A DNA stretch of 64,000 nt from Acidaminococcus timonensis (GTDB taxonomy: Bacteria > Bacillota > Negativicutes > Acidaminococcales > Acidaminococcaceae), in assembly GCF_900106585.1 (NCBI RefSeq), contig NZ_FNWH01000006.1, positions 434,001 to 498,000 of the forward strand, written 5' to 3'. The notes beneath the pieces were generated by a model. It ran no database searches. It was given only the letters and a program-made list of their open reading frames with translations, and was not told the DNA's origin. Positions 1-64,000 of the stretch are shown one piece after another. How positions within the stretch are numbered: the stretch's first letter is position 1; each line of letters begins with the position of its first letter. The translations under genes and the position numbers were made by a program.

Positions 1-2
1 AC

Positions 3-116
3 AAGATGAAAGCCGACCTGGCTGCCAAAGGGTATCCCAACGCTTCTGTGGAAGATGTGCTGAGCTATGCACTGTTCCCGGAAGTTGCTCTGGCTTTCTT
101 CAAGAACAACCGCTAA
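3..116 (+). CDS. C-terminal end of a biotin-dependent carboxyltransferase/decarboxylase subunit (partial)
   Basis: Only the last 37 codons are present; the start lies outside the window. The tail carries the phrase DVLSYALFPEVALAFF just before the stop, which resembles the C-terminus of the carboxyltransferase subunit shared by oxaloacetate decarboxylase alpha chains and pyruvate carboxylase B-type proteins. Such proteins transfer CO2 between a 2-oxoacid and biotin. The fragment contains no catalytic residues, so the substrate cannot be stated. A strong terminator follows within 15 bp, so this is the last gene of its transcript. Confidence 0.55.
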   Translation, partial: KMKADLAAKGYPNASVEDVLSYALFPEVALAFFKNNR

Positions 117-128
117 GTTCAAGCAAAA

Positions 129-160
129 AGAGGTGCTCCTCGCTGAGCACCTCTTTTTTT
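129..160 (+). terminator. Rho-independent terminator after the carboxyltransferase gene
   Basis: A 10-bp perfect stem (AGAGGTGCTC at 129-138 with GAGCACCTCT at 145-154) and 6-nt loop are followed by a T run. Confidence 0.9.
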
Positions 161-169
161 GTATTTGTC

Positions 170-274
170 CTTCCCTGAAAGGGAAGGGGGACCGTCCGTA
201 TGGACGGTGGATAGGTCTTACACCCAATGTGAGACCTCCTACCCGCAAGCGGGTCCTTCCCCCTTTCAGGGGGA
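170..274. repeat. Cloverleaf-like palindromic repeat, copy 1
   Basis: The ends are long inverted arms (CCCTGAAAGGG near 173 and CCCTTTCAGGGGG near 261-273). Between them lie smaller hairpins around CCGTCC/GGACGG, AGGTCTTACA/TGTGAGACCT and CCCGCAAGCGGG. A second member with the same ends and the CCCGC-GCGGG hairpin is at 59809-59935. No open frame is evident; it looks like a short non-autonomous repeat. Confidence 0.65.
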
Positions 275-295
275 TACTGGTTTGTGCGTGGTACT

Positions 296-330
296 AAAAA
301 TCCCCTCGGGTTCAACCCGAGGGGATTTTT
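296..330. terminator. Bidirectional terminator downstream of the PBP gene
   Basis: The stem TCCCCTCGGGTT/AACCCGAGGGGA is flanked by A5 and T5, so it can terminate transcription in both directions. It begins 2 bp beyond the PBP stop codon on the minus strand. Confidence 0.9.
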
Positions 331-332
331 CA

Positions 333-2393
333 TCACTGTTTCGGCGGCCGTACCGGCGGAGGCGTGGAGCTCTTGCCGGAGGAACGGGGCGGCTGGGGTA
401 CATTGCCATCTCCCGGCAATGCATCTGCCTTGCTCTTGCTGCTCTTCTTGGTGTCAGCGGCTTTCTTGCTGCTGGAACTGCTGGACGATTTCTTGGGCGC
501 TTCATATTTTGGCGCCGGCATCTTGAAGCCATCGGGCTTGTCGAAGTCCGAGGCGGGCGTATCGGCCAGGGCGTTGCTCATGAACGTACGCCACAGGGTA
601 GCGGGTTCGCCACCACCGGTCATGCCGCCCAGGGATTCGTTGTTGTCGTCCCCGATCCAGACGGCGCAGGCCAGGTCGGGGGTGAAGCCTACGAACCAGG
701 CGTCATGGTAATTGTCAGTGGTCCCGGATTTCCCGGCGCAGGGCCGGTTAATGGCGGCACCACGGCCGGTGCCCCGGGTCATGACGTCTTCCATCATGGA
801 GATCATCATATAGGCGCTTTCCGGTTTTACAACCTGGGTGGGGTTGGCTTTGTGTTCATAGAGCACCTTGCCGTTCCGGTCCAGGATCTTGATGATGGGG
901 GTGGGCTTATTGAATTTGCCCATATTGGCGATGCCCGCATAGGCACCGGCCATCTCCAGAGGCGTCACCCCATGGGTCAGGCCGCCTACAGCCATGGCCG
1001 GATTGTCGTCATCCTCCACCAGGGTGCTGATGCCCAGGCGCTTGGCCAGCTTCAGGGTCTTTTCCGTTCCGTACTTCATGGCCACCTTGATGGCAGGTAC
1101 GTTATAGGAATAGGTGAGGGCCGTCCGATACGAGACCGTGCCATGGAAGCTGCGGTCGTAGTTCTGGGGGTTCCAGTCACCCGGGATGGGGGAATCCTGC
1201 ACCGTATCGCTGGGGGTGGCACCCTGTTCCAGGGCGTTCAGGTAGACAAAGGGTTTCATGGAGGAACCGGGCTGCCGTTCCGCCATGACGGCACGGTTGA
1301 ACTGGTCGGTACCCCGGCCGCCGATCATAGCCTTAATGTAGCCGGTCTTGGGATCTACGGCCACAATGGAGGACTGGGGCTGTTTCAGCTTGTTGCTGTC
1401 GGTGTAGTAGGTGGGAGTGAGGGCGGCGGCTTTTTCTGCCGCTTTCTGCATATCGGGATCCAGGGTGGTGTAGACTTTCAGGCCCTGCTTGTAGACGGCA
1501 TCGGGACCAAATTTGTCCACCAGAAGCTGGATGCAGTAATCGATGAAGTATTTCTTGGAGCCGGGAGATTCGTTCAGGCTCTTGTAGGTCAGAGGCTCTG
1601 CATAGGCTTCGTCCGCCTGTTCCTTGGTGATGAACCCGTACTTGGTCATCTGTTCCAGCACCGTCTTCTGCCGTTCCTTGGCAGCCTTGGGGTTGGACAG
1701 AGGGGAGTAGTAGTTGGGGCTCTTGGGGATGCCGGCGATCATGGCACACTGGGCCAGGTCCAGATCCTGCACGTGCTTGCCGAAATACGTATTGGCGGCG
1801 GTCTCCACACCGTAGGAACCCTGGCCGAAGTAGATCTGGTTCATGTACATTTCCAGGATTTCGTTCTTGGTGTACTTCTGCTCGATCTGCAGGGCGATGA
1901 AGGCTTCGTGCAGCTTCCGGCTCAAGGTCTGTTCCTGGGTCAGGAAGTAGTTCTTGGCCAGCTGCTGGGTAATGGTACTGCCGCCCTGGACTTCGCCCCA
2001 CCGGAAGTAGGTGTAGATGGCACGGCCAATGCCCCGGAAATCGATGCCGCCGTGTTCATAGAAACGGATGTCTTCCGCCGCCAGAAAGGCATGCTGCAGG
2101 TTCTTGGGGGTCTTGTCGATGGTCACCGGGATCCGGTCTTCCTCCGAATCCACTGTGGTAATCAGATTCCCCTTGGCATCGAAGAATTGGGAAGACGCCA
2201 TGGGAGCCATGTCCTTGGTCAGGATCTTGGCTGTGGTGAATTTGGCCAGGGCGAAGAAGGCAGCCACCGAAAGGAAGCCTACCAGGATCAGGGCCAGCAC
2301 AGCCGAGAAAATCGTGCCTCCCAATTTTTTATGTTTGTGAGGCGAAGGGGAACCAAAGAGATTTCTCCAGTTCTTGTTCTTATTGCTTGTCAT
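333..2393 (-). CDS. Class A penicillin-binding protein (PBP1A-type transglycosylase/transpeptidase)
   Basis: A bifunctional peptidoglycan synthase of about 686 residues. A basic cytoplasmic N-terminus is followed by one membrane segment (about residues 26-50). The GT51 glycosyltransferase domain has the catalytic phrase AEDIRFYEHGGID (Glu about 107) and GGSTITQQLAKN. The transpeptidase domain has the SxxK motif in QPGSSMKPF (Ser about 377), SYN and KSGTT. The C-terminal tail is low-complexity Ser/Lys/Pro, probably disordered and periplasmic. ATG at 2393 is preferred because GGAG lies 8 nt upstream; an in-frame GTG one codon earlier is possible. It is a single-gene unit divergent from greA. 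Confidence 0.95.
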   Translation of the reverse strand: MTSNKNKNWRNLFGSPSPHKHKKLGGTIFSAVLALILVGFLSVAAFFALAKFTTAKILTKDMAPMASSQFFDAKGNLITTVDSEEDRIPVTIDKTPKNLQHAFLAAEDIRFYEHGGIDFRGIGRAIYTYFRWGEVQGGSTITQQLAKNYFLTQEQTLSRKLHEAFIALQIEQKYTKNEILEMYMNQIYFGQGSYGVETAANTYFGKHVQDLDLAQCAMIAGIPKSPNYYSPLSNPKAAKERQKTVLEQMTKYGFITKEQADEAYAEPLTYKSLNESPGSKKYFIDYCIQLLVDKFGPDAVYKQGLKVYTTLDPDMQKAAEKAAALTPTYYTDSNKLKQPQSSIVAVDPKTGYIKAMIGGRGTDQFNRAVMAERQPGSSMKPFVYLNALEQGATPSDTVQDSPIPGDWNPQNYDRSFHGTVSYRTALTYSYNVPAIKVAMKYGTEKTLKLAKRLGISTLVEDDDNPAMAVGGLTHGVTPLEMAGAYAGIANMGKFNKPTPIIKILDRNGKVLYEHKANPTQVVKPESAYMMISMMEDVMTRGTGRGAAINRPCAGKSGTTDNYHDAWFVGFTPDLACAVWIGDDNNESLGGMTGGGEPATLWRTFMSNALADTPASDFDKPDGFKMPAPKYEAPKKSSSSSSSKKAADTKKSSKSKADALPGDGNVPQPPRSSGKSSTPPPVRPPKQ

Positions 2394-2446
2394 CACGTCA
2401 GCTCCTATAAAATTGAAAAATAGATTGGGAACATAAGTTACTGGAT

Positions 2447-2455
2447 ATTATACCA
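2447..2455 (-). promoter_or_regulatory. Candidate extended -10 promoter for the PBP gene
   Basis: On the minus strand the sequence reads TGGTATAAT, an extended -10, about 55 nt upstream of the start. No good -35 is seen. Confidence 0.45.
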
Positions 2456-2560
2456 CATTTGACCGGTTCCGTGTATAGCTGTGACAAAAGGGTGAATGGA
2501 CCCATGGAACGGGGGTGAAGGGGAAGTGGAAAGAAGGAGCTTCTGGCTGCCCGGCAAAAA

Positions 2561-2583
2561 CTTTCCTTATATTATAAGGAAAG
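2561..2583. promoter_or_regulatory. Inverted repeat in the PBP-greA intergenic region
   Basis: Perfect 10-bp arms (CTTTCCTTAT and ATAAGGAAAG) are separated by 3 nt, between the two divergent genes and 17 bp upstream of the greA -35. It could be an operator, but no regulator is known from the sequence. Confidence 0.4.
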
Positions 2584-2599
2584 GGAACCGTCTCCAGCA

Positions 2600-2628
2600 T
2601 TGACAAATATCCGGCTGCAATCTATAAT
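2600..2628 (+). promoter_or_regulatory. Sigma-70 promoter of greA-lysS
   Basis: TTGACA at 2600-2605 and TATAAT at 2623-2628 are separated by exactly 17 bp, both perfect consensus hexamers. Transcription should start about 40 nt before greA. Confidence 0.85.
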
Positions 2629-2676
2629 TTACAAGATATGGCAGGTGCCAAAAAGCCGATAAAGGAGTCGTGAAAC

Positions 2677-3195
2677 ATGGCTGAAGAAACGATTTTGACC
2701 GAAGAAGGTCTGAAAAAATTAGAAGACGAACTGGATTACCTTCGTTCTGAGAAGCGGCAGCAGGTCGCTGAACGGTTGAAGGTCGCTATTTCTTATGGTG
2801 ATATCAGCGAAAACTCCGAGTACGATGATGCCAAGAACGAACAGGCCTTCGTAGAAGGACGGATCCTGACCCTGGAAAACATGATCCGCAATGCCAAAGT
2901 CATCAAAGACAGTGACATTACCAAGAACGTGGTTTCCCTGGGCTGCAAGGTGAAGATCGAAGACATGGAAACCCATGACCAGGAAGAATACACCGTTGTG
3001 GGTACCACCGAAGCCGATCCCATGGCCGATCCTCCCCGGATCTCCAACGAATCCCCTGTGGGCAAAGCCATCCTGAACCAGAAAGTGGGTTCTGTGGTGA
3101 AAGTCCGTACCCCGGTGGGTGAACTGGACTACAAAATCGTTGCCGTCAGCCGTCCCAGCAGCAAGAAAAAGGCCGACGCCAAAGCAGGCAAATAA
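2677..3195 (+). CDS. greA: Transcription elongation factor GreA
   Basis: GreA enters the secondary channel of RNA polymerase and stimulates cleavage of backtracked transcripts. The 172-residue product has the family's two parts. The N-terminal coiled coil contains the acidic-tip phrase ISYGDISENSEYDDAK (residues about 38-53), whose Asp and Glu carry the function. The C-terminal FKBP-like domain contains SPVGKAILNQKVG. Length matches the family apart from a short Lys/Ala-rich tail. ATG at 2677 has an AAAGGAG ribosome-binding site. It lies 27 bp upstream of lysS and is probably co-transcribed with it. Confidence 0.97.
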   Translation: MAEETILTEEGLKKLEDELDYLRSEKRQQVAERLKVAISYGDISENSEYDDAKNEQAFVEGRILTLENMIRNAKVIKDSDITKNVVSLGCKVKIEDMETHDQEEYTVVGTTEADPMADPPRISNESPVGKAILNQKVGSVVKVRTPVGELDYKIVAVSRPSSKKKADAKAGK

Positions 3196-3222
3196 TCAAG
3201 GGATAGAATCAGGAGGGTTTTC

Positions 3223-5208
3223 ATGTCCGACGAAAAGAAGAACCAACCGGACGTAGAGAAAGAAGCATTGGCGGACGAAGACGTCAATGAACAGATGCAG
3301 GTCCGTCTGGACAAAATGCATAAGCTGGAAGAAAAGGGCATCCTGCCTTTCGGCCATGCGTACCAGTGGACCCATCATACGAAAGAAGTCCATGACCAGG
3401 TAGATGCCATGGAAGCCGCCGGCACGGTGGTGAAGGTGGCAGGGCGCCTGCTGGCCATCCGCGGCCACGGCAAGACCTGTTTCATGGATCTGCAGGACAA
3501 GACCGGCAAGATCCAGCTGTATGTCCGCAAGGACGAACTGGGCGAAGACGCCTACAGCGTGGTGAAGCTGCTGGATATCGGCGATATCGTGGGGGTGGAA
3601 GGTACCGTTTTCAAGACCCATATGGGAGAACCGTCCATCCGGGTGCAGAAACTGGAATTCCTGTCCAAGGCCCTGAAACCCCTGCCGGAAAAATGGCACG
3701 GACTGAAGGATAAGGAAATCCGGTATCGCCAGCGCTATGTGGATCTGATCGTGAACCCGGAAGTGCGGGACGTGTTCGTGAAACGGACCCGGATCATCCA
3801 ATGCATCCGGCAGGTGCTGGATGACCAGGGCTACCTGGAAGTGGAAACGCCGGTGCTGAATACCATCTCCGGGGGCGCCACGGCACGGCCGTTCATTACC
3901 CATCACAATGCCCTGGATATCGACCTGTATCTGCGGATCGCCACCGAACTGAACCTGAAGCGCCTGATCGTAGGCGGTCTGGAACGGGTCTATGAACTGG
4001 GCCGTGTATTCCGCAACGAAGGCATGGACATCAAACACAATCCGGAATTCACCACCCTGGAATGCTATGAAGCCTTTGGGGACTTCAACACCATGATGGA
4101 TCTGACGGAAAAGATCGTGACCACCTGTGCGGAAAAGGTCCTGGGGACCCTGAAGATCCAGTATGAAGGGACGGAAATCGATCTGACCGGACCCTGGCCC
4201 CGGATGACCATGATCGATGCCGTGAAGAAATACAGCGGCAAAGACTTCACAGGCGTCAAGGACGTGGAAGTGGCCCGTCAGATGGCCAAAGAAGCCGGCG
4301 TGGCAGTGGAACCTGCCTGGGGCGTGGGCAAGATCATCAACGCTTTCTTCGATGAATTCGTGGAAAAGAACCTGATCCAGCCCATCTTCATCACCGGACA
4401 TCCCAAGGAAATCTCCCCGCTGGCCAAGAGCAGCGTGGCTGACCCTGAGATCACCGACCGTTTCGAAGGCTATATCTTCGGACGGGAACTGTGCAACGGC
4501 TTCACGGAACTGAATGACCCTCTGGACCAGAAGGAACGGTTTGAAAAACAGGTGGAAGAACGGAACGCCGGGGACGACGAAGCCGGCATGATGGACGAGG
4601 ACTTCATCAATGCCCTGATGCATGGTCTGCCGCCGACAGGCGGCCTGGGTATCGGCATCGACCGTCTGGTGATGTTCCTGACTGGAGCTGTCTCCATCCG
4701 TGACGTGTTGCTGTTCCCCACCATGAAACCCCTGGACGGGGGCAGGAACGAAGCCAAACCGGCTGCCGGGGCTGCTCCAGTGGCCGAAGCTGCTGCCGCA
4801 CCGGTCTTTGAGACCGTGGCTCCGGAAAAGATCGATTTCTCCAACGTGACCATTGAACCGCTGTTCAAGGATTTCGTGGACTTCGATAACTTCGCCGCCT
4901 GCGATTTCCGGGTGGTCAAAGTGAAGGACTGCTTCGCCGTGCCCAAGAGCAAGAAGCTGCTGCAGTTCACCCTGGATGACGGCACCGGTACCGATCGGAC
5001 CATCCTGAGCGGGATCAAAGCGTACTACGATCCGGAAGACCTGGTGGGCAAGACCCTGGTGGCCATTGTGAACCTGCCGCCCCGGAAGATGATGGGCGTG
5101 GAATCCTGCGGGATGCTGCTGAGTGCAGAACATATGGAAGGGGAAGAACGGAAACTCCATCTTCTGATGCTGGATCCCCACATCCCGGCAGGTGCCAAAC
5201 TGTGCTGA
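3223..5208 (+). CDS. lysS: Lysyl-tRNA synthetase (class II) with C-terminal tRNA-binding domain
   Basis: Charges tRNA-Lys with lysine. Residues 1 to about 504 are a standard bacterial class II LysRS: an N-terminal OB anticodon-binding domain, motif 2 around FRNEGMDIKHNPEFT, and motif 3 GLGIGIDRLVM. Unlike the usual protein of about 500 residues, it continues through an Ala/Pro-rich linker (about 510-530) into a second OB fold (about 551-661). That fold has the hallmarks of the Trbp111/MetRS C-terminal tRNA-binding family: CDFRVVKV, SGIKAYY, NLPPRKMMGVES and GMLLSAE. The fusion probably increases non-specific tRNA affinity. ATG at 3223 follows an AGGAGG site. A terminator follows the gene. Confidence 0.96.
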   Translation: MSDEKKNQPDVEKEALADEDVNEQMQVRLDKMHKLEEKGILPFGHAYQWTHHTKEVHDQVDAMEAAGTVVKVAGRLLAIRGHGKTCFMDLQDKTGKIQLYVRKDELGEDAYSVVKLLDIGDIVGVEGTVFKTHMGEPSIRVQKLEFLSKALKPLPEKWHGLKDKEIRYRQRYVDLIVNPEVRDVFVKRTRIIQCIRQVLDDQGYLEVETPVLNTISGGATARPFITHHNALDIDLYLRIATELNLKRLIVGGLERVYELGRVFRNEGMDIKHNPEFTTLECYEAFGDFNTMMDLTEKIVTTCAEKVLGTLKIQYEGTEIDLTGPWPRMTMIDAVKKYSGKDFTGVKDVEVARQMAKEAGVAVEPAWGVGKIINAFFDEFVEKNLIQPIFITGHPKEISPLAKSSVADPEITDRFEGYIFGRELCNGFTELNDPLDQKERFEKQVEERNAGDDEAGMMDEDFINALMHGLPPTGGLGIGIDRLVMFLTGAVSIRDVLLFPTMKPLDGGRNEAKPAAGAAPVAEAAAAPVFETVAPEKIDFSNVTIEPLFKDFVDFDNFAACDFRVVKVKDCFAVPKSKKLLQFTLDDGTGTDRTILSGIKAYYDPEDLVGKTLVAIVNLPPRKMMGVESCGMLLSAEHMEGEERKLHLLMLDPHIPAGAKLC

Positions 5209-5238
5209 TTGGCTAAATTGAAATGAAATGAAAATGAA

Positions 5239-5275
5239 GGGGACTGTGAAAACACCATTCACAGCCCCCTTATTT
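5239..5275 (+). terminator. Terminator after lysS
   Basis: GGGGACTGTGAA pairs with TTCACAGCCCC around a short loop, followed by CTTATTTT. The same hairpin type, followed by the same repeat, recurs at 22280-22322. Confidence 0.75.
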
Positions 5276-5276
5276 T

Positions 5277-5330
5277 GCCAGCGCAAGCTGGCTTCCATCG
5301 GCTAGTGACTAGTGACTAGAGACTAGTGAC
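5277..5330. repeat. Composite repeat: hairpin plus TAGTGAC/TAGAGAC heptamer array
   Basis: The hairpin GCCAGC-GCAA-GCTGGC (5277-5292) is followed by TTCCATCGGC and four uninterrupted heptamers: TAGTGAC, TAGTGAC, TAGAGAC, TAGTGAC (5303-5330). The same modules recur at seven other places in the window. Confidence 0.85.
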
Positions 5331-5354
5331 TGGACGTGAAAGAAAAGGAATCGT

Positions 5355-6746
5355 ATGCAAAAAGATATGACTCGGGGGCCCATCCTTCCCCTGATTTTCC
5401 AGTTCCTGCTCCCCCTGTTCGTGGGGAACGTGTTCCAGCAGCTGTACAATATGGCGGACATGATCATCGTGGGCCGGTATGTGGGGGCCGGGGCTCTGGC
5501 CGCCGTTGGTTCCACCGGTACCCTGATGTTCCTGGTCCTTGGCTTTGCCCTGGGGATCACGGCCGGTTTCGGCATCCTGACCTCCCAGCGGTTCGGGGCC
5601 AAAGATGAAGCCGGGGTCCGTCGGAGCGTGGCCAACGGGACCCTGCTGGCCCTGCTGCTTTCTGTGGCCATGACCCTGTTGAGTACGGCCGCGGTGCCCT
5701 GGTTCCTGGACCTGCTGAACACCCCGGCGGATATCCTGGAAGATGCCCGGACCTACATTACCATCATTTTCCAGGGGCTCTTCACCAGCGTGTTCTACAA
5801 CATGGCCTCCGTCTTCCTCCGTTCCGTGGGCAACAGTCGGGCACCCTTGTTTTTCCTGGTGTTTTCTGCTTGCCTCAATGTGGGACTGGACCTTCTGTGC
5901 ATCATCCAGTTCGGCATGGGCGTGGCCGGGGCGGCCCTGGCCACGGTTGTGAGCCAGGGGATTTCCGTGCTGCTGTGCATCGTCTACATTCTGAAAAAAG
6001 AACCGGTGCTGGTACCGGAGAAGAAAGACTGGGGCCTGTATGCCTATGAGACACGGGAACAGCTGCGGATGGGGGTGCCCATGGCCCTGCAGTTTTCCAT
6101 CACTGCCTCCGGGATCATGATTGCCCAGTCCGCCATCAACCTGTTTGGATCTGCAGCGGCAGCTGCCTATACCGCTGCTTCCAAGGTCTCCATGCTGCTG
6201 ACCCAGGGCTGCCTGTCCATGGGCCAGACCATGGCCACCTATGCAGGACAGAATTTCGGAAAAGGGGACCTGGAACGGATCCGGCAGGGAGTGAAAAAAG
6301 CCTTTCAGATGATGCTCCTGTATTCGATCCTGGCAGCGGCCGTCCTTCACTTCCTGCTGCCCTTCCTGATGGGATTCTTCTTTTCGGGAGATGGGGAGAT
6401 CCGGGAACTTATGCCCTGGGCACGGACCTACGGCGACATCGCCATGTGGTTCTATCTGCCGCTAAGCCTGATCTTCATCTGCCGGAATGCCATGCAGGGG
6501 GTGGGATACGCCCTGGCACCTACCCTGTGCGGGGTGTTCGAACTGGTGGCCCGGGGCCTGACGGCTCTGGTGGGGATGCGGACCCACAGCTATGCCATTT
6601 CCGCGGCCTGTGATCCCATGGCCTGGCTGGTGGCCGGCCTTTTTGCCTGGTTCGCCTGGCAGTGGGTGATGAGGGACCTGGAGAAGAAACAGGCCCGCGG
6701 GAAGCAAAGAGAAAGAGAGGGGGACACCCTGCCGGGCAGGGACTGA
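5355..6746 (+). CDS. MATE family multidrug/metabolite exporter
   Basis: A 463-residue integral membrane protein with about 12 hydrophobic segments, exporting organic cations or other small molecules in exchange for Na+ or H+. MATE hallmarks are the N-terminal FQQLYNMADMIIVGRYVG, where the first helix ends in a Gln-Gln-Leu-Tyr-Asn motif, and the related repeat starting near residue 235. The substrate is not visible. ATG at 5355 has AAAGGAATC upstream. It begins 24 bp after a heptamer array and has no obvious promoter of its own. A second, only moderately similar MATE gene lies at 11183-12520. Confidence 0.93.
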   Translation: MQKDMTRGPILPLIFQFLLPLFVGNVFQQLYNMADMIIVGRYVGAGALAAVGSTGTLMFLVLGFALGITAGFGILTSQRFGAKDEAGVRRSVANGTLLALLLSVAMTLLSTAAVPWFLDLLNTPADILEDARTYITIIFQGLFTSVFYNMASVFLRSVGNSRAPLFFLVFSACLNVGLDLLCIIQFGMGVAGAALATVVSQGISVLLCIVYILKKEPVLVPEKKDWGLYAYETREQLRMGVPMALQFSITASGIMIAQSAINLFGSAAAAAYTAASKVSMLLTQGCLSMGQTMATYAGQNFGKGDLERIRQGVKKAFQMMLLYSILAAAVLHFLLPFLMGFFFSGDGEIRELMPWARTYGDIAMWFYLPLSLIFICRNAMQGVGYALAPTLCGVFELVARGLTALVGMRTHSYAISAACDPMAWLVAGLFAWFAWQWVMRDLEKKQARGKQREREGDTLPGRD

Positions 6747-6937
6747 TTGGAAAAGGGAACTTTCCCTTACAGCCCCTGTCAGGGAGAAAATCAGTGATTG
6801 TCCCGGATCCCTCCTTCATACCGGTGGATGGAAATCTGCAGGGGGGTGTACTGCACGTCAGGTGTGGTCCACCCCTTTTCCATTTTTCTCTTTTATGGTT
6901 TAATAAAATAATACTGGTAGCAAGGAGGCGCTTTTCC

Positions 6938-8128
6938 ATGGGGAAAGTCATGGATATACTGGAAAATATCGGTCATTTTGGCAAAAACCCGGATGGGTCC
7001 TATACCCGCCGACTTTACAGCCCGGAATTCTTCCAGGCACTGGGGGCAGCAGAACAACTGCTCCAGCAGGCCGGTCTTATCACCAGCCGGGATGCGGCAG
7101 GGAATCTGCGGGCCGTCCTCCCGGGGACGGAACCGGAACGGAAGCATATTCTGATGGGGTCCCATCTGGATACGGTCCCTTCCGGGGGATTGTTTGACGG
7201 GGCGTATGGAGTGGCGGCGGCCATTGCCTGTGTCCAGCGGCTGAAGGAAGAGAGAAAACGGCTCCGGCATACGGTGGAAGTGTACGCTTTCAACGGGGAG
7301 GAAGCCAGCCCTCTGGGGGGCACTTTCGGCAGCCGGGCTTTGGCGGGACTCACGGATCCGGACCAGCCCCTGCTGAAGGAGACCCTGGCCGGGTTCGGGC
7401 ATACGGTGGATGAGATCCTGGACTGTCAACGGGACTTTTCCGATGCGGCCTGCTATCTGGAAACCCACATCGAGCAGGGAGGGCAGCTGGAAAAGAAGGG
7501 TCTGCAGCTGGGTATTGTCAGCGGCATCTCCAACATTGTCCGGTACCTGGTAACGGCGGAAGGGGAAAGCAACCATGGAGGCACCACCCCCATGGAAGAC
7601 CGGCAGGACGCCATGGTGGGCATGGCCAGGCTGATCGTGGCCGGGGATGCGGCCTGCCGGGCCATCGGTCACAACACCGTGTTCACGGCCGGGAAGATCC
7701 AGTGCTGGCCCAATGCGGCCAACGTGGTGCCGGGCAGGGTAACCTGCACCTTTGAGATGCGCAACATTGACAACCGGTATACGGACGCCCTGATCGGTGA
7801 AATCCGGAAGGTGGCGGAAGCCATCTCCGATGCCCGCTTCACCATCCAGTTGCTGATCCACAAAGACAGTGCCATCTGCGACCAGGGTCTGATGGAGAAT
7901 TTTGAACAGGCCGCAGATGCCGCCGGGGCCACCTGGCAGGTCATGCCAAGCGGGGCCGGCCATGACGCCGATTCCATTGCCCACCGGATCCCGGTGGGAA
8001 TGCTGTTCATCCCCAGCCATCTGGGTATCAGCCACAGTGGCAGGGAATCCACTCCGCCGGAAGATGTGGAACGGGGCGGCGATGTGTTCTACCGGGCCCT
8101 GCTGGGGCTGGATGGAAGACAATGGTAA
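6938..8128 (+). CDS. M20-family amidase (N-carbamoyl-L-amino-acid hydrolase / allantoate amidohydrolase type)
   Basis: A 396-residue Zn-dependent amidohydrolase. Metal ligands lie in GSHLDTVPSGGLFDG (His76, Asp87), NGEEASPLGGTFGSR (Glu121-Glu122), THIEQG and the C-terminal SHSGRES. The sequence AEGESNHGGTTPMEDRQDA marks the dimerisation domain of the carbamoylase/allantoate amidohydrolase subgroup. It probably hydrolyses an N-carbamoyl or ureido derivative to the free amino acid; the exact substrate is unknown. ATG at 6938 is chosen because of AAGGAGG at 6922-6928; the open frame extends further upstream without a better start. The neighbouring symporter gene starts 30 bp downstream, suggesting uptake and cleavage of a shared substrate class. 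Confidence 0.9.
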   Translation: MGKVMDILENIGHFGKNPDGSYTRRLYSPEFFQALGAAEQLLQQAGLITSRDAAGNLRAVLPGTEPERKHILMGSHLDTVPSGGLFDGAYGVAAAIACVQRLKEERKRLRHTVEVYAFNGEEASPLGGTFGSRALAGLTDPDQPLLKETLAGFGHTVDEILDCQRDFSDAACYLETHIEQGGQLEKKGLQLGIVSGISNIVRYLVTAEGESNHGGTTPMEDRQDAMVGMARLIVAGDAACRAIGHNTVFTAGKIQCWPNAANVVPGRVTCTFEMRNIDNRYTDALIGEIRKVAEAISDARFTIQLLIHKDSAICDQGLMENFEQAADAAGATWQVMPSGAGHDADSIAHRIPVGMLFIPSHLGISHSGRESTPPEDVERGGDVFYRALLGLDGRQW

Positions 8129-8158
8129 GAAGAGGTAAGGAATCTATAGGAAAGGGAG

Positions 8159-9589
8159 ATGAGGGACGTGATGCTGGAATTTCTGCAAGGGACTGCGGAC
8201 GCATTGTGGGGAACGCCCATGACCGTGGTCCTGGTGGGCATAGGGCTGTATGTCAGCTTCCGGTTCCACTTTTATTACAATTTTCGCCATTGGGGGTTCC
8301 ATTTCCGGAACACCTTTGGGAAAATGTTCCAGAAAGGAGAAGGCCACGGTACGGTTTCCGGGTTTGCCGCTGCCTGTACCGCCATGGCCAATACCATCGG
8401 AGTGGGGAATATCGGCGGGGTGGCCACGGCCATTGTGTCCGGAGGACCCGGAGCGGTATTCTGGATGTGGGTGTCCGGCTGTCTGGGTATGTCCACCAAG
8501 GCCTGTGAAATCATCCTGGGCCAGCGGTTCCGGGTCAAGTATTCCCGGTCCATGGACGAATACATGTGTGACCGGTCCTTTGTGATGAAAAATGCCCTGG
8601 GCTGGAAACGGGGAGCCCTGCTGCTTTCGGTGGCCTGTTTCCTCCTGGGTCCCTGGACCTGCAGTGTCCAGACGGAATCCGTGGTGGGGGCCCTAAAGGA
8701 AGCCTTCGGGATCCCTCCGATCTATGCGGCGGCCTTCCTGGGCATCACCTGTTTCGCTACCATTTTCGGGGGGCTCCAGCGGATTTCCAGGGTCATGGAA
8801 CGGGTGGTGCCCTTCATGGCCCTGCTGTACATCCTGGGAGGGCTGGCCATCCTGCTCCAGCACTGGCAGGATGTGCCCGGGGCCCTGGCCCTGATTCTCC
8901 GCAGTGCGTTCAGCCCGGTGGCGGCTGCCGGCGGGTTTGCCGGGGCCACGATGAAGGACGCCATGCGCTACGGGATCGCCCGGGGACTGTATTCCAACGA
9001 TGCAGGTACCGGTTATGGGATCATCGCCCATGCTTCGGCCCGGACGGATCATCCGGTGCGCCAGGCATCCTGGGGCTGGGGGGAAGTGTTCCTGGATACC
9101 ATCGTGGTGTGTTCCGTTACGGCGCTGTCCCTGATCCTGACCCACGCTTACACGGATTTTCCGGGCCTGGACAGTGCCCGGCTCACCACCGCCGCCTTCC
9201 GTACTTCTTTCGGAGATCTGGGGGCCGGGTTCCTGGCCCTGGCCATCACGGTCTTTGCCTGGACCACCATCATCGGCATGTACTATAGCTGTGAGAAGTC
9301 GGTCAACTACGCCCTGGGGGATACCCACTGGAACCGGATCGGCACCCGGATCTATATGCTCTATTACATGATCCCCTGTGTGGTGCTGTACCATGCCAGG
9401 GCCGATGCCCTGTGGGCCATGACGGACATCCTGTCGGCCATTTACGTGATGATCACCATCCTGTTCATCGTTACCCAGCAGAAAGAGATTTTCCGTCTGT
9501 TCAACGATTTCTGGTTCCGGTACCTGCCGGCAAAGGAACGGGGGGAGAATCCCCCGGCAGTCACCTACGGAAAAATGGAAGAAGTTTGA
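8159..9589 (+). CDS. AGCS family Na+:alanine/glycine symporter
   Basis: A 476-residue membrane protein with about 10-11 transmembrane segments. Diagnostic AGCS phrases are CTAMANTIGVGNIGGVATAI near residue 75, GLYSNDAGTG near residue 280 and FAWTTIIGMYY near residue 365. It imports a small neutral amino acid with Na+. ATG at 8159 gives the longest product, but ATG at 8171 with GAGGGA directly upstream is also plausible. It lies between the M20 hydrolase and the homocysteine methyltransferase with short gaps, so it is probably in their operon. Confidence 0.93.
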   Translation: MRDVMLEFLQGTADALWGTPMTVVLVGIGLYVSFRFHFYYNFRHWGFHFRNTFGKMFQKGEGHGTVSGFAAACTAMANTIGVGNIGGVATAIVSGGPGAVFWMWVSGCLGMSTKACEIILGQRFRVKYSRSMDEYMCDRSFVMKNALGWKRGALLLSVACFLLGPWTCSVQTESVVGALKEAFGIPPIYAAAFLGITCFATIFGGLQRISRVMERVVPFMALLYILGGLAILLQHWQDVPGALALILRSAFSPVAAAGGFAGATMKDAMRYGIARGLYSNDAGTGYGIIAHASARTDHPVRQASWGWGEVFLDTIVVCSVTALSLILTHAYTDFPGLDSARLTTAAFRTSFGDLGAGFLALAITVFAWTTIIGMYYSCEKSVNYALGDTHWNRIGTRIYMLYYMIPCVVLYHARADALWAMTDILSAIYVMITILFIVTQQKEIFRLFNDFWFRYLPAKERGENPPAVTYGKMEEV

Positions 9590-9626
9590 GAAGAAAAGAA
9601 CCTGTACATAGCATGAGGAGGAAAGC

Positions 9627-10589
9627 ATGAGACAGACATTGAAAAACGTCCTGGAGCAGAATCAGATCCTGGTCATCGATGGTTCCATGGGCACGGCGCT
9701 GGAAAACCTGGGGGCGGATCTGAACAACAGCCTGTGGACCGCCCGGGTGCTGGCCGACCGGCCGGAACTGGTGAAACAGGTCCATCTGGAGTATTTCCGG
9801 GCCGGGGCCGATGCGGGGATCACCTGCAGCTATCAGGCTTCCATCCCAGGCCTTATGGCCAATGGGTTCAGCCGGCAGGCTGCGGAAGACCTGATCACCC
9901 GGTCGGTGACCCTTTTCCAGGAAGCCCGCCAAGAATGGTGGGACCAGGAAGGGAAGGCTGCCGGACGGGCCTGGCCCCTGTGCCTGGCCGGAGTGGGGCC
10001 CTACGGCGCCTATCTGGCAGATGGCTCGGAGTACCGGGGCCATTACGGTCTCAGCGACCGGGAATTGTATGATTTCCATAAGCGGAGGGCCCAGCTGCTG
10101 TGGGAAGCCGGTGCGGATGTGCTGCTGTTCGAGACCCAGCCCGGGCTCCAGGAAGCACTGGTGGAAGCCCGGATCGCCCGGGAACTGGTGGCCACGTTCT
10201 GGATCAGCTTTTCCTGCCGGGATGGGCTTCACAACTGTGAAGGGATGCCTCTGCGGGAGGCGGCGGCGGAAGTGGTGCGCCAGTTCCCGGAAGTGGAGGC
10301 TCTGGGGGTCAACTGCACCAAACCGGAATACATCGGGAGCCTGATCGGGGAACTGAAGGCGGCTTCCCACCGGCCTGTTTTCGTGTATCCCAACAGCGGG
10401 GAAGAATACGATCCGGTGACCAAGACCTGGCATGGGGTGGGCACGGACCGGAAATTCGGAGACTATGCCCTGGAATACATGGAGGCCGGAGCCGTGGCCG
10501 TTGGCGGCTGCTGCACCACGGTGGCCGAGCATATCCGGCAGGTGGTCCAGGCCCGGGAACGGTTCCTGGGAGAAACCCATGAGCGGTAA
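9627..10589 (+). CDS. mmuM: Homocysteine S-methyltransferase (MmuM type)
   Basis: Makes methionine by transferring a methyl group from S-methylmethionine or S-adenosylmethionine to homocysteine. The 320-residue TIM barrel begins ILVIDGSMGTALE and has the three zinc-binding cysteines in GVNC (about residue 231) and GGCC near the C-terminus. The family length is about 310. ATG at 9627 follows GAGGAGG. The 3' end overlaps the next gene by 11 bp, indicating translational coupling. Its place behind an amino-acid symporter fits amino-acid salvage. Confidence 0.93.
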   Translation: MRQTLKNVLEQNQILVIDGSMGTALENLGADLNNSLWTARVLADRPELVKQVHLEYFRAGADAGITCSYQASIPGLMANGFSRQAAEDLITRSVTLFQEARQEWWDQEGKAAGRAWPLCLAGVGPYGAYLADGSEYRGHYGLSDRELYDFHKRRAQLLWEAGADVLLFETQPGLQEALVEARIARELVATFWISFSCRDGLHNCEGMPLREAAAEVVRQFPEVEALGVNCTKPEYIGSLIGELKAASHRPVFVYPNSGEEYDPVTKTWHGVGTDRKFGDYALEYMEAGAVAVGGCCTTVAEHIRQVVQARERFLGETHER

Positions 10590-11148
10590 CAGGCAGGGGG
10601 ACAAGACGGGCCAGGGGACCATCACCACCTTCACCGGCCTGGAGTTCGACCCGCTGGACCCGAGGCCGGAGACCCTCCGCATCCAGGACATCGCCCATGC
10701 CCTGAGTCTTTTGTGCCGGGGCAATGGGCACTGCCGGACGTTTTATTCCGTGGGCCAGCACTGTATCGCCGCGGCCCGGGAAGCCCTGGCCCGGGGCTGC
10801 GGCAACAGGGTGGCTCTGGGAGCCCTGCTCCACGATGCCACGGAATGCTACCTGTCCGATGTACCCCATCCCTACAAAGCGGCTATGCCCCGGTATCGGG
10901 AACTGGAAGAGCAGCTGCTGACGGCCATCTTCCGGAAGTTCCTGGGCGGGCCCCTGCCGGCTCAGGATGAAAAGGCCATCCGGCAGATCGACCGGGCGCT
11001 GATGTACAGCGACCTGCACCACCTGATGGACCATCCGGAGAACAGAGAGATGGAGGGGACGCTGCTGCGGAAAGTGGACTACAGGGTGCGGCCCTTCCAG
11101 GAGGTGGAAGCAGAGTATCTGCAGCTGTACGGGATCCTGAAGCAGTGA
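10579..11148 (+). CDS. HD-domain phosphohydrolase (YfbR-like)
   Basis: A 189-residue soluble protein with the HD-superfamily signature HDATECYLSDVP (about residue 89) and upstream GQHC, which together supply His/Asp metal ligands. Proteins of this small single-domain type often act on nucleoside monophosphates, but the substrate here is unknown. ATG at 10579 lies inside the end of mmuM and has GGGAGA 5 nt upstream. It is the last gene of the 6938-11148 operon and converges with the MATE gene on the other strand. Confidence 0.8.
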   Translation: MSGNRQGDKTGQGTITTFTGLEFDPLDPRPETLRIQDIAHALSLLCRGNGHCRTFYSVGQHCIAAAREALARGCGNRVALGALLHDATECYLSDVPHPYKAAMPRYRELEEQLLTAIFRKFLGGPLPAQDEKAIRQIDRALMYSDLHHLMDHPENREMEGTLLRKVDYRVRPFQEVEAEYLQLYGILKQ

Positions 11149-11182
11149 AGGACGACGCCCTTTCTTTTTGAAGGATATTTTC

Positions 11183-12520
11183 TTATCCGATCTTCACCTT
11201 GTGGATCCACCGCATCGAGCGGTACTCGTAATGGCTGATCAGCCAGTTGGCACTCCAGCCCACCGGTTCGGCCATCCAGACCATCTGAATGCCGTAGAGG
11301 GGGGCCAGGGTGAGGGAAATCAGGATCCGCAGGCCCAGGTTGGTCAGATTGGCGATGGTGAACAGCTTCATATCCCCGGCACCCCGCAGCACGCCGTCCA
11401 CGGCCATCTTGAAGCCGATGATGCTGATGAAGAAGCCCACGAATTTCAGGAACGAGGTACCGGTTTCCAGGGCCACGGCCGAAGCCCTGTCACCCAGGAA
11501 GAACCGGATGATGGGCTCGTTGCAGGTTTCCAGCACCACCAGGATGATTACCGCATACAGCACCACCAGTTTGTTGGAGGCATGGTAACCGGCAAGAACC
11601 CGGTCCACTTTTCGGGCGCCCAGGTTCTGGCCTGTGTAGGGACTCATGGCATTGCCGATGGCGTTCATGGGCACGGTGCATACGTACTGGATCCGCAGGG
11701 CGGAGGAATAGCCGGCCAGGGCTGCGGCCCCGAAACTGTTGACCACTCCCTGTACCAGCATCATGCCGATGGACACAATGGACTGCTGCAGAATGGAAGG
11801 CAGGGCGATGGCCGTCATTTTGCCCAGCTGGGTTTGGCTGAAATACCCGGGAGCCCTGCCCAGCTCACGGATCAGGTGCATGAACACCCCGTAGGACAGC
11901 ACCGCCGAAAGCCCCTGGCTGATCAGGGTGGCCCAGGCGGCCCCGGCCACACCCCAGCCCAGGTTCCGGACCATGTAGATGTCCAGGAACACGTTGAGCA
12001 GGGAGGAGAAAATCAGGAAATACAGGGGATACCGGGATTTGCCCAGGGCATTGAAAGTGGCGGAAAGGATGTTGTACATAAAAAGGAAGGGCAGGCCCAG
12101 GAAGTAGATCCGCAGGTAGGCCTCGGCCATGCCCAGACTGTCCGCCGGGGTCTTCAGCCAGGTCATGATCTGGCTGCTGGCGGCATAGCCGAAAATCCCC
12201 AGCAGGGTGCTGAGCCCCAGGAAGGTCAGGAAGGCGGTGTAGATGGCCTGCTTCATGGGGCCGTACTCATGGGCACCGAAATACCGGCTGACGATCACCG
12301 AAGCCCCTACGCCGCCTCCGATGGCAATGCTGATGAAAACCGTGGTGAGGGCATAGGAGGCCCCCACGGCGGCCAGGGCTGTTTCGCCCACGTAACGGCC
12401 TACAATGGCCGAATCTACGGTATTGTACAATTGCTGGAAGAAATTGCCCAGGATCATGGGCAGGGAAAACAGGAACAGGGCCTTCATAGGCGGGTCGGTC
12501 ACAAGATAATCCCGATTCAT
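11183..12520 (-). CDS. MATE family efflux transporter
   Basis: A 445-residue polytopic membrane protein with the MATE N-terminal phrase FFQQLYNTVDSAIVGRYVG and the second-repeat phrase PSILQQSIVSIGMMLVQGVV. It exports an unidentified small molecule. The start ATG at 12520 has GGAGTG 7 nt upstream. It is the only gene on the minus strand between the HD hydrolase and pta and is divergent from pta. It is related to, but clearly different from, the MATE protein at 5355-6746. Confidence 0.93.
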   Translation of the reverse strand: MNRDYLVTDPPMKALFLFSLPMILGNFFQQLYNTVDSAIVGRYVGETALAAVGASYALTTVFISIAIGGGVGASVIVSRYFGAHEYGPMKQAIYTAFLTFLGLSTLLGIFGYAASSQIMTWLKTPADSLGMAEAYLRIYFLGLPFLFMYNILSATFNALGKSRYPLYFLIFSSLLNVFLDIYMVRNLGWGVAGAAWATLISQGLSAVLSYGVFMHLIRELGRAPGYFSQTQLGKMTAIALPSILQQSIVSIGMMLVQGVVNSFGAAALAGYSSALRIQYVCTVPMNAIGNAMSPYTGQNLGARKVDRVLAGYHASNKLVVLYAVIILVVLETCNEPIIRFFLGDRASAVALETGTSFLKFVGFFISIIGFKMAVDGVLRGAGDMKLFTIANLTNLGLRILISLTLAPLYGIQMVWMAEPVGWSANWLISHYEYRSMRWIHKVKIG

Positions 12521-12685
12521 GGTATCACTCCAATTCTGCTGCCGGGCAGCGATGATGACTTCGTTTCCAGTTTACAGAAAAACCTCCGGTTTTTCAATAC
12601 GCAGGTCTCTTTGGAAAGGAGCACTTATCAGAATATTACCTTTTTTAAATTGGGAAAAGTTCGTATATGGAACGGCCGAAAAACG

Positions 12686-12694
12686 TGCTATAAT
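12686..12694 (+). promoter_or_regulatory. Extended -10 promoter of pta
   Basis: TGC is followed directly by TATAAT, an extended -10 element, 62 bp upstream of pta. No clear -35 is seen. Confidence 0.6.
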
Positions 12695-12756
12695 AGAAAC
12701 TATGAAAAGGGGTGCCGTGCACCAACCTTTTACTATTTGGGTAGGAGTGATATTAA

Positions 12757-13773
12757 ATGGCATTTATGGACGAACTGAAGGCTCGTGTTAAACCTGCACA
12801 AAAGAGAATTGTGCTGCCGGAAAACGACAGTGACAGAGCGCTGAAGGCTGCTGCTATCGTTACCAAAGAAGGTTTTGCTAAAATCGTGCTGGTAGGGGAT
12901 CCTGCTAAACTGCAAAAGGATGCAGATCGTCTGGGCATCAGCTTTGACGGTGTACAAATCGTCAACCCTGCAACCTATGAAAAAATGGACGAACTGTGCG
13001 CTTACTTTGCAGAACGGAGAAAGAAAAAGGGCATGACCGTGGAAAAAGCACGGGAAATCATGCTGAACGATACCACGTTCTTCGGCGCCGGCCTGCTGGC
13101 CATGGGCGATGCTGACGGTGTGGTTTCCGGTTCTACCCGGACTTCTGCTGATACCATCAAAGCAGGTCTGCAGGTTGTGGGCGTAAAACCCGGCAACAAG
13201 ACCGTATGCAGCGGCTTCATCATCCTGAGCGACAAGAAGAACCTGGGCGACAACGGCAAACTGGTCTTCGGTGACTGCGGCGTTATCATCGAACCGACGG
13301 CTGAACAGCTGGCTGATATCGCAGTAAGCTGCGCTGACCGTGCCCGCAACACCCTGGATATCAAAGAACCGAAAGTGGCTCTGCTGTGCTACTCCACCAA
13401 AGGCTCCGGCTCCGGTGAAGAAGTCGACAAAGTGAAGGAAGCTGTTGAAATCCTGAAGTCCCGCAATGTGGATTTCGAATTCGACGGCGAACTGCAGGCT
13501 GATGCTGCCCTGGTTCCTGAAGTGGGCGAACGCAAGGCTCCTGGCTCCAAAGTGGCCGGCCATGCCAACGTACTGATTTTCCCGAACCTGTGTGCTGCCA
13601 ACATCGGCTACAAACTGGTTGAACGGTTCAGCGGTGCTACCTGCCTTGGGCCTCTGGTTCAGGGTCTGGCCAAACCGGTCCTGGATCTGAGCCGTGGCTG
13701 CTCCACCCAGGATGTGGTGGATGTATGCGCTGTTTGCGCCTGCGATGCCATCGCTGCAGAAGACAACAAATAA
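12757..13773 (+). CDS. pta: Phosphate acetyltransferase
   Basis: Converts acetyl-CoA and phosphate to acetyl phosphate and CoA, the step before acetate kinase in fermentative ATP formation. The 338-residue length fits the short Pta form without regulatory domains. Signature phrases are VLPENDSDRALKAA, GSTRTSADTIKAGLQ and FPNLCAANIGYK. No acetate kinase lies beside it. Alternative substrates such as butyryl-CoA (Ptb) are less likely given these Pta phrases. It stands alone with its own promoter and terminator. Codon use is less extremely G/C-ending than in neighbours, as in highly expressed genes. Confidence 0.93.
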   Translation: MAFMDELKARVKPAQKRIVLPENDSDRALKAAAIVTKEGFAKIVLVGDPAKLQKDADRLGISFDGVQIVNPATYEKMDELCAYFAERRKKKGMTVEKAREIMLNDTTFFGAGLLAMGDADGVVSGSTRTSADTIKAGLQVVGVKPGNKTVCSGFIILSDKKNLGDNGKLVFGDCGVIIEPTAEQLADIAVSCADRARNTLDIKEPKVALLCYSTKGSGSGEEVDKVKEAVEILKSRNVDFEFDGELQADAALVPEVGERKAPGSKVAGHANVLIFPNLCAANIGYKLVERFSGATCLGPLVQGLAKPVLDLSRGCSTQDVVDVCAVCACDAIAAEDNK

Positions 13774-13787
13774 TTGGTGCACAAAAA

Positions 13788-13821
13788 AAGGAGGGTGTGA
13801 AAAAATCACACCCTCCTTTTT
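13788..13821 (+). terminator. Terminator of pta
   Basis: GGAGGGTGTGA pairs with TCACACCCTCC across an A5 loop and is followed by TTTTT. Confidence 0.93.
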
Positions 13822-13951
13822 CAGTGGCTGGAAGCAGTAGAGACTGCTGGATGGATCTGCATACAAAGAAAGACGCTGTGAAGAAATGAGGATTCTGAGC
13901 TGACCCCCAATTGTTAGACCAAAAATCTAACAATTGGGGGTTAGTTTTTTT

Positions 13952-14530
13952 ATGGCAAGACACAGCTATGAATTTAAGAAAAAAATAGTACTGGAATACT
14001 TGAACAGTGACAAAGGGTGTATTTCTATTTCACGTAAATATGGGATGGCAAGTAGCAGCCAGCTGCTAAAGTGGGCTGCTGCTTACAAGGCATTTGGAGA
14101 TAATGGTCTGAAGAGATCTCGCTCTCAAAAAATATACTCTTTCAAAGAAAAACTTTCTGTGGTAGAGTCTTACTTAACAAATGAAATCTCATATCAGGAA
14201 TTGGCAATTCGTGTAGGAATCAACAATCCGTCATTGATTTCCAGATGGGTCAATGAATTTAAAATTGCGGGGCCGGATGCGTTACGGTCACATAAAAAAG
14301 GTAGGAAAAAGACTTTGAGCCAATCAAAACCCAAAAAAACAGATACCCAGGTTCAACAACCGATGGTCAACATCAGTGTGGAACATGTCCAGGAGTTAGA
14401 GAATGAAAACCTTAAACTCCGAATAGAGAATGCTTTTTTAAAAGAACTGAGGAGACTGCGTTTAGAGGACGAAGCAAAAATGAGAGAGTTGCGAAAATCA
14501 TCTCCAGTCTCCGAGGATCATTCAAGTTGA
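13952..14530 (+). CDS. IS3-family transposase OrfA (copy 1)
   Basis: A 192-residue DNA-binding protein with two helix-turn-helix units (about residues 1-50 and 60-105) and a C-terminal heptad/leucine-zipper stretch (ELENENLKLRIENAFLKELRR). It recognises the element ends and multimerises. ATG at 13952 follows a T7 run; the only upstream purine tract is the G5 of the hairpin arm. In codons 161-163 the frame contains T_TTT_TTA (14434-14440), a probable -1 slippage site that would fuse OrfA to OrfB. Confidence 0.93.
   Translation: MARHSYEFKKKIVLEYLNSDKGCISISRKYGMASSSQLLKWAAAYKAFGDNGLKRSRSQKIYSFKEKLSVVESYLTNEISYQELAIRVGINNPSLISRWVNEFKIAGPDALRSHKKGRKKTLSQSKPKKTDTQVQQPMVNISVEHVQELENENLKLRIENAFLKELRRLRLEDEAKMRELRKSSPVSEDHSS
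14434..14440 (+). other. Predicted -1 ribosomal frameshift site in IS copy 1
   Basis: TTTTTTA is read T_TTT_TTA in the orfA frame. The -1 frame is open from here into orfB and encodes the usual OrfB lead-in (AKIISSLRGSFKLKDILSYT). Confidence 0.65.
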
Positions 14531-15372
14531 AAGACATTCTCTCCTATACGCAAATGCCCAAAGCAACCTATATGTACTGGCAGAAACGGTTTGACCGCGA
14601 GAATCCAGACCAGGAAGTAGAGGAGAAAATACAGGAAATCCGCAGCCAGCATAAAGATTATGGATACCGTCGCATGACCGGTGAGCTAAAGAACCAAGGG
14701 ATTTGCGTGAACAAGAAGAAAGTTCAACGTATCATGCAGAAACTGAGCCTTCAGGTAACATCTTTTACCCGGAAGAGCCGTAAATACAGCTCCTATAAGG
14801 GTAAGGTAGGAACCATTGCTCCAAATAGGATACATCGTCGTTTTGAGACGAATATCCCTCACCAGAAGATTACGACCGACACTTCAGAATTCAAATACTA
14901 TGAAGCAGATTCACAGGGACATTTGACTCTGCGCAAGCTTTATCTGGATCCTTTCCTGGACATGTTCAATAATGAAATCATCAGCTATGGAATAGCCAAA
15001 TATCCTTCGGCTAACAGCATACTGGAAGCTCAAGCCAAAGCAATCAAAATTACTGCTGATTGTCCGTATCGAAGAACATTTCACTCCGATCAGGGCTGGG
15101 CATACCAAATGAAATTCTATACCAAAAGACTAAAAAACGAACGAATTTTTCAGAGCATGTCTCGAAAAGGCAACTGTCATGATAACGCTGTAATGGAAAA
15201 CTTCTTCGGCTTACTGAAGCAGGAAATATATTACGGAGTGACCTACTACAGCTACAAAGAATTAAAAGGCGCTATCGAACGATACATCAAATACTATAAC
15301 GAGCAAAGAATCAAGGAAAAACTGGGCTGGAAAAGTCCTGTTCAATACAGGCTTTCCTTGCAGGCAGCATAA
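14527..15372 (+). CDS. IS3-family transposase OrfB, DDE integrase (copy 1)
   Basis: The catalytic part of the transposase, 281 residues from the first possible independent start (TTG). It has the DDE triad in TTDTSEF (Asp), FHSDQGW (Asp) and ENFFGLLKQE (Glu), with the upstream HTH_21 region HKDYGYRRMTGEL. The frame is -1 relative to orfA and overlaps it by 4 bp. The true product is probably an OrfAB fusion made by frameshifting, since conserved OrfB residues lie upstream of the TTG. The frame is intact, so the element may be active. Confidence 0.93.
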   Translation: MKDILSYTQMPKATYMYWQKRFDRENPDQEVEEKIQEIRSQHKDYGYRRMTGELKNQGICVNKKKVQRIMQKLSLQVTSFTRKSRKYSSYKGKVGTIAPNRIHRRFETNIPHQKITTDTSEFKYYEADSQGHLTLRKLYLDPFLDMFNNEIISYGIAKYPSANSILEAQAKAIKITADCPYRRTFHSDQGWAYQMKFYTKRLKNERIFQSMSRKGNCHDNAVMENFFGLLKQEIYYGVTYYSYKELKGAIERYIKYYNEQRIKEKLGWKSPVQYRLSLQAA

Positions 15373-15375
15373 AAA

Positions 15376-15407
15376 AGTAACGAGACGGTAAAAACCATCT
15401 CGTTACT
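15376..15407 (+). terminator. Hairpin at the 3' end of IS copy 1
   Basis: GTAACGAGACGG/CCATCTCGTTAC forms an inverted repeat just after the orfB stop. It may end the transposase transcript, although the following T run is weak. Confidence 0.55.
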
Positions 15408-15501
15408 AAGGTCTAACTTTTTGGGGTCACATCATTCATTTCTTCACAGCGCCTTTTTTCTATGTATGCACTGCCATGCACAGCCGCCCCAGACAATAAC
15501 A

Positions 15502-15552
15502 GCCCAACGCCGGAGGGGTCGATCGCCCTGATCGACCCCTCCGGCGTTGGGC
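15502..15552. repeat. Long perfect palindrome in an intergenic repeat
   Basis: Two perfect 23-nt arms (starting GCCCAACGCCGGAGG at 15502) are separated by 5 nt. Next to it lies GCGCAGCGATGCGGCGCC (15578-15595), another G/C-rich self-complementary stretch. The block sits between IS copy 1 and the end of the LysR gene and may serve as its terminator, but it lacks a T run. Confidence 0.7.
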
Positions 15553-15596
15553 AACAATCAACAGACGGTGCATACGGGCGCAGCGATGCGGCGCCC

Positions 15597-16541
15597 CTAC
15601 GGCAACAGGGGATGCTCCCGGCAAAAGCGAATGAAAGCCCGTACGGCCCGGGGTGTATATTCTTCCTGGGGCAGCAGCAGAAAAAATTCCCGGTCTGTGA
15701 CGGGAAGGTCGATTTTGTAAAAAACCAGCTTCCTGTCATGGGGATCCACCAACCGGTCACAAATGAAAGCCGAAGCATAACCGGCTTTGGCCAGATGGTA
15801 GACCGTGGCCAGCTGGGAAACCTGAGTCTTGATCCGGGGCGTGCAGCTGGCTGCCCTGAAGATTTCAGCCACCCGGTCATGGAGATTGTTCCCCGGGCGG
15901 AGAACGATATAGTCAAGAAATGAGAGGGCTGCAAGGGGCAGGCTCGGGCAGGCGCTTTCCAGATGCCTTCCGGCTGCAACCTGGGCCGCTGAAAGCTGCC
16001 ATGGCCCATACTGTTCATGAAAGGCACTGTCAGCCGGGACAGCCAGGAGAATGGTGTCGTGAAAAATGCTGTAGTGCTTGAAAGCCGGTATGAATTCCGG
16101 ATTGCAGCTGAAGGTCAGATCCAGTTCCCGTTCTTTGAGCAGAGAAGCCAGATGGGCGGAGCTGCTTTCCAGCAAATCGATCTGGATGCCGGGATAGGCT
16201 GCACTGAACCGGGTCAGCAGGGGGGGCAGGATATGGGCGTTGAGGTAGTGAGAGCCCCCGATCCGAAGATTTCCGGTGACCAGGTCGGCCAGATCTTTTA
16301 ACTGCTGGTCCACCGTTTCTTCCACCTTTTTGATTTCGCGCAGTCCGCGTACATAGACAGCACCTGCTTCCGTCAACTGGAGCGGGTGCTTTTTCCGGTT
16401 GAAGAGGGGCATACCCAGCCGTGTCTCTACCTTACGGATGGCAATGCTGAGCGCAGGCTGGGTCATATGCAGGGCCTCTGCAGCTTTGGAAAAACTGCCG
16501 CAGCGGGTAATCGTCAGGATATATTCTTTCTCCAATTCCAC
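15597..16541 (-). CDS. LysR-family transcriptional regulator
   Basis: A 314-residue regulator with an N-terminal winged HTH (residues about 3-60; SFSKAAEALHMTQPALSIAI) and a periplasmic-binding-protein-like effector domain. The GTG at 16541 is chosen because AAGGAGGGA lies 8 nt upstream and the product then begins VELEKEYILTITRCGS, matching the usual LysR start; an ATG 10 codons upstream has no such site. It is divergent from the UxaA/DAACS genes and almost certainly controls them. The effector is likely their substrate or product. Confidence 0.92.
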   Translation of the reverse strand: MELEKEYILTITRCGSFSKAAEALHMTQPALSIAIRKVETRLGMPLFNRKKHPLQLTEAGAVYVRGLREIKKVEETVDQQLKDLADLVTGNLRIGGSHYLNAHILPPLLTRFSAAYPGIQIDLLESSSAHLASLLKERELDLTFSCNPEFIPAFKHYSIFHDTILLAVPADSAFHEQYGPWQLSAAQVAAGRHLESACPSLPLAALSFLDYIVLRPGNNLHDRVAEIFRAASCTPRIKTQVSQLATVYHLAKAGYASAFICDRLVDPHDRKLVFYKIDLPVTDREFFLLLPQEEYTPRAVRAFIRFCREHPLLP

Positions 16542-16581
16542 GGGGAATCTCCCTCCTTCAGGTTGGTCCATATAGTATAAA

Positions 16582-16644
16582 ACATATTTATAGATATGTA
16601 AATAACATATAATTGCTTTTATGTACAGAAAATTCTATTATAAT
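16582..16644. promoter_or_regulatory. Divergent control region with LysR-type operator and -10 of the uxaA-family gene
   Basis: ACATAT-N6-ATATGT (16582-16599) overlaps ATATGT-N5-ACATAT (16594-16610), giving dyad sites of the LysR T-N11-A kind. A TATAAT at 16639-16644 faces the dehydratase gene. Its -35 is poor, as expected for an activator-dependent promoter. Confidence 0.6.
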
Positions 16645-16675
16645 GCCATAAAGATTCCAATCGGGAGGGAATGAA

Positions 16676-18187
16676 ATGAAAGTCAATGCGCTGTTGATGG
16701 ATGAAAGGGACAACGTGGTGACCTGTGTGGAAGAAATCCCGGCAGGTGCCACGGTGACGTATCAGGATGGGGACCGGGTGTGTACGGTTCGGGCAGAAGA
16801 GACCATCCCGTACTGTCATAAAATCGCGCTTCAGGATCTTGGGGCCGGTGATGATGTAATGAAATATGGGGAAAGCCTGGGAAAACTCATTTCTCCGGTT
16901 GCCAAAGGCCACTGGGTCAACGATAACAATTTAAAAAGTGTGCCGCGGGATTATGATGCAGAACTGGTGGGAGACCAGTGGAAAACCACGGCGAAGCAGT
17001 CCACGGGGGATCCGTCTCTGACGGAAATGTCCTTCTGGGGATACCGGAGAGCCGAAGGCCGTCCGGGCATCCGCAACCATGTGCTGATCCTGCCCACCTG
17101 CGCCTGCGGAAGCGAAAGCTGCCGTGTGGTGGCCAGCCAGGTACGGGGCGCCGTCAACATCATCTTCAATACGGGCTGCAGCGATGTGGCTGCCAATACG
17201 GAAATGAGCCAGAAAGTCCTGACCGGGTTTGCCACCAATCCCAATGTATATGGCGTCGTCATCATCGGCCTGGGCTGTGAAACGGTGGGCCATGCCCAGC
17301 TGGCGGAGAAAATCCGGAAAATGACCAGCAAGCCTGTGGTTGACTTCGGGATCCAGGACGAGGGCGGTACCCTCAAGACCATTGAAAAGGCTGTACGGGC
17401 AGCCAGGGATATGGCCCAGGAGGCTGGACGGCAGCAAAAGGAACTCTTCCCCATGAGCGAATTCTTCCTGGGGATCGAATGTGGCGGCAGCGATGCCACC
17501 AGCGGTATCGCCAGCAATCCGGCTGTAGGGGAAGCCAGTGACATCCTGGTGGACCTGGGAGCCACCAGCATGATGAGCGAATCCATCGAATGGATCGGTG
17601 GGGAACACATCCTGGCCAAACGGGCCGCTACGCCTGCTATCCACAACCAGATCATCGAGGTGTGCCGGGCTTACGAGAAACATCTGGCTGGAGCCGGACA
17701 GGACTGCCGGGCCGGGCAGCCCACCCCGGGGAACAAAGCAGGTGGTTTGTCCACCCTGGATGAGAAGAGCCTGGGCTGCATCCGCAAGGGGGGAACCCGT
17801 CCCATCCGGGAAGTCCTGGAACAGGCGAAGAAACCGACGCAAACGGGAGCGCTGGTGATGGACACGGCAGGATACGATATTTCTTCTGTGACCAGTATGG
17901 TGGCTGCCGGCTGCCAGGCGGTGATCTTCACCACCGGGCGGGGGACGCCCACCGGCAATGCCATTGCACCGGTGATCAAGGTGACTGCCAATGGACGGAC
18001 CTATAAAAATATGGAAGACAATATGGATGTAGACCTGAGTACCATCGTCCGGGGTGAAAAGACCTACAAGCAGATGGGCCGGGAACTGGTTGACGAAATC
18101 CATGAAGTGGCCAACGGAAAACTGACCAAGGCAGAAGCCTATGGATTCTCCGATATTGCCGTAGACCATGTATGCCGGTTTGTGTAA
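16676..18187 (+). CDS. UxaA/GarD-family dehydratase (altronate/galactarate dehydratase-like)
   Basis: A 503-residue protein with an N-terminal SAF domain (about 1-95) joined to the UxaA catalytic region (about 110-503). It contains GYRRAEGRPGIRNHVLILPT, GLGCE, IECGGSDATSGI and FTTGRGTPTGNAIAPVIKV. Family members dehydrate sugar acids or cleave related acids such as sulfolactate, using Fe. No uronate pathway gene (uxaB, uxaC, kdgK) is nearby; the partners are a LysR regulator and a DAACS symporter. The substrate is therefore more likely a small hydroxy-dicarboxylate or acidic amino-acid derivative, which is inference. Confidence 0.88.
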   Translation: MKVNALLMDERDNVVTCVEEIPAGATVTYQDGDRVCTVRAEETIPYCHKIALQDLGAGDDVMKYGESLGKLISPVAKGHWVNDNNLKSVPRDYDAELVGDQWKTTAKQSTGDPSLTEMSFWGYRRAEGRPGIRNHVLILPTCACGSESCRVVASQVRGAVNIIFNTGCSDVAANTEMSQKVLTGFATNPNVYGVVIIGLGCETVGHAQLAEKIRKMTSKPVVDFGIQDEGGTLKTIEKAVRAARDMAQEAGRQQKELFPMSEFFLGIECGGSDATSGIASNPAVGEASDILVDLGATSMMSESIEWIGGEHILAKRAATPAIHNQIIEVCRAYEKHLAGAGQDCRAGQPTPGNKAGGLSTLDEKSLGCIRKGGTRPIREVLEQAKKPTQTGALVMDTAGYDISSVTSMVAAGCQAVIFTTGRGTPTGNAIAPVIKVTANGRTYKNMEDNMDVDLSTIVRGEKTYKQMGRELVDEIHEVANGKLTKAEAYGFSDIAVDHVCRFV

Positions 18188-18211
18188 TCAGGAAGAAAGA
18201 AGGCAATCAAA

Positions 18212-19435
18212 ATGGGATTTATTTTTAAACCTTGGAATCGCTTGAGCCTGTTCACCCGGATTATGATCGGGTTTGTACTGGGTATCCTGGTGGGGCTGGT
18301 ATTCGGCCCCCAGGCTGCCGTCCTGAATCCGCTGGGGACCATCCTGACCCGGCTCCTGACCATGGTGGTGGCACCTATGGTGCTGTGCCTTCTGGTGGTG
18401 GCTGCGGCTGATGTGGGGGATGGAAAGAAACTGGGCCGTATGGGTGTGAAGACGGTGGCGTCCTTTCTGATTTCCACGGCCTTTGCCATTGTGGTGGGAC
18501 TGTTCTTCGCCAACCTGTTCCATGTGGGGACCGGGGTGGACCTTTCCGGGACTGTACCCGCTGTCAAGAAAAGTACCCAGGATGTATCGCTCATCGGAAC
18601 GCTGGTCAATATCATTCCCTCCAATCCTTTTCAGTCTCTGGCCCAGCAGAATCTGCTGCAGATCATTTTCTTTGCGCTGATCCTGGGCTTCTGCCTGATG
18701 AAAATGGGGAGCAAAGGCGAGCCTCTCCTGAATATTTTCAGGGTCGGCAAGGAAGTGATGGGTGACCTGACCAATCGGGTCCTGGAATTCACTCCCTATG
18801 GCGTGTTCGGGCTGATGGCCACCGTGGTGGGAAAGAATGGTTCTGCCATCATGATCCCGTATCTGAAATGCATTGCAGCCTTGTATCTGTCCGGTTTCCT
18901 CTATGTGATCATCATACAGGCCGGGGTCATGGGCGGTCTGATCGGACACATTTCGCCCCTGCGCTTCCTGCGGACCATGAAAGAAGCCATGGCCTTTGTC
19001 TTTGCCACCTGTTCTTCTGTAGCGACCATCCCTATCAACCTGAAATGCACCAAGAACCTGGGGGTGGACGAGGATACGGCCAACTTCATCATTCCCTTTG
19101 GCGCCGTCATGAACATGAATGGTACGGCCATTTACGAAGCGGTTGCCGTGGTCTTCACTGCTGAGATCTTCGGCATCCATCTGAGTGCCACGGATCAGCT
19201 GATGGTCATGGTTTCCGCGACCCTGGCCGCCATCGGGACTGCCGGGATCCCCGGCTCCGGCCTGGTGATGCTGACCATCGTCCTCAGTGCAGCCCATCTG
19301 CCCATGGAAGCCATCGGACTTCTGGCCGGGATCGACCGGATCCTGAACATGGGCCGGGTCATCCCCAACATCGTAGGCGATGCTGCTTCTGCGGTTGTCA
19401 TTGCCAAGAGTGAAGGAACGTTGAAGAAAGTGTAA
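18212..19435 (+). CDS. Dicarboxylate/amino acid:cation symporter (DAACS family)
   Basis: A 407-residue transporter of the GltP/DctA/SstT fold with eight helices and two re-entrant loops. HP1 carries TCSSVATIP where most relatives have a serine-rich SSSxAT motif. Helix 7 has MNMNGTAIYEA and HP2 GTAGIPGSG. Helix 8 has DRILNMGRVIPNIVGDA with the substrate-binding Asp/Arg region. It imports an acidic substrate with Na+ or H+. It starts 24 bp after the UxaA-family gene and is its likely transport partner. Confidence 0.92.
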   Translation: MGFIFKPWNRLSLFTRIMIGFVLGILVGLVFGPQAAVLNPLGTILTRLLTMVVAPMVLCLLVVAAADVGDGKKLGRMGVKTVASFLISTAFAIVVGLFFANLFHVGTGVDLSGTVPAVKKSTQDVSLIGTLVNIIPSNPFQSLAQQNLLQIIFFALILGFCLMKMGSKGEPLLNIFRVGKEVMGDLTNRVLEFTPYGVFGLMATVVGKNGSAIMIPYLKCIAALYLSGFLYVIIIQAGVMGGLIGHISPLRFLRTMKEAMAFVFATCSSVATIPINLKCTKNLGVDEDTANFIIPFGAVMNMNGTAIYEAVAVVFTAEIFGIHLSATDQLMVMVSATLAAIGTAGIPGSGLVMLTIVLSAAHLPMEAIGLLAGIDRILNMGRVIPNIVGDAASAVVIAKSEGTLKKV

Positions 19436-19489
19436 CGACGGACTGGTTCTCCCAAAACCAAAAATACGTGTGGATGAACCACAGTGGAA

Positions 19490-19536
19490 TGCCCCCCAGT
19501 TGTTGGACCTGGAATCTGACAACTGAGGGGCGTTTT
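19490..19536. repeat. Degenerate IS3-like left-end hairpin (solo remnant)
   Basis: The block TGCCCCCCAGTTGTTGGACC...ATCTGACAACTGAGGGG aligns base for base, with scattered substitutions, to the left-end hairpin of the IS3 copies (13901-13940) and keeps its dyad symmetry. It ends CGTTTT, so it may now serve as the terminator of the symporter gene. Confidence 0.6.
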
Positions 19537-19539
19537 GCC

Positions 19540-19568
19540 TTGCACCTTTTTTCGTTCAACGATATAAT
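19540..19568 (+). promoter_or_regulatory. Promoter of the sugar transferase gene
   Basis: TTGCAC at 19540-19545 and TATAAT at 19563-19568 with 17-bp spacing. Confidence 0.75.
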
Positions 19569-19617
19569 AGTAAAATATACATTTTATTCACAATCCTGTT
19601 TGTAAAGGAGTTTGTCC

Positions 19618-21069
19618 ATGTCCCGTGCAGCCTTTTCGGAGTCCCATCCCGACTCCTTTATCCATCATCACCTGAATTACTTTCTGCCCACGGTATACAC
19701 CATCACCGACTGGCTGATGATCCTTCTGGCAGAAGTGCTTTCGTACCACCTGCGCTGCTTCGTTACCGGCAATACCCATCTGCACATTGCCTGGCTGAAC
19801 GCCTGGGTGGCCTTTCCGCTGCTGTTTCTCCTGTTCTTCCGCCAGGCGGGCATCTACACCCGGCGGATGGGGTACTGGAAGCTGATGGAATGCATCTGCT
19901 GGGGCTGCACCTATGCCACGGGTGCCATTGTGGTGTTCGTGTACATGTCCCATATCGCCACCAGCACGTCCCGGCTGTTCATCGGGTTCCTGTGGCTGTT
20001 TGCCTTCCTGCTGGTGACCCTGTCCCGGTATTTTATCGCCCATCTGCTGAACTGGGCCGGGGTGGGGAGCATCCCCCTGCTGCTGGTGGGAGCCGGCAAG
20101 ACAGCCCGCCTGATCCTGCAGGGGATCCAAGATGACGTGGGCCTGAACTACAACGTGATCGGGTACGTGGATGACGCCGGGCCTCAGCCGGAGAATGTGG
20201 GAGACCTGTCCTATCTGGGCACTTTCGACCAGGTGACGGATGTAATCGGAAAGACCGGTGTACAGGATGTGTGCATTGCCGCACCGGGCCTGACCCCGGA
20301 CAAACTCAACAGCCTGATGCATGGGATCCAGCCCCATGTACGGAACCTGGGCTTTGTGCCAGACCTGATCGGTCTTCCTGTCAATGGAGTGGAAGTGGAT
20401 TCCCTGTTCAATGAGCGGATGATCCTTATGAGCCTGAAGAACAACCTGGCCCGTCCCTACAACCGGATGTGCAAGCGCCTGTTCGACCTGGTGCTGACCC
20501 TGGTGGGGGTGGTGCTGCTGAGCCCGGTGTTCCTGGTGCTGGCCATTCTGATCAAGCTGGATTCCCGGGGGCCGGTGATCTTCGCCCACCAGCGCATCGG
20601 CAAGGATGGCAAACTGTTCCCCTGCCTGAAGTTCCGCACCATGTGCGTGGATGCGGACCGGAAACTGAAGGAATACCTGGCCGCCAATCCGGAGGCCCGG
20701 AAGGAATGGGAAGCGGAGTTCAAACTGAAGGACGATCCCCGGGTGACCCGGGTGGGGAAGGTGCTGCGGCGCACCAGCCTGGACGAACTGCCCCAGCTGT
20801 TCAACGTGCTGAGCGGCCAGATGAGCCTGGTGGGGCCCCGGCCCATCGTCACGGCGGAGATCCCCAAATACGGGCCCTATATCAAGGACTTTTACATGGT
20901 GCGTCCGGGCATCACAGGCATGTGGCAGGTGAACGGCCGCAGCGATACCACCTACGAGGAACGGGTGCAGATGGATTCCTGGTATGTGCGTAACTGGGGC
21001 GTCTGGCTGGATATCATGCTGCTGTGGCGGACCTTCGGGGTGGTGCTGAGCCATAAGGGGGCCTATTAA
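19618..21069 (+). CDS. Undecaprenyl-phosphate sugar phosphotransferase (WbaP type)
   Basis: Initiates surface polysaccharide synthesis by moving a sugar-1-phosphate (often galactose-1-P) onto undecaprenyl phosphate. The 483-residue membrane protein has four or five N-terminal helices and a central nucleotide-binding-like domain (LLVGAGKTARLIL). Its C-terminal PGT catalytic domain has KRLFDLVLTL, KFRTM, RRTSLDELPQLFNVLSGQMS, VGPRP and GITGMWQVNGRS. ATG at 19618 (GGAG 7 nt upstream) is preferred to TTG at 19612. It stands alone here, with no other glycan genes adjacent. Confidence 0.92.
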   Translation: MSRAAFSESHPDSFIHHHLNYFLPTVYTITDWLMILLAEVLSYHLRCFVTGNTHLHIAWLNAWVAFPLLFLLFFRQAGIYTRRMGYWKLMECICWGCTYATGAIVVFVYMSHIATSTSRLFIGFLWLFAFLLVTLSRYFIAHLLNWAGVGSIPLLLVGAGKTARLILQGIQDDVGLNYNVIGYVDDAGPQPENVGDLSYLGTFDQVTDVIGKTGVQDVCIAAPGLTPDKLNSLMHGIQPHVRNLGFVPDLIGLPVNGVEVDSLFNERMILMSLKNNLARPYNRMCKRLFDLVLTLVGVVLLSPVFLVLAILIKLDSRGPVIFAHQRIGKDGKLFPCLKFRTMCVDADRKLKEYLAANPEARKEWEAEFKLKDDPRVTRVGKVLRRTSLDELPQLFNVLSGQMSLVGPRPIVTAEIPKYGPYIKDFYMVRPGITGMWQVNGRSDTTYEERVQMDSWYVRNWGVWLDIMLLWRTFGVVLSHKGAY

Positions 21070-21075
21070 GGCTCC

Positions 21076-21105
21076 TTGACAAGGCCACCGGGGGTAGGAT
21101 ATACT
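21076..21105 (+). promoter_or_regulatory. Promoter of tRNA-Ser
   Basis: TTGACA at 21076-21081 and TATACT at 21100-21105, 18-bp spacing, ending 17 bp before the tRNA. Confidence 0.75.
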
Positions 21106-21122
21106 TAACCTGTTGACTACAT

Positions 21123-21211
21123 GGAGGAATGGCCGAGTGGTTTAAGGCACCAGTCTTGAAAACTGGCGATCCCGCAAGGGGCCGGGGGTTCGAATCCCTC
21201 TTCCTCCGCCA
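21123..21211 (+). tRNA. tRNA-Ser (anticodon UGA)
   Basis: An 89-nt class II tRNA with a long variable arm. The acceptor GGAGGAA pairs with TTCCTCC, the anticodon loop is CTTGAAA (anticodon TGA), and the T arm contains GGTTCGAATCC. CCA is encoded. Confidence 0.97.
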
Positions 21212-21218
21212 ACAATTG

Positions 21219-21246
21219 GAGCTGTCGCGCTGCGACAGCTCTTTTT
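21219..21246 (+). terminator. Terminator of tRNA-Ser
   Basis: GAGCTGTCGC pairs with GCGACAGCTC, followed by TTTTT. Confidence 0.9.
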
Positions 21247-21301
21247 AGTCACTGGTCTCTAGTCACTAGTCTGCAGCCGATGGAAGCCAGCTTACGCTGG
21301 C
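21246..21301. repeat. Composite heptamer repeat (reverse orientation)
   Basis: Read on the minus strand: hairpin GCCAGC-GTAA-GCTGGC, then TTCCATCGGCTG, then heptamers CAGACTA, GTGACTA, GAGACCA, GTGACTA. It abuts the tRNA-Ser terminator. Confidence 0.8.
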
Positions 21302-21335
21302 TGAAATAAAACTCTCCGGGCTTTTTTTGTAAAAC

Positions 21336-21377
21336 GTTGTAATTACAACTGAATGCCGGAATTTCTTGTGCTATAGT
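21336..21377 (+). promoter_or_regulatory. Palindromic operator-like site and extended -10 upstream of hgdC
   Basis: GTTGTAATTACAAC (21336-21349) is a perfect 14-bp palindrome. TGCTATAGT at 21369-21377 is an extended -10, and the palindrome ends where a -35 would begin, so a bound regulator could act directly. Confidence 0.5.
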
Positions 21378-21447
21378 TCTAATCAATGAAGAAGAAATGG
21401 TTCGGCAGCGGCTTACAGCTGCTTACAAGCGGAAAGGACGATGTGTG

Positions 21448-22239
21448 ATGGCAATTTATACGTTGGGTATCGATGTGGGTTCTACGGCTTCCAAATGCGT
21501 GATTCTGAAGGATGGCAGGGATATCGTGGCCAAGTCCCTGGTTCCGGTGGGTACCGGTACCACCGGTCCGGCCCGTTCCATTGAAGAAGTGCTGAAGAAT
21601 GCCGGCATGAAACGGGAAGATATGGACTTCACCCTGGCTACGGGTTATGGGCGGAACTCTCTGGAGGGCATCGCCGACAAGCAGATGAGCGAACTGAGCT
21701 GCCATGCCATGGGCGCCAGCTTCATCTGGCCCAACGTGCATACGGTCATCGACATCGGCGGTCAGGATGTGAAGGTCATCCATGTGGAAAACGGCACCAT
21801 GACCAACTTCCAGATGAACGACAAATGTGCGGCTGGCACCGGCCGGTTCCTGGACGTCATGGCCGGGATCCTGGAAGTGAAGGTGGGGGACCTGGCGGCC
21901 CTGGGTGCCAGAGCGAAGGAAAAGATTTCCATCAGCTCCACCTGCACCGTGTTCGCCGAAAGTGAAGTCATCAGCCAGCTGTCCAAGGGGGCAACCAAGG
22001 AAGACATCATCGACGGGGTCCACCGTTCCGTGGCCAGCCGTGTGGTGGGCCTGGCCCAGCGGGTGGGCGTGAAAGGCGATGTGGTGATGACCGGCGGCGT
22101 AGCCCAGAACTACGGGGTACGGGAAGCCCTGGAACAGGGCCTGGGCGTGGAAATCCAGACCAGCCCTCTGGCCCAGTACAATGGGGCCCTGGGTGCCGCC
22201 CTGTACGCTTACAAACAGGCCTTGAAGAAAATCGCATAA
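21448..22239 (+). CDS. hgdC: (R)-2-hydroxyglutaryl-CoA dehydratase activator (component A)
   Basis: The ATP-dependent activator that injects one high-energy electron into 2-hydroxyacyl-CoA dehydratase, the key step of glutamate fermentation by the hydroxyglutarate pathway. The 263-residue ASKHA-fold protein begins YTLGIDVGSTASKCVILKD. Its cysteines Cys127 (NDKCAAGTG) and Cys166 (SSTCTVFAE) match those that bridge one [4Fe-4S] cluster between two subunits in the A. fermentans protein. ATG at 21448 lies 9 nt after GGAAAGGA. Unlike the classical hgdCAB arrangement, no dehydratase subunits follow; a terminator comes next. Another 2-hydroxyacyl-CoA dehydratase could be the partner. Confidence 0.92.
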   Translation: MAIYTLGIDVGSTASKCVILKDGRDIVAKSLVPVGTGTTGPARSIEEVLKNAGMKREDMDFTLATGYGRNSLEGIADKQMSELSCHAMGASFIWPNVHTVIDIGGQDVKVIHVENGTMTNFQMNDKCAAGTGRFLDVMAGILEVKVGDLAALGARAKEKISISSTCTVFAESEVISQLSKGATKEDIIDGVHRSVASRVVGLAQRVGVKGDVVMTGGVAQNYGVREALEQGLGVEIQTSPLAQYNGALGAALYAYKQALKKIA

Positions 22240-22279
22240 AAAAGGAGGGTGTGGATCCATCCACACCCGGCCGGAGATA

Positions 22280-22322
22280 AAAAAAGGCGCTGTGAAAAAA
22301 TCGTCCACAGCGCCTTTATTTC
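22280..22322. terminator. Bidirectional terminator between hgdC and purC
   Basis: GGCGCTGTG...CACAGCGCC flanked by A6 and TTTATTT. A second dyad, GGGTGTGGAT/ATCCACACCC, lies just upstream at 22246-22268. Confidence 0.8.
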
Positions 22323-22362
22323 GCTAGCGTCAGCTGGCTTCCATCGGCTAGAGACTAGTGAC
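22323..22362. repeat. Composite heptamer repeat (short)
   Basis: An imperfect hairpin GCTAGC-GTCA-GCTGGC, then TTCCATCGGC and two heptamers, TAGAGAC and TAGTGAC. As at 5239-5330, it directly follows a CTGTGAA-type terminator. Confidence 0.75.
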
Positions 22363-22398
22363 GGGGTGTGAAAAAGCATTTTTTCACACCCCGTTTTT
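22362..22398 (+). terminator. Second terminator between hgdC and purC
   Basis: CGGGGTGTGAAAAA pairs with TTTTTTCACACCCCG and is followed by TTTTT on the plus strand. Confidence 0.75.
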
Positions 22399-22402
22399 AT
22401 GC

Positions 22403-23278
22403 TTACTTGCTGAACTTTTTGCCTGTCAGCAATTCGTAGGCTTCCTTGTATTTGGCAATGGTCTTGTCGATGACATCCTGGGGCAGCAGGTAGTCGCTGT
22501 CCGGGTTGGCCTTCAGCCAGTCACGGACGAACTGCTTGTCGTAGGAAGGCTGGCTCTTGCCGGCTTCGTAGCCCTTCAGCGGCCAGAACCGGGAGCTGTC
22601 CGGGGTCAGCATTTCGTCGCCCAGGACCACGTTGCCCTTTTCGTCCAGGCCGAATTCGAATTTGGTGTCGGCGATGATGATGCCCCGATTGTACGCATAG
22701 TCGGCACATTTTTTGTACAGGTCGATGGTGGCATCTTTGATGGCCTTGGTGTATTCAGCGCCTTTGCCCGGGAATCTCTTTTCCAGGTAGGTCACGCACT
22801 GTTCTTCGGTGATGTTTTCATCGTGATCGCCCAGTTCTGCCTTGGTGCTGGGGGTGAACAGCGGTTCAGGCAGCTTCTGGCATTCTTTCAGGCCTTCGGG
22901 CATCTTGATGCCGCAGACGGTACCGTTTTCTTTGTAGGATTCCCAGCCGCTGCCGGTGATGTAGCCACGGACGATGCATTCTACGGGAATCATGTTCAGC
23001 TTGCGGCATTTCATGCTCTTGCCGGCGAATTCCGGGGTACGGAAGAATTCGGGCATATCCGCCGGATCCACACTGATCATGTGGTTGGGGATGATGTCCT
23101 TCGTCAGGTCGAACCAGAATTTGGACATTTGGGTCAGGACGGCACCCTTGTCCGTAATGGTGTTCTTCAGAATGTGGTCGAACGCGGAGATCCGGTCGGA
23201 AGCCACCATGATCAGGCTGTCGCCCAGATCGTAAATTTCACGTACTTTCCCAGATTTAACGGGTTTGTATTCCTGCAT
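22403..23278 (-). CDS. purC: Phosphoribosylaminoimidazole-succinocarboxamide synthase
   Basis: SAICAR synthetase, joining CAIR and aspartate with ATP in purine synthesis. The 291-residue protein has the family phrases KVREIYDLGDSLIMVASDRISAFD, VECIVRGYITGSGW, IIADTKFEFGLD and DEMLTPDSSRFWP. ATG at 23278 follows AAGGAGG closely (3 nt), and the product starts MQEYKPVKSGKVRE as expected; an upstream frame extension is not needed. No other purine gene is adjacent. It is divergent from the ACT-domain gene. Confidence 0.96.
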   Translation of the reverse strand: MQEYKPVKSGKVREIYDLGDSLIMVASDRISAFDHILKNTITDKGAVLTQMSKFWFDLTKDIIPNHMISVDPADMPEFFRTPEFAGKSMKCRKLNMIPVECIVRGYITGSGWESYKENGTVCGIKMPEGLKECQKLPEPLFTPSTKAELGDHDENITEEQCVTYLEKRFPGKGAEYTKAIKDATIDLYKKCADYAYNRGIIIADTKFEFGLDEKGNVVLGDEMLTPDSSRFWPLKGYEAGKSQPSYDKQFVRDWLKANPDSDYLLPQDVIDKTIAKYKEAYELLTGKKFSK

Positions 23279-23322
23279 GATCCATCCTCCTTGAAAATAG
23301 ACAAACAAAATTCCATATCCCT

Positions 23323-23331
23323 ATCATATCA
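23323..23331 (-). promoter_or_regulatory. Candidate extended -10 promoter of purC
   Basis: The minus strand reads TGATATGAT, an extended -10, about 45 nt before the start codon. No matching -35 is seen, and no purine riboswitch could be recognised. Confidence 0.4.
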
Positions 23332-23505
23332 CAGGAATGGTTTTTAGTCGAATGATTTTATAGGAAAAGTTTTTAATGTTTGTTTCAAATGATACAGGGG
23401 AAAATCGGGAAATGGCCGTTGGAAACTCAGTCTATTTCCCGACAGGGAAGAAACATCCACCGACAGCGGAATTTTGTAAAAAAACCGTGGAATGTTCAGT
23501 GTCCG

Positions 23506-23534
23506 TTGAAGAGAAGCGGTTTTTATCGTATAAT
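23506..23534 (+). promoter_or_regulatory. Promoter of the ACT/UPF0210/nth genes
   Basis: TTGAAG at 23506-23511 and TATAAT at 23529-23534 with 17-bp spacing. TTGTA and TACAA half-sites follow at 23539-23555. The rest of the intergenic region 23309-23505 shows nothing recognisable. Confidence 0.75.
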
Positions 23535-23597
23535 AGATTGTAAACTCCCGTACAACTACAATTTTGGAGTCTCTCAAAAACAGAAAGGATGTTTTCT

Positions 23598-23867
23598 ATG
23601 CGTATCGTTATGACTATCGTTGGTGTGGATAAAGTGGGTATCATTGCAAAAGCCAGCACCCTGCTGGCAGACAACAATGTCAATATCCTGAATATCAATC
23701 AGAATATCGACAACGGCTTCTTCAACATGGTCCTGATCGGTGACCTGGACAATGCCAAAGTGTCTGTACAGGACCTGAAGGAAAAGGCGTCTGCCCTGGG
23801 CAAGAGCCTGGGCCTGGAAATCCGTGTCCAGAGTGAAGAAATCTTCACCGCCATGCACCGCATCTAA
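23598..23867 (+). CDS. ACT domain-containing protein (UPF0237 type)
   Basis: An 89-residue protein made of a single ACT domain: [20 protein letters not shown] followed by [16 protein letters not shown]. Such stand-alone ACT proteins are thought to bind small ligands, often amino acids, and to regulate partners. ATG at 23598 is placed 8 nt after AAAGGA; an in-frame ATG at 23589 is too close to the site. It is 17 bp upstream of the UPF0210 gene, a pairing widely conserved in Firmicutes from memory, suggesting the two proteins work together. Confidence 0.9.
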
Positions 23868-23884
23868 GGAGGCAGCGACAATCC

Positions 23885-25246
23885 ATGTTCTACGAAATCA
23901 AAGACGTTTTGGAAACCACCCGGATGATCACCCAGAACAATCTGGATGTGCGGACCATCACCATGGGCATCAGCCTGCGGGACTGCGCCGATCCGGATGT
24001 GAACGTATGCGCACAGAAAATTTACGATAAGATCACCACGAAAGCCAAAGATCTGGTGAAAGTGGGCGAGGAACTGGAAGCGGAACTGGGTGTGCCCATC
24101 ATCCACAAACGGATTTCCGTAACCCCGATTTCCATCGTGGGCGAATCCTGTAAAACCGATTCCTTTGTCCCCCTGGCCAAGGCCCTGGATGATGCAGGCA
24201 AGGCGGTGGGCGTCAACTTCATCGGCGGCTTCAGCGCCCTGGTGGAAAAAGGCTATACCCATGGGGATCGCACCCTGATCCAATCCATCCCCGAAGCCCT
24301 GGCCACCACGGACATTGTCTGCTCTTCCGTGGCCATCGGTTCCACCAAGGCCGGCATCAACATGGATGCCGTGAAGGAAATGGGCGAAGTGGTGAAGGAA
24401 ACGGCCCGGCTGACGGCTGACCAGGATGCCCTGGGCTGCGCCAAACTGGTGATCTTCTGCAACCCGGTCCAGGATAACCCGTTTATGGCCGGTGCTTTCC
24501 ACGGGGTCACGGAACCGGAAACGGTGATCAACGTGGGCGTATCCGGCCCCGGGGTGGTGAAACATGCCCTGGAAGCCGTCCGCGGCCAGGATATCGGCGT
24601 GGTGGCAGAAACCATCAAGAAGACGGCCTTCAAGATCACCCGGGTGGGCCAGCTGGTGGCCCAGGAAGCGGCCAAACGGCTGAATACCCAGTTCGGGATT
24701 ATCGATCTGTCCCTGGCTCCTACGCCGGCTGTGGGCGACTCTGTGGCCCATATCCTGGAGGAAATCGGCCTGGAATCCTGCGGCTGCCCGGGTACTACGG
24801 CGGCGCTGGCCATGCTGAACGATGCGGTGAAGAAGGGCGGCCTGATGGCTTCCAGCTATGTGGGCGGCCTGAGCGGTGCCTTCATCCCGGTGTCGGAAGA
24901 TGCGGGTATGATCGCGGCAGTGGAAAAGGGTTCTCTGACCATCGAGAAACTGGAAGCCATGACCTGCGTATGCTCCGTGGGCCTGGATATGATCGCAGTG
25001 CCCGGCGATACCACGGCGGCCACCATTTCTGCCGTCATCGCCGACGAAGCGGCTGTGGGTATGATCAACAACAAGACCACTGCTGTCCGGCTGATCCCTG
25101 TGCCGGGCAAGAAAGTGGGCGACAAGGTGGAATTCGGCGGTCTGCTGGGGTATGCGCCCATCATCTCCGTGAACCCGTTCAAACCGGATGTGTTCATCAA
25201 CCGGGGTGGACGGATCCCGGCACCGATCCGGAGCCTGACCAACTGA
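23885..25246 (+). CDS. UPF0210 (DUF711/PFL-like) family protein
   Basis: A 453-residue cytoplasmic protein of the UPF0210 family, whose biochemical role is unknown. Recognisable phrases are [16 protein letters not shown] near the N-terminus, [13 protein letters not shown], and [18 protein letters not shown] near the C-terminus. Several glycine-rich turns and conserved cysteines suggest an enzyme. It follows the ACT protein by 17 bp and precedes nth by 1 bp. The ACT partner hints at ligand-controlled activity, which is inference. Confidence 0.88.
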
Positions 25247-25247
25247 T

Positions 25248-25877
25248 ATGCGTAAGAAAGAAAGGATCCAGGCCGTCCTCAAAGGCCTGGAAGAGACGTA
25301 CAAAGGGCAGGGGACAGCCCTCCACTACCATTCGCCCTTTGAGCTTTTGGTGGCGGTGGTGCTGTCGGCCCAGTGCACGGACGAGCGGGTGAACAAGGTG
25401 ACGGCCCGGCTGTTCCCGGAGTATGATACCCCGGAGAAGCTGGGCAGCCTGACCCAGGAACAGCTGGAGGGAAAGATCAGGGACTGCGGTCTGTTCCGCT
25501 CCAAGGCGAAGAATATCCTGGGATTGTGTCACAAACTGGTGGAGGAGTTCCATTCGGAGGTCCCCCGGGATATGAAGAGCCTGATGAGCCTGCCCGGCGT
25601 GGGACGGAAGACGGCGGATGTGATGCTGAGTGTGGCCTTTGGCCAGCCGGCCATCGCTGTGGATACCCATGTGTTCCGGGTGGCCCACCGGCTGGGGCTT
25701 TCCACAGGAGAGACCCCTCTGGCGGTGGAACAGGATCTGATGAAGCTGATCCCCAGAAAGCAGTGGGGGGAGGCCCATCACTGGTTCATCTGGCACGGCC
25801 GCAAATGCTGCAGGGCACGCAAACCTGAATGCACGGCCTGTCCTGTGGTGGATGTCTGTCCCTCCCGGATCCTGTAA
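25248..25877 (+). CDS. nth: Endonuclease III (DNA glycosylase/AP lyase)
   Basis: Removes oxidised pyrimidines and cleaves AP sites in base excision repair. The 209-residue protein has the helix-hairpin-helix LPGVGRKTADV with catalytic Lys121, the catalytic Asp139 in VDTHVFRV, and a C-terminal [4Fe-4S] site C-x6-C-x2-C-x5-C (CRARKPECTACPVVDVC). It starts 1 bp after the UPF0210 stop, so it depends on the upstream promoter. Confidence 0.95.
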   Translation: MRKKERIQAVLKGLEETYKGQGTALHYHSPFELLVAVVLSAQCTDERVNKVTARLFPEYDTPEKLGSLTQEQLEGKIRDCGLFRSKAKNILGLCHKLVEEFHSEVPRDMKSLMSLPGVGRKTADVMLSVAFGQPAIAVDTHVFRVAHRLGLSTGETPLAVEQDLMKLIPRKQWGEAHHWFIWHGRKCCRARKPECTACPVVDVCPSRIL

Positions 25878-25928
25878 CAGGGAAGAGCTGTGCTGACAGC
25901 CCTTCCGGAAGAAGCAAGGTGAACCATA

Positions 25929-27455
25929 GTGGCGAATGTCTATGACGCAATCGAAGAATTTTACCGAAACGATGCAGGCTGGGAACAGGTGATCCCCCAG
26001 GCGGATATGGAAGCCTATTTCCGGCATCTGGCCTGGCACGGAATCTGTGACCGGGAACTGCAGCACCGCTGGGAACTGCTGGTGATGCTGTGCATCTATA
26101 TCGAGAATGCTGAAATGACCCTGGACGAGATGACGGAGGACAACGTGATCGACATGGTCTCCTGGTGCGGCCGGAATGTGGTGGACTATCAGATCAGCTA
26201 TGATTCTGTACGGGATTTCCTGGACACGGTGGGCACCTTTTTCGTGTTCCTGAAGCAGCAGGGGAAGCTGGAGAGTTCTCTGGCGCCCTACCTGGCCCGG
26301 GAACAGCTGCTGAAGGATGACGGTACCCTGGCCATCATCGACAGGAACGGAAACTACCTGCCCGGAGAAGAGAAACGGGAACGGAAAAGTGCCCCACCCT
26401 CGGAGGGGCGGGTCTTCCTGAACGCCGGAGAATCCCTGAACGGGCTCATGGGAGAGATCCATCAGTTCTTCCAGAAAGAGGAATTCAACCTGGATTTCGA
26501 ACGGTCAGTGACCCTGTACGAGTATTCCCAGGGAGTCCTGGATGTGGAAAACGACGGAATGGACCGGTTCTGGCGAGGTTACTGGGACTACTTCCTCTTC
26601 GATTACCATCTGATCGAAGGGGATATCATCCCCCTGGAATATTTCCGGCGCCATGGGAACAGTGCCTATCCCCAGCTGGTGAACGAGCTGTGCATGGGCT
26701 TCCTGTCCATCTTCACCATTGAGGAAATGGTGGATGAGGACCGGTTCGTCTGCCGGGATTTCCTTACCGGAGAGCCTTATTTCCTGGCTTTTCCCCTGGA
26801 AGGGGATGCTCCTCTGGAAGATCGGGTGTACATGGGCCATGTGTTCTACAACCGGAGCATGGGCATGAACTATCTGCAGACCTTCGTGCTGAAGCCTCTG
26901 GCCCGGAAACGGCTGCTGGAAGTGCTGAACCAGTGCCGGGACTGGTACGATGTGCAGCGGCCAGGAGTGGACTGGGCGGAATTCCTGGAACGGGAATCCG
27001 TGGTGTGCCGGACCATCCTGCGACAGATCAGCCAGAACCCGGCGGGCTGCAGTTTCCCCTATACCACCCGCCAGGACAGATACCAGCCCCGGCCCCTGCC
27101 GGAGAAGCTCACCGTGGTGGAGAAACTGGCCCAGGAGCTGCTGCTGGTCAGCGGCCGCAGCGACTACGACGTGGAACTGGTGCGGCATATGTGGCAGGAT
27201 TTCCTGGCACGGGAGCCCTTTGTGGGCGGTTTCGAACCCCAGGTGTGGGCTTCGGCTCTGCTGGAGAATTTCCTGGAAATCAACGAGAAACGGGCGGCCC
27301 AGAAGAAGCCCTTTTTCCTGGAGACCTACGGGGTCTCCAACCAGAACCTGAACCGGGCCTATATGGAAATCCGTACCCAGCTGAAGCTGGAGCCATCGGA
27401 CCCCCGGTATCTGGACGAGCTGGGCTTTCTCATGCTGTTTTCCAAGTTTGTGTAG
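25929..27455 (+). CDS. Uncharacterised 508-residue protein
   Basis: I do not recognise the family. The product is soluble, rich in Glu, Asp and aromatic residues, with no signal peptide or membrane segment. A helical N-terminal part (about 1-130) is followed by a charged linker (KREKRKSAPPSEGRV-like region near 155) and a larger C-terminal part with many Trp/Tyr/Phe residues. A GTG start at 25929 has AAGGTG upstream. It is 51 bp after nth and 12 bp before the zinc-ribbon membrane protein, so the pair is probably co-expressed. Its high G/C third positions resemble resident genes, so recent transfer is unlikely. Confidence 0.75.
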   Translation: MANVYDAIEEFYRNDAGWEQVIPQADMEAYFRHLAWHGICDRELQHRWELLVMLCIYIENAEMTLDEMTEDNVIDMVSWCGRNVVDYQISYDSVRDFLDTVGTFFVFLKQQGKLESSLAPYLAREQLLKDDGTLAIIDRNGNYLPGEEKRERKSAPPSEGRVFLNAGESLNGLMGEIHQFFQKEEFNLDFERSVTLYEYSQGVLDVENDGMDRFWRGYWDYFLFDYHLIEGDIIPLEYFRRHGNSAYPQLVNELCMGFLSIFTIEEMVDEDRFVCRDFLTGEPYFLAFPLEGDAPLEDRVYMGHVFYNRSMGMNYLQTFVLKPLARKRLLEVLNQCRDWYDVQRPGVDWAEFLERESVVCRTILRQISQNPAGCSFPYTTRQDRYQPRPLPEKLTVVEKLAQELLLVSGRSDYDVELVRHMWQDFLAREPFVGGFEPQVWASALLENFLEINEKRAAQKKPFFLETYGVSNQNLNRAYMEIRTQLKLEPSDPRYLDELGFLMLFSKFV

Positions 27456-27467
27456 GAGTAATACACC

Positions 27468-27869
27468 ATGATTTGTAAGCATTGCGGATTGGAATACCCC
27501 GATGACCTGGATGCCTGCCCCGGCTGCGGAGCCTCCAACGACGATGTGGAAGCCCAGGTGCTCAGTGAGGAGGAACGCGACTCTTTCAGCGGGGTGACCA
27601 TCGAGACCGGCCCGGAAGAGAGCAGCCGGGACGATTACAGGGTGTACGACCAGGAGGACCTGCGCCGGAAGGAGCAGCAGCAGGCCAGGAAGGCCCGATG
27701 GAGACGGATATGGGATCTGGTGAAACTGAACGGACGTGCCGTGCTGGTGCTGGCCCTGATCATTTTCTGTGTGATTTTCCTGCTGCCGACCTTATTGGGG
27801 TTTGCCCTGATCGGCCTGGGGGTGTTCCTGGTCCTGACGATCTTTCGCAAATATTTCTCCGGATGGTAA
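27468..27869 (+). CDS. Zinc-ribbon membrane protein
   Basis: A 133-residue protein. The N-terminus has two CxxC knuckles, CKHC (residues 3-6) and CPGC (17-20), forming a probable zinc ribbon. A charged middle (about 30-80, ending in a basic KEQQQARKARWRR stretch) leads to one long or two short hydrophobic segments (about 90-127). The cytoplasmic ribbon is likely tethered to the membrane. The function is unknown. AGGAG lies 9 nt before ATG. It is apparently coupled to the preceding unknown gene. Confidence 0.75.
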   Translation: MICKHCGLEYPDDLDACPGCGASNDDVEAQVLSEEERDSFSGVTIETGPEESSRDDYRVYDQEDLRRKEQQQARKARWRRIWDLVKLNGRAVLVLALIIFCVIFLLPTLLGFALIGLGVFLVLTIFRKYFSGW

Positions 27870-27989
27870 CCAGATGGAGGACTGTCGGGCCGGTACATTG
27901 GGCCGGTCAGACAAGGGACAAACGGTCTTCCAGAAATGGATTTAACAAAGTGCTGATTTTACCTTGTTTTTTGGTAAACTACGAAAACA

Positions 27990-28029
27990 TTGAAAATGGG
28001 TTGAGTGTGCGTTATAATTAGTGTATAAT
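27990..28029 (+). promoter_or_regulatory. Two interleaved promoters of thlA
   Basis: Promoter A is TTGAAA (27990-27995), 17 bp, TATAAT (28013-28018). Promoter B is TTGAGT (28001-28006), 17 bp, TATAAT (28024-28029). They are offset by 11 bp, about one helical turn. Confidence 0.8.
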
Positions 28030-28043
28030 CAAACACATAAGTA

Positions 28044-28095
28044 AAGCCTGATTGCAATACTTTCTTTTCGATCTGTGTGATGGCGGATCAGGCTT
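28044..28095 (+). promoter_or_regulatory. Leader RNA hairpin upstream of thlA
   Basis: AAGCCTGAT (28044-28052) is complementary to ATCAGGCTT (28087-28095) within the approximately 125-nt leader. No long T run follows, so it may affect stability or translation rather than terminate. Confidence 0.45.
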
Positions 28096-28161
28096 ATTTC
28101 CATCCGTCATTTCATCGATACAATCATTGTTTCAAATCAAATCAAGAAGGGATGGTTTGTT

Positions 28162-29343
28162 ATGCGTGAAGTTGTAATTGCAAGTGCTGTAAGAACGGCC
28201 ATTGGCAAGTTCGGCGGCAGCCTGACTCCCCTGTCTGCTCCGCAAATGGGTGCTGTGGTCATCAAGGAGGCTCTGAAGAGAGCCAATGTGAAGCCTGAAC
28301 TGGTGGATGAAGTCATCATGGGCAACGTCCTGCAGGCCGGGCTGGGCCAGAACCCTGCAAGACAAGCTGCTATTTTTGCCGGTCTGCCGGTGGAAGTACC
28401 TGCTTTTACGGTCAATAAGGTTTGCGGTTCCGGGCTGAAATGCGTGGAACTGGCTGCCCAATCCATTCTGGCCGGTGACAATGACATCGTAGTGGCCGGT
28501 GGTATGGAAAGCATGTCCAACGCTCCGTTCACGGTTCCCGGCAAAGCTCGCTGGGGCATGAAAATGGGCGACCAGAAGATGGTGGATGTGATGATCCGCG
28601 ATGGTCTGTGGGATGCATTCAACGACTATCACATGGGCATCACTTCTGAAAACGTGGCTGAAAAATTCGGCGTAACCCGGGAAGACCAGGATGAAGTGGC
28701 CTGCCGTTCCCAGGCCAGAGCCATTGAAGCCATCAAGAACGGTGCTTTTAAAGAAGAAATCGTTCCTGTAACCATTAAAACCAAAAAAGGCGAAAAAGTC
28801 TTCGATACCGATGAATTCCCCAGAGAAGGGACGACCATGGAAGTCCTGGCCAAACTGCGTCCGGCCTTCAAAAAAGGCGGCACTGTTACGGCCGGTAACG
28901 CTTCCGGCCTGAACGACGGCGGCGCTGCTCTGGTCATCATGAGCGCTGACAAGGCCAAAGAACTGGGAATCAAACCCATGGCCAAGATCGTTTCCTATGC
29001 TTCTGCCGGTGTGGATCCTGCCATCATGGGCATCGGGCCCATCCCTGCAAGCCGTAAAGCTCTGGCCAGAGCCGGCAAGGAAGTCAAGGACATGGATCTG
29101 GTGGAAGCCAACGAAGCTTTCGCTGCCCAGACCGTAGAAGTGGGCAGAGAACTGGGTCTGGACTGGAACAAGACCAACGTCAACGGCGGCGCCATTGCCC
29201 TGGGTCACCCCATCGGCTGCTCCGGCGCCCGTATCCTGGTAACCCTGCTGTATGCTCTGAAACACAGAGACAAGAAGTGGGGCCTGGCCACCCTGTGCAT
29301 CGGCGGTGGCATGGGTACGGCTGCAGTCGTCGAAATGCTGTAA
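28162..29343 (+). CDS. thlA: Acetyl-CoA acetyltransferase (thiolase)
   Basis: Condenses two acetyl-CoA to acetoacetyl-CoA, or the reverse. The 393-residue length is standard. The nucleophile Cys88 is in NKVCGSGLK, His349 in [10 protein letters not shown] and the second cysteine Cys379 in LCIGGGMG. It is followed by bcd (75 bp), hbd and crt, the set needed between acetyl-CoA and butyryl-CoA. Two strong interleaved promoters and codon choices typical of abundant proteins suggest high expression. Confidence 0.96.
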
Positions 29344-29418
29344 TCCATTCAGGGAGCGATGCTTCCTGGATGCGGAGCTCCCTCTAAATTTCTATTAGGG
29401 AAAAGAGAGGTATACACC

Positions 29419-30570
29419 ATGGATTTCAATCTGACGGAAGACCAACAAATGATCAAAGACATGGCCAAGGATTTTGCTGAAAAATTCCTGGCTCCTACGG
29501 TAGAAGAAAGAGACAAGAACCACACCTTCGATCGCAACCTGATCAACAAGATGCTGGAAACCGGTTTCGGCGGCGTTTGCTTCCCCGAAGAATACGGCGG
29601 CATGGGCCTGGATGTCCTGAGCTATATCCTGGCTGTGGAAGAACTGTCCAAAGTGGATGATGGTACGGGTATCACCCTGTCCGCAGATGTTTCTCTGTGC
29701 GCCACTCCTATCGCTCTGTTCGGTACGGAAGAACAGAAACAAAAATACCTGACCCCGATCTGCGAAGGGACCCATCTGGGTGCTTTCGGCCTGACCGAAC
29801 CTTCTGCCGGGACCGATGCTTCCGCCCAACAGACCACTGCGGTCCTGAAGGGTGACAAATACATCCTGAACGGCTCCAAGATCTTCATCACCAACGGTAA
29901 AGAAGCTGATACGTATGTCATCTTCGCCATGACCGACAAGAGCCAGGGTGTACATGGTATCTCCGCTTTCATCGTAGAAAAAGGCATGCCCGGTTTCCGC
30001 TTCGGCAAACTGGAAGATAAGATGGGCGGCCACACCTCCATCACCGCTGAACTGATCTTCGAAGACTGCGAAGTTCCCAAAGAAAACCTGCTGGGCAAAG
30101 AAGGCGAAGGCTTCAAGATCGCTATGGAAACCCTGGATGGCGGCCGTATCGGCGTAGCTGCTCAGGCTCTGGGTATTGCTGAAGGCGCTCTGGCTGCTGC
30201 TGTGAAATACTCCAAAGAACGGGAACAGTTCGGTCGTCCGATTTCCAAATTCCAGGCTCTGCAATTCATGATGGCTGACATGGCCACCAAGATCGAAGCT
30301 GCCCGGTATCTGGTTTACAACGCAGCCATGCTGAAACAGGAAGGCAAACCCTTCTCTGAAGCGGCTGCCATGGCTAAATGCTATGCTTCCGATATTGCCA
30401 TGGAAGTGACCACGGATGCTGTACAAATCTTCGGCGGCTATGGCTACACCGTTGACTATCCTGCTGAACGGTATATGCGTAACGCCAAGATCACCCAAAT
30501 CTACGAAGGCACCAACCAGGTTATGCGGATCGTAACCTCTCGTGCTCTGCTGAGAGACAAAAAGAAATAA
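29419..30570 (+). CDS. bcd: Butyryl-CoA dehydrogenase (short-chain acyl-CoA dehydrogenase)
   Basis: An FAD enzyme interconverting crotonyl-CoA and butyryl-CoA; in relatives it works with EtfAB in electron bifurcation. The 383-residue protein begins MDFNLTEDQQMIKDMAKDFA, has the acyl-CoA dehydrogenase phrase GAFGLTEPSAGTDAS, and the catalytic Glu (about 363) in QIYEGTNQVMRI. ATG at 29419 lies behind GAGAGG. The thlA-bcd gap contains a GGGAGC/GCTCCC hairpin (about 29351-29380). No etfA or etfB gene is present in this window. Confidence 0.95.
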   Translation: MDFNLTEDQQMIKDMAKDFAEKFLAPTVEERDKNHTFDRNLINKMLETGFGGVCFPEEYGGMGLDVLSYILAVEELSKVDDGTGITLSADVSLCATPIALFGTEEQKQKYLTPICEGTHLGAFGLTEPSAGTDASAQQTTAVLKGDKYILNGSKIFITNGKEADTYVIFAMTDKSQGVHGISAFIVEKGMPGFRFGKLEDKMGGHTSITAELIFEDCEVPKENLLGKEGEGFKIAMETLDGGRIGVAAQALGIAEGALAAAVKYSKEREQFGRPISKFQALQFMMADMATKIEAARYLVYNAAMLKQEGKPFSEAAAMAKCYASDIAMEVTTDAVQIFGGYGYTVDYPAERYMRNAKITQIYEGTNQVMRIVTSRALLRDKKK

Positions 30571-30600
30571 TTCCATCCCCTTCCTGTGAGAGGACGGCTC

Positions 30601-30630
30601 AAGGGCTGGTATATTGCCAGCCCTTGCTTT
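30601..30630 (+). terminator. Terminator or processing hairpin after bcd
   Basis: AAGGGCTGG pairs with CCAGCCCTT, followed by GCTTT. It may end part of the transcript between bcd and hbd. Confidence 0.6.
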
Positions 30631-30712
30631 ACAAATACTGGAATCTTCAAAGCTTGACATTTTCAGAAGCTGGCAGTTCCGGAGCAATCCGCATGCTGCC
30701 TGATTGATACGA

Positions 30713-30730
30713 TTCGGGCTTCGGCCCGAA
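30713..30730 (+). promoter_or_regulatory. Hairpin with UUCG tetraloop before hbd
   Basis: TTCGGGC-TTCG-GCCCGAA forms a 7-bp stem closed by a C(UUCG)G tetraloop, 12 nt before the hbd ribosome-binding site. It probably stabilises the 5' end of a processed hbd-crt message. The gap also has TTGACA at 30654-30659 but no matching -10. Confidence 0.55.
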
Positions 30731-30755
30731 ATGAAGGGTAAAGGAGATTGTTATC

Positions 30756-31613
30756 ATGGAACTGAAGAAAGTTATGGTTATCGGCGCTGGCCAAATGGGC
30801 AGCGGCATTGCTCAAGTCATGGCTGCCCATGGGGTGGAAGTGACGCTGAGAGATATCAAACAAGAATTCGTAGACCGCGGCATCGCCAAGATTGAAAAAG
30901 CCCTGGATCACAGTGTAGCCAAGGGCCGCATCACTGAGGACGACAAGAAAGCCACTATGAGCCGCATCCATGGTGTTGTGGATCTGACTCCGGAAGCCTG
31001 CGATGTGCATATGGCCATTGAAGCCGCTACGGAAAACATCAAGATCAAACAAGGAATCTTCAAAGAACTGGACGAAAAGCTGCCGAAGGATGCCATCATC
31101 GCCAGCAACACCTCTTCTGTTTCCATCACCATGCTGGGTGCCGGCACTTCCCGTCCGGACAAATTCATCGGCATGCACTTCTTCAATCCGGCTCCTGTGA
31201 TGAAGCTGGTGGAAGTGACCAAGGGCCTGGGGACTTCTGAAGATACCTTCAACAAAGTGTATGAACTGGCCAAGGCTCTGGACAAGAACCCTGTGAAAGT
31301 CCATGATGCTCCCGGGTTCGTGGGCAACCGGATCGTGATCCCCATGATCAACGAAGCCATCTTTACCCTGAGCGAAGGCGTTGCCAGCAAGGAAGACATC
31401 GATGCTGTGGCCAAACTGGGCTTCAACCATCCTATGGGACCTCTGGCTCTGTCCGACCTGATCGGTAACGATACGGTCCTGGCCATCATGGAAGTCCTGT
31501 ACAAAGGCTTCGGCGATCCCAAATATCGTCCGGCTCCTCTGCTGAGAAAGATGGTGGAAGCTGGCTACCTGGGCCGCAAGACGGGTAAAGGGTTCTACGA
31601 TTACAACAAATAA
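30756..31613 (+). CDS. hbd: 3-hydroxybutyryl-CoA dehydrogenase
   Basis: NAD(P)-dependent reduction of acetoacetyl-CoA to 3-hydroxybutyryl-CoA, or the reverse. The 285-residue protein has the Rossmann motif [10 protein letters not shown] (residues 10-19), ASNTSS near 116-121, the catalytic His141 in [14 protein letters not shown] and a C-terminal helical domain with [20 protein letters not shown] lies upstream of ATG. It is the third gene of the thlA-bcd-hbd-crt module. Confidence 0.96.
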
Positions 31614-31632
31614 TTGAAAGTGGGTGTCTGCC

Positions 31633-32421
31633 ATGTACGAGTACAAGGATTTGCTGGTAGAAATTGCAGAAGATGGGGTGACCACCGTTTCTGTGAACCG
31701 TCCCAAATTCCTGAATGCGCTGGATACTCCCACGCTGTTGGAAATGAAGGATTGCTTTGGCAAACTGGCCACGGATCCGGCTGTCAAGGCTGTGATTATC
31801 CGTGGGGCCGGGGATAAGGCTTTTGTGGCCGGTGCTGATCTGAAGGCCATGAGCACCATGACGGCAGTGGAGGGCCGGACCTTCTCCAACCTGGGTCATG
31901 AAGTGTTCGATGCCATTGAAAAACTGCCGGTGGTGGCCATTGCCGCGGTTAACGGCTATGCCCTGGGCGGCGGCTGTGAACTGGCCATGGCCTGTGATTT
32001 CCGGTTTGCTTCCACCACGGCCAAATTTGGCCAGCCGGAAGTGAACTACGGGATCATCCCCGGGTTCGGTGGTTCCCAGCGCCTGGCCCGGCTGATCGGC
32101 AAAGGATATGCCAAGGAAATGATCTACACCGGGGCCATGATCGATGCGGAGGAAGCCCATCGGATCGGCCTGGTGAACCGGGTATGCAAACCGGAAGAAC
32201 TGTATACCACCGCAGAAGAAGTCTGCCGGAAGATCATGAAGAAGGCGCCCATTGCCATTGCCTGTGCCAAGGATGCCATCAACAGAGGGCTGAACATGGA
32301 CCTGGAATCCGGTCTGAACTACGAAGCCCAGGTATTCGGTACCTGCTTCGCAACGCTGGACCAGAAGGAAGGCATGAAGGCTTTCCTGGAAAAACGGAAA
32401 CCGGTATTCATGAACAAGTAA
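31633..32421 (+). CDS. crt: Enoyl-CoA hydratase (crotonase)
   Basis: Hydrates crotonyl-CoA to 3-hydroxybutyryl-CoA. The 262-residue crotonase-fold protein has the oxyanion-hole region AGADLKAM, the Glu pair Glu116 (GGGCELAMACD) and Glu136 (GQPEVNYGIIPGFGG), and the usual GSQRLARLIG. ATG at 31633 is preferred to the in-frame GTG at 31624. It lies 19 bp after hbd and closes the module before a strong terminator. Confidence 0.95.
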   Translation: MYEYKDLLVEIAEDGVTTVSVNRPKFLNALDTPTLLEMKDCFGKLATDPAVKAVIIRGAGDKAFVAGADLKAMSTMTAVEGRTFSNLGHEVFDAIEKLPVVAIAAVNGYALGGGCELAMACDFRFASTTAKFGQPEVNYGIIPGFGGSQRLARLIGKGYAKEMIYTGAMIDAEEAHRIGLVNRVCKPEELYTTAEEVCRKIMKKAPIAIACAKDAINRGLNMDLESGLNYEAQVFGTCFATLDQKEGMKAFLEKRKPVFMNK

Positions 32422-32431
32422 GACCTTTTCA

Positions 32432-32465
32432 AGGCTGCCGCAACAAGGGTGCGGCAGCCTTTTTG
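32432..32465 (+). terminator. Terminator of the thlA-crt module
   Basis: AGGCTGCCGC pairs with GCGGCAGCCT, followed by TTTTT. Confidence 0.93.
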
Positions 32466-32482
32466 TTTCAAAGGAAGATTGT

Positions 32483-33586
32483 ATGAAGAAACTGATTGTC
32501 TGCCTGCTGGGGATTGGGCTCCTGGGGGCTCTGACCATGCTGCGGCCCATGCCCGGGCAGGAAAAACAGGAATCGGAAACTCCGAAAGATCCCATTGTGG
32601 AAAAAATCCACGCCATGACTCCATCCCAGAAAGCCGGCCAGCTGATGCTGGTGGGGCTGGAAGGCACGGAACCCAGTGAGGCTTTTGTCAAAGAGATGAA
32701 GCAGAACCAGTACGGGGGTGTGATCCTGTTCGACAGCAACCTGGCCTCGGCGAAACAGACCCGGCAGCTTACCGGAAAGCTCCAGAGCCTTTCCACGGAG
32801 AGCCGGCTGCTCATCGGTGTGGATGAGGAAGGGGGACAGGTGACCCGGATGAAAGGGTTCCTGGAACCGCCGCCCAGTGAGGCTGCCATCGGACGCACCG
32901 AAGATCCCCGACAGGCAGAGCAATGGGCCCAGCGGACGGCAGGAAAACTGAAATCCCTGGGATTCAACCTGAACCTGGCGCCGGTGGCAGATCTGGGCAG
33001 TGCCAATGAACGGTCCTACAGCCGCCATTCCGCCACGGTATCCAAGTTCGTGGAAGGGGCCCTGACCGGATACCGGAAAGCCCATCTGCTGGCCACCCTG
33101 AAACATTTCCCCGGGCTGGGAAAGGGACAGGCGGATACCCACCAGGATGAAGTGGTGGTGGACGCCAGTCAGGAACAACTGCTCCGGGAGGATGTAAAGC
33201 CCTTCCAGGATGCCATGGAAAAATTCCCGCCCCAGGTCTTCGCCATCATGGTGACCCATGTGCGGTATCCGGCTTTTGACAGGGCGCATCCCGCTTCTCT
33301 TTCCAAAGCCATCATGACGGATCTGCTCCGGGGAAAGCTGCAGTACAAGGGCATCGTCATGACCGATGACCTGGGGATGGGGGCCATCTCCAAACACGTG
33401 GGCATGGAACAGGCCGGTGTACAGGCCATCCAGGCCGGGGCGGATCTGGTGATGATCTGCCACAATCCGGAATGGATCCGTCAGGTGCACCGGGGCCTCA
33501 CCAGGGCCATTGCAGAGGGCAGCCTGCCGGAAGATCGGGTGGAAGAAGCCCTGTACCGGGTGCTGAAAGCAAAGGAAGGGCTGTGA
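32483..33586 (+). CDS. Glycoside hydrolase family 3 protein (beta-N-acetylhexosaminidase-like, exported)
   Basis: Probably cleaves N-acetylglucosamine from peptidoglycan fragments. The 367-residue protein has an N-terminal signal or anchor (residues 1-21). The GH3 barrel has GVDEEGGQVTRM, LAPVADL, KHFPGLGKGQADTHQD (the His/Asp general-acid loop of NagZ-type enzymes) and the nucleophile in VMTDDLGMGAI (Asp about 295). The export signal differs from cytoplasmic NagZ of proteobacteria and is usual for Firmicutes-type enzymes. AAAGGAAG precedes ATG. Confidence 0.9.
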   Translation: MKKLIVCLLGIGLLGALTMLRPMPGQEKQESETPKDPIVEKIHAMTPSQKAGQLMLVGLEGTEPSEAFVKEMKQNQYGGVILFDSNLASAKQTRQLTGKLQSLSTESRLLIGVDEEGGQVTRMKGFLEPPPSEAAIGRTEDPRQAEQWAQRTAGKLKSLGFNLNLAPVADLGSANERSYSRHSATVSKFVEGALTGYRKAHLLATLKHFPGLGKGQADTHQDEVVVDASQEQLLREDVKPFQDAMEKFPPQVFAIMVTHVRYPAFDRAHPASLSKAIMTDLLRGKLQYKGIVMTDDLGMGAISKHVGMEQAGVQAIQAGADLVMICHNPEWIRQVHRGLTRAIAEGSLPEDRVEEALYRVLKAKEGL

Positions 33587-33666
33587 GACCGGTGAACGTT
33601 CCGGCCCCAGGCCTGTGGAATCAATGTACCGGACATGGATCGGTATTGTCAGAAGGAGAAAACAAC

Positions 33667-35040
33667 ATGGAAGAAACCTATAGCCGCAAAGAGCCTGTAT
33701 GGGCTCGCATGAGCGAAAAAGAACGCCAGGCCGTCATGACCTATGGCGAAACCTATAAACATTTCCTGGACAAGGCCCGCAGTGAACGGCTGGCGGTGAA
33801 AGAAATCCTGGCCCAGGCTGAGAAGGCCGGCTTCAAGCCTCTGTATGACTGCAAAGAACTGAAAACCGGGGACAAGGTCTACTGGAACCAGAAAGGAAAA
33901 GCCTGCATCCTGGCCGTCATCGGCGAAGAACCGGTGCATGAGGGCCTGAAGATCGTGGGCTCCCATATCGATTCCCCCCGGCTGGACCTGAAGGGCAATC
34001 CGGTCCACGAACAGGATGGAGTGGTGTACTTCCGCACCCATTATTATGGCGGCATCAAGAAGTACCAGTGGCCCTGCATCCCCCTGGCCCTTGTGGGTGT
34101 GATCTATACAAAGGACGGACGCCAGATCGAAGTGAACATCGGCATGGATGAACAGGACCCGGTGTTCTACATTACAGACCTTTTGATCCACATGGCCCAG
34201 GACCAGATGAAGAAGACCCTGGCGGAAGGCATCACTGGCGAGCAGCTCCAGGCCATCATCGGCACCCATACGGACAGGGACGAAAAGGCCCGGGATGCCC
34301 TGCTGAAACTGCTGAAGGACACCTATGGGGTGGAGGAAGAGGATTTCACCACGGCTGAGCTGGAACTGGTGCCGGCACTGAAGAGCCGGGATGTGGGATT
34401 CGACCGTTCCCTGATTGCCGCCTACGGCCAGGATGACCGGGTGTGTTCCTATGCCAATCTGCAAGCCCTGCTGGAAGCCAAACCGGGGGTGAAGACACAG
34501 GCTGCCCTGTTTACCGATAAGGAAGAAATCGGTTCCTACGGCAACACAGGCATGCAGTCCTCTTATTTCGTGAAGTTCGTCATGAAGCTGCTGGCCCTGC
34601 AGAATCGGGGGACCCTGCTGGACTTCTACGAGACCATGGAAAACAGCGAGATGCTGTCTGCGGATGTGAACAGCTGCATGGATCCCATGTTCCCGGAAGT
34701 GACGGAAAAGGACAATTCGGCACTCCTGGGCTACGGCGTGGCCCTGACCAAATACACCGGGGCCCGGGGAAAAGGCGGCAGCAACGACGCCAACAGCGAG
34801 TTCATCCAGAAGGTACGGAAGATCTTCAATGAGGCCGGAGTGGCCTGGCAGATCGGCGAACTGGGCAAGGTGGACCAGGGCGGCGGCGGGACCATCGCCT
34901 TCATGCTGGCCGACTGGGGCTGCGAAGTGGTGGACTGCGGCACGGCCATGCTGAGCATGCATTCTCCCTATGACCTTTTGAGCAAGGCCGATGCCTACGA
35001 AACCTTCAGAGCCTATCAGGCGTTCTTCGAGAGCAAATGA
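33667..35040 (+). CDS. M18 family aminopeptidase
   Basis: A metallo-aminopeptidase that removes N-terminal residues, often Asp/Glu or Leu, from peptides in the cytoplasm. The 457-residue protein has metal ligands in GSHIDSPRLDLKG, TDKEEIGSYGNTGMQSS and the C-terminal MHSPYDLLSKAD; ADVNSCMDP supplies another conserved region. ATG at 33667 has AGAAGGAG upstream and gives a typical N-terminus; the frame is open for another 195 bp upstream without support. It supports peptide fermentation. Confidence 0.92.
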   Translation: MEETYSRKEPVWARMSEKERQAVMTYGETYKHFLDKARSERLAVKEILAQAEKAGFKPLYDCKELKTGDKVYWNQKGKACILAVIGEEPVHEGLKIVGSHIDSPRLDLKGNPVHEQDGVVYFRTHYYGGIKKYQWPCIPLALVGVIYTKDGRQIEVNIGMDEQDPVFYITDLLIHMAQDQMKKTLAEGITGEQLQAIIGTHTDRDEKARDALLKLLKDTYGVEEEDFTTAELELVPALKSRDVGFDRSLIAAYGQDDRVCSYANLQALLEAKPGVKTQAALFTDKEEIGSYGNTGMQSSYFVKFVMKLLALQNRGTLLDFYETMENSEMLSADVNSCMDPMFPEVTEKDNSALLGYGVALTKYTGARGKGGSNDANSEFIQKVRKIFNEAGVAWQIGELGKVDQGGGGTIAFMLADWGCEVVDCGTAMLSMHSPYDLLSKADAYETFRAYQAFFESK

Positions 35041-35051
35041 TTTTTGCATAA

Positions 35052-35087
35052 AAAGAACCCGTTCCCAAAAAAGGGAACGGGTTCTTT
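35052..35087. terminator. Bidirectional terminator between M18 and ilvD
   Basis: A 15-bp perfect stem (AAAGAACCCGTTCCC/GGGAACGGGTTCTTT) serves both convergent genes. Confidence 0.88.
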
Positions 35088-35094
35088 CCATAAG

Positions 35095-35121
35095 CTGCAG
35101 ACTAGAGACTAGAGACTAGTG
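35095..35121. repeat. Heptamer array
   Basis: TGCAGAC, TAGAGAC, TAGAGAC, then TAGTGA (last unit incomplete), ending 6 bp before the ilvD stop codon. The hairpin module is absent here. Confidence 0.7.
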
Positions 35122-35127
35122 ATTGCC

Positions 35128-36795
35128 TCAGTTGAATTTCAGCACAGCACCCTGTGCGGCGGAGGAAACCAGGTAGGAATACCGGGCCAGGTACCCTTTC
35201 TTCACCTTGGGAGCCGGGCAGACCCATTTCTCTCTCCGTTTGGCCAGTTCTTCGTCGCTGACCCGTACGTTCAGGGTCCGGTTGGGGATATCGATGTCGA
35301 TGATATCTCCTTCTTCCACCAGGGCGATGTTGCCGCCTTCCCGGGCTTCCGGAGAAATATGGCCGATGCAGGCACCCTGGGTGGCACCGGAGAACCGGCC
35401 GTCGGTCAGGAGGGCAACGGATTTGCCCAGGCCCATACCGGTGATCACGGCGGTGGGGTTCAGCATTTCCCGCATGCCCGGGCCGCCTTTGGGCCCTTCA
35501 TAGCGGATGACCACCACATCCCCCGGTTTGATCTGTTTGCCTACGATGGCTTCGATGGCTTCATCCTCGGAGTCGAATACCCGGGCAGGACCGGAGTGTT
35601 TCAGCATTTCCGGAGCCACGGCGCTTTCCTTGACCACAGAGCAGTCTTTGGCCAGGTTGCCCTTCAGCACGGCAATGCCGCCGGTTCTGCGCACCGGTTC
35701 CTCGTAGGTGTGGATCACTTCCGGACGAAGGATCCTGGCACCCTTGATGTTTTCGCCCACGGTCTTGCCGGTGACGGTCATGCAGTCTTCTTCAATGAGG
35801 CCGTGTTTGGCCAGTTCGTTCATGACAGCACGGATACCGCCGGCTTCCTGGACATCGATCATGTGGAAGGTGCCGCCGGGGCTCAGCTTGGTCAGGTACG
35901 GAGTCTTCTTGCTGATTTCATCGAACAGTTCCAGGGGCAGGTCCACACCGGCTTCATGGGCGATGGCCGGCAGGTGCAGGGCCGTGTTGGTGGAACCACC
36001 CATGGCCATATCCACAGTGATGGCATTGTGGAAGGCTTTTTCCGTCATGATGTCTCTGGGGCAGATGTTCTTTTTCAGCATTTCCATGACCTGTTTGCCG
36101 GCTGCTTTGGCCAGGGCGATCCGGGCGCCCTGATAGGCGGCCGGGATGGTGCCGTTGCCCGGCAGGCCCATGCCCAGGACTTCTGTCAGGGAGTTCATGG
36201 TATTGGCCGTGAACAGGCCGGCGCAGGAGCCGCAGCCCGGGCAGGCACAGTGTTCGATCTCGGACAGTTCTTCCTTGTCGATCTTGCCTGCTGCGAAACG
36301 GCCGGCAGCTTCGAATACAGTGCTGACACTGATGTCTTTGCCATGGTACCGGCCGGGGAGCATGGGTCCGCCGCTGACCACAACAGTGGGGATGTTCAGC
36401 CGGGCAGCAGCCATGAGCATGCCGGGGACGATCTTGTCGCAGTTGGGGATCAGCACCAGGGCATCGAAAGCGTGGCCGTTGGCAACGGCTTCGATGCTGT
36501 CAGCTACCAGTTCCCGGCTGGCCAGGGGATATTTCATGCCATCGTGGCCCATGGCGATGCCGTCACAGATGCCGATGGACGGGAATTCAATGGGAGTACC
36601 ACCGTTTTCCAGCACGCCGTATTTCACGGCCTTGGCAATTCGATCCAGATCCATATGCCCCGGGATGATTTCGTTCTGGGCGTTGCAAATCCCGATCAGG
36701 GGTTTCTTCAATTCATCTTCCGTATACCCCATTGCATAGAACAGGGAACGATGGGCCGCGCGGGTCGTACCTTTTTTTACAATCGTACTTCTCAT
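35128..36795 (-). CDS. ilvD: Dihydroxy-acid dehydratase
   Basis: Dehydrates 2,3-dihydroxyisovalerate and its methyl homologue in branched-chain amino-acid synthesis. The 555-residue protein starts [20 protein letters not shown] and has Fe-S ligands in GICDG (Cys77), PNCDK (Cys119) and [19 protein letters not shown], plus GRFSGATQG near the C-terminus. ATG at 36795 has GAGGAA upstream; the open frame upstream belongs to the promoter region. No other ilv gene is nearby. It is transcribed from its own promoter downstream of rqcH. Confidence 0.96.
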
Positions 36796-36850
36796 ACTAT
36801 TCCTCTTTTCTTCTTTTAAACCATTGCAGTTTTTTAAAGTTATAACGCTA

Positions 36851-36879
36851 AATCTAGCACGGAATGTAATGGCTGTCAA
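36851..36879 (-). promoter_or_regulatory. Promoter of ilvD
   Basis: On the minus strand TTGACA (36879-36874) and TAGATT (36856-36851) are 17 bp apart, between rqcH and ilvD. Confidence 0.65.
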
Positions 36880-36891
36880 CGAAAAAAGAAA

Positions 36892-38631
36892 TCAATGATT
36901 TTTCTCGGGGACAGTTGTACAAGGTTTAACAAAAAGAGTGGTCTGACCTGTATAGATCACGAAACCGGGTTTGGCCCCGCTGGGCTTTTTCACCAGTCGT
37001 TTTTCCGTGTAATCCACCGGTACCCGGTCGGCTGCCTTCCCCCGGCTGAAGCCGGCAGCCAGACGGGCGGCCGTCAGGATGTCCTCTTCCCGGGCCTGGG
37101 GCAGGGTGGTCTTCAGGATTACATGGGAACCGGGCATGTTCCTGGCGTGGAACCACAGATCGCTGCCCCGGCCCAGCTTGAAGGTGACTTCATCGTTCTG
37201 CCGGTTGTTCTTGCCGATGTACAGGAAGGTTTCCGGAGTGAGCTGCACCTTCAGGGGGGTACTGCGTCCCTGGCTGGGCTGCTTCTTCCGGGGAGCGGGC
37301 AAAAGCCCCAGGGCAATGACTTCCTGTTTGATCTCGGCGATCTCTCCCTTGGTGGAGGCGGTGCCCAGGGAGACTTCCAGGCTTTGGAGGTATTCCAGCA
37401 GTTCCTCCGCCTCGTTCTGCTGCTGCTGGATCTCGCCCACGGCCCGTTTGAATTTATTGTACCGTTTGTAGTAGGCCTGGGCGTTTTCCATGGGGGTCAG
37501 TTCCGGCGCCAGCGCAATATGCAGGGGCTTGTTGTCATAGATGCTGTTTAGGGTGCATTTCGTCTGCCCCTTCTGCAGGGACCAGCCGTAGGTCATCAGG
37601 GTGTCGGCGATCACTTTCTGGGCATCGGCGTTTTCCGCCCGGGCCAGGTCCTGGGCCAGGTATTTCAGCTTCTTTTCTGTTTTGGCTTCCTGGGCGGCCA
37701 CCAGTTTGGTGAGTACATCCTTGTCGGGGATCTGCACCGGCACCAGGGAGGCGCTGTAGGCCATGGCATCCAGCAGGGAGGGGAAGGACTGCTGTTTCCA
37801 GTCCGGATGGATATGGGGCACATAGGGCACCAGGTTCTTCATCCGGTTCCGGGGGTCGATCTGGGCGATGACCGTGGGATCGTTTCCTTCCAGCCGCTCT
37901 CTGATTTCCGTCTGCAGCCCGGCCAGGGTTTCTTCCAGCTTCCGGGCAGAGGAAAGGTCCAGCAGGTTCACCGGGCCTGTGATGCCGCTGCGCAGGGCCA
38001 CTTCCTGGGCCGTGGCCTTGCCGATGCCCACGGTGGCAGTGATCAGGGCACGTACCAGGTCCACGTCTCCCTGGGCCACCACGGCCTGCCGGAGGGCGTT
38101 GGGACTTTCCTGCAGGAAATCCAGTCCCTCCTGGGCAGGCGGACAGGTGTAGGGCAGGTTGGGCAGAATCTGGCGCACCCGGCTCTGGGCCCGGGTCACA
38201 TGGCGCAGGGCGTCCAGGATGATGCCGTTTTCATCGGTGAAGATGATGTTGCTGTTCTTGCCCGTCAGCTCCAGGATCAGCTTTTTGGTGATGATCTTCC
38301 GCTCGGCGCCGATCAGGTCCACGTCCAGGATCAGCACCCGGTCCAGGCCATACTGGTGCACGCCGGCGATCCGCCCTTCCTCCAGGTGCTTGCGCAGCAG
38401 CATGCAGAAGGCAGGGGGCAGGTCGGGCCGTTCGGGCAGGGTTTTGGGCAGGGTGATGAGCGGCGAAGCCCCATTCATATCGATGAGCAGGTTCCGGGTC
38501 TGGTTCAGGGCATTCACCTGCAGGAGCAGGGACGCCCGGCTGGGCATAAAGATCTTGAAAATCTTGCCGCCGCCCAGGGCCCGGGACAGTTCCCGGGTGA
38601 GCAGCTGCAGGGTGATTCCTTCTAAATTCAT
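36892..38631 (-). CDS. rqcH: RqcH (Rqc2/NFACT family ribosome quality-control factor)
   Basis: Binds obstructed 50S subunits carrying peptidyl-tRNA and recruits tRNA-Ala to add alanine tails that mark the peptide for degradation. The 579-residue protein has the NFACT-N domain with the function-critical Asp97-Arg98 (YGLDRV), helix-hairpin-helix and coiled-coil regions (about 300-420), and the C-terminal NFACT-R domain with YIGKNNRQNDEVTF and DLWFHARNMPGSHVIL. ATG at 38631 follows GGAGG. Fibronectin binding is an older label for this family. It is divergent from the yicC operon. Confidence 0.93.
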   Translation of the reverse strand: MNLEGITLQLLTRELSRALGGGKIFKIFMPSRASLLLQVNALNQTRNLLIDMNGASPLITLPKTLPERPDLPPAFCMLLRKHLEEGRIAGVHQYGLDRVLILDVDLIGAERKIITKKLILELTGKNSNIIFTDENGIILDALRHVTRAQSRVRQILPNLPYTCPPAQEGLDFLQESPNALRQAVVAQGDVDLVRALITATVGIGKATAQEVALRSGITGPVNLLDLSSARKLEETLAGLQTEIRERLEGNDPTVIAQIDPRNRMKNLVPYVPHIHPDWKQQSFPSLLDAMAYSASLVPVQIPDKDVLTKLVAAQEAKTEKKLKYLAQDLARAENADAQKVIADTLMTYGWSLQKGQTKCTLNSIYDNKPLHIALAPELTPMENAQAYYKRYNKFKRAVGEIQQQQNEAEELLEYLQSLEVSLGTASTKGEIAEIKQEVIALGLLPAPRKKQPSQGRSTPLKVQLTPETFLYIGKNNRQNDEVTFKLGRGSDLWFHARNMPGSHVILKTTLPQAREEDILTAARLAAGFSRGKAADRVPVDYTEKRLVKKPSGAKPGFVIYTGQTTLFVKPCTTVPEKNH

Positions 38632-38646
38632 GGTTTCCTCCAAAAT

Positions 38647-38699
38647 TTGCACGGCTTCGTTAAATTCGTTATAATATATAAGATTAGTATACCCATCAA
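38647..38699. promoter_or_regulatory. Overlapping divergent promoters (rqcH and exported-protein operon)
   Basis: Plus strand: TTGCAC (38647-38652), 17 bp, TATAAT (38670-38675). Minus strand: TTGATG (38699-38694), 17 bp, TATTAT (38676-38671). The two -10 elements share the same bases, so the promoters should exclude each other. Confidence 0.7.
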
Positions 38700-38734
38700 T
38701 GAACGTTCGGTCAAACTGTAAAGGAGAGGATACA

Positions 38735-39358
38735 ATGAAGAAATTGGGTGTAGTGGCAGCGCTTTGCCTGCTGTTTTCCCAGCCTGCATTTGCCATGGTA
38801 CCCCTGACCCCTAACGCGGTGCAGTCCGCCCAGGCGTACGGAGTGGAACGGAAAGGGGCGTCTCTCAGTGAAGTGCTGGCCCCCTGGACGGTTTATGACC
38901 GGAAACAGATGAATCCCTATGGACTGCGGGAACGGGTGGTGGTCTATACTCCGTATCTGACCGCCGCGGTGGATGCCCGCAGCACCGCCAATAACGGGGA
39001 TACCCCTACGGTTGACCAGGGCATGAAGGTGGCCAAACAGTACGACGGGGTGCTGGCCCTGGGGGTGAACCTGAGCACCACGGTGAAACTGGACGCCAGC
39101 AAACTGAAGGTGAAGCTGTACCAGGGGCAGAACGTGCTGACTCCCTATTACAAGAACCTGAACTCCGCCAGCCAGCGGGATATGCAGGTGCTGAACAAGG
39201 TGAGCGGGGACCTGGAGGATGCCAATGTATGGGATCTGGAGTACTATGTGTATTTCGACCTGTCCAAGGTGAACCCGGCCAAGCCCATGGTGATGAATGC
39301 CTATGATGAATATGGCGGCACCCGGCAGTTCGTCCTGAACCTGGCCACCATGAACTGA
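38735..39358 (+). CDS. Exported protein of unknown function
   Basis: A 207-residue protein with a clear signal peptide (MKKLGVVAALCLLFSQPAFA, cleaved after residue 20). The mature part is predicted mostly beta, with YTPYLTAAVDARS and a C-terminal Tyr-rich LEYYVYFDLSKV. I do not recognise a family. ATG at 38735 follows AAGGAGAGG. It ends 10 bp before yicC and shares its promoter, so an envelope protein leads an operon of nucleotide and cofactor genes, which is unusual. Confidence 0.8.
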   Translation: MKKLGVVAALCLLFSQPAFAMVPLTPNAVQSAQAYGVERKGASLSEVLAPWTVYDRKQMNPYGLRERVVVYTPYLTAAVDARSTANNGDTPTVDQGMKVAKQYDGVLALGVNLSTTVKLDASKLKVKLYQGQNVLTPYYKNLNSASQRDMQVLNKVSGDLEDANVWDLEYYVYFDLSKVNPAKPMVMNAYDEYGGTRQFVLNLATMN

Positions 39359-39368
39359 GGTGGGGGCC

Positions 39369-40265
39369 ATGGTACAGAGTATGACCGGCTACGGCCGGGG
39401 TACGGCAGAGGGTCCGGATTTTTCCTTCCGCATCGAGATCAAGACGGTGAACCACCGGTATACAGAGCTGAACCTGAGGATGCCTCGGTTCCTGAACCCG
39501 GTGGAGAACCGGATCCGGAAGCTTCTCCTGGGAAAGATCCAGCGTGGCCATGTGGATGTGTTCATCAATGCCAGCTACACGGGTACGGAAGGCCGCCAAG
39601 TTACGATTGACAAAGGGCTGGCAAAGGCTTATCATGATAGTTTGGAAGAACTTACGTCCCTGCTCCAGGTTCCGGCGGAACCCGGCAAGCAGGAACTGTT
39701 TTTCATTGCCGGATGTCCGGAAGTCCTGGTGCCTGAAGAGGCGGACCTGGACCTGGACGCCCTGTGGCCTGCCATGGAAGGGGCGGTGAACGAAGCCCTG
39801 GACCATCTGGTGGCTATGCGCCGCACGGAAGGGGAGAACATTTCCCGGGATGTGGTGGAGCGGATCGGGCGGATCACCGGGCAGCTGGAGAGCCTGCAGC
39901 AGCGGGCCCCGGAAACGGTGAAGGCTTATCGGGCCCGGCTGACCCGGCAGCTGAAGGAACTTCTGGCGGAAGCGGGCACCGGTCCTCTGGACGAGAGCCG
40001 GGTTATCCAGGAAACGGCCATTTATGCCGACCGGGTGAACGTGACGGAAGAGATGGTACGGCTCCATAGCCATCTGGATCAGTTCGGCCGTCTGCTGACA
40101 GAAGAAAAACCTGTGGGACGGCGGATGGACTTTCTGGTGCAGGAAATGAACCGGGAAGCCAATACCATCGCTTCCAAGGCAGGGGATGCCCAGATGATCC
40201 AGACTATCGTCGACATGAAAAGCGAAATCGAGAAAGTACGCGAGCAGATCCAAAATATTCAATGA
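39369..40265 (+). CDS. yicC: YicC family endoribonuclease
   Basis: A 298-residue protein with the family N-terminus [14 protein letters not shown], the basic stretch [18 protein letters not shown] and the C-terminal [23 protein letters not shown]. Family members in proteobacteria and Firmicutes have RNase activity on selected RNAs. ATG at 39369 follows GAGGTGGGGG; an in-frame GTG lies 9 nt upstream. It is followed by remA and gmk, the conserved yicC-remA-gmk-rpoZ-coaBC order of Firmicutes. Confidence 0.92.
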
Positions 40266-40281
40266 GACTAGGAGAGAATTT

Positions 40282-40566
40282 ATGGACATCAAATTGATCA
40301 ACATCGGCTTTGGGAACATCGTATCCGCCCAGCGGGTCATCACCATCATCGGCCCGGAGAGCGCTCCCATCAAACGGATCATCCAGGACGGAAGAGACAA
40401 GGGTGTTGTCATTGATGCCACCTACGGTCGGCGCACACGGGCTGTGCTGATCATGGACAGCGGCCACATCGTGCTGTCGGCGCTGCAACCGGAGACCATC
40501 GCCAACCGGTTCAACCAGGATGGCCCGGAAGATGCGGCAGAAGAGAAGGAGGAAGAGAATGAATAA
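40282..40566 (+). CDS. remA: RemA-like regulatory protein (DUF370)
   Basis: A 94-residue DNA-binding protein of the RemA family, which in Bacillus activates matrix and other operons as an octameric ring. Characteristic phrases are [46 protein letters not shown]. The acidic C-terminal tail is variable. It overlaps gmk by 8 bp, implying translational coupling. The regulon in this organism is unknown. Confidence 0.92.
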
Positions 40567-41203
40567 ACCGGAAGGGATTCTACTGGTGCTCAGCGGCCCC
40601 AGTGGTGCGGGGAAGGGCACCATCTGTGCAAGACTGCGGGAAAAACGGGACCATATGGCATACTCCGTTTCCTGTACCACCCGTCAGCCCCGGAAAGGAG
40701 AAGTGGACGGGGTGAACTACTTCTTCAAGAGCCGGGATGAATTCGAGGAAATGATCCGCAACGGGGGTCTCCTGGAACACGCTTCTGTATATGGAAACTA
40801 CTATGGAACCCCGCGGAAGTATGTGATGGACAAGCTGGCCGAAGGGCTGGATGTAATCCTGGAAATCGATCCCCAGGGCGCCCTGCAGGTGAAGAAGAGT
40901 TTTCCGGACGGTGTATTCGTATTCATCGTTCCCCCTTCCCTGGATGAACTGTCCAAACGGATCTACAACCGGGGCACCGACGCTGTGGACGTGATCAAAC
41001 GCCGGTTGAGCGCCGCCACCAGCGAACTGGCCTACGCCTCCAAGTATGACTACATCGTGGTCAACGACGAAGTGGAAAAGGCCACGGACAAAGTCAGCAA
41101 AATCATCGATGTGGAACACCTGCGGGTGGGACGCACCTATTATATCGTCGACGAAATCTGCCACAACGGCACCTGTGACTGCGGGAAACCGCAGGAGAAG
41201 TAA
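40559..41203 (+). CDS. gmk: Guanylate kinase
   Basis: Phosphorylates GMP to GDP with ATP. The 214-residue protein has the P-loop [11 protein letters not shown], the GMP-binding phrase [21 protein letters not shown] and [13 protein letters not shown]. The C-terminal tail with CHNGTCDCG carries three cysteines and is slightly longer than in most homologues. ATG at 40559 lies inside the end of remA with GAAGGAGGAAGAG upstream. Confidence 0.96.
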
Positions 41204-41218
41204 AGGAGAGTATGCATT

Positions 41219-41452
41219 ATGTCCATGATTGATCCCTCTATCGATTATCTGACTGACAAAGTCGGCAGCAAGTATGCCCTGGTGATTATGGCCTCCAAGC
41301 GGGCCCGCCAGCTGGTGAATGGGGCACCTGCCCTGGTGAAGTGCGATTCCAACAAGCCGGTTTCCATTGCGCTGAAGGAAATCGCCGAAGGCCTGGTGAC
41401 CATTGCCACGCCGGAAGAAGTCAAGGAAATGGAAAAGACCAAACAAAAATAA
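41219..41452 (+). CDS. rpoZ: RNA polymerase omega subunit
   Basis: Assists assembly of RNA polymerase by binding the beta' C-terminus. The 77-residue protein has IDYLTDKVGSKYALVIMASKRARQL and the downstream helix SIALKEIAEG, at the expected length. ATG at 41219 is 10 nt from AAAGGAG; ATG at 41225 is also possible. It lies between gmk and coaBC, its usual place in Firmicutes. Confidence 0.95.
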   Translation: MSMIDPSIDYLTDKVGSKYALVIMASKRARQLVNGAPALVKCDSNKPVSIALKEIAEGLVTIATPEEVKEMEKTKQK

Positions 41453-41468
41453 CCAAAGGAGCAGACCC

Positions 41469-42671
41469 ATGCTGGAAGGGAAAAAAATTGCAGTAGGGGT
41501 GACCGGTGGCATTGCAGCCTATAAGGTAGTGACGCTGGTGAGCCGCCTGGTCCAGGCCGGTGCCCAGGTGCGGGTGATCATGACTGATGCGGCCACCCAT
41601 CTGGTTTCGCCGCTGCTGTTCAAGGAAATCAGCGGCAATCCTGTTGCCACGAGCCTGTGGGCCGGCAATGCGGAATTCAACGTGGAACACGTGGCCATTG
41701 GACGCTGGTGCGATGTGATGGTGGTGGCTCCGGCCACCGCCGACATCATCGGCAAGATGGCGGGGGGCATTGCAGATGATCTGCTGTCCACCACCCTGAT
41801 GGCCTGTGCCAAACCCAAGATCATCTGTCCGGCCATGAATACCAATATGCTGGAAAACCCGGCTACGGTGCGGAATCTGGAAACACTGCGCAGGGATGGG
41901 GTCACCATCATGCCCAGCGGGGCCGGGCACCTGGCCTGTGGGGTGAACGGATCCGGACGGCTGCCGGAACCGGAGGACATCAAGGCCTTCATCGATGCCT
42001 TCCTGGCCCGCCGGGAAGGGGATCTGCGGGGCCTGCGGATCCTGGTGACGGCTGGGGGCACCCGGGAAGCCATCGATCCGGTGCGTTTCATCGGTAACCG
42101 GTCCAGCGGCAAGATGGGCTATGCCATTGCCCGGGATGCGGCCCGGCGGGGTGCGGAAGTGACCCTGGTATCGGGCCCGACGGCCTTGCAGCCGCCCCGG
42201 AATGTGGCCTTTACCAGCGTGGAAAGCACCCGGGAGATGCTGGATGCAGTGCTGGGGGTGTATCCCAACGTGGACGTGGTGATCATGGCCGCAGCTGTGG
42301 CCGATTACAAGCCCCATCACCGGGCGGAGCAGAAGATCAAGAAGAACGATGAGACCCTGGAACTGTCCCTGGACAAGAACCCGGATATCCTGAAGCTTCT
42401 GGGGCAGCAGAAGGCCGGCCAGCTTTTGGTGGGCTTTGCGGCCGAAACCCAGAATCTGCTGGAGAATGCGGCTGCCAAGGTGAAAAAGAAGAACCTGGAT
42501 ATGATCGTGGCCAATGATGTGACCATGAAGGGGGCCGGTTTCAGTACCGATACCAATGTGGTGAAACTGCTGTTCCCTGACGGCACCATCAAGGGCCTGG
42601 ATCTGATGACCAAGGAAGAAGTGGGGAACCACATCCTGGATATTGTGAAAGAAAAAACGGGCTGCCGGTGA
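41469..42671 (+). CDS. coaBC: Bifunctional phosphopantothenoylcysteine decarboxylase/synthetase
   Basis: Two steps of coenzyme A synthesis. The N-terminal CoaC flavoprotein (about 1-180) has GVTGGIAAYK, PAMNTNM and the substrate-clamp cysteine loop LACGVNGSGRLPEP. The C-terminal CoaB domain (about 187-400) has VTAGGTREAIDPVRFIGNRS, AAAVADYKP and KKKNLDMIVAND. ATG at 41469 follows AAAGGAG. It is the last gene of the operon that starts at 38735. Confidence 0.95.
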   Translation: MLEGKKIAVGVTGGIAAYKVVTLVSRLVQAGAQVRVIMTDAATHLVSPLLFKEISGNPVATSLWAGNAEFNVEHVAIGRWCDVMVVAPATADIIGKMAGGIADDLLSTTLMACAKPKIICPAMNTNMLENPATVRNLETLRRDGVTIMPSGAGHLACGVNGSGRLPEPEDIKAFIDAFLARREGDLRGLRILVTAGGTREAIDPVRFIGNRSSGKMGYAIARDAARRGAEVTLVSGPTALQPPRNVAFTSVESTREMLDAVLGVYPNVDVVIMAAAVADYKPHHRAEQKIKKNDETLELSLDKNPDILKLLGQQKAGQLLVGFAAETQNLLENAAAKVKKKNLDMIVANDVTMKGAGFSTDTNVVKLLFPDGTIKGLDLMTKEEVGNHILDIVKEKTGCR

Positions 42672-42687
42672 GGCGGCTCGTTTTTTG

Positions 42688-42696
42688 TGGTATAAT
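42688..42696 (+). promoter_or_regulatory. Extended -10 promoter of the LURP-like gene
   Basis: TGGTATAAT, 24 bp upstream of the start codon. Confidence 0.55.
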
Positions 42697-42719
42697 GGCG
42701 AAAAAAGGAGGAGATATCC

Positions 42720-43193
42720 ATGAAGCTTCTGTTCAAACAACGGATCTTTTCCTGGTTCGACAGTTACGATATCTACGATGAAGATGGCAACACGGTGTTT
42801 GTGGTGAAGGGGCAGCTGGCCTGGGGCCACAAATTGAAGATCTATGATGCCCAGGGCAGGGAAGTGGGCCTGGTGCGGGAAAAGATCCTCACGTTCCTGC
42901 CGGCCTTTGAGCTGTACGAAAACGGGAAATATATCGGCCGGATCAAAAAGAAGCTCACCCTGTTCAGCCCGGGGTTCGACATCGATTTCAACGGCTGGCA
43001 GGTGGACGGCAACCTGCTGGAGTGGGATTATACCATCAGCGACGCCCAGGGAGAATGGGTGGCCACGGTGAGCAAAGAGCTGTTCCATCTCAGTGACACC
43101 TACGTGCTGGAAATCGGCGACCCGCAGAACGCCCTGTACGTGCTCATGTTTGCCCTGGCCATGGACGCCGAGAAGTGCAGCCGGGAGAAATAG
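42720..43193 (+). CDS. LURP-one-related/YxjI-like protein
   Basis: A 157-residue protein with the repeated short beta-strand pattern of the LURP-one/tubby-like beta barrel: YDIYDEDGNTVFVVKGQL, LKIYDAQGREVGLVREK, FELYENGKYIGRIKKK. The final part is hydrophobic (YVLMFALAMDAEKC). The fold is related to scramblases, but the role in bacteria is unknown. ATG at 42720 has GGAGGAG upstream, and the gene has its own promoter. Confidence 0.85.
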   Translation: MKLLFKQRIFSWFDSYDIYDEDGNTVFVVKGQLAWGHKLKIYDAQGREVGLVREKILTFLPAFELYENGKYIGRIKKKLTLFSPGFDIDFNGWQVDGNLLEWDYTISDAQGEWVATVSKELFHLSDTYVLEIGDPQNALYVLMFALAMDAEKCSREK

Positions 43194-43250
43194 GAAATCT
43201 GCAACATCTGATACAGTTATTTAACCCATAAAAAATATTTTTCTTTTTCC

Positions 43251-43279
43251 TTGACAATTCCCGAAAGCGAATGTAGTAT
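43251..43279 (+). promoter_or_regulatory. Promoter of the T-box leader
   Basis: TTGACA (43251-43256) and TAGTAT (43274-43279) with 17-bp spacing; transcription should start near 43286. Confidence 0.7.
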
Positions 43280-43285
43280 GTAACC

Positions 43286-43594
43286 ATACTTTTTAAAGAA
43301 AGCAATCAAAACTTCACATCCCTTTGTGAAATCTGATGATGGGAAAGAGTACTTTTTGACGAGCTCATGCAGAGAGCCGGTGGGTGGTGCGAACCGGTTG
43401 GGACCCAGGAAGGAAAATCCTCCCGGAAGAGAAGCGCTGAAGCAGGTCATTAAGCGCGTACGGCTGATCCCCGTTACAGGAAACGCGTATGTTGGTACGT
43501 TGCAAGTGTCCATGGGCAGCAATGCCTGTGGGAATCAGGGTGGTAACGCGGACTTTTCAAATCCGTCCCTTCTTTTGGAGGGGCGGATTTTTTG
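43286..43594 (+). promoter_or_regulatory. T-box riboswitch leader
   Basis: The leader has the expected elements in order. First come a GAGTA motif (about 43347) and AGAGAGCCGGTGG with GCGAACCGGT (43372-43401), the distal part of Stem I. A CCCGTTA element follows (about 43472-43478), then the T-box AGGGTGGTAACGCG (43537-43550). An intrinsic terminator follows (AATCCGTCCC...GGGGCGGATT, then T6). GGA and AGGG of the T-box can instead pair with TCC and CCCT of the terminator's 5' arm, giving the antiterminator. TGGT in the bulge implies a tRNA with A at position 73. The specifier codon could not be assigned with confidence. Confidence 0.9.
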
Positions 43595-43623
43595 ATTGCA
43601 AAAAGAGAGAGGGGTCTTATGCA

Positions 43624-44634
43624 ATGAGTTTGAAAACCGTTTGTAAAATGATTGGCAAGTATTTCGGGGTGATCGCCCTGGTGTTCCTGGGCATCGGGCT
43701 GACCGAACCCCATGCTTTTTCCTGGGTGCTGGGCAAGGCCCATGGGGTCTCCATCCTGAGCGTGATGCTGGGAATCATCATGTTCGGTATGGGCATGACC
43801 ACCAGCCTGCATGACTTCGCCCTGGTGCTGAAGCAGCCCAGGAACATCTTCTTCGGTGTCTGCGCCCAGTACTTCGTGATGCCTTTCCTGGCCTTCTGCC
43901 TGTCCAAGGCCTTCCATCTGGATCCGGCCCTGACCGTGGGCGTGGTCCTGGTAGGGACCTGCCCCGGCGGCACCAGCTCCAACGTGATCACCTTCATGAG
44001 CCATGGGGATGTTCCTTTCTCCGTGACCATGACCAGCTGTTCCACGGTGCTGTCGCCCATCATGACTCCGCTGTTGACCTATCTGATCATCGGCAAGCAG
44101 ATCTCCTTTGATCCGGTGGGCATGTTCGTTTCCATCCTGCAGATCGTGTTCTTCCCCATCGCTGTTGGTCTGGCTGTGAAGAACTTCTTCCCGAAATTCG
44201 CCAAGGAAGCCATCGATTATCTGCCGGCTGTATCCTCTCTGGTAATCTCCTTCCTGATCGCCGGAATCATCGGTGCCAGCCGCAACGCCATCCTGAACAG
44301 CGCCGGTGTCATCCTGCTGGTGGTGATCCTGCACAACGTGCTGGGCTATGTACTGGGCTTTGCCATCGGTAAGGCAACCGGCATGAACTGGAGACAGATG
44401 GTGGCCCTGTCCATCGAAGTGGGGATGCAGAACTCCGGACTGGCAACGGGCCTGGCCAAAGCCCATTTCGCTTCCATGCCCATGGCTGGCGTACCCGGTG
44501 CCATCTTCAGTGCCTGGCACAACATCTCCGGTGCGGTGCTGGCCTATGTGTACAGCAACTATCTGAATAAGCGGTTCGATTCTGAATTCGAAGAAGAACT
44601 GGAACCGGAAGTAGCGGCGGTGAGAGCAAAATAA
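43624..44634 (+). CDS. BASS family (bile acid:Na+ symporter superfamily) transporter under T-box control
   Basis: A 336-residue membrane protein with about ten helices. BASS hallmarks are GIIMFGMGMTTSLHDFALVL, PFLAFCLSK, VGTCPGGTSSNVITFMS and the helix-9 region SIEVGMQNSGLATGLA. Bacterial members carry substrates such as pantoate or other organic acids with Na+. The T-box leader implies expression rises when one amino acid's tRNA is uncharged, so the cargo is probably that amino acid, its 2-oxo acid or a precursor. ATG at 43624 follows GAGAGGGG. IS3 copy 2 begins 30 bp after the stop. Confidence 0.9.
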   Translation: MSLKTVCKMIGKYFGVIALVFLGIGLTEPHAFSWVLGKAHGVSILSVMLGIIMFGMGMTTSLHDFALVLKQPRNIFFGVCAQYFVMPFLAFCLSKAFHLDPALTVGVVLVGTCPGGTSSNVITFMSHGDVPFSVTMTSCSTVLSPIMTPLLTYLIIGKQISFDPVGMFVSILQIVFFPIAVGLAVKNFFPKFAKEAIDYLPAVSSLVISFLIAGIIGASRNAILNSAGVILLVVILHNVLGYVLGFAIGKATGMNWRQMVALSIEVGMQNSGLATGLAKAHFASMPMAGVPGAIFSAWHNISGAVLAYVYSNYLNKRFDSEFEEELEPEVAAVRAK

Positions 44635-44719
44635 AAAGAAAAAGGACTGCCGTTACTGGCAGTTGAGCTGACCCCCAATTGTTAGACCAAAAATCTAACA
44701 ATTGGGGGTTAGTTTTTTT

Positions 44720-45298
44720 ATGGCAAGACACAGCTATGAATTTAAGAAAAAAATAGTACTGGAATACTTGAACAGTGACAAAGGGTGTATTTCTATTTCA
44801 CGTAAATATGGGATGGCAAGTAGCAGCCAGCTGCTAAAGTGGGCTGCTGCTTACAAGGCATTTGGAGATAATGGTCTGAAGAGATCTCGCTCTCAAAAAA
44901 TATACTCTTTCAAAGAAAAACTTTCTGTGGTAGAGTCTTACTTAACAAATGAAATCTCATATCAGGAATTGGCAATTCGTGTAGGAATCAACAATCCGTC
45001 ATTGATTTCCAGATGGGTCAATGAATTTAAAATTGCGGGGCCGGATGCGTTACGGTCACATAAAAAAGGTAGGAAAAAGACTTTGAGCCAATCAAAACCC
45101 AAAAAAACAGATACCCAGGTTCAACAACCGATGGTCAACATCAGTGTGGAACATGTCCAGGAGTTAGAGAATGAAAACCTTAAACTCCGAATAGAGAATG
45201 CTTTTTTAAAAGAACTGAGGAGACTGCGTTTAGAGGACGAAGCAAAAATGAGAGAGTTGCGAAAATCATCTCCAGTCTCCGAGGATCATTCAAGTTGA
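44720..45298 (+). CDS. IS3-family transposase OrfA (copy 2)
   Basis: 192 residues, identical to the OrfA at 13952-14530. It has tandem helix-turn-helix regions and a C-terminal leucine-zipper-like stretch. The start ATG follows the left-end hairpin and T7 run. T_TTT_TTA at 45202-45208 is the predicted -1 slip site. Identity of the two copies means recent transposition or gene conversion. Confidence 0.93.
   Translation: MARHSYEFKKKIVLEYLNSDKGCISISRKYGMASSSQLLKWAAAYKAFGDNGLKRSRSQKIYSFKEKLSVVESYLTNEISYQELAIRVGINNPSLISRWVNEFKIAGPDALRSHKKGRKKTLSQSKPKKTDTQVQQPMVNISVEHVQELENENLKLRIENAFLKELRRLRLEDEAKMRELRKSSPVSEDHSS
45202..45208 (+). other. Predicted -1 ribosomal frameshift site in IS copy 2
   Basis: The same T_TTT_TTA heptamer as at 14434-14440, with the -1 frame open into orfB. 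Confidence 0.65.
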
Positions 45299-46140
45299 AA
45301 GACATTCTCTCCTATACGCAAATGCCCAAAGCAACCTATATGTACTGGCAGAAACGGTTTGACCGCGAGAATCCAGACCAGGAAGTAGAGGAGAAAATAC
45401 AGGAAATCCGCAGCCAGCATAAAGATTATGGATACCGTCGCATGACCGGTGAGCTAAAGAACCAAGGGATTTGCGTGAACAAGAAGAAAGTTCAACGTAT
45501 CATGCAGAAACTGAGCCTTCAGGTAACATCTTTTACCCGGAAGAGCCGTAAATACAGCTCCTATAAGGGTAAGGTAGGAACCATTGCTCCAAATAGGATA
45601 CATCGTCGTTTTGAGACGAATATCCCTCACCAGAAGATTACGACCGACACTTCAGAATTCAAATACTATGAAGCAGATTCACAGGGACATTTGACTCTGC
45701 GCAAGCTTTATCTGGATCCTTTCCTGGACATGTTCAATAATGAAATCATCAGCTATGGAATAGCCAAATATCCTTCGGCTAACAGCATACTGGAAGCTCA
45801 AGCCAAAGCAATCAAAATTACTGCTGATTGTCCGTATCGAAGAACATTTCACTCCGATCAGGGCTGGGCATACCAAATGAAATTCTATACCAAAAGACTA
45901 AAAAACGAACGAATTTTTCAGAGCATGTCTCGAAAAGGCAACTGTCATGATAACGCTGTAATGGAAAACTTCTTCGGCTTACTGAAGCAGGAAATATATT
46001 ACGGAGTGACCTACTACAGCTACAAAGAATTAAAAGGCGCTATCGAACGATACATCAAATACTATAACGAGCAAAGAATCAAGGAAAAACTGGGCTGGAA
46101 AAGTCCTGTTCAATACAGGCTTTCCTTGCAGGCAGCATAA
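45295..46140 (+). CDS. IS3-family transposase OrfB, DDE integrase (copy 2)
   Basis: 281 residues, identical to the OrfB at 14527-15372, with the DDE residues in TTDTSEF, FHSDQGW and ENFFGLLKQE. It overlaps orfA by 4 bp in the -1 frame. It is probably produced as an OrfAB fusion through frameshifting. The frame is intact. Confidence 0.93.
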   Translation: MKDILSYTQMPKATYMYWQKRFDRENPDQEVEEKIQEIRSQHKDYGYRRMTGELKNQGICVNKKKVQRIMQKLSLQVTSFTRKSRKYSSYKGKVGTIAPNRIHRRFETNIPHQKITTDTSEFKYYEADSQGHLTLRKLYLDPFLDMFNNEIISYGIAKYPSANSILEAQAKAIKITADCPYRRTFHSDQGWAYQMKFYTKRLKNERIFQSMSRKGNCHDNAVMENFFGLLKQEIYYGVTYYSYKELKGAIERYIKYYNEQRIKEKLGWKSPVQYRLSLQAA

Positions 46141-46143
46141 AAA

Positions 46144-46175
46144 AGTAACGAGACGGTAAAAACCATCTCGTTACT
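46144..46175 (+). terminator. Hairpin at the 3' end of IS copy 2
   Basis: GTAACGAGACGG/CCATCTCGTTAC, as in copy 1. Confidence 0.55.
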
Positions 46176-46202
46176 AAGGTCTAACTTTTTGGGGTCACAT
46201 CA

Positions 46203-46231
46203 AGGGACTGTTTTGAACAGTCCCTTTTTTT
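46203..46231 (+). terminator. Terminator immediately after IS copy 2
   Basis: AGGGACTG pairs with CAGTCCCT and is followed by T7. It begins at the first base outside the element. The following 46232-46342 region is A/T-rich with no clear promoter hexamer pair. Confidence 0.8.
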
Positions 46232-46342
46232 ATAGCAAAAACCCCATAAAAATGATAAAATTATAAATTACAGATGTAAGTATTGAAACAAATTGAGAGG
46301 GAATGGGGGCCCTTTTTTCTGCCCCTTTTGAAGGAGAATGGA

Positions 46343-48808
46343 ATGGAACGCAAAGATCTTGAATTACTGGCACCGGCCGGCACCTGGGAAGCCCTGGAGG
46401 CCGCTGTCTTCGCCGGCGCGGACGCGGTGTATCTGGGAGGCAGCCACTTCGGCGCCCGGGCTTATGCGGATAACTTCGGCCCCGAGGAAATGACCCGGGC
46501 CGTCCGTTTTGCCCACCTGCATGGGGTGCGGATCTACGTCACCGTAAATACCCTGGTGGATGACGAGGAACTGCCTGCAGTGGGGGAATACCTGTGCTTT
46601 CTGAGCAACATCGGGGTGGACGGCATCATCGTCCAGGATATGGGCATCATCCGGATTGCCCGGAAGGTGGCACCGGAACTGCCGCTGCACGCCAGCACCC
46701 AGATGACGGTGACCAACTCTGCCGGGGTCATGTTCACCTACCACAATGGCATGGCCCAGGCCGTGCCTGCCCGGGAAACCAGCCTGAAGGACCTGAAGAC
46801 CATCTGCACCAGGACTCCCAGCAAGATCGAGAATTTCATGCACGGGGCCCTGTGCATCTGCTACAGCGGCCAGTGCCTCATGAGCAGCCTGATCGGGGGC
46901 CGCAGCGGCAACCGGGGCCGTTGTGCCCAGCCCTGCCGCCTGCCCTATACCCTGATCAATCAGGATGGCAAAGACATGCTGGCCAAAGTGGATGCAGGCC
47001 ATTATCTGCTTTCTCCCAAGGACCTGAATACCCTGGACATCCTGCCCCAGCTGATCCAGACCGGGGTGAAGAGTTTCAAGATCGAGGGACGGATGAAGCG
47101 GCCGGAATACGTGGCTGTGGTGACGGACATCTACCGCCGGGCTTTCGACAGCTATATCGAGGGGCATTACCATGTGCCTGCAGAGGATAAGCAGAACATC
47201 GAACAGATCTTCAACCGGGACTTCACCACGGCGTACATGGTGGGCCGTCCGGGCCGCACCATGATGAGCGACCGGCGTCCCAACAACCGGGGCGTGCTCA
47301 TCGGCCGGGTACAGTCCCTGGCCAAAGACCATACCACCGGCACTGTGAAGCTGGACAAGGACCTGCATCTGGGTGACGGCCTGGAATTCTGGGTCAGCGT
47401 GGGCGGCCGGGTAGGCACCACTGTGGAACACATGAAGGTGAACGGCAAAGAGGTGCCTGTAGCCCGGGCCGGCAGCGTGGTGACCATCCCCGTACCCCGG
47501 GGCATCCGTCTGAACGACCGGGTGTTCCGCACCTACGACAACCAGCTGATGCAGTATGCAGCCCAGTTCTTCGGCGAAGACCACAAGAAACGGATCCCCC
47601 TGTACTTCCAGGTGACGGCCCATCTGGGCCAGCCTATGGAGATCACGGCCACGGACGAAGAGGGGAACCAGGGGAAGGCCCTGACCGGCTTCATCGTGGA
47701 AAAAGCCCGGAAGCATGCCCTGGACCAGGCCGCTGTGAAAAAACAGGTGGACCGGCTGGGGACCACGGAATTCTCCCTGGGAGAACTGACCTGCCACCTG
47801 GATGAAGGGGTCATGGTACCCATGAGCGAAATCAACGAAGCCCGCCGGGCTGCCGTGGACGAACTGACGGAAAAACGGCTGGCCGCATTCCTGCCGCCCC
47901 GGAAGAAGGCTGTATGGCACAACAGCGTGCTGGACCAGCGGGTGAACCACGGCCAGCGCAAGCACAGCGAGCTCAGCGTCCACGTGGATACCCTGGAAAA
48001 GGCCAAGGTGGCCCTGGAAGCCGGTGCCGATGTGCTGATTCTCGGCGGCGACAGCTATACCCTGCCGCTCCTCACCCTGGACGACTACAAGACCATCGCC
48101 GGCTGGGTGCGGAATAAAGGAAAGAAGTGGCTGGCAGCCACCAGCCGGATCGTCAGCGAAGGCCAGCTGAAGTATTACCAGAATGCCCTGGCCCAGTGGG
48201 CGGCTCTGGAACCGGACGCCATCCTGATTGCCAATAACGGCCTGGTGGAAATGGCCCGGGATACCGGGGCTCCCCTGTGGCTGGATTACAATATGAATAC
48301 GTTCAACAGCCAGAGCATCCTGTTCTGGCAGGAACAGGGCTTTTCCGGCATCACCCTGTCGCCGGAGCTGACCCTGCAGCAGGTAAGCGGCCTGGTAAAG
48401 AAGAGCCCGCTGCCCCTGGAATGCCTGGCGGAAGGGGCCCTGGAGATGATGGTCAGCGAATACTGCGTGGAAGGCAGCTTCCTGGGTCATCTGGATAAAG
48501 GGTCCTGCAGCTTCAAGTGCAAAGAACCGGGCTTTCTGGAAGACCGGAAGAAGGAACGGTTCCCCCTGAAGCAGGACCAGTTCGGCCGGATGCATGTGCT
48601 GAACGGCCATCCGCTGTCCATGCTGGCCAACGTGTCCGAAATGGAAAAGGCGGGTATCGCCCGGCTGCGCATGGATTGCCGCAGTTACTCGGCGGAAGAG
48701 CTGGGTGAGCTGGTGGCCCTGTACCGGGGCGTGCTGGACGGGGAGACGAAGGTGGAAGAGAATCGTCCCCACACCACCCGAGGCCATTATTTCAGAGGGG
48801 TCCTGTAA
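46343..48808 (+). CDS. U32 family peptidase/RNA hydroxylase-like protein with DUF3656 domain
   Basis: An 821-residue protein. The N-terminal U32 domain has LLAPAGTWEALEAAVFAGADAVYLGG, HASTQMTVTNSAG and the cysteine cluster CICYSGQC...GNRGRCAQPCR (about residues 170-195), the probable Fe-S or metal site. GVKSFKIEGRMKRPEYV follows, then DUF3656 (about 380-500) and a second barrel-like part ending in a Cys-containing region (CSFKCKEPG). Relatives include RlhA, which hydroxylates 23S rRNA, and collagenase-annotated proteases; the former role is more likely. ATG at 46343 is 6 nt from AAGGAG. It lies 15 bp before mutS2. Confidence 0.88.
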   Translation: MERKDLELLAPAGTWEALEAAVFAGADAVYLGGSHFGARAYADNFGPEEMTRAVRFAHLHGVRIYVTVNTLVDDEELPAVGEYLCFLSNIGVDGIIVQDMGIIRIARKVAPELPLHASTQMTVTNSAGVMFTYHNGMAQAVPARETSLKDLKTICTRTPSKIENFMHGALCICYSGQCLMSSLIGGRSGNRGRCAQPCRLPYTLINQDGKDMLAKVDAGHYLLSPKDLNTLDILPQLIQTGVKSFKIEGRMKRPEYVAVVTDIYRRAFDSYIEGHYHVPAEDKQNIEQIFNRDFTTAYMVGRPGRTMMSDRRPNNRGVLIGRVQSLAKDHTTGTVKLDKDLHLGDGLEFWVSVGGRVGTTVEHMKVNGKEVPVARAGSVVTIPVPRGIRLNDRVFRTYDNQLMQYAAQFFGEDHKKRIPLYFQVTAHLGQPMEITATDEEGNQGKALTGFIVEKARKHALDQAAVKKQVDRLGTTEFSLGELTCHLDEGVMVPMSEINEARRAAVDELTEKRLAAFLPPRKKAVWHNSVLDQRVNHGQRKHSELSVHVDTLEKAKVALEAGADVLILGGDSYTLPLLTLDDYKTIAGWVRNKGKKWLAATSRIVSEGQLKYYQNALAQWAALEPDAILIANNGLVEMARDTGAPLWLDYNMNTFNSQSILFWQEQGFSGITLSPELTLQQVSGLVKKSPLPLECLAEGALEMMVSEYCVEGSFLGHLDKGSCSFKCKEPGFLEDRKKERFPLKQDQFGRMHVLNGHPLSMLANVSEMEKAGIARLRMDCRSYSAEELGELVALYRGVLDGETKVEENRPHTTRGHYFRGVL

Positions 48809-48823
48809 ATAGAAGGAGTTTGT

Positions 48824-51196
48824 ATGGCAAAATTTGCAGTCAATACATTGGAATTCGATAAGGTGAAGGCCATGCTGGCGGAGCAGGCCGGCACCTCTCT
48901 GGGGCAGAAACTGGCCCTGGACCTGGTCAGCTCCAGCCGGTTCGAACAGGTGAAACTGGCCCAGGAGGAAACTGCTGAAGCCGTGCAGCTGCTGGACGAG
49001 GGCCGGCGCCTGCCCCTGGGGGGCATCACGGATATCAGCCCCCTGGTGAAGCGCACCAAGGTGGGTAGCATCCTGGAACCGGAAGACTTCAAGGCCATCG
49101 GTGACGCCATCGACGGCATCCGCAGTCTGAAACAGTTTTTAACGGAAGACACGGAAAACGCGCCGGCTCTGCGGGACTACGGCCCCCAGCTGGGGGATTT
49201 TTCCAGGCTGAGCAAGCAGCTGTCCAGCGCCCTGGACGAAAAGGGCAACATCAAGGACAATGCTTCTGTGAAGCTGCAGGGGCTGCGCATGGGCATCCTG
49301 GCCGCCAAGAACCGGGTGAAGGACAAGCTCAACAGCCTGCTCCACGACCCCATGAACCAGAAATACTTCCAGGACGCCCTGGTGACCATGCGGGAAGACC
49401 GGTACGTGATTCCCATCAAACAGGAATACCGGCTGAACTTCCCCGGGGTTGTCCACGACCAGAGCTCCAGCGGAGCCACCCTGTTTGTGGAACCCATGGC
49501 TGTGGTGAACCTGAACAACGACATCAAGAAATATATGCTGGAAGAACAGGCTGAAGTGGAACGGATCCTGCGCACCCTGACCGGGCACGTGGGCAGCGAA
49601 GCGGACAACATCCTGGAATCCCTGGGGGTAGTGGCCCAGATCGACCTGATCGGCGCCAAGGCCAACCTGGCCCAGAAGCTCCACTGCTGCCGGCCCATGA
49701 TGATCCTTCAGCAGAGGGTCCGCATCACCAAAGGCCGCCATCCCCTGCTGGACCAGAACCGGGTGGTGCCCCTGGACATCAACCTGGGGGACGATTTCAC
49801 CACGCTCCTGATCACCGGGCCCAATACCGGTGGTAAGACCGTGGCCCTGAAGACCGTGGGCCTGTTCGCCCTGATGGCCCAGGCCGGGATGTTCGTGCCG
49901 GCAGCGGAAGCCATCCTGCCCGTATTCGGCGGGGTGTATGCGGACATCGGCGACGAGCAGAGCATCGAGCAGAGCCTGTCCACCTTCTCCGGCCATATGA
50001 AGAACATGATCTCCATCCTGAAGGACGTGCGGGAAGGGGACCTGGTGCTGGTGGACGAAGTGTGCGTGGGGACCGACCCCACCGAGGGCGCTGCCCTGGC
50101 CATGGCCATGATCGAGTTCCTGTACAAGAAAAAGGTGCTCACCATCATGACCACCCACTACAGCGAACTGAAGACCTTTGCCTACGAGCATGAGGGCATG
50201 GAGAATGCCAGTGTGGAATTCGATCCGGAGACCCTGCGGCCTACGTACAAGCTGCTCATGGGCGTGCCCGGTTCCTCCAACGCCTTCTACATCAGCAAGC
50301 GGCTGGGCCTGCCCCAGGAGATCCTGGACGAGGCCAGGACGTTCATCGGCGAAGGCCACAGCAACATGGAACGGGTGCTGCAGAACTTGGAAGGGGAACG
50401 GCGGGAATACGAAAGCCGCAAGGACGAAATCGAAAGCCTGCGCCGGGAAGCCGAATACAGGAAGAACCAGCTGGAACAGGAACGGGACAAGCTGGAAAAG
50501 AGCCGGAACGCTATTTTGCGCAAGGCCCGGGAACAGGCCGATGAACTGTACCGGAACGCCCGGCGGGAATCCACCAGCATCCTGAAGGAACTGCGGGCCA
50601 ACCAGGACATGGTGGAAAGCCGCAAGGTGGAACAGCTGGCAGAAATGAGCCGGAAAGTGCTGAACAAGAACTTTAGCATCGACGGCAAGCCCATGCCCGA
50701 GGGCCAGGGCCTGACCAGCGGCAATGCGGCCGTGGGCAAGCGGGTGTATGTGAAGAAACTGGGCCAGAGCGGGGTGATCACCGCCCTGAACGGCAACGAG
50801 GTGCAGGTGCGCATCGGGGTCATGAAGATGAACCTGAAGCTGAAGGACTGCCTGCTGCTGAAAGAGGCTCCCAGCCAGCCGAAGAGCACCCACCGGACCC
50901 TGAAGCGCAGCACCAGCCAGGGCCACAACCTGTTCGTAAAGAAAGCCCAGGATGCCACCGTGCAGATCGATGTGCGCGGCAAGACCGTGGACGAGGCCAT
51001 CCCCTACGTGGACAAGGCCATCGACGATGCCTTGCTGGCCGGTATGGACCGGTTCCGCCTGGTGCACGGCAAAGGCACGGGCATGCTGCGGAAAGGATTG
51101 CTGGAATACCTGAACCAGCATCCCAACGTGAAGAAAACCGAAATGGCACCGCTGAACGAAGGGGGCTTCGGGGCGACCATTGTGTGGGTGAAGTAA
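48824..51196 (+). CDS. mutS2: Endonuclease MutS2
   Basis: A 790-residue MutS-family ATPase without the mismatch-recognition domain. It acts on branched DNA and, in Bacillus, on collided ribosomes. The clamp/lever region (1-300) precedes Walker A GPNTGGKT (residues 332-339), Walker B LVLVDEVCVGTDPTEG and TTHYSELK. A long coiled coil (about 520-620) then leads to the C-terminal Smr domain (about 715-790; LVHGKGTGMLRKGL). Walker B usually reads DELGAGTDP; here VCVG replaces LGAG, leaving the catalytic acidic residues intact. ATG at 48824 follows AGAAGGAG. Confidence 0.95.
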   Translation: MAKFAVNTLEFDKVKAMLAEQAGTSLGQKLALDLVSSSRFEQVKLAQEETAEAVQLLDEGRRLPLGGITDISPLVKRTKVGSILEPEDFKAIGDAIDGIRSLKQFLTEDTENAPALRDYGPQLGDFSRLSKQLSSALDEKGNIKDNASVKLQGLRMGILAAKNRVKDKLNSLLHDPMNQKYFQDALVTMREDRYVIPIKQEYRLNFPGVVHDQSSSGATLFVEPMAVVNLNNDIKKYMLEEQAEVERILRTLTGHVGSEADNILESLGVVAQIDLIGAKANLAQKLHCCRPMMILQQRVRITKGRHPLLDQNRVVPLDINLGDDFTTLLITGPNTGGKTVALKTVGLFALMAQAGMFVPAAEAILPVFGGVYADIGDEQSIEQSLSTFSGHMKNMISILKDVREGDLVLVDEVCVGTDPTEGAALAMAMIEFLYKKKVLTIMTTHYSELKTFAYEHEGMENASVEFDPETLRPTYKLLMGVPGSSNAFYISKRLGLPQEILDEARTFIGEGHSNMERVLQNLEGERREYESRKDEIESLRREAEYRKNQLEQERDKLEKSRNAILRKAREQADELYRNARRESTSILKELRANQDMVESRKVEQLAEMSRKVLNKNFSIDGKPMPEGQGLTSGNAAVGKRVYVKKLGQSGVITALNGNEVQVRIGVMKMNLKLKDCLLLKEAPSQPKSTHRTLKRSTSQGHNLFVKKAQDATVQIDVRGKTVDEAIPYVDKAIDDALLAGMDRFRLVHGKGTGMLRKGLLEYLNQHPNVKKTEMAPLNEGGFGATIVWVK

Positions 51197-51203
51197 AAGA
51201 GAT

Positions 51204-51243
51204 GTCAGACCGCACGCTTGCAGAAAGAAACCAGATGACAGCT
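51204..51243. repeat. GTCAGAT-type heptamer repeat
   Basis: GTCAGAC at 51204, then ACCAGAT and GACAGCT in heptamer register at 51230-51243, with CGCACG/CGTGCG arms around them. The rest of the 282-bp gap holds a TATGCA-TCG-TGCATA palindrome near 51319 and a weak terminator-like stem at 51389-51415. Confidence 0.5.
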
Positions 51244-51434
51244 TGATCGTGCGGAAATCAGTGCAGAGTAAAGAGAAAAATAAATCCAGGTCCCTGCAGG
51301 TGACTTGGGTCTGGACATTTATGCATCGTGCATAGAATCTGGTTCCATTCGTAGGGGCTACCCGTAAGGGGAGACCGTTCCCAGGTCGGCCGGAGGCCTT
51401 CTACACCGGCTTTTTGAAAAAACCAAAAAAGTTG

Positions 51435-51463
51435 TTGACATATAACCCGTTTTCGTGTAGAAT
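51435..51463 (+). promoter_or_regulatory. Promoter of tRNA-Asn
   Basis: TTGACA (51435-51440), 17 bp, TAGAAT (51458-51463), ending 15 bp before the tRNA. Confidence 0.8.
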
Positions 51464-51478
51464 AATCTTCGTTGAGAT

Positions 51479-51553
51479 TCCCCGATAGCTCAATGGTAGA
51501 GCACTCGACTGTTAATCGAGTTGTTGTAAGTTCGAGTCTTACTCGGGGAGCCA
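51479..51553 (+). tRNA. tRNA-Asn (anticodon GUU)
   Basis: 75 nt including encoded CCA. Acceptor TCCCCGA pairs with TCGGGGA, the anticodon stem-loop is CTCGA-CTGTTAA-TCGAG (anticodon GTT), the T arm contains GTTCGAGTC, and the discriminator is G. Confidence 0.97.
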
Positions 51554-51565
51554 TTTGCAGAATAT

Positions 51566-51590
51566 GCCGGACGGATGTCCGGCTTTTTTT
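51566..51590 (+). terminator. Terminator of tRNA-Asn
   Basis: GCCGGAC-GGAT-GTCCGGC followed by T7. Confidence 0.92.
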
Positions 51591-51657
51591 AAATTCATTT
51601 TCAGAGGTTCGCTGGTTCCGGCGCCTGCTGCAAACCGAGAGATATGAGGTGTTTTAT

Positions 51658-52467
51658 TTGGCTGATATTTTGACCGTTGATCAAGAAAAATGCGTAAAGT
51701 GTGGGATCTGTTCGAAAGTTTGTCCCAGCTGCATCATCGAGATGCAGGAAAACGGTCCCGTGTGCATCAACGACCGGTCCTGTATGTCCTGTGGCCACTG
51801 TGTTTCTGTTTGTCCCACCGGCGCTCTTGACAACATCCGCTGCCCCCGGGCAGAGATGGATCCCATCCCCATGCCTGTGCTGGATTCCCAGACAGCCTAT
51901 AATTTCCTGCGCATGCGCCGCAGCATCCGGAATTTCACCGATGAACTGGTGAGCGAAGACAAGATGCGCCAGCTGCTGGATATCTGCCGGTATGCTCCTA
52001 CGGCGGCCAACTCCCAGGGCCTGTACTACATCGTAGTCTCCGACCGGGAACTGATCAAAAAGATCACGGACTGTGTGGCTGACTGGATGCAGGAGGAAAT
52101 CGATAACAATTCGCCTCGGGCCCGGTACTTCCGGAAAGTGCTGGAAACCTACCGGAGCGGAACCGATATCATCGGCCGCAATGCCAGACAGCTGGTGTTC
52201 GCACTGGCCCGCCGGCTGAACCAGACCGGCATCAGCAACTGCGAACAAGCCTGGGCCTATGCGGAACTGTACGCACCCACCCTGGGGCTGGGGACCACCA
52301 TCATGGGCTTCATCCAGACCTGCGCTCAGTGCGATTACGAGCCCCTGCGGGAACTGCTGGAAGTCCCCAAGAAACAGGTCATCGTAGGTACCCTGCTGGT
52401 AGGCTATCCCAAGTACAAGTACCATGCACTGGTTGACCGGCAGCATTTAAAAGTGGAATTCAGATAA
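51658..52467 (+). CDS. Ferredoxin-nitroreductase fusion protein
   Basis: A 269-residue redox enzyme. Residues about 10-55 hold two [4Fe-4S] motifs, CVKCGICSKVCP and CMSCGHCVSVCP. The rest is an FMN-binding nitroreductase domain beginning RMRRSIRNFTDE and including CRYAPTAANSQG. Electrons probably pass from a low-potential donor through the clusters to FMN and then to an unknown acceptor. The TTG at 51658 is chosen because GAGGTG lies 6 nt upstream and the product then starts MADILTVDQEKC; a GTG at 51649 is an alternative. Confidence 0.9.
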   Translation: MADILTVDQEKCVKCGICSKVCPSCIIEMQENGPVCINDRSCMSCGHCVSVCPTGALDNIRCPRAEMDPIPMPVLDSQTAYNFLRMRRSIRNFTDELVSEDKMRQLLDICRYAPTAANSQGLYYIVVSDRELIKKITDCVADWMQEEIDNNSPRARYFRKVLETYRSGTDIIGRNARQLVFALARRLNQTGISNCEQAWAYAELYAPTLGLGTTIMGFIQTCAQCDYEPLRELLEVPKKQVIVGTLLVGYPKYKYHALVDRQHLKVEFR

Positions 52468-52471
52468 AAGG

Positions 52472-52497
52472 AGCTGCCGGAAACGGCAGCTTTTTTT
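52472..52497 (+). terminator. Terminator after the nitroreductase gene
   Basis: AGCTGCCG-GAAA-CGGCAGCT with a GAAA tetraloop and T7 tail. Confidence 0.92.
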
Positions 52498-52519
52498 GAT
52501 CGGAAAAGGAGGGATCGGG

Positions 52520-52957
52520 ATGATCCAGGGTAAGACCATCATCTGTGAAGAAGTTTTCATGCAGCTGGTGCGGCTGGCTGCGGAAAAGGTGGAAAACGTC
52601 CGGCTGTACGAAGGCGGCAGCGGCGGGCTCATGGGGTTCGCCAAGGGACTGACCGGCAAGAACGGTTCCACCATCAGTGTGGAGAAGACCGATGCGGAAG
52701 TGGACGAAAATGGTACGGTGACCAAAGGCCATGCCGCCTTCACCCTGAAAGTGTCTGTCTGCTGTGACGCCAATATTCCCGCAACCATCGAGAACCTGCG
52801 GGAGGCGGTGGTGAAGGAAGTGGTGAAGATCACCGATTTCGTGGTAGATAAGGTGGACATCATCGTGGCCCGGCTGGACGAACCGGCTAAGGAAGCGGAA
52901 CCTGTGGCCAAGGCGGAAGAAACGGAAAAACCGGCGGACAGCACGGAGAACCAGTGA
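52520..52957 (+). CDS. Asp23/Gls24 family envelope-stress protein
   Basis: A 145-residue protein of the Asp23 (YloU/AmaP-associated) family, which lies under the membrane and is linked to envelope stress. It has GKTIICEEVFMQLVRLAAEKVENV near the start and IENLREAVVKEVVKITDFVVDKVDIIV in the second half. The C-terminal tail is acidic and repetitive (Pro/Ala/Glu). ATG at 52520 follows AAAGGAGGG. It is separated from its upstream neighbour by a terminator but no clear promoter was found. Confidence 0.85.
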   Translation: MIQGKTIICEEVFMQLVRLAAEKVENVRLYEGGSGGLMGFAKGLTGKNGSTISVEKTDAEVDENGTVTKGHAAFTLKVSVCCDANIPATIENLREAVVKEVVKITDFVVDKVDIIVARLDEPAKEAEPVAKAEETEKPADSTENQ

Positions 52958-53090
52958 GTTTTTCCTGACAATTGCATAGAATTTCCTAAAATGCCGACGT
53001 GCGCATGAAGTACCGCTTCAACGCCGGCTTCCGGTTTGGGTTCTAACCTTTGATTTGTCGCTTTGCCGGCGACCTCTGACCTCCCTGTTT

Positions 53091-53111
53091 TTGTTACACT
53101 ACAGGTAACAA
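53091..53111. promoter_or_regulatory. Inverted repeat upstream of the VWA gene
   Basis: TTGTTAC and GTAACAA are separated by 7 nt, 20 bp before the start codon. It could be an operator. An HxlR-type regulator gene remnant lies just downstream of this gene. Confidence 0.4.
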
Positions 53112-53131
53112 GAACAAAGGAGGTCTTTTTC

Positions 53132-53776
53132 ATGAGAGAACAAAGGAAAAAACAATTGACGGAACTGGTTTGCATCCTGGATCGGAGCGGTTCCATGAGC
53201 GGGCTGGAAAGCGATACCATCGGCGGGTTCAACCACTTCCTGAAGACCCAGCAGGCCCAGGAAGGAGAGGCGGTGCTCAGCACCATCCTGTTCGACCACG
53301 AGGTGAAGGTACTCTACGACCGTTGCCCGGTAAAGGCGGTGCGGCCCCTTACCGGGAGGGAATACGTGCCCCGGGGCACTACGGCCCTCCTGGATGCCCT
53401 GGGCGGAACCCTGCGGCATATCTGGAGAAATCAGGGCCAGCTGAGGAAGGAGTATCAGCCGGAGAAGACCATCGTCATGATCATCACCGACGGGTACGAA
53501 AACAGCAGCTGCCGGTACAGCCTGCGCCAGGTACAGGGCCTGATCCACCGCTGCAAGAAGGCCGGCTGGGAATTCCTGTTCCTGGGGGCCAACATGGATG
53601 CGGTGGAAGCAGCCTCCCAGCTGGGCATGGAAGAAAACGATGCAGCGAACTATGTGAACGATGCCCGGGGCCAAAAGCTGGCTTATGCCTGTATGGCCGA
53701 AACGGTCAGTTGTATGCGCCAGGGGAACCGTCGGAGAAAGGACTGGAAGGATAGGGTGGAGGGGTATAAAAGATAA
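53132..53776 (+). CDS. Von Willebrand factor A-domain protein
   Basis: A 214-residue soluble protein consisting of one VWA domain. The MIDAS metal motif is DRSGSMSG (about residues 18-25), with supporting Thr in PRGTTALLDALG and Asp in MIITDGYENSS. Such domains mediate metal-dependent protein contacts, often with a partner ATPase; none is adjacent. The C-terminus is very basic (RRRKDWKDRVEGYKR). ATG at 53132 follows AAAGGAGGTC. A truncated HxlR gene lies directly downstream. Confidence 0.85.
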   Translation: MREQRKKQLTELVCILDRSGSMSGLESDTIGGFNHFLKTQQAQEGEAVLSTILFDHEVKVLYDRCPVKAVRPLTGREYVPRGTTALLDALGGTLRHIWRNQGQLRKEYQPEKTIVMIITDGYENSSCRYSLRQVQGLIHRCKKAGWEFLFLGANMDAVEAASQLGMEENDAANYVNDARGQKLAYACMAETVSCMRQGNRRRKDWKDRVEGYKR

Positions 53777-53840
53777 GAAGGCAGAACGCCCGCTGGCCCA
53801 GGCCATCAGCCTCGGCCTGGTGGCTGCAGTCCTTCTGTTC

Positions 53841-53993
53841 CGGATCCCGCCCCAGGTGGAATATTCCCTGAGCGAAAAAGGAAAGTCCGTGGTCCCCATC
53901 CTGCAGGACATCTGCAAATGGTCCGGCCTGTTTTATAAGGAAACGAACGATAACACCATGACCCAGTGCCAGAAATGCGATTATCGCAACTGA
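53841..53993 (+). pseudogene. Remnant of an HxlR-family transcriptional regulator
   Basis: About 50 codons read RIPPQVEYSLSEKGKSVVPI, followed by LQDICKWSGLFYKE and a stop. This matches the conserved C-terminal end of HxlR winged-helix regulators (Pro-Pro-x-Val-Glu-Tyr-x-Leu-x-x-x-Gly and a terminal Trp). The DNA-binding N-terminal two thirds is missing. The frame upstream runs into the VWA gene in another frame and encodes nothing HxlR-like. It is most likely a deletion remnant. Confidence 0.7.
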
Positions 53994-54021
53994 TCTCTGA
54001 GACAGCAGACAAAAACCACGC

Positions 54022-54062
54022 AAAACGGATGAATGTTGTTTAGACAACGTTCATCCGTTTTC
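54022..54062. terminator. Bidirectional terminator-like hairpin
   Basis: AAAACGGATGAAtGTTGT pairs with ACAACgTTCATCCGTTTT around TTAG, flanked by A and T tracts. Confidence 0.85.
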
Positions 54063-54119
54063 TCTTATGTTACTCTATTGGTGTAAACAAAAGAGTTCAA
54101 GCCAGGGAGGTTTTTGAAG

Positions 54120-54806
54120 ATGGAAAATAAAGCATGGATGGCGCAAAAAGACGGATTTCAGGTGATCGACCTGCGGAGCCTGCAGGGGAATTTTTCCCAG
54201 GGCCTGTTCAAGAAGGCGGATGCCCTGCCTGCCGGTTCCGGCCTGCATCTGATCCAGGACTTCCAGCCCTATCCGCTGTACGAAGCACTAGCCGACCGGG
54301 GCTATGAATACGTAGTGGAGCAGCAGGGACCTTCGGAATTCCACATCTATTTCTATCGGAAGGAAGAAAAAGCCGCTTCCGGCAAAAAGCCCTTCGGCCC
54401 GGCGGCCCTGCTGAACTTCCCTCTGATCGACAAGAACCTGGGCCAGATCGCCGTGGCGTTCTGGGATGAGACCTGGAACGATGAACGGCATTTCCTGAAC
54501 TACGAAATGCGGTTGATCCTGTCCTTGGCCAACGCCGTGGGGGCAGGACGGATGCGGCAGGCCACCCGGGAACTGGTGAAGGCGTACATGCACGGGATCG
54601 ATTCCCGGGCTTTGGACGACGTGTTCGAGCTGCTGGCCTGGAACCAGGGCATCGGCTTCTTCAGTTCGGAAATCGGACCGTCGCCGCTGTTCCAGGCGTA
54701 CAAGCTCATCAAGCTGGAAGAGAAGAAGGATACGCCCCGGGGCCAGATCAAACAGCTGCTGCTGGAAAAGTTCGGGGAAAAGAACCAGGCGGTGAAAGTG
54801 CTGTAA
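54120..54806 (+). CDS. DUF2249 domain-containing protein
   Basis: A 228-residue soluble protein. The N-terminal approximately 75 residues form a DUF2249/TusA-like domain (VIDLRSLQGN, LPAGSGLHLIQDFQPYPLYEAL, then FHIYFYRK). A C-terminal helical domain of unknown type contains LIDKNLGQIAVAFWDETWNDE. DUF2249 proteins are often linked to nitric-oxide, redox or sulfur metabolism in anaerobes, so the role is uncertain. ATG at 54120 follows GGGAGG. It has its own transcription unit after the hairpin at 54022-54062. Confidence 0.8.
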   Translation: MENKAWMAQKDGFQVIDLRSLQGNFSQGLFKKADALPAGSGLHLIQDFQPYPLYEALADRGYEYVVEQQGPSEFHIYFYRKEEKAASGKKPFGPAALLNFPLIDKNLGQIAVAFWDETWNDERHFLNYEMRLILSLANAVGAGRMRQATRELVKAYMHGIDSRALDDVFELLAWNQGIGFFSSEIGPSPLFQAYKLIKLEEKKDTPRGQIKQLLLEKFGEKNQAVKVL

Positions 54807-54815
54807 GGCCTGGGC

Positions 54816-54873
54816 CAGTCACTAGTCCGCAGTCACTAGTCTGCAGCTGAAGGAAGCCAGCATTGCTGCTGGC
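54816..54873. repeat. Composite heptamer repeat (reverse orientation)
   Basis: Heptamers CAGTCAC, TAGTCCG, CAGTCAC, TAGTCTG, CAGCTGA, then GGAA and the hairpin GCCAGCATTGCTGCTGGC. It starts 10 bp after a stop codon. Confidence 0.8.
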
Positions 54874-54907
54874 AGAAAAACGAAATTCAGGTTTGGATTG
54901 TTTTATG

Positions 54908-54959
54908 AAATTTGCCAAAAGCAAATTTATCCATCGGCTAGTGACTAGAGACTAGAGAC
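54908..54959. repeat. Composite heptamer repeat (forward orientation)
   Basis: The hairpin AAATTTGC-CAAAA-GCAAATTT, then ATCCATCGGC and TAGTGAC, TAGAGAC, TAGAGAC. It faces the copy at 54816-54873, so the two form a large inverted pair. Confidence 0.8.
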
Positions 54960-54963
54960 TTGT

Positions 54964-55020
54964 AAACAGCTCCCTTTGGATATGGTATACTAGATATAGC
55001 ATATTCGAAGGGAGCTGTTT
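54964..55020. promoter_or_regulatory. Operator-like inverted repeat enclosing the macro-domain gene promoter
   Basis: AAACAGCTCCCTT (54964-54976) and AAGGGAGCTGTTT (55008-55020) are perfect 13-nt arms. Between them lies TGGTATACT (54983-54991), an extended -10. The right arm supplies the GGGAG ribosome-binding site. Confidence 0.65.
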
Positions 55021-55023
55021 TCT

Positions 55024-56040
55024 GTGCCTTTTCATCTTGTCCATGCCGACCTGACCCAAATGGATGTGGACGCCATCGTCAATGCGGCCAATTCTCAATT
55101 GCTGGCCGGAGGCGGCGTATGCGGAGCCATTTTCCGGGCCGTAGGGAGCCGGGCCCGTGATCTGCAGGAAGAATGCCTGGAAAAGGCGCCCTGTCCTACC
55201 GGGAAAGCGGTACTCACCGGTGGCTATGGCCTGAAAGCGAAGTATATCATCCACGCGGTGGGACCCATCTGGCAAGGGGGCAAGTGCCATGAAAAGGAAC
55301 TGTTGGCCAGCTGCTATCAATCGTCCCTGGAACTGGCCCTGGAGAACGGCTGCCACAGCGTGGCCTTTCCCCTGATTTCCTCCGGGATTATCGGTGTCCC
55401 CAAAGACCTGGCTCTGGAAGTGGCCCGGAAGGCCATCACCGGGTTCCTGGCGGAGCAGGAAGAGGAGCTGATCGTGTACCTGGCCCTGTTTGACAAGAAT
55501 GCGGTGGAACTGGGCGAGCGGCTGGACCGGGAACTGACCCATTACATCGGGACTTATTATAAACAGTCGCCCCGGCGCAAACGCCGGGTACGGGAGGAAG
55601 CGGTCTGCTATTCTATGGAAATGGATGCGACAGCACCAATGCAGACATCCCAGGCTCCGTCAGTGGGGGCGCCGCCAGATTCCCTGGAAAACGCTCTGGG
55701 CCATGTACAGAAGAGCTTTTCCCAGCAGCTGCTGGCGCTGATCGACGCCAAAGGGCTGAAGGATACGGATGTGTACAAACGGGCCAACCTGGATCGGAAG
55801 CTGTTTTCCAAGATCCGCAGCAATAAGGAGTACCATCCCACGAAGAAAACGGCCCTGGCGCTGGCCGTGGCGCTGCAGCTGAGCCTTTCGGAAACGGAAA
55901 AGCTGCTCCAGACAGCAGGATATAGCCTGTCGCCCAGCATCAAAGACGACGTGATTGTGACGTTTTTCCTGGAGCGGGGCAAGCCGGACCTGTACGAAAT
56001 CAACGAGGCCCTGTTCCGGTACGGGGATGGGGAGTTGTGA
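55024..56040 (+). CDS. Macro-domain protein with C-terminal helical (XRE-like) domain
   Basis: A 338-residue protein. Residues 1 to about 180 are a macro domain that binds or hydrolyses ADP-ribose derivatives: VDAIVNAANSQLLAGGGVCGAIF, PTGKAVLTGGYGL, FPLISSGIIGVP. A linker (about 185-225) leads to a C-terminal helical part with DTDVYKRANLDRKLFSKIRS, which resembles a helix-turn-helix. The substrate could be ADP-ribosylated protein or O-acetyl-ADP-ribose. A GTG start at 55024 fits GGGAG upstream. If the tail binds DNA it could regulate its own palindromic promoter; this is inference. Confidence 0.87.
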   Translation: MPFHLVHADLTQMDVDAIVNAANSQLLAGGGVCGAIFRAVGSRARDLQEECLEKAPCPTGKAVLTGGYGLKAKYIIHAVGPIWQGGKCHEKELLASCYQSSLELALENGCHSVAFPLISSGIIGVPKDLALEVARKAITGFLAEQEEELIVYLALFDKNAVELGERLDRELTHYIGTYYKQSPRRKRRVREEAVCYSMEMDATAPMQTSQAPSVGAPPDSLENALGHVQKSFSQQLLALIDAKGLKDTDVYKRANLDRKLFSKIRSNKEYHPTKKTALALAVALQLSLSETEKLLQTAGYSLSPSIKDDVIVTFFLERGKPDLYEINEALFRYGDGEL

Positions 56041-56050
56041 GGAAGAAGAA

Positions 56051-56095
56051 GTCAGAGCGCTCCCTATGCTCGCTCTAAGATGTCAGCTGTCAGTT
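56051..56095. repeat. GTCAGAT-type heptamer repeat
   Basis: GTCAGAG at 56051, an AGAGCG/CGCTCT hairpin, then GTCAGCT and GTCAGTT in register at 56082-56095. Confidence 0.55.
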
Positions 56096-56161
56096 TGTTG
56101 GTACAGGACGGTAGAAAGCAATGCTGTAACAGTACTGATCGCTGTAAAGGAGTGAAGGAAT

Positions 56162-56338
56162 ATGACAAAAAATAGAAAAGTACTGGCCATCGTGGCCCTG
56201 GGGCTGCTGGGCCTTGTGTGGACCGGGTGTGGCATGGACCTGCGGAACCGGGATGGGAAGACCACGGCTTCCCCCATCAAAATCCTGGCCGATGCCCAGC
56301 CGCCGCAGTCCTGCGAAGAGGGGAAATGTGCCTTATGA
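56162..56338 (+). CDS. Small putative lipoprotein (58 residues)
   Basis: The protein starts MTKNRKVLAIVALGLLGLVW with a basic N-terminus and hydrophobic core, then TGCGMD, which fits a lipobox-like cleavage before Cys23 (Trp at -3 is atypical). The mature peptide is about 36 residues with two more cysteines near the end (SCEEGKC). AAGGAG lies upstream of ATG. Its stop overlaps the start of the DUF1294 gene as ATGA, so the two are translationally coupled. The function is unknown. Confidence 0.7.
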   Translation: MTKNRKVLAIVALGLLGLVWTGCGMDLRNRDGKTTASPIKILADAQPPQSCEEGKCAL

Positions 56339-56598
56339 GTCTTTTCTGGATCGGGGTGGGCCTGAACGGGCTCACCTTTTTGCTGTACGGCTATGACAAA
56401 CGCTGCGCCCGGAAGGGATCTTGGCGGGTGCCTGAATGGCAGCTGCTGCTCTCGGCGGCCTGCTTCGGCAGTGTGGGAGCCCTGCTGGCCATGAAAGTAT
56501 TCCGCCACAAAACAAAGCACGCCAAATTCGTGATTGGAGTTCCAGTATTACTAGGGTTGCAGATTTTGACTGTGGTGAAGATTTTATTCCTTTCTTAA
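56335..56598 (+). CDS. DUF1294 family membrane protein
   Basis: An 87-residue protein with three hydrophobic segments and the DUF1294 hallmarks YGYDKRCARKGSWRVPEWQLL and a later RHKTKHAKFVIG. The family role is unknown. ATG at 56335 is the only start giving the family N-terminus and overlaps the lipoprotein stop by 4 bp (ATGA). The stop codon is the first part of a repeat hairpin (56597-56619). Confidence 0.88.
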   Translation: MSLFWIGVGLNGLTFLLYGYDKRCARKGSWRVPEWQLLLSAACFGSVGALLAMKVFRHKTKHAKFVIGVPVLLGLQILTVVKILFLS

Positions 56599-56643
56599 AA
56601 TTTGCCACCAGCAAATTTTCACCATCGGCTAGAGACTAGAGAC
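56597..56643. repeat. Composite heptamer repeat
   Basis: The hairpin AAAATTTGC-CACCA-GCAAATTTT, then CACCATCGGC and two TAGAGAC heptamers. The hairpin begins within the DUF1294 stop codon and may act as its terminator. Confidence 0.8.
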
Positions 56644-56683
56644 TTAGGGCGGCAATCAGCCGCCCGGCAGCTTTATAAGGAGG

Positions 56684-56707
56684 GCTGTTGCATAGGCAAC
56701 AGCCCAT
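56684..56707. promoter_or_regulatory. Hairpin upstream of the DUF4127 gene
   Basis: GGGCTGTTGC and GCAACAGCCC are perfect arms with a 4-nt loop, just before the extended -10. Confidence 0.5.
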
Positions 56708-56712
56708 AGTTA

Positions 56713-56721
56713 TGATATAAT
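56713..56721 (+). promoter_or_regulatory. Extended -10 promoter of the DUF4127 gene
   Basis: TGATATAAT, about 30 bp upstream of the start codon; no clear -35. Confidence 0.55.
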
Positions 56722-56750
56722 ATTTTCGTTACAGGAAACGAGGTGAGGAG

Positions 56751-58331
56751 TTGGGCTGGTGTAAACGTGTAATCATTTCTATGCTGGCTGCGCTGGCAGG
56801 GTGTACACCGGCAGTAGCGGAAAAAATCCTGTTCGTGCCCCTGGACAACCGTCCCGTATCCCTGGCATATACGGTGGACAGCTTTCGCAAAGCAGGGGTG
56901 ATGGTGGAAACACCGCCTTTGGCGCTCCTTTCCAGCGACCGGCAAAACGGGGATCCGGACAGGCTGCTAAAGTGGCTGGATGCCCATGCCAGCGGAGCGG
57001 ACGGCGCTGTGGTGGCAACGGACAGCCTGATCTACGGCGGCCTCGTGCCTTCCCGCACCCACGAACTGCCGGAAAGCACTCTGGCAGAGCGGACGAAGGC
57101 TCTGCTGGCTTTTAAGGCAAAACACCCCGGGGTACCTCTTTATGGCTTTGCCACCATCATGCGGTCTCCCAAATGGAGCAGTGCACCGGCGGAACCGGCT
57201 TATTATGCCCAGTACGGGCCCCAGCTGTTCCGGTGGGGTGAACTGCGGGACCGGGGTCGGCTGGGCCTTCTGAAAAAGAAGGAAAAGAAAGAACTGGTCC
57301 GGCTCCAGGTCCAGCTGCCGGAGAACATCCGTCAGGATCTGCTGGACCGGCGGCGGAAGAATCTGGAGGTATTGCGCCTCCTGGCGGAGGGCCTGGGGCA
57401 GGGGTTTCTGGATTACCTGCTCCTGGGCCGGGATGACTCGGCTCCTTATTCGGAAGCCCACCGGGATGCGGCAGTGCTGCTGGAGAGCGTGGACAAGACA
57501 TATGGTTACAAGCTGCGGTCGTTCTCCGGGGCGGATGAACTGGGCATGACCCTGCTGAACCGGGCACTGAACAAGGCGCGGGGCATCACACCGCTGGTGT
57601 ATGCGTACTATAATGAAGGAAAAGGCCCGGAAACGGTGGCCAGCTATGAAGACAGTCCCATCCGGACCAGCTACCGGCAGCATGTCCTGGCGGCCGGGGC
57701 TTATCCGGCCCAGTTCGATCAAAGGGCGGATCTGGTGCTGGGCATCTATACCCCGGTTACCGGAGTGACGGTGGGGGCCGATACAGCCTCCAACATCGAT
57801 ACCCTGGACGGACCGGGCCGGCGGTTCCTGAAGCGGACCCGGGAGTATGTGCTCCAGGGAGCCAACACAGGGGTGGCGGATATTGCCTTCGGCAACGGGG
57901 GCAGCAACGCCTTGGTGAAGGGCCTTTTTACAGAAGAGCAGGACCAGCCGGCTCCCCTGGGGTACCAGCTGGGTTCTTACGCCGGCTGGAATACCGCCAG
58001 CAACAGCCTGGGGTACGCCCTGGGACAGGGTCTGCTGCGTCCCTGGTTGACAGAGGAAGATCGGAAGGATCTCTTGACCATCCGCTACCTGGATGACTGG
58101 GCCTACCAGAGCCAGGTGCGTCAGCAGGTGCGCCAGGAGCTGGTATGGCCGCAAAAGTGGACCGACGGCAGGCTGACGGATGACCAGACGAAGCAGGCCG
58201 AGAAGCTGGTGACAGAAAAGATGAAGACCACTGGGGAACCGGTGCTGGGTAATAGGGTGGAACAGTACGAGTACCGTCTGCCCTGGCACAGGACCTTCGA
58301 GGTGGAAGTGAAGAAAGTGACCAGTGACTAG
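56751..58331 (+). CDS. DUF4127 family exported protein
   Basis: A 526-residue protein of a family with unknown function. A TTG start at 56751 (GAGGTG upstream) gives a proper signal peptide, VIISMLAALAGCTPAVA, after a basic start; the next in-frame ATG would remove its basic N-region. The mature part begins KILFVPLDNRPVSLAYT, and contains TDSLIYGGLVPSR, LLLGRDDSAPYS, GADELGMTLL and DIAFGNGGSNALVK, suggesting an enzyme with several Asp-rich loops. The last four codons and the TAG stop lie inside a heptamer repeat, which may have altered the C-terminus. Confidence 0.85.
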   Translation: MGWCKRVIISMLAALAGCTPAVAEKILFVPLDNRPVSLAYTVDSFRKAGVMVETPPLALLSSDRQNGDPDRLLKWLDAHASGADGAVVATDSLIYGGLVPSRTHELPESTLAERTKALLAFKAKHPGVPLYGFATIMRSPKWSSAPAEPAYYAQYGPQLFRWGELRDRGRLGLLKKKEKKELVRLQVQLPENIRQDLLDRRRKNLEVLRLLAEGLGQGFLDYLLLGRDDSAPYSEAHRDAAVLLESVDKTYGYKLRSFSGADELGMTLLNRALNKARGITPLVYAYYNEGKGPETVASYEDSPIRTSYRQHVLAAGAYPAQFDQRADLVLGIYTPVTGVTVGADTASNIDTLDGPGRRFLKRTREYVLQGANTGVADIAFGNGGSNALVKGLFTEEQDQPAPLGYQLGSYAGWNTASNSLGYALGQGLLRPWLTEEDRKDLLTIRYLDDWAYQSQVRQQVRQELVWPQKWTDGRLTDDQTKQAEKLVTEKMKTTGEPVLGNRVEQYEYRLPWHRTFEVEVKKVTSD

Positions 58332-58344
58332 TGGGTCGTGACAG
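58317..58344. repeat. Heptamer array overlapping the end of the DUF4127 gene
   Basis: GTGACCA, GTGACTA, GTGGGTC, GTGACAG in continuous register. The coding end Val-Thr-Ser-Asp-stop is written in the first two units. Confidence 0.65.
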
Positions 58345-58448
58345 GAGAAAACCGGCTGACACCGGCAGAATGAAATCATAAAGAATCAGGGAAGAGGCGG
58401 ACACTTCTTCCCCGTTTGCTGGAATTTTTATCAGGAGGGGGAATACCG

Positions 58449-59750
58449 ATGACTTTTTATGAGGAAGCGTTGGCAATGAAGGATGATATGATCAAGATGC
58501 GGCGGGATCTCCATGCCCATCCGGAAACGGCCTGGACAGAATTCCGCACCACGTCCATCATTGCCACCAAACTGCAGGAATGGGGCTATGAAGTGCTCAT
58601 GGGCAAAGAGATCCTGGACCCCACGGCCCGGATGCTGGTGCCTGATGAGGCTGTGCTGAAGAAATGTGCCCAGCGGGCCATCAAAGAAGGAGCCAACCCG
58701 GTCCTGGTGGATAAGATGGCCGGGGGCATGACCGGCTGCGTGGGCGTGATGCATTTCAAGAAACCGGGCAAAACGGTGGCCCTGCGGTTCGACATCGACT
58801 CCCTGTTCGTCGCCGAAGATCCGAAACCCTGCCACCGGCCCAGTGCCCTGGGGTTCCAGTCCCAGCATGAAGGCCTGATGCACGCTTGTGGCCATGACGG
58901 CCATGCCACCATCGGCCTGGCGGTGGCCAAACTGGTGGCCGAACATAAGGATGAAATGGCCGGGACCCTGAAGATTTGCTTCCAGCCCGGGGAAGAGGGT
59001 GTAGTAGGGGCCAAGAGCATGGTGCAGAGCGGCATCGTGGATGATGTGGATTACTTCATCAGCGGCCACATCGGACTGGGGAATTACCACGACAACTCCC
59101 TGGTGTGCATGACCCAGGGATTTTTGGCCACGGATAAGCTGGATGCGGTGTTCACAGGCAAACCCAGCCATGCCGGGGCAGACCCGGAAAAGGGGAAGAA
59201 TGCCCTCCTGGCAGCCGCCCAGGCCGCCATTTCCCTCCATACCATCTCCCGGCACAGCGGCGGTGCCAGCCGGATCAACGTGGGCATCCTGGAAGCCGGT
59301 ACCGGCCGGAACGTGGTGCCGGCCAACGGCCTGATCAAGTTCGAGACCCGGGGAGAAACGGCTGAAGTGAACGATTTCATGGCCAGAGAAGCCAAACGGA
59401 TGGTACGGGCTGCGGCCATGATGTACGATGTGGATGTGCAGATCGAACCCATGGGCAGTGCCACCACCTCTGATTCCTCTCCTGCCATGGGCAGGGAAAT
59501 CTACGATCTGGTCCAGTCCCTCCATGTATACGGCCATGTGGATCTGCAGCAGAAAGTCAGCGGCAGTGAGGACTGCTGCTACTTCATGAGCCGGGTCCAG
59601 GAGCATGGCGGCCAGGCCGTGTATATGCTGTACGGCACGGAAGAAGCGGCTGGCCATCACCAGAGCGACTTTGACTTCAACGAAGAGGTACTGCCCCGGA
59701 CCGCCGGCACCATTGCCACCCTGGTAAAGCATTTCGGGAATAAGGAATAA
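58449..59750 (+). CDS. M20 family amidohydrolase (aminobenzoyl-glutamate hydrolase-like)
   Basis: A 433-residue metal-dependent hydrolase. Metal and catalytic motifs are HACGHDGHATIG (about residues 141-152), FQPGEEGVVGAKSM and the late EDCCYFMSRVQ, with the dimerisation phrase GKPSHAGADPEKGKNALLAA. It resembles AbgB-type peptidases that split N-acyl amino acids or aminobenzoyl-glutamate. ATG at 58449 follows AGGAGGGGG. An AbgT-type transporter is not adjacent. Releasing glutamate would suit an amino-acid fermenter, but the substrate is not proven. Confidence 0.88.
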   Translation: MTFYEEALAMKDDMIKMRRDLHAHPETAWTEFRTTSIIATKLQEWGYEVLMGKEILDPTARMLVPDEAVLKKCAQRAIKEGANPVLVDKMAGGMTGCVGVMHFKKPGKTVALRFDIDSLFVAEDPKPCHRPSALGFQSQHEGLMHACGHDGHATIGLAVAKLVAEHKDEMAGTLKICFQPGEEGVVGAKSMVQSGIVDDVDYFISGHIGLGNYHDNSLVCMTQGFLATDKLDAVFTGKPSHAGADPEKGKNALLAAAQAAISLHTISRHSGGASRINVGILEAGTGRNVVPANGLIKFETRGETAEVNDFMAREAKRMVRAAAMMYDVDVQIEPMGSATTSDSSPAMGREIYDLVQSLHVYGHVDLQQKVSGSEDCCYFMSRVQEHGGQAVYMLYGTEEAAGHHQSDFDFNEEVLPRTAGTIATLVKHFGNKE

Positions 59751-59754
59751 AGAA

Positions 59755-59782
59755 GTCAGAGACCAGATGTCAGATGTCAGCT
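59755..59782. repeat. GTCAGAT-type heptamer array
   Basis: GTCAGAG, ACCAGAT, GTCAGAT, GTCAGCT in perfect register, starting 4 bp after the M20 gene stop. Confidence 0.7.
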
Positions 59783-59808
59783 TGTGTGGCGATGGCAGAG
59801 CAGTTGTG

Positions 59809-59935
59809 TCCCCCTGAAAGGGGGAAAGGCCCCGCTTGCGGGTAGGGGGTCTCACACCCGATGTAAGTCTTACGTCTGATATTTGGACCCCTCCACCAGC
59901 CATTCGGCTGGTTCCCCTCCCCTTTCAGGGGAGGA
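59809..59935. repeat. Cloverleaf-like palindromic repeat, copy 2
   Basis: Ends TCCCCCTGAAAGGGGG and CCCTTTCAGGGGAGGA form inverted arms. Inside are CCCGCTTGCGGG and CCAGCCATTCGGCTGG hairpins. It belongs to the same family as 170-274. Confidence 0.7.
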
Positions 59936-59955
59936 CAAGGGGCGGTCTGCTTCCC

Positions 59956-59984
59956 TTGACTTTTCCTTCCCCTCGTGCTACACT
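59956..59984 (+). promoter_or_regulatory. Promoter of the pyr operon
   Basis: TTGACT (59956-59961) and TACACT (59979-59984), 17-bp spacing, with TGC before the -10. Confidence 0.65.
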
Positions 59985-60016
59985 AGAAAAAACTTCAAAG
60001 AATCACCTTTTAACCT

Positions 60017-60101
60017 AGTCCTGTGAGACTAAGAAAGGGACTTTTATCCAGAAGCAGTTATTAGAAGCCTTCTTGTCTTAGGACGAGAAGGCTTATTTTT
60101 A
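60017..60101 (+). promoter_or_regulatory. PyrR-responsive attenuator of the pyr operon
   Basis: AGTCCTGTGAGACTAAGAAAGG at 60017-60038 matches the PyrR-binding loop of pyr leaders (AGTCC-N-G-N-GAG-RCT-N-N-N-AAGG). A terminator follows: 13-bp stem 60065-60077/60082-60094 with loop TTAG and a T-rich tail. UMP-bound PyrR should favour termination. A second G/C-rich dyad sits at about 60107-60130 before the pyrB ribosome-binding site. The pyrR gene is not in this window. Confidence 0.82.
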
Positions 60102-60164
60102 TTGAACGGGGGCGGCCTGGCCGGGCCCCGACCACCAACCTGATTTTCCATAGGAGGCACTAAC

Positions 60165-61121
60165 ATGACAAAGGCGGCAGTCAGCCTGTCTGGACGGGAC
60201 ATTTTGGATCTTTCTTCCCTGTCCGTAGAAGAATATGATCTGATCATGCGAACGGCAGCAGAGATGAAGAAGGTCATGAAACGGGACATCAAGAAGCTGC
60301 CCTCTTTGCGGGGCAAATCCATCGTGAACCTGTTCTACGAAAACAGCACCCGGACCCGAAGCTCCTTTGAGCTGGCCGGTAAATACCTGGGAGCCGATGT
60401 GATCAACCTGAATACGGGGACTTCCAGTGTGAAAAAAGGGGAGTGCCTGCGGGATACCATCCTGACCATGCAGAGTATGGCCTGCGATGCCATCGTCATG
60501 CGGCATCCGGTGGAGGGTGCCGCCAAGTATGCCGCTGACATCGCCGCACCGGTGGTGATCAACGCCGGGGACGGGGCACACGCCCATCCCACCCAGGGTC
60601 TTTTGGACATGTTCACCATCCTGGAACACGGCAAGAAGTTCAAGGGGATGAAGATGGCCATCATCGGTGATATCCTGTACAGCCGGGTGGCCCGCAGCAA
60701 CATCGCAGCCTGGACCAAACTGGGCGCCGATGTGCATGTGGCCGGACCCATGACCCTGATCCCCCATGACATCCAGGCCCTGGGGGTCACGGTGGACAAA
60801 CGGGTGGAAGACGCCATCGAAGGGGCCGACGTGGTGGATGTGCTCCGGATCCAGCTGGAACGGCAGGATATGGGTATGTTCCCCACCCCCCGGGAATACG
60901 CGCGGATCTACGGAGTGAACGAGGAACGGATGAAACTGGCCAAACCGGACTGCCTGGTGATGCATCCGGGTCCCATGAACCGGGGCCTGGAAATCTCCTG
61001 GGATACGGGCTACAGTGATCAGGCTGTGATCCGGGAACAGGTGACCAACGGAGTGGCTGTGCGGATGGCCGTGTTATTCTTGACGATTATGGGAGGAAAA
61101 CCAGTTGAAAACGCTAATTAA
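60165..61121 (+). CDS. pyrB: Aspartate carbamoyltransferase catalytic subunit
   Basis: Makes carbamoyl-aspartate in pyrimidine synthesis. The 318-residue protein has the carbamoyl-phosphate loop FYENSTRTRSSFE, GDGAHAHPTQGLLDMF, and the aspartate-binding MHPGPMNRGLE. No regulatory subunit gene pyrI follows, so it resembles the unregulated B. subtilis type, with control through the PyrR attenuator. ATG at 60165 follows AGGAGG. It overlaps pyrC by 17 bp. Confidence 0.97.
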   Translation: MTKAAVSLSGRDILDLSSLSVEEYDLIMRTAAEMKKVMKRDIKKLPSLRGKSIVNLFYENSTRTRSSFELAGKYLGADVINLNTGTSSVKKGECLRDTILTMQSMACDAIVMRHPVEGAAKYAADIAAPVVINAGDGAHAHPTQGLLDMFTILEHGKKFKGMKMAIIGDILYSRVARSNIAAWTKLGADVHVAGPMTLIPHDIQALGVTVDKRVEDAIEGADVVDVLRIQLERQDMGMFPTPREYARIYGVNEERMKLAKPDCLVMHPGPMNRGLEISWDTGYSDQAVIREQVTNGVAVRMAVLFLTIMGGKPVENAN

Positions 61122-62397
61122 GAACGGACGAGTGGTAGACCCCAGCCAGAACCTGGACGCCGTGCTGGATATCCTGGTGGAAGATGGCAAGATCGTGGAA
61201 GAAGCACCCCACATCGACGCTGCGGCCGATGAGGTGTTCGATGCTGCCGGCCTGGTGGTGGCCCCGGGCTTCATCGACCTGCACACCCATCTGCGGGAAC
61301 CGGGTCTGGAAGCCAAGGAAGACCTGGTGACCGGCACCATGGCAGCGGCCCACGGCGGCATCACCCGGGTGGCCTGCATGCCCAACACCAAACCCATCGT
61401 CGATACCTCCATCGTGGTCAGCGGCATCCAGAAACGGGCCAAAGAAGAAGGCTACGTCCATGTGGAAGTGATCGGTGCCATCACGAAGGGCGAAAAGGGC
61501 CGGGAACTCAGCGAAATGGGGGACATGGCCCAGCGGGGCGTCATGGGCTTTTCCGATGACGGGCATTATGTGCAGAGCGCCACGGTGATGAACCTGGCCG
61601 CCCAGTATGTGACCGCTTTCGACAAACCCCTGATCTGCCATGATATCGACGAAGACATGAACCATGAAGGCTATATGCACGAAGGGGCCGTTTCTGCCCG
61701 CCTGGGTGTGCCCGGCATTCCCTCCATCGCGGAAGATATCTGTGTGGCCCGGGATGCGGCCATCGCCGAATACACCGGTGCCCACATCCACATTGCCCAC
61801 ATCGCCAGCAAAGGGGCTGTGGACATTGTCCGCAAGGCCAAGGCACGGGGTGTGAACATCACCTGCGAAGTCACGGTGCACCACCTGACCCTGACCGATG
61901 AAGCCTGCCTGGGGTACAGCACCGCAACCCGCGTGTCCCCGCCCCTGCGCAGCCGGGATCATCTGGAAGCCCTGCGGGCCGGTCTGAAGGATGGCACCAT
62001 CGATGCCATCGTCACCGACCATGCACCCCATGCACCGGAAGAAAAAGATGTGGAGTTCCGATATGCACCCAACGGCTTCTGCGGCCTGGAAACCTCCGTG
62101 GGTGTGGTCCTCACCGAGCTGTACCACACCGGTGCATTCACCCTCAATGAAATCGTGGATAAAATGAGCACCAGCCCGGCACGGATCATGAACCTGCCGG
62201 CCGGCAGCCTGAAAGTTGGCAGCAATGCGGATGTGACCATCCTGGACCTGGACAGGGAATGGACGGTGGACTCCAGCAAATTCTATACCCGGGGGAAAGT
62301 GACCCCCTTTAACGGCAAGCACTGCAAGGGTATGGCAGTGGCGACCATGGTCGATGGCCAGTTTGTGATGAAAGACGGTGTAGTATGCAAAAAGTAA
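61105..62397 (+). CDS. pyrC: Dihydroorotase
   Basis: Cyclises carbamoyl-aspartate to dihydroorotate. The 430-residue amidohydrolase has metal ligands in FIDLHTHLREPG, the bridging-lysine type region of class I enzymes, HIAHIAS and VTDHAPHAPEEK. The TTG start at 61105 lies 8 nt after GGGAGG inside the end of pyrB, and the product starts MKTLIKNGRVVDP as expected. It overlaps carA by 13 bp. Confidence 0.96.
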   Translation: MKTLIKNGRVVDPSQNLDAVLDILVEDGKIVEEAPHIDAAADEVFDAAGLVVAPGFIDLHTHLREPGLEAKEDLVTGTMAAAHGGITRVACMPNTKPIVDTSIVVSGIQKRAKEEGYVHVEVIGAITKGEKGRELSEMGDMAQRGVMGFSDDGHYVQSATVMNLAAQYVTAFDKPLICHDIDEDMNHEGYMHEGAVSARLGVPGIPSIAEDICVARDAAIAEYTGAHIHIAHIASKGAVDIVRKAKARGVNITCEVTVHHLTLTDEACLGYSTATRVSPPLRSRDHLEALRAGLKDGTIDAIVTDHAPHAPEEKDVEFRYAPNGFCGLETSVGVVLTELYHTGAFTLNEIVDKMSTSPARIMNLPAGSLKVGSNADVTILDLDREWTVDSSKFYTRGKVTPFNGKHCKGMAVATMVDGQFVMKDGVVCKK

Positions 62398-63461
62398 AAG
62401 GCAAGTTGGTATTGAAAGATGGCAGCGTCTATGAAGGAACGCTGTACAGCACCCATAAAGCCGTAGGGGAAGTGGTCTTCACCACGGGCATGACGGGCTA
62501 TCAGGAAACCCTGACGGACCCCTCCTTCTGCGGTCAGATCGTCATTTTCACCTATCCCCTGATCGGCAACTACGGCTGCAATGACCTGTTCTGTCAGAGC
62601 GACCGGTGCTGCTACAAGGGATTGATCGTCAGCGAACTGTGCGATGAACCTTCCAGCTGGCGGGATGAAGGCACGGTACTGGATTTCCTGGAAAAGAACG
62701 ACATCCCGGTGCTGACTGGGGTGGATACCCGGGCCATCACCCGCCGGATCCGGTCTTACGGTACCCTGCAGGGGGTGCTGGTACCGGCGGATACACCGGA
62801 TGAGGAAGTGGAAAAACTGCTGGCCACCCCGGAAGAACATGACCAGGTGCAGCAGGTGACCACGAAGGAAGTCTACACCATGGGACCGGAGGACGCCCAA
62901 TATTCGGTGGCCGTGCTGGACTACGGCGTGAAGCGTCACATCCTGGAATGCCTGGTGGAAAAGGGCTGCCGGCTCACCGTATTCCCGGCTGAAACCCCGG
63001 CCGAAGACGTGCTGGCCATCGATCCGGACGGCATCTTTTTGAGCAACGGCCCCGGCGATCCGGCGGACCTGACCATTGAAATCGAGAACATCAAAAAGAT
63101 GATCGGCAAGAAACCCATCTTCGGCATCTGCATGGGCCATCAGGTCATGGCACTGGCCAACGGCGCCAGGACCAAGAAGATGCTGTTCGGCCACCGGGGC
63201 ATCAACCAGCCGGTGCGGGACCTGGTGGATCACAAGATCTGCATCACCTCCCAGAACCACGGGTTCATGGTGGATGAGGATTCCCTGAAGGGCCTGCCCG
63301 TCGAAGTGATCAATCGTTCCCTGAACGACAATACCATCGAAGGGCTGCGCTACCTGAAGCATCCCACCTTTACCGTGCAGTACCATCCGGAAGCATCTCC
63401 GGGCCCCAGTGGCAACGGATACCTGTTTGACCGGTTCATCAAGATGATGGGAGGACACTGA
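62385..63461 (+). CDS. carA: Carbamoyl-phosphate synthase small (glutaminase) subunit
   Basis: Releases ammonia from glutamine for carbamoyl phosphate synthesis. The 358-residue protein has the N-terminal CarA domain ([14 protein letters not shown]) and a class I glutaminase with the nucleophile Cys in FGICMGHQ and the His/Glu pair in [12 protein letters not shown] at 62385 lies inside the end of pyrC, giving translational coupling. It is followed after 2 bp by carB. Confidence 0.96.
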
Positions 63462-63463
63462 TT

Positions 63464-64000
63464 ATGCCAAAGAAGGAAAATGTAAAGAAAGTCATGGTCA
63501 TTGGTTCCGGCCCGATCATCATCGGTCAGGCTGCGGAATTCGACTACAGCGGTACCCAGGCCTGCCGCGCCCTGAAGGAAGAAGGGCTGGAAGTGGTGCT
63601 GGTGAACTCCAACCCGGCCACCATCATGACCGATGTGCACATTGCTGACCGGGTCTATGTGGAACCCCTGGATGTGGAATTCCTGGAAGCCATCATCGCC
63701 AAGGAACGGCCGGATTCCCTGCTGGCCACCCTGGGCGGCCAGATCGGCCTGAACCTGGCCATCGAACTGGATAAAAAAGGCATCCTGAAGAAATACAACG
63801 TCCAGCTCCTGGGCACCCAGATCCCCAGCATCATGAAGGCGGAAGACCGGGAACTGTTCAAGGAAACCATGGAAAAACTCCATCAGCCCATTCCCCAGAG
63901 CACCATTGTGGAAAGTGTGGATGCGGCCAAGGAATTCGCCCAAAAGGTGGGCTTCCCCCTGATCGTGCGTCCGGCCTATACCCTGGGTGGTACCGGCGGC
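63464..64000 (+). CDS. carB: Carbamoyl-phosphate synthase large subunit (5' part)
   Basis: Only the first 179 codons are in the window. They begin [20 protein letters not shown] and continue with [32 protein letters not shown], the ADPEV-equivalent region [13 protein letters not shown] and the ATP-grasp start [12 protein letters not shown]. All are typical of the large ATP-binding subunit of about 1070 residues. ATG at 63464 follows GGGAGG, 2 bp after carA stops. Confidence 0.96.

Follow-up and report, generated by a model that had tools for sequence, protein, structure and literature searches.

The window analysed here, a stretch of 64,000 nucleotides from Acidaminococcus timonensis, contains a T-box leader placed directly before a gene for a transporter of the BASS family, called BASS1 in this text. 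Human bile-acid carriers and NTCP, the receptor for hepatitis B, belong to this family, and to our knowledge few of its bacterial members have a known substrate. The features on which the analysis turns are the following.

35140-36795, minus strand: ilvD, dihydroxy-acid dehydratase, an open frame of 552 codons
43251-43279, plus strand: promoter of sigma-70 type, TTGACA-17-TAGTAT, 10 of 12 matches in a motif scan
43327-43573, plus strand: full-length T-box leader, positions 1-219 of the RF00230 covariance model
43417-43419, plus strand: specifier codon AUC (isoleucine), from the covariance-model alignment
43537-43570, plus strand: antiterminator, from the model alignment and folding
43559-43590, plus strand: intrinsic terminator, 14 pairs followed by a T-run, from folding of 43537-43590
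43624-44634, plus strand: BASS1, a BASS/SBF transporter of 336 residues, PF01758 (SBF), 150.4 bits against a cut-off of 24.3

The 0.95 kb from the end of coaBC (41472-42671) to BASS1 hold another gene and the promoter of the leader. A LURP-one-related protein is encoded between coaBC and the T-box (42720-43193; PF04525, 45.2 bits). About 30 nt after the BASS1 stop codon lies an insertion sequence (44663-46203) with an integrase-type transposase in two frames; an identical copy of 1,541 bp is found downstream of ilvN in an ilvC-ilvB-ilvN unit headed by an isoleucine T-box (L084), and a 40-base probe located a further copy around position 14633 of the window. At the far side of the window, a PyrR-binding RNA element (60002-60100) scores 55.1 bits, just above its cut-off of 54.

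The leader matches RF00230 with 125.9 bits (E 1.7e-27; gathering cut-off 93) over the full length of the model, and the complete T-box described in the first-pass annotation is thereby confirmed. A chance match was rejected, as the score is far above the cut-off and the same leader, at 127-132 bits, stands on the orthologous gene in three congeners. Stem I alone (43327-43440) has a fold energy no better than that of shuffled sequences (153/200). The leader's end is separated by 50 nt from the start of the BASS gene, an ATG at 43624; a longer mechanical open frame starting at 43489 was rejected, since that start falls inside the leader. Upstream, the promoter boxes TTGACA (43251-43256) and TAGTAT (43274-43279) flank a 17-nt spacer, and transcription is therefore expected to begin near 43286, the coordinate at which the earlier annotation had begun the feature. 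The promoter scan of the region returned 4 sites against 1.1 expected from shuffles, which is weak when taken alone; TTGACA-17-TAAGAT occupies the matching place upstream of the leaders of the three congeneric orthologs, and the claim that the leader has its own consensus promoter stands.

Folding with a covariance model and calling of the specifier had been proposed as a check in the first-pass annotation, which itself left the specifier uncalled. The model alignment gives the specifier loop as GAA-A-AUC-C-UCCC, and thus an isoleucine codon, AUC, which occurs at the same place in the leaders of the three congeneric orthologs. Specifiers for the other amino acids compatible with A73 were rejected, the aligned position being AUC in 4/4 leaders that stand directly on BASS1. 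The same genome encodes the matching tRNA-Ile(GAU) at L211 1501-1577, found by a tRNA family search (57 places, 30 of them taken as loci) and ARAGORN (20 of these loci); a simple sequence pattern for this tRNA gave 0 matches. The tRNA gene ends in GGCCC-A-CCA, i.e. with A73, in agreement with the prediction previously drawn from the TGGT bulge, and the UGGU at 43541-43544 fits this discriminator base.

The antiterminator is composed of the arms AGGG (43537-43540) and GCGGA (43548-43552), the bulge UGGUAAC (43541-43547), whose UGGU would read the A73-CCA of tRNA-Ile, and a 3' arm at 43562-43570. The RNA of 43537-43573 folds in the canonical antiterminator shape, with 4 + 5 pairs around a 7-nt bulge, at -7.5 kcal/mol; that energy was matched by 80 of 200 shuffles, and it is the canonical geometry, not the energy, that speaks for the predicted fold. 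With 17 more bases (43537-43590) the RNA folds to the terminator, at -25.2 kcal/mol, an energy as low as which was reached by 0 of 200 shuffles. As UCCGUCCCU (43562-43570) is an arm common to both structures, terminator and antiterminator exclude each other.

The gene downstream was correctly recognized earlier as a BASS permease. Its assignment stops at the family level: BASS1 scores 250.5 bits against TIGR00841, under the cut-off of 326.3, and 241.3 bits against the PanS equivalog NF047939, under the cut-off of 400. It aligns to ASBT_NM (3zux) over 4-311 with 260 bits.

Seventeen T-box matches, 11 of them above the cut-off, were found in the 2.30-Mb genome from which the window comes. Their specifiers are those for isoleucine and leucine (four each), cysteine (two) and valine, phenylalanine, methionine, serine, threonine and tryptophan (one each); the alignment shows no specifier in a short leader that precedes a glyQS-like gene. 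The four isoleucine leaders precede ilvC-ilvB-ilvN, an ileS-like gene, BASS1 and a paralog, BASS2 (names partly by eye). A leucine-specific T-box (CUG; L004 / L048 4773-5014) precedes another multi-spanning membrane protein of this genome. The genes ilvA (489 bits) and ilvE (376 bits) score above their cut-offs, and ilvC, ilvB and ilvN were identified by eye from translations; with ilvD, the isoleucine pathway of this genome (ilvA, ilvB, ilvN, ilvC, ilvD, ilvE) looks complete, so that an imported acid of the pathway could be used. The ilvD gene of the window (G000:C6:469140-470795 in genome coordinates) has none of the genome's 17 T-box matches and stands apart from BASS1; in relatives, both lie in one unit. 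Compared with the ilvD in the T-box-ilvD-BASS1 unit of G002 it has no more than about 70% identity, and it looks as if it had been replaced.

The BASS1 clade was sampled as 32 genes in 31 genomes, at 59-100% identity; those of G015 and G028 are excluded, as they begin at the edge of a contig, which leaves 30 assessable. A T-box lies over 15 of them. It stands directly on BASS1 in four Acidaminococcus genomes, that of the window included, and here AUC, UGGU and the terminator are intact in every leader (4/4). Six genomes, namely four other congeners, G019 and G071, have a T-box-ilvD-BASS1 unit, and five Megasphaera-family genomes a T-box-ilvC-ilvB-ilvN-ilvD-BASS1 unit, in all five of which an ilvC frame of 333 codons was found by motif. 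The specifiers of the BASS1 units are AUC (isoleucine) in 12 cases and CUC (leucine) in three (G005, G019, G071). For the other 15 of the 30 genes no T-box was found nearby, as judged for 13 of them by the model over about 1.5 kb, for G069 over a longer stretch, and for the second copy of G020 by regular expression alone. In two genomes with T-box-ilv-BASS1, G001 and G002, IlvE was found by neither of two models, and a third, G043, gave only weak fragments of it. By eye, the ilv units of Acidaminococcus and the Megasphaera family were repeatedly seen to have a protein of about 410-445 residues as a neighbour (L084 2839-4092, L088 5066-6310, L143 12464-13696, L145 618-1952, L148 11196-12425), and in G025 a lysine riboswitch (L027 2783-2949) lies near the BASS1-clade gene, ahead of a dapB-like gene.

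The association with T-boxes is complete for BASS2. Among 300 genomes of the class, searched with E up to 1e-80, 23 contain a total of 27 genes at least 53% identical to the BASS2 of this genome, and all 27 have a T-box directly upstream. Twenty-five of these leaders score above the cut-off; that of G073 reaches 90.9 bits and that of G186, which has a shortened stem I, 66.9 bits. Their specifiers are for isoleucine (18), valine (eight) and leucine (one). Two BASS2 copies occur in each of four genomes, one isoleucine and one valine copy in G064, G067 and G070, one leucine and one isoleucine copy in G061. A more distant BASS gene, in G236, 45-46% identical to BASS1 or BASS2, also follows a T-box (132.0 bits, AUC); it is the one with a T-box among eight scanned, out of 22 matches in the class at 43-48% identity. 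The comparison of leaders across Negativicutes BASS genes that the first-pass annotation had suggested thus yields 43 BASS-linked T-boxes, all with branched-chain specifiers: 31 for isoleucine, eight for valine and four for leucine. Thirty-four of the 43 calls come from covariance-model alignments and nine were made by eye at the same position (L159, L161, L162, L164, L166, L169, L171, L172, L173). A terminator hairpin and UGGU bulge were present in 42/42 leaders searched by script (all but G236; no shuffle control). The codons used agree with the preferences recorded in TBDB, where AUC is the preferred isoleucine specifier and CUC is found in 74% of leucine leaders (PMC7778990).

The third paralog of this genome, BASS3, has another setting. 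It directly follows panC (L048 11103-12930), and the closest T-box is some 7 kb upstream and precedes a different gene. A panC motif is present in the same locus for 14 of 19 BASS3 tree rows, and a T-box directly upstream was found in none of the 19 (L046, L048 and L120 by model, the rest by regular expression). BASS3 is likely a pantoate carrier, and pantoate thus seems to have its own carrier. The pan motif, which as an RNA element is known to occur in pantothenate operons (PMC2864571), was found with RF01749 upstream of three BASS genes, two of the BASS1 clade (G031, G036) and one of the BASS3 clade (G074), at L038 1275-1367, L039 1272-1364 and L120 1214-1300. The G031 and G036 genes have no T-box, panC directly downstream, and Ala at position 113 of the binding site described below; in the G074 locus the panC motif was not found. 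Among the three BASS3 loci scanned with the model one contains the pan motif, which the scan did not detect at the BASS3 locus of this genome or that of G008. In the 64-kb window no panC motif was found, and BASS1 thus lacks a genomic link to pantothenate genes, taken as an indicator of PanS rather than as a curated criterion. By these data, context sorts the family into genes with a T-box and ilv genes and genes with panC, some of the latter loci with a pan motif.

The BASS tree has 90 rows after merging of near-identical genes, so that the 27 BASS2 genes form 24 rows and the 15 T-box-linked BASS1 genes 14. Each of the 24 rows in the BASS2 clade (support 100/100) has a T-box. Over the whole tree, with 39 T-box rows and 51 without, the T-box label changes four times; shuffled labels gave a mean of 29 changes, computed from a labelling with G236 as T-box-less, for which three changes are observed. 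BASS1 of the window and its three congeneric counterparts stand apart from the other Acidaminococcus BASS1 genes and group (98/96) with five Megasphaera-family rows, which suggests horizontal transfer. In the tree of leaders, those of BASS2 form one group (97/98), and those of BASS1 fall among ilv-operon leaders (98/96). These separate groups imply that BASS genes most likely acquired a T-box on more than one occasion, a pattern hard to explain by relics; the leader directly on BASS1 probably arose from an ilv-operon leader when the ilv genes in between were lost.

In ASBT_NM, pantoate is held via Thr112, Ala113, Asn265, Gly267, His294 and Asn295 and is flanked by Ile47 and Ile203 (PMC10645422). 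The BASS1 counterparts are Thr117, Ser118, Asn270, Gly272, His299, Asn300, Ile52 and Ile208, and the predicted pantoate site is nearly complete, with Ala113 to Ser as its sole change. S119 and N120 correspond to the Na+ ligands Ser114 and Asn115, positions at which all 90 aligned BASS rows have Ser and Asn. At position 113, Ser is found in 14/14 T-box-linked BASS1 rows and Ala in 19/19 BASS3 rows; since Ser is also present in 10/16 BASS1 rows without a T-box, this residue does not sort the groups cleanly. In BASS2 the site is altered in all 24 rows (Asn295 to Gln, Gly267 to Ala, Ile203 to Val). The second hydroxyl of pantoate is held by two residues, of which Asn295 is one, and BASS2, which lacks Asn295, probably takes acids without that hydroxyl. 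ASBT_NM binds pantoate and not ketopantoate, which argues against a 2-oxo acid in such a site and favours a 2-hydroxy acid; Salmonella PanS is reported to carry both (cited in PMC10645422).

We consider it reasonably probable (about 60%) that the isoleucine T-box controls, through induction on isoleucine starvation, a BASS1 importer whose substrate is an ilv-pathway acid, either a 2-oxo or a 2-hydroxy acid with a branched chain. Regulation by the leader is well supported by sequence; the substrate of BASS1, the direction of transport, antitermination in vivo and coupling to Na+ are inferred. When tRNA-Ile is charged, the leader would fold to the terminator and transcription would halt before BASS1. 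When isoleucine is short, uncharged tRNA-Ile(GAU) would pair with AUC in the specifier loop and, through its ACCA end, with the UGGU bulge, which would stabilize the antiterminator and allow BASS1 to be transcribed. BASS1 would then most likely import, together with Na+, one of the branched-chain acids on the way to isoleucine, candidates being 2-oxo-3-methylvalerate, its 2-hydroxy form or 2,3-dihydroxy-3-methylvalerate, and IlvD and/or IlvE would turn it into isoleucine. The reasoning is that a T-box switches its gene on when an amino acid is short, so that the carrier should bring in relief for the shortage. The first-pass annotation had suggested import of an amino acid, the corresponding 2-oxo acid or a precursor, a proposal that is strengthened by the ilv links and the 43/43 branched-chain specifiers. 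Against the favoured reading count the unclear IlvE of G001, G002 and G043, the half of the assessable BASS1-clade genes for which no T-box was found nearby (G031 and G036, with panC and a pan motif, among them), the nearly complete pantoate site, and the fold energies of antiterminator and stem I, which are no better than those of shuffles.

A first competitor is import of isoleucine itself, or of branched-chain amino acids generally, in the manner proposed for T-box-controlled LIVCS, ABC and APC carriers. Many amino-acid carriers are under T-boxes, and in every case with a verified downstream gene the specifier agreed with its function (Wels 2008, PMC2494555); BASS2 leaders with isoleucine, valine and leucine specifiers would also suit such carriers. 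The BASS substrates named in PMC10645422, namely pantoate, pyruvate, glycolate and 2-keto acids besides bile acids and steroid sulphates, lack however an alpha-amino group, apart from those of putative neurotransmitter carriers, and BASS1 shares a unit with ilvD or ilvCBND in 11 genomes, which fits an intermediate better. Taken together, the ilvD link and the binding site favour a pathway acid over isoleucine, whose import we regard as unlikely, though the strongest of the rivals. Efflux, either of surplus branched-chain acid or to balance the pathway, would accord with the five Megasphaera-family genomes in which BASS1 comes last, behind ilvD, in a complete ilv unit; efflux is nevertheless very improbable, given that a T-box raises expression on starvation, when efflux would worsen the shortage, and that many BASS members are sodium-coupled uptake carriers (PMC10645422).

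Slightly less likely than isoleucine import is a PanS-type pantoate or ketopantoate carrier, on which the isoleucine T-box would be a relic of ilv genes formerly in the unit. All ASBT_NM contacts to pantoate but one are kept in BASS1, PanS is one of its two NCBIfam matches (241 bits of 400), two genes of its clade sit with panC and a pan motif, and the place of the window leader among ilv-operon leaders (98/96) makes a loss of intervening ilv genes plausible. A relic does not readily account for the intact AUC, UGGU and terminator of the four direct BASS1 leaders, nor for the separate group formed by the leaders of BASS2, which is without the Asn295 and Gly267 contacts in 24/24 rows; moreover, this genome has a separate BASS3 directly after panC, and Ser113 in 14/14 T-box BASS1 rows stands against Ala in BASS3, yet Ser also occurs in 10/16 T-box-less BASS1. 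The main reason for preferring a branched-chain substrate to pantoate is that two BASS1-clade genes with a pan motif sit with panC, and 11 with a T-box sit with ilv genes. Pantoate and 2,3-dihydroxy-3-methylvalerate are isomers (C6H12O4), and both are 2-hydroxy-carboxylates. Within the ilv-acid reading, a more specific and rather speculative version is that BASS1 imports the IlvD substrate 2,3-dihydroxy-3-methylvalerate, with which gut anaerobes would, when starved, salvage an intermediate leaked by their neighbours. This would explain both the position of BASS1 after ilvD and the retention of a pantoate-type site for 2-hydroxy acids; BASS2 would then be a carrier of simpler 2-oxo or 2-hydroxy branched-chain acids, in versions switched by isoleucine, valine and leucine.

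With respect to known systems, the leader itself is an ordinary class I transcriptional T-box (RF00230), with the same stem I specifier loop, UGGN bulge, overlapping terminator, promoter and cognate tRNA gene. It differs in controlling a BASS carrier, a target absent from the seven families of T-box-regulated transporters listed in Wels 2008 (MFS, APC, NSS, DAACS, LIVCS, NhaC and ABC; PMC2494555). Passages of a T-box regulon survey (PMC3766115) likewise name no BASS-type carrier. Among titles and the beginnings of abstracts in open PMC text, a scope outside which the largest older surveys fall, no link between a BASS carrier and a T-box was found, and 'bile acid' occurs 0 times in the top-ranked T-box papers of that text. 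The closest regulatory parallel is provided by the LIVCS/BrnQ carriers, in which an isoleucine, valine or leucine T-box likewise stands on a cation-coupled carrier (Wels 2008, Table 1, PMC2494555); they belong to an unrelated family, whereas BASS1 likely carries an acid rather than an amino acid and is linked to ilv biosynthesis genes. With PanS and ASBT_NM, carriers of coenzyme A precursors, BASS1 shares the Na+ ligands and T112, N265, G267, H294, N295, I47 and I203, and it differs by Ser at 113, a PanS score below the cut-off and a T-box and ilv link in place of panC. Plant BASS5, a carrier of chain-elongated 2-keto acids, is of the same family and has a 2-oxo substrate class close to the one proposed for BASS1, but plant keto-acid carriers differ at T112 and N265, where BASS1 has the pantoate-type pair (PMC10645422).

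The predicted RNA switch for isoleucine shortage on a BASS transporter points to an unrecognised uptake route for branched-chain building blocks, and genome context provides named, testable substrates for two groups of carriers in Acidaminococcus and Megasphaera. The genomes in which BASS2 is present as both an isoleucine- and a valine-switched copy offer a natural test of whether T-box specifier and carrier specificity correspond. More broadly, these observations suggest that intermediates of branched-chain biosynthesis might pass between gut bacteria.
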